This document shows, in pieces, positions 1 to 17,832 of a stretch of DNA of 17,832 nt. Both the position numbers and the translations under genes were made by a program. Under the pieces are notes generated by a model. That model had not been told where the DNA came from and made no database searches. It saw only the letters and a program-made list of their open reading frames with translations. The DNA is from an uncultured Rhodocyclaceae bacterium (GTDB taxonomy: Bacteria; Pseudomonadota; Gammaproteobacteria; Burkholderiales; Rhodocyclaceae), in the NCBI GenBank assembly GCA_903950295.1, contig CAJBAP010000269.1:1-17832 (forward strand). The letters run 5' to 3'. How positions within the stretch are numbered: the first letter of the stretch is position 1; each line of letters opens with the position of its first letter.

Positions 1-415
1 GTGGCTTGAAGCTGTCCGGATTGCGGTAATCGGCGAAGCGCACGTCGATACCGTACTGGGGCAGGGTGTGGGCGAACAGGTTGTAGGTGCCACCGTAGAG
101 CGTGCCGGCCGAGACGATGTTGTCACCGGCTTCCGAGATGGTCTGGATGGCGTAGGTGACCGCTGCCATGCCTGAGGCCAGGCCGAGGCCGCCGATACCG
201 CCTTCGAGTTCGGCCATGCGCTGCTCAAGTACGGCAGTGGTCGGATTCATGATGCGCGTGTAGATGTTGCCGGCGACTTTCAGGTCGAACAGGTCAGCGC
301 CATGCTGGGTATCGTCGAAGGCGTAGGAGGTGGTCTGGTAGATCGGTACCGCGACGGCCTTGGTGGTGGGATCGGGGCTGAAGCCGCCATGGACGGCAAT
401 GGTTTCGAGTTTCAT
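1..415 (-). CDS. metY: O-acetylhomoserine sulfhydrylase, 5' part only (runs off the window)
   Basis: PLP-dependent Cys/Met metabolism enzyme of the O-acetylhomoserine aminocarboxypropyltransferase type, which makes homocysteine (methionine) from O-acetylhomoserine and sulfide in the cytoplasm. About 138 N-terminal residues are visible, beginning MKLETIAVHGGFSPDPTT, then VPIYQTTSYAFDDTQHGA, NIYTRIMNPTTAVLEQRM and LEGGIGGLGLASGMAA, all family signatures. The PLP lysine lies beyond the window edge, so catalytic integrity cannot be judged. The ATG at 413-415 is preceded by a good GGAGG (reading CGGAGGTCATCTCTC before ATG). The gene diverges from yoaA. The family includes cystathionine gamma-synthases and lyases, but the DLKVAGNIYTRIMNPT stretch favours the MetY branch. 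Not closely similar to the second PLP enzyme at 12427-13623. Confidence 0.9.
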   Translation of the reverse strand, partial: MKLETIAVHGGFSPDPTTKAVAVPIYQTTSYAFDDTQHGADLFDLKVAGNIYTRIMNPTTAVLEQRMAELEGGIGGLGLASGMAAVTYAIQTISEAGDNIVSAGTLYGGTYNLFAHTLPQYGIDVRFADYRNPDSFKP

Positions 416-511
416 GAGAGATGACCTCCGGGAAAAGTTGTCGGTATTGTTTTTTCCCGAGTATATCCGCCGATTAGCACAGTGGGCAGCGTGTTAACCT
501 GTGCGCCCACC
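416..511. promoter_or_regulatory. Divergent intergenic region metY / yoaA
   Basis: This 96-bp gap must hold the metY promoter (leftward) and the yoaA promoter (rightward). An AT-richer patch sits at 445-467. A possible rightward pair is TTGTCG at 438-443 and TATATC at 462-467 with 18-bp spacing. The match is modest and the assignment is tentative. Confidence 0.3.
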
Positions 512-2524
512 ATGCCTGCCAAACTCGATCTTGACCGCATCTTCGCCGCCGATGGCCCGCTTGCCCGCGCCATTTCCGGCTTTCGACAGCGCGATCAGCA
601 GCTCGCCATGGCGCATGAAGTGCTGGCGGCGGTCGAGGCCAATCGCCTGCTGATCGTCGAGGCAGGCACCGGTACCGGCAAGACCTTCGCCTACCTCGCG
701 CCGGTGCTCATGGCAGGCGGCAAGGTGATCCTCTCCACCGGCACCAAGACACTCCAGGATCAGTTGTTCAACCGTGACCTGCCGACGGTGCGCGATGCTC
801 TCGGCGTGCCTGCTACGGTGGCCTTGCTCAAGGGGCGCGCGAACTACGTCTGTCCATACCACCTCGAACGTGCGTTGGCCGGCGGACGGCTCAATTCGCG
901 TGCGGAGGTGATGCACCTGAATGCCATCGCCCGCTTCGCCAAGGCCACGGCGACGGGCGACAAGGCCGAGTGCGGCGATGTGCCGGAAGACTCGGGTGCC
1001 TGGTATCAGGCCACCTCGACGCGCGAAAACTGCATCGGCCAGGAGTGTCCCCACGTCAAGGAATGCTTCGTGCTGGCCGCGCGGCGCGAGGCATTGGCGG
1101 CGGATGTGGTGGTGGTGAATCACCACCTGTTTTTTGCTGACGTCATGCTCAAGGATGACGGCATGGGCGAGTTGCTGCCGGCCTGCAACACGGTGATCTT
1201 CGACGAGGCGCACCAGTTGCCCGAAGTGGCCGGCCTGTTTTTCAGCGAGTCCATCGGCACCGGCCAACTGCTCGATCTGGTGCGTGACACCAAGCTCGAA
1301 GGTATTACCGCCGCCAAGGATTACGTCCCCTTGCAGGAATCCGCGCGGGCGCTGGAAAAGGCGACGAAAGACTTGCGGCTGGCCTTCCGCCATGAGGGCA
1401 TGCGCTTGTCTTTCGCGCAGTGGCTGACGCATGAGGCGGCGGTAGCAGCACTGGCGCACCTCCAGACTACGCTCGACGATTTTGGCAAACATCTCGAGAG
1501 TCAGGCCGGGCGTTCCGAGGGTTTGGCCAACTGCCTGTCTCGCTGTAGCGAAGTGGTAATGCAGTTGCGACATTGGCAGACCGCCAAGGCCTTCGATGCA
1601 AAAAAAGTCGGTACTGGCGGGATGAAATGCCCCGAAGCGGGTACGACAGAGGGCAGCGAAGAAGAGGTGCAGGTGCGCTGGGTCGAGGTCAGCGCGTATG
1701 GAGTTACGCTCAACCTCACGCCGCTGTCGGTGGCCAATATTTTCCGACGCCAGCTCGAAGGTCATCCGCGTGCCTGGGTGTTCACCTCGGCCACTCTCGC
1801 GGTGGGCAGCGATTTTGGCCACTATCAGAAGGCGCTCGGCCTGGCCGAAGCCACTACCGGTCGCTGGGAAAGTCCCTTCGACTACCCGACCAACGCTTTG
1901 CTGTATTGCCCGCCGGGCATGCCCGATCCCAACCACCCTGATTACTCCGAAGCCGTGGTCGAGGCTGCCTGGCCCGCGATTCGCGCTGCGGGTGCTGCCA
2001 ATGGCGGAACTTTCGTACTCTGCACGTCCTTGCGCGCCATGCGCCGCATCCATGAACTTCTGGAGGAGCGCATCGCTGCTGCCGGTCTTGAATTGCCGCT
2101 GCTGCTGCAAGGTCAACGCTCGAAGTCTGAGCTGCTCGACAGCTTCCGCCGCCTCGGCAATGCCGTGCTGGTGGCGAGCCAGAGTTTCTGGGAGGGCGTC
2201 GATGTGCGCGGCGAGGCGCTCTCGCTGGTTGTCATCGACAAACTGCCCTTCGCACCGCCCGACGACCCGGTGCTGGCGGCGCGCATCGACACGCTGAAGC
2301 GCCAGGGCCGCAATGCCTTCTTCGAGGTGCAACTGCCGCGCGCCGTGATCAGCATGAAGCAGGGCGCCGGCCGGCTGATTCGCGACGAAACCGACCGTGG
2401 TGTGCTGATGGTTTGCGACCCGCGCATGGTGGACAAACCCTACGGACGCCGCATCTGGCAAAGCCTCCCGCCGATGCGCAGGACGCGCGAAATTGCCGAT
2501 GTCGAGGTATTCTTCGGCACATGA
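512..2524 (+). CDS. yoaA: ATP-dependent DNA helicase, YoaA/DinG family (Fe-S, XPD-like)
   Basis: Superfamily 2 helicase of about 670 aa, close to E. coli YoaA, which takes part in DNA damage tolerance and contacts the clamp-loader subunit HolC. Walker A is EAGTGTGKT (about residues 50-58). Four cysteines (about 114, 174, 179, 185, within NYVCPY, ENCIGQECP and KECF) match the Fe-S cluster ligands of XPD/DinG helicases. The DEAH box is FDEAHQLPEVAG (about 231). Late motifs are SFWEGVDVRGEALSLVVIDK and QGAGRLIRDETDRG. The frame is open upstream to a GTG at 482, but the ATG at 512 gives the family-like N-terminus MPAKLDLDRIF. Neither start has a clear Shine-Dalgarno. Relative to remembered E. coli YoaA there is extra sequence near KKVGTGGMKCPEAG, where a degraded copy of the dispersed repeat lies. 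Confidence 0.93.
   Translation: MPAKLDLDRIFAADGPLARAISGFRQRDQQLAMAHEVLAAVEANRLLIVEAGTGTGKTFAYLAPVLMAGGKVILSTGTKTLQDQLFNRDLPTVRDALGVPATVALLKGRANYVCPYHLERALAGGRLNSRAEVMHLNAIARFAKATATGDKAECGDVPEDSGAWYQATSTRENCIGQECPHVKECFVLAARREALAADVVVVNHHLFFADVMLKDDGMGELLPACNTVIFDEAHQLPEVAGLFFSESIGTGQLLDLVRDTKLEGITAAKDYVPLQESARALEKATKDLRLAFRHEGMRLSFAQWLTHEAAVAALAHLQTTLDDFGKHLESQAGRSEGLANCLSRCSEVVMQLRHWQTAKAFDAKKVGTGGMKCPEAGTTEGSEEEVQVRWVEVSAYGVTLNLTPLSVANIFRRQLEGHPRAWVFTSATLAVGSDFGHYQKALGLAEATTGRWESPFDYPTNALLYCPPGMPDPNHPDYSEAVVEAAWPAIRAAGAANGGTFVLCTSLRAMRRIHELLEERIAAAGLELPLLLQGQRSKSELLDSFRRLGNAVLVASQSFWEGVDVRGEALSLVVIDKLPFAPPDDPVLAARIDTLKRQGRNAFFEVQLPRAVISMKQGAGRLIRDETDRGVLMVCDPRMVDKPYGRRIWQSLPPMRRTREIADVEVFFGT
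1601..1624 (+). repeat. Degraded copy of the dispersed GTCGGCGC repeat, inside yoaA
   Basis: Reads a run of A then GTCGGTACTGGCGGGATG, differing from the repeat consensus mainly at CG to TA and C to T. It encodes KKVGTGGM. A chance match cannot be excluded because it is in coding sequence. It falls in a stretch that looks longer than in E. coli YoaA. Confidence 0.35.
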
Positions 2525-2547
2525 AAACTCGGCGCTGTCGGTACGGC
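2524..2547 (+). repeat. Degraded copy of the dispersed repeat after the yoaA stop codon
   Basis: AAAACTCGGCGCTGTCGGTA followed by CGGC matches the 24-bp consensus at 21 of 24 positions. It begins within the yoaA TGA (2522-2524), so it forms the yoaA 3' flank and the DUF1330 gene leader. Confidence 0.5.
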
Positions 2548-2576
2548 GCCCGCTTCCTCACCAGCAGGAGAGTCAA

Positions 2577-2882
2577 ATGCCAAAGGGATACTGGATCGCG
2601 CGGGTCGATGTTGCCGATCTTGAACAGTACAAGTTCTACGTTGCAGCCAATGCCGCACCCTTCAAGCAATTCGGTGCCCACTTCCTGGTACGTGCGGGCC
2701 GTTTCGAAAATCCCGAGGGCTCAAGTCGCACGCGCAATGTCGTGATCGAGTTTCCTTCCTATCAGGCGGCCCTCGACTGCTGGCAATCGCCCGAGTACCA
2801 GGAAGCCATCAAGCTGCGCGTGTCCGCATCGACCATCGATCTGGTCATCATCGAGGGATACGACGGTCCGCAACCCTCCTGA
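2577..2882 (+). CDS. DUF1330 family protein
   Basis: A 101-residue protein starting MPKGYWIARVDVADLEQYK and ending IIEGYDGPQPS. Length and motifs are typical of DUF1330, a dimeric alpha+beta barrel fold: GYWIARVDV first strand, AHFLVRAGRFENPEG, NVVIEFPSYQAALDCWQSPEYQEA, and a final strand ending EGYDG. Members resemble small stress-responsive or monooxygenase-like proteins, but no reaction is established. The ATG at 2577 has AGGAG at 2566-2570 with good spacing, which decides against longer frames. It lies 52 bp after yoaA on the same strand and may share its transcript, and it converges with recQ. Confidence 0.9.
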   Translation: MPKGYWIARVDVADLEQYKFYVAANAAPFKQFGAHFLVRAGRFENPEGSSRTRNVVIEFPSYQAALDCWQSPEYQEAIKLRVSASTIDLVIIEGYDGPQPS

Positions 2883-2920
2883 TGCCGATCGGTTAATTCT
2901 TCGCGCTGCTGCGACGCCAG

Positions 2921-4755
<1,835 letters not shown>

Positions 4756-4759
<4 letters not shown>

Positions 4760-6492
4760 TGTACCCGGTGTACCTTCTCGTAGGCTTCCAGCAGGCGCTG
4801 GTGCATGGCGCAGCCCTTGAGTCCGGCACCGGGCGCGGCGATGGCAAAGAAACGCTGCTCACCCTCGAGCATGGCCTCTGCCTGTTCAACTACGTTGGCG
4901 CCGAAAAGCTGGCGGAGTGCGTCGCCACAGGCGTCAGTACGCTCTGCATCATCAAGGTGGATCAAGGCGTCGATGCAGCGATAGACATTGCGCCGTCCGG
5001 AATTGATCTGTTCGAAATGCAGCACCCACTCGAGCCCTTCGCGGATGCCTTCCTCATCGCCACAGGCCAGCGCCAGCAGGGTTTTCAGCTCGCCAACGCG
5101 GCAGTCTTCCCACAGTGTGCCGACATCGGCCGCCAGGCCGATGAGCGCAGCGACCGGGCGCTGGTCGTCGATGCTGCTTTCGTTCAGTGCATCGAGCAGG
5201 TCGGCGCATTCGTCGTCATCGAGTTCCTGCAGGCGCAGGATTGGTTCGCGCAGGCTGTTGCCAATGCTGTTGTTTTCCCAGGCCAGATCATCGACCGGAT
5301 AGATCTCGGACATGCCCGGCACGAGGATGCGGCAGGCATAGACGCCAAGTTGCTCGAAATCGGCAACGTAAATGTCATGCCCCATGGCGTGGATGCGCTC
5401 CATGAGCCAGGTGCAGTCGTGGCCTGTCTCTGCCTGTGGGGTGCTGAAATTCCAGTCGCAGAAGTCGAAATCCGGTGTGTCGCCAAGATAGTTCCAGTGC
5501 AGGATGCCACTCGAATCGACAAAGTGGATTTCGAGGTTCGGCGCACTGGCGACTTCCTCCAGATCGAAACCCGGCGGTGGAAAGCCACCGAGCGCGTCGA
5601 GTGCGCGGCCCTGCAACAGCTCAGTGAGTGCGCGTTCCAGGGCAACATCAAAACGTGGATGGGCGCCGAAGCTGGCGTAGCAGCCTTGATCCGCTGGATT
5701 GAGCAAGGTGACGTTCATCACCGGGAATTGGCCGCCCAGCGAGGCATCCTTGACGAGGATGCCGAAGCCGGCGGCACGCAGGGCGGCGATGCCGGCGGCA
5801 ATTTGCGGATAACGCGCGATGACGTCCTCGGGTACCTCCGGTAGGCACAGTCCCTCGGCGATGACGCGGAACTTGATGTGGCGCTCGAAGATTTCCGAGA
5901 GTGCCTGGGTGCGCGCCTCGGCGGGCGTGTTGCCGGCCGACATGCCGTTGCTCACATACAGGTTGCCGATGATATTGACCGGAAACCAGATTGCCTGGCC
6001 GTCGCGCTGGCGCGTGTAGGGCAGGGCACAGATGCCACGCTGCGTATTGCCGGAGTTCAGGTCAATGAGGGCGTCGGCAGGGATTTCGCCCTCAGGGTTG
6101 TAGAAGCTTTGCAGTTCCGGCGTCAGCAACTGCACAGGCCAACGGTCGTCGTCGGGCAGCGGAAACCACCGCTCGTGCGGGTAATGCACGAAGTCGCGGC
6201 TAGCGATGTCGTCGCCCAGGTAGTAATGCGTCCAGAAATAGTTGCACGAGAGGCGCTCAAAGAACTCGCCGAGCGCACTCGCCAGCGCTGCCAGTTTCGT
6301 TGCGCCCTTGCCGTTGGTGAACAGCAGCGGGCAGTCGCGGTCGCGCACATGCACTGACCAGATGCCATCGACAGGATTCAGCCAGGAGCGCTCTTCAAGG
6401 TGGAAACCGAGCTGCGCCAGCTTGTGCTGCATGGTGGCGATGGAAGTTTCGAGCGCGGCATCCTTGCCCGTGATGAAGGTTTCGTGGTGCAT
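4756..6492 (-). CDS. ycaO: YcaO protein (ribosomal protein S12 methylthiolation accessory type)
   Basis: A 578-aa protein, colinear with E. coli YcaO (about 586 aa), the founding member of the ATP-dependent YcaO cyclodehydratase superfamily, linked to RimO-dependent methylthiolation of ribosomal protein S12. Recognisable blocks are [10 protein letters not shown] (6-15), [39 protein letters not shown] (59-78), [35 protein letters not shown] and [20 protein letters not shown]. These carry the conserved ATP/Mg glutamates (about 75, 192, 200, 203). The last 180 residues form the helical C-terminal domain. An upstream GTG (6546) is in frame, but the ATG at 6492 gives the normal N-terminus; its Shine-Dalgarno is weak. 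It has no precursor-peptide partner nearby, so a RiPP role is unlikely. Confidence 0.95.
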
Positions 6493-6566
6493 GGGAGTCC
6501 GCCGTGTTGCTGAGAGATATGGCGGCGGATTATAGGGCGCTACCACGTGCAGATTGATGCCATACC

Positions 6567-6641
6567 CTAAGGTGGGTTTTCATCGGCGCGGTGATGCCAA
6601 AGCCTGAATTCGTTCCAGATCAGGCGGTAGGTCTTGTTCAT
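6567..6641 (-). pseudogene. Remnant of an extended signal peptide (ESPR, type V secretion) start
   Basis: A 24-codon frame, beginning MNKTYRLIWNEF and ending at TAG, matches the ESPR N-terminal signature of autotransporters, trimeric adhesins and two-partner secretion proteins (MNKxYRLxWN). It has a good GGAG seven bases before its ATG (6639-6641). The frame becomes RLWHHRADENPP and stops before any hydrophobic signal core, so only the start of such a gene survives. It lies directly upstream of ycaO on the same strand. A chance match is unlikely given the ribosome site, but function is not expected. Confidence 0.55.
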
Positions 6642-6700
6642 GCTGTGACTCCGTGGGAATGCGTTGTCGCAATGGGTTTGGCTGTCCTACAATGACAGCC

Positions 6701-6952
6701 ATGTTCAGTGTTCGATTTCAGCGCCGGATTGTGGTGACGCGTCATGCCAGTGAGCGCATGATCGAGCGCACGATTTCCAACGAAATGCTGCTTGAGGTAA
6801 TCGACAGCGGAGAAATCCGCTACCGGGATGCCTCGCATTTGTGGGCATTCAAGGAGTTTCCGGAGCGGCACGACAATCTGCTGTGTGCGGTTCTGGTGCT
6901 GGAGGATGCGGTCATCGTGAAGACTGTCATGCACCACTTTTCCGTACTTTGA
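6701..6952 (+). CDS. DUF4258 domain protein (toxin-like, RelE-type fold suspected)
   Basis: An 83-aa protein: MFSVRFQRRIVVTRHASERM, then ERTISNEMLLEVIDSGEIRY and a C-terminal KTVMHHFSVL. TRHASERMIERTIS followed by EVIDSGEIRYRD is the typical DUF4258 pattern. The family is commonly found beside DUF2283 genes and is listed among putative toxins, though activity is not generally shown. The frame opens earlier (6653), but residues before the 6701 ATG (or 6692 ATG) do not fit the family. No strong Shine-Dalgarno is seen. The partner gene starts nine bases after the stop. Confidence 0.8.
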   Translation: MFSVRFQRRIVVTRHASERMIERTISNEMLLEVIDSGEIRYRDASHLWAFKEFPERHDNLLCAVLVLEDAVIVKTVMHHFSVL

Positions 6953-6961
6953 GGAGTTGCC

Positions 6962-7159
6962 ATGCGTACAACCTACTACGACGAAGACGACATCCTGGTG
7001 ATTCGACTCTCCGACAAGCCGATCAGCCGCGAGGTCTCGCAGGACTGGAACACCCATATCAGCTATGCCGACGATGGCAGTACGGTTGAGATCGTGTTGA
7101 TTGAGGCGAAGGCGAGCGGTGCTTACCCGTTCAAGGTAGAACATGCGCTGGCCGCTTGA
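6962..7159 (+). CDS. DUF2283 domain protein (putative antitoxin partner)
   Basis: A 65-aa protein beginning MRTTYYDEDDILVIRLSDKP and ending KVEHALAA. YYDEDDILVIRLSDKPISREV followed by the strand TVEIVLIEAKAS is the DUF2283 pattern, a small all-beta domain found downstream of DUF4258 or BrnT-like genes. The GAGGAG at 6951-6956 overlaps the upstream stop codon and is well placed for the ATG at 6962, so the two genes form one translation unit. Antitoxin function is inferred from gene order only. Confidence 0.8.
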   Translation: MRTTYYDEDDILVIRLSDKPISREVSQDWNTHISYADDGSTVEIVLIEAKASGAYPFKVEHALAA

Positions 7160-7163
7160 GGCA

Positions 7164-7295
7164 TCATTGAGGTGCCTTGTGGCTGACTTTGCTTGTATTG
7201 CGGTTGGCCATCAGCCTTGCTCCAACAAGGAGAATGTCGCTACAGCGGTGTCCTTCGCGATGCGCACTGTCAGTTCGCCATAGGCCGGAGAGCAG
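7164..7295 (-). pseudogene. Truncated second copy of the 117-aa-gene/corA junction
   Basis: On the minus strand this encodes YGELTVRIAKDTAVATFSLL then EQG and stop, then immediately MANRNTSKVSHKAPQ and stop. The intact locus at 12001-12120 encodes YGELTVRIEKNTAAAMFSLL then ESG and stop, followed by CorA starting MANRNASRTNRKTP. The TGATG stop/start overlap is the same in both. The match begins abruptly at about 7290 and ends at about 7168. This is therefore a diverged duplicate fragment holding the last ~26 codons of the unknown gene and the first ~14 codons of corA, not a functional gene. Confidence 0.75.
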
Positions 7296-7384
7296 GGCGT
7301 AAAAGGACAGCTCGTTGGTGATCGGCGAGCAGCAAGGCGTGATCCAGCGTGTCGGCATTGAGGGAGGCACTTCTCGCTTGCTGG

Positions 7385-7444
7385 CCCAAGGATAAGGAAC
7401 TGCATCTGGTCTGCGATAACTACGCGACGCACAAGCATCCGAAG
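7385..7444 (+). pseudogene. IS630-family transposase fragment
   Basis: Twenty codons reading PKDKELHLVCDNYATHKHPK match the second DDE-motif region of IS630-type transposases (LxxDNYATHKHP). Reading frames are broken on both sides and no inverted terminal repeats were recognised. A scrap of an insertion sequence that sits between the corA-junction duplicate and the dsb genes. The remaining bases of 7296-7384 and 7445-7516 show nothing I can assign. Confidence 0.75.
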
Positions 7445-7516
7445 GCCAATGACATTGCAGGATGTTCCCCACGATCAGCATTCACCAAAGCACCAGCCTG
7501 CCCATGTACCTCAGGA

Positions 7517-8167
7517 TTAACGATTATCCGCCAGCGCCTGATTTACCAGTTCCATCAACTGCTCAAAGCCAAAACTCGGCAGGGGTTTGCCGTTGACGAA
7601 GAATTCCGGTGTCTTGGTGACGTTCAGGGTTCTGGCATCGGCAAGGTCCTGCGCGATCACGCGGGCGACTTCGGGTGAGGTCATGTCGAAGGCCACCTGA
7701 TCCATGCCCAAGCCCATATCCTCCAGAACTTTCCAGGCTCGTTCCACATTAGCCTTGTGGTGCTCCGTCCAGTTCGCCTGATTTACTAACAGGGCTTCCA
7801 ATGCCGGCCAGAACTTGCCCTGGCGACGAGCAGATTCGAGCATGGCGACCACCTTGTCCGAACCGGTGTGGAAGGGGGCGAAGCGCAGCACAAGGCGAAT
7901 CTTGTCGGGGTTGGCCGCCATCAACTGCTTGACCATCGGATAGAGCGTCCGACAGGTCTCGCAGGCTGGATCGATGAATTCGACAATGACGACGTGGGCG
8001 CTCTCCTTGCCCAGAGTCGGTGAGTGCATGCGGACCAGTGAGGCGCGATTGGCTTCGGCAAGCTGACTCGCTGTCTTTTCCTTTTGGTTGTTGTAGAACA
8101 TCGCGCCAGCGACGAAGGCCAGCAACAGGGTCAATGCGGAAACGACGAAAACAGTCTTTTGTTTCAT
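7517..8167 (-). CDS. DsbA-family thiol:disulfide oxidoreductase (thioredoxin fold, membrane-anchored)
   Basis: A 216-aa protein with an N-terminal hydrophobic segment (residues 5-25, VFVVSALTLLLAFVAGAMF) acting as signal anchor, followed by a periplasmic thioredoxin fold. The active site is CETC (69-72) in VVIVEFIDPACETCRTLYP. The cis-proline loop is KTPEFFVNG (185-193). This is the DsbA-like subgroup usually paired with a BdbC/DsbB-type membrane oxidase rather than housekeeping DsbA. The ATG overlaps the dsbB stop (ATGA), and AAAGGTG lies inside the end of dsbB as ribosome site. The pair sits next to a metal-type MerR regulator. Confidence 0.9.
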   Translation of the reverse strand: MKQKTVFVVSALTLLLAFVAGAMFYNNQKEKTASQLAEANRASLVRMHSPTLGKESAHVVIVEFIDPACETCRTLYPMVKQLMAANPDKIRLVLRFAPFHTGSDKVVAMLESARRQGKFWPALEALLVNQANWTEHHKANVERAWKVLEDMGLGMDQVAFDMTSPEVARVIAQDLADARTLNVTKTPEFFVNGKPLPSFGFEQLMELVNQALADNR

Positions 8168-8619
8168 TTGGCACCTTTACGATAAGTCGCCACCAGCAAT
8201 CCAGCAACGAGTGAAAACGAGACCACGGACAAGAGCGGGATGCTCACGAAGCCAAACCAGAGAACTTGCAGATCGGAGCACGGCAGACCTTCCTGGCAGG
8301 GCTTGATGTTCTCGGGCACCCAACCTGCAATCAGCGCCAGATGAAACAGTGCCAACCCCAAGCCCGCCAGTGCAAGCGGCAAGGCATAGCGCACAACGCG
8401 CGGATCGAAGGGGAATAGCCCGGCCGCAAGAACGAAGACCAAGGGGAACATGGCAATGCGCTGATACCAGCAGAGCACGCATGGGGTGTAACCCATCACC
8501 TCGCCGAGGAATAGGGCACCCAGGGTCGACACGGTGGCAATCAACCAGGCACCGAAAGTCAGTTGCCACCCGATGGGGGCGGCGTCTGGTAAAGCATCAG
8601 AAGGTAAAGTTTGGGGCAT
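8164..8619 (-). CDS. DsbB-type disulfide bond formation membrane protein
   Basis: A 151-aa inner-membrane protein with four hydrophobic segments (about 20-40, 53-70, 80-100, 120-145). The first periplasmic pair is CVLC (47-50) in GYTPCVLCWYQRIAM, the DsbB/BdbC signature; the second pair is C108/C114 (KPCQEGLPCSD). It should reoxidise the DsbA-like partner encoded immediately downstream and pass electrons to quinone. The ATG at 8619 gives a hydrophilic 17-residue lead; no clear Shine-Dalgarno is seen. It lies 54 bp after merR on the same strand, so readthrough from the merR promoter is plausible. Confidence 0.93.
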   Translation of the reverse strand: MPQTLPSDALPDAAPIGWQLTFGAWLIATVSTLGALFLGEVMGYTPCVLCWYQRIAMFPLVFVLAAGLFPFDPRVVRYALPLALAGLGLALFHLALIAGWVPENIKPCQEGLPCSDLQVLWFGFVSIPLLSVVSFSLVAGLLVATYRKGAK

Positions 8620-8673
8620 GGTGGGGTGAAGGCTGCCTATTCAATGAGATCCGTTTTAGCGGTGGTGCTAGCT

Positions 8674-9117
8674 TCAAGCATCTATGCTGCTTGACGGCAG
8701 GAGTCGTGCTCGACTTTCCTGTCGTGCTGCGCCGACCAACTCTTGCAGGATGCCGCAATCAGCCGCAATCTGCGGATTTGCGCAACAGCCACGGAGCGCC
8801 GACAGTTGTCGCTCCAGCGCACGCAGGCTCTTGATGCGGGTGCGCACACGGGATAGTTGCTGGTCGATCAACCGGTCGACATCGGTACATTCGGCCATTG
8901 GTTGTCCGAGAAAGTCGAGCAAGCGCTTGATTTCGGCCAAGGGCATGTCCAGTGCGCGGCAGTGCCGGACGAACGCCAATCGCTCCAGATGAATTTCGTT
9001 GTAAGACCGATACCCGTTTTCGTGCCGCGCCGGGGCCGGAAGCAAACCAGTCTTTTCGTAGTACCGGATTGTCTCGACGTCCACGCCAGTGGCTTTCCCC
9101 AAGGCTCCAATCCGCAT
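8674..9117 (-). CDS. MerR-family regulator, Cd(II)/Pb(II)-responsive type (PbrR/CadR-like)
   Basis: A 147-aa regulator. The winged-helix DNA-binding domain is at 1-70 (MRIGALGKATGVDVETIRYY then EKTGLLPAP). A dimerisation helix follows, with metal-site cysteines C77 (ECTDVDRLID), C111/C112 (ALRGCCANP) and C121 (DCGILQEL), the pattern of PbrR/CadR proteins that sense lead, cadmium or zinc. The frame extends upstream to 9180, but the ATG at 9117 gives the standard N-terminus. A divergent operator (9165-9195) carries the classic 19-bp spacer. The C-terminus lacks a His-rich tail. The efflux gene it should control is broken. Confidence 0.93.
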   Translation of the reverse strand: MRIGALGKATGVDVETIRYYEKTGLLPAPARHENGYRSYNEIHLERLAFVRHCRALDMPLAEIKRLLDFLGQPMAECTDVDRLIDQQLSRVRTRIKSLRALERQLSALRGCCANPQIAADCGILQELVGAARQESRARLLPSSSIDA

Positions 9118-9154
9118 GTGTATCTCATTCAAAGTCAATAACAATGGTCGCCAC

Positions 9155-9195
9155 ATTATCACAGTTGACCATGTAGCCACTACAGGGTTTTAAAT
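9155..9195 (+). promoter_or_regulatory. MerR-type divergent operator/promoter
   Basis: Rightward -35 TTGACC (9165-9170) and -10 TTAAAT (9190-9195) are separated by 19 bp, the overlong spacer diagnostic of MerR-activated promoters. The spacer region holds inverted arms ACCATGTAG (9168-9176) and CTACAGGGT (9180-9188), one mismatch from perfect, very like known PbrR/CadR operators. Leftward, GATAAT (minus strand of 9155-9160) preceded by TGT forms a possible extended -10 for merR. Confidence 0.85.
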
Positions 9196-9225
9196 GCTGA
9201 TCTGAATTCATTCAGGATTGGAAGA

Positions 9226-9492
9226 ATGTGAAACTGCTGTCACGATAAAGGCTGTGCGCTCGACGCTTTGCGCGCCCGCCAGGGACGTATCCTGTGGATC
9301 GTTCTGGCGATCAATGTCATCCTGTTTCTGGTGGAGTTGGCGGCTGGTATCGTGGCCTCATTTGACTCAATGTGGCCCGACTTCATTGTTGGTGCGCTAA
9401 TCGCGGTGATTTTCCTGTGCTCGGCGTTTTATGTGATTTGGCAATCCTTGCGTGAGTGGCAGCGAGCTGGCACGCCGATAAGAGTCGGCTAA
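9226..9492 (+). pseudogene. Cation diffusion facilitator (CzcD-like) gene, broken
   Basis: GGAAG precedes the ATG at 9226, but codon 2 is TGA. The frame then reads NCCHDKGCALDALRARQGRI, LWIVLAINVILFLVELAAGI, matching the N-terminus and first membrane helix of CDF metal exporters. It jumps directly to FDSMWPDFIVGALIAVIFLC, which resembles the last membrane helices (DSxWPDxxVG) and ends at 9492. The metal-binding helices and the C-terminal cytoplasmic domain are missing: intact CDF proteins are about 300 aa, here 87 codons remain. Translation could restart at TTG 9268, but transport is not possible. It sits exactly where the MerR-type promoter points, so it is the former target gene. Confidence 0.8.
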
Positions 9493-9507
9493 CTGATCGG
9501 ACAAATG

Positions 9508-9534
9508 CACGACCGGCACGACCGGCACGACCTG
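9508..9534. repeat. Short tandem repeat, 9-bp unit x3
   Basis: CACGACCGG occurs twice in tandem, followed by CACGACCTG, in the gap between the broken CDF gene and the convergent ATPase gene. Confidence 0.7.
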
Positions 9535-9612
9535 CGGCTCCAGTCTCAACGCAAACGGTTCGGCGCTCTGCTTATCCTCAGCCAGATTGACGAAGATTTG
9601 CAGCATGAATTT

Positions 9613-10851
9613 CTACAATGCAGCAAACGGAATACCGATCAGGTTTTCTTCCAGTAGACGTGGCCGCTCGTCGTTGTTGATCACGATGCCGTAACGGCAG
9701 CCGCGCTCCGCGACAAAATCGCGCAGGGCGCGCAGAGAACGGGCATCCACATGCTGGGTATGTTTGATCTCCACCGGCACCACACCGAATTCGCCCTCCA
9801 GCACCAAATCGATCTCCGCGCCGCCACCAGTGCGGTAGTGATAGGGCTGGCAATCGACGCCCGCCGCCGCAAAACCACGCAACAGGGTTTCGATCACCAT
9901 ACTTTCCCAGGATTGCCCCATGCGCGGATGCGCCATCAATTCGTCGCGCTCCGATAGGTGCAACAGGTAGTGCAGCAGGCCACTGTCGCGCAGATAGCCC
10001 TTGGGATGCTTCACCACGCGCTTGGTTGCATTTTTTTCGTAAGGCGGCAGGTGGCGCCAGATAAATGTGCCATGCGCGATCTGGAAATAATCCCGCGCCG
10101 TCGGCTGCGAGACTCCGAGCGCCCGCGCCACTTCCGAGTAATTGACGATACTGCCGGAAAGCTGCGCAAGCATCTGTACGAACAGTCGGAACTTCTGGCG
10201 ATCGAGGCCGGGAAACAGGCGCGGTAAATCGCGATCCAGATAGGTTTGCAGATAGTTTTGCATCCATAGCTTGCGAAAGCGCGCCGTCCCCTTGATCCAG
10301 GGCTCGGGATACCCTCCATGCAGCCAGTAGGCAGCCATCTGCTCCAGCGGCACGCGCGGTGCCAGCGCCATGAACGATTCGGCCGGCGCACGTTCCGCCA
10401 CCAGAGAATAAAACGGCGACGGCGGCAGTTCATGGGCTTCGGCCAGCGAGAGCGGCCCCATCTCGATCAACGCCACTCGTCCGGCCAGGCTTTCCGAGAT
10501 GGCCGACAGCAACTCCGGCGAGCTGGAACCGGTGATGACGAAGCGCCCCGGCATCTCGCGATTGCTGTCGATCGCCACCCGCAGGGCAGGAAACAAGGCG
10601 GGCAGCAACTGGCTTTCGTCGATGGCCACCCGCTCCGCATTGAGCCTCAAGAACAAGTCCGGATCACGGGCGATGACCTCGGAATCCGTCAGCTTTTCCA
10701 GATCGAATAGCCGCCAGCCGGGTAACAACTCCTGCAACAGCGTAGTCTTGCCGCACTGACGAACACCCAGCAGTGCCACGCAGGGAAAGAGCCCGAGCAG
10801 CTCGTGCAGCAGCGGAAGCGCATGTCGTTTCATGTGTGCATTATCAAACAT
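9613..10851 (-). CDS. AAA ATPase with DUF4143 domain (AAA_14 family)
   Basis: A 412-aa protein. N-terminal AAA_14 P-loop domain: LLGVRQCGKTTLLQELLPG (Walker A, about 28-46), VAIDESQLLP (Walker B, about 75-84) and FVITGSSSPELL (sensor, about 104). A middle helical part includes a winged-helix-like NYSEVARALGVSQPTARDYF. The C-terminal DUF4143 ends in a nuclease-like core: GGGAEIDLVLEGEFGVVPVE followed by IKHTQ. These orphan ATPases are common in accessory DNA; their role is unknown. Start is either ATG 10851 or the in-frame ATG 10833 (MKRHALPLL); neither has a strong ribosome site. The gene stands alone, flanked by debris on one side and a dispersed repeat on the other. Confidence 0.9.
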   Translation of the reverse strand: MFDNAHMKRHALPLLHELLGLFPCVALLGVRQCGKTTLLQELLPGWRLFDLEKLTDSEVIARDPDLFLRLNAERVAIDESQLLPALFPALRVAIDSNREMPGRFVITGSSSPELLSAISESLAGRVALIEMGPLSLAEAHELPPSPFYSLVAERAPAESFMALAPRVPLEQMAAYWLHGGYPEPWIKGTARFRKLWMQNYLQTYLDRDLPRLFPGLDRQKFRLFVQMLAQLSGSIVNYSEVARALGVSQPTARDYFQIAHGTFIWRHLPPYEKNATKRVVKHPKGYLRDSGLLHYLLHLSERDELMAHPRMGQSWESMVIETLLRGFAAAGVDCQPYHYRTGGGAEIDLVLEGEFGVVPVEIKHTQHVDARSLRALRDFVAERGCRYGIVINNDERPRLLEENLIGIPFAAL

Positions 10852-10910
10852 CGTATTTGAAATTGCAAGGTATCAAAGACCATGATTTTGCCGAACATCC
10901 CGGCATTTCG

Positions 10911-10935
10911 AAAAAGTCGGCGCTGGCGGGACGGC
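10911..10935 (+). repeat. Dispersed repeat copy downstream of corA
   Basis: AAAAA then GTCGGCGCTGGCGGGACGGC. It begins 11 bp past the corA stop codon when read on corA's strand, where it appears as a C-rich stretch ending in five T. Confidence 0.88.
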
Positions 10936-10946
10936 TAATCTTTGCT

Positions 10947-12044
10947 TCAGCCGAGCCAGCGCCGGCGCCAGAACACCGCTCCCAGCGTCGATGCCACGCC
11001 GACCATCAGGCCGATGGCGTAGAGGAAGCCGGCAGAGTCGTCGAGCAGCGGCATGACCTTGAAGTTCATGCCGAAGATGCCGGAGATCAGCGTCGCCGGC
11101 ATGAAGATGATGGCGACTACGGTGAGGGCGCGCACTTCCTGGTTGACGCGGTTGCTGATCGAGGAGAGGTAGATGTCGAGCATGCCGGCGATCAGGTCGC
11201 GGATGGCTTCGAGCGATTCGATCAGGTGCACGGTGTGATCGTAAATGTCGCGCAGGTAGAGCTGGGTTTCGGCCGTGAAGAAACGACTCTCGTTGCGCAC
11301 CAGCGTATTGATGACTTCACGCAAGGGCCAGATGGCGCGGCGTAGCGTCAGGGTCTCGCGTTTGAGTTGGTGCAAGGTCTGTAACTGGGCAGCGTCGGGC
11401 CTCGCCATCAGGTCTTCTTCGAGTTGTTCGGTACGTTCGCCAATCTGTTCCAGCACCGTGAAATAGCGGTCGACGAGAGTGTCGAGCAGTGCGTAGGCGA
11501 GGTAATCGGTGCCAAGCTGGCGGATACGCCCCTTGTCCTGGCGCAGCCACTCACGGACGGGATCGAAGCTGCCGGTTGGGCGCTCCTGAAAACTCAGCAC
11601 GAATTTCTCGCCAATGACGAAGCTGACCTGCTCCGTGGTCACCGTAAGCGTGGTGGCATCGTAGTTGAAGAAGCGCGCGACGAGGAACAGGTAGTCGCCA
11701 TAGTCGTCGATCTTCGGGCGCTGGTCGGTGTTGAGAATGTCTTCGAGTACCAGTGGGTGCAGCTTGAAACGGCGGCCGATTTCGCTCATTACCTCGGGCT
11801 CATGCAGGCCGTGGACATTGAGCCAGAGCTTTTCTCCGCTCGGGGCGCAGGTCAGGCAGGCGGTGAGGCTGTCGAAGCGCGTTTCCTTGACGCCGTCGGC
11901 GCTGTATTCGAGGAGTGTGATCGCCGCGTGTTCGGTCTTGCGTTCGCCGAGGTGCATGAGCGTGCCGGCGGGCAAACCGGCCTTGCCGGAGCGCTTGGGA
12001 TGCGGTGTCTTGCGATTGGTCCTGCTTGCGTTGCGGTTGGCCAT
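10947..12044 (-). CDS. corA: CorA-family Mg2+/divalent cation transporter
   Basis: A 365-aa inner-membrane channel-type transporter. A long cytoplasmic N-terminal domain (to about 270) holds LHPLVLEDILNTDQRPKIDD (95-114), a CorA signature. The long stalk helix is followed by two C-terminal membrane helices, the first ending with GIFGMNF (322-328) containing the GMN selectivity motif and the second ending in the basic WRRRWLG. The frame is open to 12146, but MANRNASRTNRK at 12044 is the likely start because its ATG overlaps the stop of the upstream 117-aa gene (TGATG), indicating coupled translation. The first 30 residues are basic and poorly conserved. A fragment of a second copy of this junction lies at 7164-7295. 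Confidence 0.93.
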   Translation of the reverse strand: MANRNASRTNRKTPHPKRSGKAGLPAGTLMHLGERKTEHAAITLLEYSADGVKETRFDSLTACLTCAPSGEKLWLNVHGLHEPEVMSEIGRRFKLHPLVLEDILNTDQRPKIDDYGDYLFLVARFFNYDATTLTVTTEQVSFVIGEKFVLSFQERPTGSFDPVREWLRQDKGRIRQLGTDYLAYALLDTLVDRYFTVLEQIGERTEQLEEDLMARPDAAQLQTLHQLKRETLTLRRAIWPLREVINTLVRNESRFFTAETQLYLRDIYDHTVHLIESLEAIRDLIAGMLDIYLSSISNRVNQEVRALTVVAIIFMPATLISGIFGMNFKVMPLLDDSAGFLYAIGLMVGVASTLGAVFWRRRWLG

Positions 12045-12397
12045 CAGCCTGACTCCAACAAGGAAAACATTGCTGCTGCGGTGTTCTTTTCGATGCGTAC
12101 TGTCAGCTCGCCATAGGTCTGCTGGCTTTGCGGTTCGTCGCCACAACTGCAGCCGGCAATGATTTCAGCAAAGAAGATACCCAGGTCGGCGGTAATCGCC
12201 ATGGCGTCATCCTTTACCCGCAACACGGTGGCAGTGATATGGCTGTCATCGACATGCCAGCCGTTGACCGTCACCTGATCCAGGGGCAGGCTACCGGCAG
12301 GCAGAGCTTCGATCTCGGCTTTCAAGGTGGCAGGGAAGGTCGCCTCCGGCCAGGCATGCAGGGAAAGAGGTAGCCTGATGGTAGTTGTGGCATCCAT
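12044..12397 (-). CDS. Conserved-looking 117-aa protein of unknown function, coupled to corA
   Basis: I do not recognise a family. The protein begins MDATTTIRLPLSLHAWPEAT, has no membrane segment or signal peptide, and contains strand-like stretches (DQVTVNGWHVDDSHITATVL; AMAITADLGIFFAEIIAGCS) and a small CSCGDE cluster near residue 84. It ends YGELTVRIEKNTAAAMFSLL then ESG. Evidence that it is real: its stop overlaps the corA start, and a diverged copy of this same arrangement is preserved at 7164-7295 with amino-acid-level similarity. Odd: the ATG directly follows the dispersed repeat (12400-12423), leaving no Shine-Dalgarno. Cytoplasmic location is inferred. Confidence 0.7.
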   Translation of the reverse strand: MDATTTIRLPLSLHAWPEATFPATLKAEIEALPAGSLPLDQVTVNGWHVDDSHITATVLRVKDDAMAITADLGIFFAEIIAGCSCGDEPQSQQTYGELTVRIEKNTAAAMFSLLESG

Positions 12398-12399
12398 GG

Positions 12400-12423
12400 A
12401 AAAGTCGGCGCTGGCGGGACGGC
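12400..12423 (+). repeat. Dispersed repeat copy between megL and the 117-aa gene
   Basis: AAAA then GTCGGCGCTGGCGGGACGGC. It starts 3 bp after the megL stop and ends two bases before the ATG of the 117-aa gene, so it makes up nearly the whole 29-bp gap. Confidence 0.88.
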
Positions 12424-12426
12424 GAC

Positions 12427-13623
12427 CTATGCAACTGCCAAGGCCTGGCGCAGGTCATCCACGAGATCGGCCAGATCTTCGAGTCCGATCGACAGCCGCA
12501 CCAGTCCTTCACTGATCAGGTGTTCGACTCGCTCTTCCGGCGTATAGAAGGCGTGCGTCATGCTGGCCGGATGCTGGGCGAGGCTTTCGGCATCGCCGAG
12601 GCTGACGGCGCGGGTAAACAGTTGCAGCGCATTCATGAAACGGCGTCCGGCTTCGATGCCCTCCTTGAGTTCGAAGGCGATCATGCCGCCGGGTTGCGCC
12701 ATCTGCCGTTGTGCCAGCGCGTATTGCGGGAAATCCGGCAGGCCAGGGAAGTGCACAACAGCTACTTTGGGATGGGCGGCGAGGAATTCGGCTACGCCCT
12801 GGGCATTGCTGCAGTGGCGATCCATCCGCAGGTTCAGCGTTTTCAGGCCGCGCAGCACAAGAAAGGCGTCCTGCGAGGACAGCACCGCGCCGGTCATGTC
12901 CTTGAGGCCATGAAAACGCACATGGTCGAGCGTTTCCTTGGGCCCGACGATGGCGCCGGCCAGCAGGTCGCCGTGGCCGCCGAGATATTTGGTGGCCGAA
13001 TGCAGCACGAAATCGGCGCCGAGTTCGATCGGCCTCTGCAGATAGGGCGTGCAGTAGGTGTTGTCGACAACGGTCTGTGCACCGTGGCGGCGAGCGATGG
13101 CGGCAATCGCGGCGATGTCGATCAGCCGCATGTTGGGGTTGGCGGGGGTCTCGAAGAACACGATTTTGGTCGTCGGGCCGATGGCCGCTTCGAGGTTCTT
13201 CGGCTCGGTCATGTCGATGTGCGTGACCTTGACACCGAACTTCGCCAGGCCATGATTGAGAAAGCCGAAGGTGCAGCCGTAGAGCGTCTTGTCGGCGATG
13301 ATCTCGTCGCCGGGCGCGAGCAGTGTCCACAGCAGTGAGGTGGTGGCACCCTGGCCCGAAGCGGTGACCAGCGCGGCTTCGCCGCCTTCGAGATCAGCCA
13401 GGCGTGCTTCGAGCAGAGCCGTGGTCGGATTGCCGACGCGCGAATAGACGAAGCCGGCCTGTTCGCCGGCAAAACGGGCGCTGCCGTCTTCGACGGTCTG
13501 GAAGGCGTAGGTCGAACTCAAATAGATTGGCGGATTCAACGAACCATGCCCGGCGTAGGCGTCGTAGGCATGATGGATGGCGCGGGTGGCAAAGCCGGGG
13601 CGGGATTTAACTGGCGGGGTCAT
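12427..13623 (-). CDS. megL: Methionine gamma-lyase (PLP-dependent)
   Basis: A 398-aa cytoplasmic PLP enzyme that splits methionine to methanethiol, 2-oxobutyrate and ammonia. It is colinear with Pseudomonas putida methionine gamma-lyase: [12 protein letters not shown] (10-21), [17 protein letters not shown] (51-67), [13 protein letters not shown] (113-125) with the characteristic cysteine 117 and tyrosine 115, [14 protein letters not shown], the PLP lysine K212 in [28 protein letters not shown], and [20 protein letters not shown]. The Cys in the YGCTF motif favours this over cystathionine gamma-synthase or O-succinylhomoserine sulfhydrylase. Start: the ATG at 13623 has AGGAA upstream; the frame opens further to 13680 but the extra residues do not fit. 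Divergent from sseB. Confidence 0.88.
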
Positions 13624-13708
13624 GGCGCTCTGAAATTCCTGTAAGTTGTCTGGCTTGAATCTAGCACAGGCCGCACCCATCTAGCCGGCTCACATCCGAG
13701 GATAAATC

Positions 13709-14143
13709 ATGGACAACCAGGCCTTCGAAGCCAAAAACGAGCTTGAAAAGAAGTTGCTGGACGCGATGAATGGCGTAATGTCGAGCGACGATTTCATGCG
13801 CGAACTGATGACCGAGCAGATCTACATTCCCATCAAGGATGACAAGGACAGTGGTATCCAGGGGTTTCAATTCACCACCAAGGCCACACCGCTGGTGATT
13901 CAGGATGATGAGGGTGTGAATATCCTGATTCTCTTCACCAGTCCGGATCGCTCCCACGACTTCCTGGCGCAGGTGCCTGGTTACAGTGGTGGCTTGCTGG
14001 CCGATTTTTCCTGGATTGTCGAGCGCATGGCGCCCGGCTTCGCCATTTCGGTCAATCCGGGGCTGGATGTCGGCATGGACATCGAGCCGGAAAATGTCAC
14101 TCAGATGCTGGAACTGCTGGCGGCAAGTACGGCAAAAAACTGA
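13709..14143 (+). CDS. SseB family protein
   Basis: A 144-aa acidic protein matching the SseB N-terminal domain: NELEKKLLDAMNG (10-22), LMTEQIYIPIKDD, VNILILFTSPDRSHDFL and the C-terminal GFAISVNPGLDVGMDIEPEN. SseB-type proteins are often near sulfur-enzyme genes; their molecular role is unclear. GAGG lies 8 bases before the ATG at 13709. It is divergent from megL with an 85-bp gap between start codons. Its last 47 bp overlap the end of the convergent lysR gene. Confidence 0.85.
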   Translation: MDNQAFEAKNELEKKLLDAMNGVMSSDDFMRELMTEQIYIPIKDDKDSGIQGFQFTTKATPLVIQDDEGVNILILFTSPDRSHDFLAQVPGYSGGLLADFSWIVERMAPGFAISVNPGLDVGMDIEPENVTQMLELLAASTAKN

Positions 14144-15059
14144 GGTCACAGGTTTCGGACTGGCGCCAGGGCGCGTTGCCAAAGGCTTCCACCAGAAAAT
14201 CCACCATCGCCCGCACTTTCGGCGACAGGTTGCGACTGCTGGGATAGGTGGCGAAGAGCGGTACCGCTTCAACGTGATGCCAGTCGGTCAGGATGGGCAC
14301 CAGGGCACCGCTGCGCATGGCGTCGCTGACGATAACATCCGTCAGGCGCGTGATGCCGGCACCGGCAAGCGCCAGTTGCAGTACGGTTTCGGCATTGTTG
14401 GCCGCCATATTTCCGCTGATCTGCACCACACGGATGCCATCATCGGTATCGAACGGCCAGCGGCGCAGGGCCGGCAGGCTGGTGATCCACAGGCAGTTGT
14501 GGCGTTGCAGATCATCCGGTGTGCGTGGCGTGCCGTGGCGCTCCAGGTAGCTGGGTGCGGCGCAGATTACCCGCTCCAGATTGCAGATACGCCGCGCCAC
14601 CATCGATGATTCGTCGAGGGGGCCATTGCGTATGGCCAGGTCGATACCCTCTTCGAGGGGGCCCGGCGGTTGGTCGCTGATGGTGAGGTCTATCTCGACT
14701 GCGGGATAGCGTTCCAGGAAGCGGGGGAGGGCTGAAGGTAATTCGTGTGTGCCGAATGCCGATCCGCAGTGCAGTCGGAGCAGGCCGCGCGGACTGGTTC
14801 CCGCCTGGGTGACCTCGGCTTCGGCTGCGTCCATGGCACTTAAAATGGGACGAACACGCGCATAGAAGGCTTCGCCTTCGGCGGTCAGTTGCAGGCGACG
14901 CGTGGTGCGGTGCAGAAGTCTGGCGCCGAGTCGGTCCTCGAGGCGAGTCACCAATTTCGAGAGAGCTGAGGGCGTCAAGCCAATTTCTCGCGCCGCAGCA
15001 GAAAACCCTCCGGTTTCCACGGCAAGAACAAAGGCGGTCATCTCCGCAGTGCGATCCAT
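14097..15059 (-). CDS. LysR-family transcriptional regulator
   Basis: A 320-aa regulator. The N-terminal winged helix-turn-helix is MTAFVLAVETGGFSAAAREI then GLTPSALSKLVTRLEDRL (7-44), followed by LLHRTTRRLQLTAEG. A periplasmic-binding-protein-like effector domain spans about 90-300, with a HCGSAFGTHELPSALPRFLE start and GIDLAIRNGPL in the middle. The ATG at 15059 follows a perfect palindrome (15066-15088) by 6 bases, so autoregulation is likely. The divergent neighbour at 15183 is the natural candidate target. The ligand is unknown. Its 3' end overlaps sseB on the opposite strand. Confidence 0.95.
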   Translation of the reverse strand: MDRTAEMTAFVLAVETGGFSAAAREIGLTPSALSKLVTRLEDRLGARLLHRTTRRLQLTAEGEAFYARVRPILSAMDAAEAEVTQAGTSPRGLLRLHCGSAFGTHELPSALPRFLERYPAVEIDLTISDQPPGPLEEGIDLAIRNGPLDESSMVARRICNLERVICAAPSYLERHGTPRTPDDLQRHNCLWITSLPALRRWPFDTDDGIRVVQISGNMAANNAETVLQLALAGAGITRLTDVIVSDAMRSGALVPILTDWHHVEAVPLFATYPSSRNLSPKVRAMVDFLVEAFGNAPWRQSETCDLSFLPYLPPAVPASE

Positions 15060-15065
15060 AGGCTT

Positions 15066-15088
15066 ATTGATGAAATATATTCATCAAT
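15066..15088. promoter_or_regulatory. Perfect inverted repeat, probable LysR operator
   Basis: Arms ATTGATGAA (15066-15074) and TTCATCAAT (15080-15088) are perfect 9-bp reverse complements around a 5-bp AT centre and contain a T-N11-A motif. It lies in an AT-rich island (about 15060-15180) between divergent lysR and the 99-aa gene. A second, weaker symmetric pair is GTAATT near 15103 and AATTAC near 15128. Confidence 0.75.
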
Positions 15089-15182
15089 GTTGTTCCGTTA
15101 TGGGTAATTGTATTCCAATAAATAAGTAATTACATTACGAACATCAGATGCTGCATCGCAATATTAAAAAAGGAAATCAATC

Positions 15183-15482
15183 ATGCTACCCCTCGACATC
15201 ACTGCAATCGAACAACACGCTCGCCGGCTCCGTGCCGCAGAAATGCAACGTATCAACGGACTCATGTCCGCGCAGATGCGCTTGTATGGCCAACTGATGG
15301 GAGCCACGCTGCTGTCAGCACTGATTCACCTCAGCGAGGGCTTGTTTCTATTGTTTTCGTGGAATCCGGTACAGGCGGTTTCCCGCCATACAGCCCGCCA
15401 TCTCCATCCGGCGCTGCTGACCCGCCTGAATCGTTTGGCGAGGCGGTTGTTCAGCTGGAATCCGCAGCCTCACCGTTCCTGA
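15183..15482 (+). CDS. Small protein of unknown function (99 aa), divergent from lysR
   Basis: Begins MLPLDITAIEQHARRLRAAE, an amphipathic helix pattern seen in several small proteobacterial proteins, followed by a semi-hydrophobic stretch at about 38-60 (QLMGATLLSALIHLSEGLFL). LFSWNP occurs twice, at about residues 56-61 and 88-93, the second just before the C-terminus. AGGAAA at 15171-15176 is a good ribosome site and fixes the start. It is probably under control of the neighbouring LysR protein. No family was recognised with confidence. The 15483-15643 stretch after it holds only a dispersed repeat copy. Confidence 0.65.
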   Translation: MLPLDITAIEQHARRLRAAEMQRINGLMSAQMRLYGQLMGATLLSALIHLSEGLFLLFSWNPVQAVSRHTARHLHPALLTRLNRLARRLFSWNPQPHRS

Positions 15483-15613
15483 TCTGCTATCTGCTTATTC
15501 TGCTTGTAGTTGGCAGGGTGTCAGTTCAAGCACGACGCACGTGCCATGTCGCATCAGAGCAACGGCCCGCACCACATCGCTCTCATGAGTCGTTACACGA
15601 AATTGTGATCGAT

Positions 15614-15637
15614 AAAAGTCGGCGCTGACGGGACGGC
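15614..15637 (+). repeat. Dispersed repeat copy downstream of the sulfotransferase gene
   Basis: AAAA then GTCGGCGCTGACGGGACGGC, one difference (G to A) from the other copies. Read on the sulfotransferase strand it starts about 6 bp after the stop codon. Confidence 0.85.
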
Positions 15638-15643
15638 AGTCTG

Positions 15644-16477
15644 TCATTGAGTTTGCTTGGCGAACTCTGGATAGAACCACTCGTAATACCAGCCGCAGGC
15701 CTGCATGATGAGATTCTGGATGCGGGGTGGAATCTCGTGCTGTAGGGGAGGGGCGATCTTGCTCTGTTGCCGATGCAAATACTTGTGACGGTAATGGCTG
15801 TCGCTTTCATGAGGGCGCACCGTCAGCTTCTTCGGGTCAATCTTGTGTGGTGCAACTTCCAGCCATTTATAAACTGCTGCCATCGTTTCCATCGGCTTGG
15901 CTATCAGGTCTTCGAACTTGACGAAGTACAGCCGATCCTTGACTGACTGTGGCAAGTCCTGAATTGCTTGAATGGATGACAGCGGTGCGCCAATAGCTTT
16001 GTCCTTGGCAAAGAGTTGATCGGCCCGTCCGAAGCGATCGTAATCCGCCAAGTGGTCAATAAAGTCGAGCAAGATCGTCTTCTGGTGCCGGGCCTCGATC
16101 GACCCATAAATCTGTCCCAGTTCGCGGATTGAAATTACCAGCCTAGCCTCGGGATTCAAGTGCAGCAGGAACTCGATGCAGTGCAGCCAGGCGCGGTTTT
16201 TATCCACCACGACCGGCTTGTCCGTTCCGGCATGCCATCCGTGCAGGAAACCCTGCATCGCCCCCTTGAGGTGGGCATAAGTCGTGTCGAACTGCACATC
16301 GAGTTGCGACAACATAAACTGGTCATCGCTGATAAAGCGCCGCGTGGACAACAAGGCATTACACAGCGGCGAACTATGTCCCTCACAATGGATTTCCGGA
16401 TGCTCGGCCAGCAGTTGGGTGAGCAAGGTAGAACCAGCGCGGGGCAAGCCCGCGACGCCTACAAAACGTGGTGTCAT
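15644..16477 (-). CDS. Sulfotransferase family protein
   Basis: A 277-aa PAPS-dependent-type sulfotransferase. The 5'-phosphosulfate loop is GLPRAGSTLL (10-19), after MTPRFVGVA. The 3'-phosphate-binding region is RLVISIREL followed by GQIYGSIEARHQ. Later, LYFVKFEDLIAKPMETM and HESDSHYRHKYLHRQ match the family of TPR-linked bacterial sulfotransferases. The substrate is unknown. The frame extends to a TTG at 16510; the ATG at 16477 is preferred because the fold begins at once, though its ribosome site is weak. The gene and flanks look less GC-rich than the rest of the window. A degraded TPR/glycosyltransferase-type gene lies just upstream on the same strand, suggesting a former joint locus. 16478-16567 holds nothing recognisable. 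Confidence 0.88.
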   Translation of the reverse strand: MTPRFVGVAGLPRAGSTLLTQLLAEHPEIHCEGHSSPLCNALLSTRRFISDDQFMLSQLDVQFDTTYAHLKGAMQGFLHGWHAGTDKPVVVDKNRAWLHCIEFLLHLNPEARLVISIRELGQIYGSIEARHQKTILLDFIDHLADYDRFGRADQLFAKDKAIGAPLSSIQAIQDLPQSVKDRLYFVKFEDLIAKPMETMAAVYKWLEVAPHKIDPKKLTVRPHESDSHYRHKYLHRQQSKIAPPLQHEIPPRIQNLIMQACGWYYEWFYPEFAKQTQ

Positions 16478-16567
16478 TTCAATGTTCTTTCGAAAGTTGA
16501 ATTTTCTCAAAAGCCGATCATCAACGTCTTGTCATAAACATGATCAGTTCGAAGAAGAAAGCGGCCA

Positions 16568-16950
16568 TCAGCAACCACTTTCCCCAAGATGCCGCACTGG
16601 CTGGAGATTCTGCCAGATGTAGCGTGGGCAAAGTGCTACAGCAATCTCGTCTGAGACAGACTGCCAATCACCCAATTCCTTTTGCCGCCATAAGGTCACC
16701 GAGGGATACCAAGACGTATCGACCCTGTTGCGCATCCAGCGGTAATCTCGCGGCCCAGATCGAGCAGCGCGCTTTGCTGAACCCAGGATTCCGCACTCGT
16801 CCCCCGATCCTTTTGCACACTGATCCAGGCGATGTGCGCCAAAGACAGCCAGGTCTCGACCCGTTCCGTCGCCAATGAGCGGTTGCGATCATTCGGATGG
16901 ATGGGGTTGCCGGCCCAGTTGATCGCAATTATCGGTCGGCCTGTCAAACG
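16568..16950 (-). pseudogene. C-terminal remnant of a TPR/glycosyltransferase-9-like protein, frameshifted
   Basis: Two adjoining frames carry matching pieces. The first, from about 16950 to 16745, reads RPIIAINWAGNPIHPNDRNR, then HIAWISVQKD and ALLDLGREI, typical of the glycosyltransferase-9-like domain attached to TPR repeats. The second frame, from about 16752 to a TGA at 16568, reads RDYRWMRNRVDTSWYPSVTL then WRQKELGDWQSVSDEIAVAL, the usual C-terminus of the same proteins. The segment normally between them is missing, so a deletion plus frameshift occurred near 16744-16752. No TPR part remains upstream, where hicAB begins. Confidence 0.7.
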
Positions 16951-16996
16951 ATGCGCTGGTTGAGGCGCCGCAGGCGATGGTGTGAAATGCAAGCAT

Positions 16997-17012
16997 AAAA
17001 CGCTTGCGTTTT
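16997..17012. promoter_or_regulatory. Palindrome upstream of hicA, candidate HicB operator
   Basis: AAAACGCTTGCGTTTT has perfect 7-bp arms around TT and ends 27 bp before the hicA ATG. HicB-type antitoxins bind palindromes at their own promoter. The role is inferred from position. Confidence 0.55.
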
Positions 17013-17039
17013 GCCGGACCATTTGTTAGCGTATCAACG

Positions 17040-17294
17040 ATGAAAAACAAACACGAGAAAACCTTGCGGGCGATCTTTACGCGACCGACATTGGCAACGG
17101 TGGTATTTCTGGATATCGAAGCGCTCGTGCTTGCTTTGGGGGGTGAAGTGGTGGAGGGCGCGGGGTCGCGAGTGGCGCTGCATCTCGGCAATACAGTCAA
17201 ACATGCCCATCGTCCGCATCCTGGCAAGGACGCGAAAAAGTACCAGATCGAAGAAATCAGGCTCTGGCTTGAGGCACAAGGAGTGAAACCATGA
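17040..17294 (+). CDS. hicA: HicA-family toxin (type II toxin-antitoxin)
   Basis: An 84-aa basic protein: MKNKHEKTLRAIFTRPT at the start, then FLDIEALVLALGGEVVEGAG followed by SRVALHL, and HRPHPGKDAKKYQIEEIRLW. This matches the longer HicA variant, a dsRBD-like mRNA interferase. The usual catalytic histidine of the GSHH motif is not at that place; H53 in ALHL may serve. The frame opens at 17004 but the ATG at 17040 gives the family start. Its TGA overlaps the hicB ATG by four bases (ATGA), the usual coupling. Confidence 0.9.
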   Translation: MKNKHEKTLRAIFTRPTLATVVFLDIEALVLALGGEVVEGAGSRVALHLGNTVKHAHRPHPGKDAKKYQIEEIRLWLEAQGVKP

Positions 17295-17629
17295 ACAATC
17301 TGACGTACAAAGGTTATGCGGCGCGCGTGGAGTTCGATGCCCGCGATGCAATTTTTTGGGGCAAGGTGCTGGGATTGCCCGAGAGCGTGAGCATTACTTT
17401 CGAGGGCGAAACCGTTGCTCAACTCACGGACGATTTTCACCATGCCGTCGACTTTTATATTGAGGATTGCGCAAGGCTGGGCACGGGGCCGCTCAAGCCG
17501 GCGAGCGGAAAACTGATGCTGCGCGTGCCGCCTGAAGTACATGGCTCGGCCTTGATCGCCGCTAAGGCGGCTGGAAAAAGCCTCAACCAATGGGCGACCG
17601 AAGTGCTGCGAGATGCGGCACATGCGTAA
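17291..17629 (+). CDS. hicB: HicB-family antitoxin
   Basis: A 112-aa antitoxin with the N-terminal RNase-H-like HicB fold (MNNLTYKGYAARVEFDARDA, then FEGETVAQLTDDFHHAVDFY) and a C-terminal ribbon-helix-helix DNA-binding tail (GKLMLRVPPEVHGSALIAAK then AAGKSLNQWATEVLRDAAHA). It neutralises HicA and should repress the hicAB promoter. Both domains are complete, so the module is probably functional. Confidence 0.93.
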   Translation: MNNLTYKGYAARVEFDARDAIFWGKVLGLPESVSITFEGETVAQLTDDFHHAVDFYIEDCARLGTGPLKPASGKLMLRVPPEVHGSALIAAKAAGKSLNQWATEVLRDAAHA

Positions 17630-17634
17630 GAACC

Positions 17635-17775
17635 TCAAATAATCGGAGTTAGCGCGTTGAGATAGTCGCTGTGGGTGACCGCAGCGACCGCACGAAAACC
17701 AGCCACCGCACCGGTCAGATCGCCGGTGCGGTAGGCCGTCAAGGTTTCATCGTGGTTGATCAAGTGCTCACTCAT
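17635..17775 (-). CDS. Possible small protein (46 aa), unknown
   Basis: Reads MSEHLINHDETLTAYRTGDL, then TGAVAGFRAVAAVTHSDYLN and ALTPII before TGA. The ATG (17773-17775) overlaps the end of the upstream partial gene by eight bases, as expected for an operon. It may be a complete small protein or a gene shortened by the events that brought hicAB beside it; the abrupt end favours neither clearly. Convergent with hicB, 5 bp apart. No family recognised. Confidence 0.4.
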   Translation of the reverse strand: MSEHLINHDETLTAYRTGDLTGAVAGFRAVAAVTHSDYLNALTPII

Positions 17776-17832
17776 TGCGCTCCGAAATCACGACCGTGGT
17801 GCGGGTGCCGCCAATAATGACGATTACCTGCA
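17768..17832 (-). CDS. C-terminal end of an unknown gene (runs off the window)
   Basis: The last 20 codons read QVIVIIGGTRTTVVISERNE then TGA at 17768-17770. Too short to identify. Kept because the frame is open to the edge and overlaps the start of the following small reading frame on the same strand. Confidence 0.4.
   Translation of the reverse strand, partial: QVIVIIGGTRTTVVISERNE

Follow-up and report, generated by a model that had tools for sequence, protein, structure and literature searches.

What is the function of the 24-25 bp repeat that is dispersed over the 17,832-nt window (the whole stretch of DNA that was analysed)? The preliminary description had considered a shared RNA 3'-end signal, a protein-binding site and a scar left by a small mobile element. 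When related genomes were compared, the repeat was judged to be probably a genome-wide uptake-signal-like motif of a Rhodocyclaceae-type clade, maintained by biased DNA uptake.

Copies of the repeat in the window

When the window was scanned with a 20-mer of the repeat, exact matches were observed at 3184-3203 (minus strand), 10916-10935 and 12404-12423, and further matches at 15618-15637 (1 mismatch) and 2528-2547 (3 mismatches). These five matches compare with a mean of 0.01 over 200 shuffles, which confirmed the four near-identical copies first described. The distances of 3-11 bp reported between three of these copies and the preceding stop codons were also correct. A sixth, weak copy (79 % match) was found inside the dinG-like helicase gene; the total for the window is therefore four near-exact copies and two degraded ones (Table 1).

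Table 1 Copies of the repeat in the window and the genes that carry or adjoin them
Feature	Position	Strand	Description
DinG-like helicase gene	482..2524	+	Pfam Helicase_C_2
Degraded copy	1603..1626	+	Inside the dinG-like gene, read in frame as KKVGTGGMK; 5 mismatches vs the degenerate consensus
Copy	2524..2547	+	Begins at the final base of the dinG-like stop codon; A-run faces the gene; 2 mismatches vs the degenerate consensus
recQ	2921..4759	-	Pfam DEAD, Helicase_C, RecQ_Zn_bind, RQC, HRDC
Exact copy	3184..3208	-	Within recQ, in frame KKSALAGR, linker between RQC and HRDC
Exact copy	10911..10935	+	11 bp past the corA stop; pairs as 3' arm with the corA end in a terminator-like hairpin
corA	10947..12146	-	Pfam PF01544
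Exact copy	12400..12423	+	3 bp past the stop of the megL-like gene
Cys/Met-metabolism PLP enzyme gene, megL-like	12427..13680	-	PF01053; similar at the DNA level to genes annotated as methionine gamma-lyase
Copy, 1 mismatch	15614..15637	+	6 bp past the sulfotransferase stop
Sulfotransferase family gene	15644..16510	-	PF13469

The copy at 2524 is oriented opposite to the other three stop-side copies of the window. Homologous places were compared for several copies. The recQ motif is retained in 14 of 19 full-length or nearly full-length orthologues (L165-L183), a count that omits the partial L184 as well as L219 and L226, which duplicate the places of L169 and L168. The motif lies near the stop in all three megL-like homologues of 82-88 % identity (5 of 13 rows overall), and in genome G095 it is present at the place aligned with the 1603 copy (L154:4324). 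In the case of corA, the 400 bp downstream of 11/11 homologues contained no motif even when up to 5 mismatches were allowed. A plasmid search with window part 9500-17832 returned four records, with similarity confined to the megL-type gene.

Abundance, dialects and competence genes among related genomes

Copies were counted in related genomes, with the reversed pattern as control. Carrier relatives contained about 200-765 copies per genome and the control gave ~0, so the copy number is above chance. Among 18 genomes chosen for holding an exact match, 13 had 347-765 copies (reversed control 0) and the other five had 2-11. At least 100 copies were found in 12 of the 121 genomes of a family sample with the first pattern; a tolerant pattern that also admits the dialects raised this to 17 (control 0-3 per genome). 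In an order sample, 4/399 genomes were rich and the remainder were near the control, with a maximum of 15 copies. In three genomes, each sampled over 420 kb, motif words also headed the list of over-represented 12-mers. Record titles name biofilm and groundwater among the sample types.

The motif is non-palindromic and has sharp bounds, with flat flanks in the logo, a variable 2-bp spacer and two conserved end blocks ~17 bp apart. It occurs in lineage dialects (AAAGTCGGCGCTGGCGnnACGGC and AAAGTCAGTCnCnGCGnnACGGC), of which the second equals the first in length and ends. A ComEC tree was drawn for 40 of the 42 ComEC-bearing genomes (G087 and G118 were left out), in which a single group (support 0.989) comprises 26 carriers and two non-carriers. 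The dialects track this phylogeny: G026 and G088, with the AGTC dialect, are monophyletic, as are G081 and G128, in which the motif was seen with the tolerant pattern. The exception is the two non-carriers (G048 and G098) nested within the carrier group, which count against the uptake reading.

Competence genes were compared between carriers and non-carriers. ComEC was found in 26/27 carriers vs 16/16 non-carriers, GspH/FimT-type pilins in 24/27 vs 16/16, and a ComEA match above the model cut-off in 2/27 vs 7/16. The low ComEA number in carriers counts against the uptake reading. A second HhH model was run on 21 carriers and 6 non-carriers; none of the 21 carriers had an above-cut-off match in a frame of <250 aa, and the sole small one was observed in a non-carrier (G034). 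Most matches to this model were frames of ~800 aa, which we take to be Tex-like. Pilin genes were listed for three genomes, with none assigned as the receptor. ComEC, GspH-type pilins and ComEA were all rejected as discriminators, since none of the three distinguishes the two sets of genomes in the way expected; that ComEC and the pilins fail to do so also counts against the uptake reading.

Placement, origin and alternative explanations

In three genomes, 167 of 250 sites lay within genes vs 84-90 % expected, and the motif is under-represented in coding and constrained sequence. Sites occur on both strands and are balanced overall. Those within genes use preferred reading frames. An excess of one orientation among in-gene sites, a trait reported for DNA uptake sequences (DUS) and uptake signal sequences (USS), was significant in one of the three genomes (against the uptake reading). 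In two genomes the residues beside in-gene sites showed lower conservation than those elsewhere in the gene (p 0.0008 and 0.0007); the third genome, G026, gave a non-significant p of 0.11. Spacing was more even than chance in two genomes (CV 0.82 and 0.69; KS p 0.04 and 0.01). The spacing in G026 was no more even than chance (CV 0.93), which is again against uptake. Fewer sites were found in 5-kb bins of low GC, and the motif itself is GC-rich.

Chi, KOPS and matS are short motifs that are distributed across bacterial chromosomes and read by DNA-binding proteins. A similar chromosome-wide site for a cytoplasmic protein (a nucleoid, segregation or recombination factor), with no link to uptake, is a doubtful explanation of the repeat. 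The sharp bounds with two end blocks, a spacing that is fairly even in two of the three genomes and the weak ComEA evidence in carriers are consistent with it. However, the motif is not palindromic, and its copies displaced other coding residues, which would be costly without drive. In addition, the strand counts on either side of the skew switch of G095 were 41/41 and 36/35. The motif is therefore not KOPS- or Chi-like, as replichore polarity is absent in this genome, and it also has roughly three times the length of Chi or KOPS. It is not matS-like either, because the sites flank the skew switch both ways and lie away from it, with no terminus restriction. An oriented replication or recombination motif was rejected by the same replichore balance.

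We consider it quite unlikely that the repeat is primarily a 3'-end element past stop codons, such as a terminator, a roadblock or an RNA processing signal. A bias toward gene 3' ends is indeed present, as 48 of 76 intergenic sites in the three-genome samples lay within 30 bp past a stop vs 11-17 % of random intergenic positions; this stop-codon hugging is not accounted for by the uptake model alone and so counts against the uptake reading too. To this extent the idea of a shared RNA 3'-end signal was supported. It failed as the main role because stop-side copies occur in both orientations (27 T-distal and 21 A-distal), and two thirds of the 250 sites are in genes. An RNA-level or terminator main function was rejected on these two grounds.

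Folding also speaks on both sides. The repeat had been described as forming no strong hairpin, which is true of the motif alone (-2.6 kcal/mol). It is not true of the corA copy, which pairs with the corA end; the resulting hairpin is strong (-31.8 kcal/mol, z -2.78) and leads into UUUUU. No such hairpin was observed for the megL copy (-18.3, z 0.57) and the sulfotransferase copy (-11.0, z -1.02) in their contexts; the dinG-side copy in context gave -27.8 (z -1.92). Inverted pairs with long hairpins were found twice in 420 kb of G026, both ending in T-runs, and once in L087; L223 holds one inverted pair, 83 bp apart. Outside G026, inverted pairs are rare and direct pairs commoner, which is against the uptake reading. 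Most stop-side copies had no long complementary word nearby, and a GC-rich hairpin with a U-run, found at the corA copy and in a small number of pairs, is not a feature of the family in general.

That the copies represent a REP/MITE-like or other small mobile element, or the scars of one, is highly improbable, even though near-identical copies occur in hundreds and G095 contains composite units of 54-bp period in which an inverted variant stands between two motifs. The copies arose through base substitution rather than insertion: among 59 coding comparisons with a motif-less homologue, 35 showed no gap, 23 other gaps and only one a clean motif-sized gap. One aligned site (L083 vs L223) lacks exactly 25 bp in a clean way, which counts for the scar idea. 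The alignments of homologous sites led us to reject an insertion element. The flanks are not conserved, the in-gene share of sites is against it, and extragenic insertion with empty sites, as in REP/MITE elements, was not the pattern observed. The samples of G084 and G026 contained no such composites, just 4-mismatch matches to the middle part. A viral contig collection held only 43 exact-match stretches, several near stretch ends, which is against a mobile element and by which a phage origin of the motif was rejected. REP/BIME elements and intrinsic terminators are abundant, often lie past stop codons and are sometimes arranged in inverted pairs. Unlike these, the motif is mostly in genes, forms hardly any hairpin alone and does not consist of insertions.

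The proposed uptake explanation and comparison with known systems

In the uptake explanation, a DNA-binding component of the competence machinery or type IV pilus would prefer motif-bearing fragments, which would then recombine into the chromosome. Such an uptake bias would keep making and preserving copies where the sequence tolerates them, that is right behind stop codons and in protein stretches of lower conservation. Where a second arm exists, some gene-downstream copies may serve secondarily as terminators. Direct comparison established how abundant the motif is, where it is bounded, its dialects, its strand balance, its substitutional origin, its placement and, among the genomes sampled, its confinement to a single clade; a protein that recognises it, a bias in uptake and a drive are the parts that we infer. 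The protein-binding site proposed in the preliminary description would survive here as a DNA-uptake-type recognition motif, and its reading overall was partly supported.

We give an even chance to the broader proposal that self-DNA recognition evolved independently a third time, with a dialect-bearing uptake signal of 24-25 bp, in environmental Rhodocyclaceae-type betaproteobacteria, beyond the two known families and probably without a conventional ComEA. According to a 2025 paper (PMC12616744), self-recognition at DNA uptake is known from no families other than Neisseriaceae and Pasteurellaceae, and these are mainly found in mucosal environments (PMC7811141). Literature searches, with subscription journals and preprints outside their scope, gave no match for 'DNA uptake sequence' with Rhodocyclaceae, 'uptake sequence' with Rhodocyclales or Sulfuritalea with 'natural transformation'; no uptake or transformation data for these organisms were found in them, which is against the uptake reading. 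Four motif strings matched four papers, which are on plants as judged by title and abstract start.

A third case would be independent and environmental, and its motif would be longer and split into several dialects. If true, it would allow tests of whether such motifs accumulate by molecular drive alone, of receptor-motif co-evolution and of the role of host habitat. If the motif does not serve uptake, it would be a chromosome-wide binding motif of similar abundance, undescribed in the literature searched. The motif is also a practical marker for DNA lately moved into or out of the carrier clade.

Most traits of the motif have been described for DUS and USS in four papers (PMC3630211, PMC7811141, PMC2346458 and PMC12616744), and these are the closest known systems. 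The Neisseriaceae DUS (e.g. 5'-ATGCCGTCTGAA-3') has ComP as receptor. At 24-25 bp, the motif is about twice as long as DUS (10-13 bp) and, with ~200-765 copies, less numerous than the 943-5918 given in PMC3630211; both differences are against the uptake reading. Unlike DUS, it has no CTG core at the corresponding place and few inverted pairs in the main dialect, ComEA was mostly not found in its carriers, and its role in uptake is putative. Its complementary strand starts with GCCGTC, like the 10-mer DUS, which may be chance and was not counted as evidence. Like DUS, the motif is highly over-represented, non-palindromic, intra- and intergenic and on both strands, with phylogeny-following dialects, stray foreign-dialect copies and a few inverted pairs that may act as terminators.

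The Pasteurellaceae USS (e.g. AAGTGCGGT), with the candidate receptor ComN/PpdA, differs from the motif in sequence and bacterial class, and the motif logo has no AT-rich tracts downstream of the core. Like USS, which extends to ~32 nt, the motif is long and extended, does not consist of inserted elements, is depleted in coding and constrained sequence, is fairly evenly distributed and occurs in two dialect types.

Copies in the window and in related genomes

When the window was searched with up to three mismatches, five matches were found vs 0.01 expected by chance. The four repeat copies of the preliminary description are present, a number far above this expectation, and the three copies that it placed just after stop codons do lie there, at 11 bp (corA), 3 bp (megL-like gene) and 6 bp (sulfotransferase gene). 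Of 19 recQ orthologues, 14 keep the motif of the recQ copy. A counterpart of the megL copy occurs in all three closest homologues, and in 5 of 13 rows when distant ones are included; no counterpart of the corA copy was found in the 11 homologues examined.

Positions of other features in the window
Feature	Position	Remarks
Degraded copy	1603	Inside dinG-like gene
Degraded copy	2524	Starts on last base of the dinG-like gene's stop codon; orientation opposite to the other stop-side copies
Copy	3184	Inside recQ, in frame, RQC-HRDC linker
Direct repeat, 117 nt, 79 % identity	7168-7284 and 12001-12117	Family separate from the 24-bp motif

An exact 22-mer search of the GTDB genome collection returned at least 120 stretches, and the titles of the 80 matches listed were mostly Rhodocyclaceae, Sulfuritalea, Sulfurisoma or uncultured betaproteobacteria. 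Copies (up to three mismatches, reversed motif as control) were then counted in the 18 genomes behind exact-match loci, a sample biased by that choice: 13 held 347-765 copies each on roughly equal strands with no control match, and five held 2-11 copies with one control match (genome G004). The proposed genome-wide count, made in relatives, gave hundreds of copies per rich genome vs about zero for the control. Among 121 genomes sampled from the family, whose name is based on record titles, 12 had at least 100 copies, and a degenerate pattern that reads dialects as well found 17 such rich genomes (carriers), all others having at most 17 copies; the named carriers are metagenome-assembled, and completeness is not stated for any genome used. 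In the order sample, 4 of 399 genomes were rich and the others were near control level (maximum 15, in G007, control 2). A few near-perfect copies, in places clustered or dialect-mixed, occur in motif-poor genomes (G071, contig C104; G034, C1; G070, C50 and C6) and look like DNA imported from carriers.

Motif dialects and phylogeny

Logos were built from 420 kb each of the carriers G084 (83 sites) and G095 (104 sites). In them the motif spans 24-25 bp between flat flanks and reads AAAGTCGGCGCTGGCG-nn-ACGGC followed by one base that differs between lineages; it is freest at positions 16-17. In a 420-kb sample of a third carrier, G026, the most over-represented 12-mer was AAAGTCAGTCCC, which opens a motif of equal length and ends, AAAAGTCAGTCnCnGCGGnACGGCG (44 sites). 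Sites listed for G060 and G128 add further variants. Taken together, these sequences are dialects of the motif.

A ComEC tree of 40 genomes places every one of its 26 carriers in a single group (support 0.989), together with the non-carriers G048 and G098. G026 and G088, which have the AGTC dialect in common, are monophyletic, as are G081 and G128, both detected only by the degenerate pattern. Nested in the carrier group, G098 and G048 have 10 and 0 loose matches, respectively, which suggests that the motif was lost in them. No related over-represented 12-mer was found in the 100 kb of G098 scanned. Between 1.46 and 1.50 Mb, G098 has a small group of copies, perhaps imported DNA.

Placement and origin of the copies

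Placement statistics rest on samples of G084, G095 and G026, in which gene calls came from a simple in-house script. Sites were intragenic in 49 of 80, 69 of 97 and 49 of 73 cases, respectively, where 84-90 % was expected (p 1.6 × 10−7 to 7.1 × 10−7). Intragenic sites use the reading frames unequally, and the sense/antisense ratio (33/16, 41/28 and 24/25) was significant in G084 only (p 0.02). In the 89 of 167 intragenic sites with a spanning homologue, flanking residues were less conserved than the remaining protein in G084 (p 0.0008) and G095 (p 0.0007), with no significant difference in G026 (p 0.11). Low-GC 5-kb bins (6-8 each) were poorer in sites (0.29, 0.50 and 0.25 vs 0.95, 1.15 and 0.87 per bin).

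Intergenic sites lay within 30 bp after a stop codon in 16 of 29 (G084), 18 of 26 (G095) and 14 of 21 (G026) cases, vs 11, 12 and 17 % at random. The proposed clustering after stops therefore stands, but not a consistently distal T-run, as orientations were balanced (27 T-distal, 21 A-distal). Compared with a Poisson distribution, spacing was more even in G084 and in G095, and not so in G026. The GC skew of G095 switches sign near 1.27 Mb, and motif strands on either side were 41/41 and 36/35 (820 kb sampled); the first 20 kb of this chromosome hold what we take to be a dnaA-like gene.

In pairwise alignments, which are biased towards conservation because sites were selected for consensus match, the motif was often kept while flanks diverged, or decayed by substitutions, and was cleanly missing in 1 of 403. 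Each of the 167 intragenic sites for which other retrieved sequence held a homologue of at least 45 % identity was compared with it; of the 85 comparisons (one site may count once per class), 26 keep a motif and 59 do not. Of the latter, 35 were gap-free, 23 had other gaps and one had a clean 7-9-residue gap; sites were therefore mostly made from existing sequence. Insertion of a mobile element, including the suggested scar of a small one, is disfavoured as the origin, as a clean motif-sized gap was seen in only 1 of the 59 intragenic comparisons lacking the motif.

Candidate cause and comparison with uptake sequences

According to PMC7811141, uptake sequences are not inserted elements, and coding and strongly constrained sequence holds fewer of them than expected; PMC12616744 states that they are known only from Neisseriaceae and Pasteurellaceae. 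The motif has hundreds of copies and lineage dialects within one clade, does not arise by insertion, sits where the sequence tolerates it, is balanced between the strands and is spaced fairly evenly, traits that in combination mark uptake sequences. By this analogy, uptake-type recognition and drive is probably the cause of the motif and the likeliest one, held with moderate confidence. Two observations weigh against it: ComEA exceeded the model cut-off in 2 of 27 carriers vs 7 of 16 motif-poor relatives (43 genomes), a scarcity with which a second search agrees, and the strong hugging of stop codons is not fully accounted for. The main rival is a cytoplasmic chromosome-binding protein that recognises the motif. 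The complementary strand of the motif starts with GCCGTC, the first six letters of the Neisseria 10-mer DUS, which may be coincidence.

The motif alone hardly folds, as previously described, but the corA copy pairs with the end of corA in a hairpin of -31.8 kcal/mol followed by five U. Copies at most 120 bp apart were sought among 670 unique strict sites. In G026, two inverted pairs form long hairpins that end in T-runs; a third, looser inverted pair has its A-runs inside, and there are a few direct pairs. The other genomes have two inverted pairs (loci L087 and L223) and one with A-runs inside (L007); direct pairs are commoner there, and most are composite units of G095. Such a unit consists of the motif, 9-10 nt, the inverted variant CGTCCCGCCGGGCGCCGACTC, 8 nt and the motif, with a 54-bp period and sometimes in tandem (for example G095 loci L164:9840, L267:14080-14155 and L259:13339-13414; also L275 and L008:7490). 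Rows read by eye gave 16 middle parts, spread over 14 places, in the 820 kb of G095 sampled; in the G084 and G026 samples, middle-part matches were found only with four mismatches and had no flanking motifs. Inverted DUS/USS pairs are reported to serve as terminators (PMC3630211, PMC12616744).
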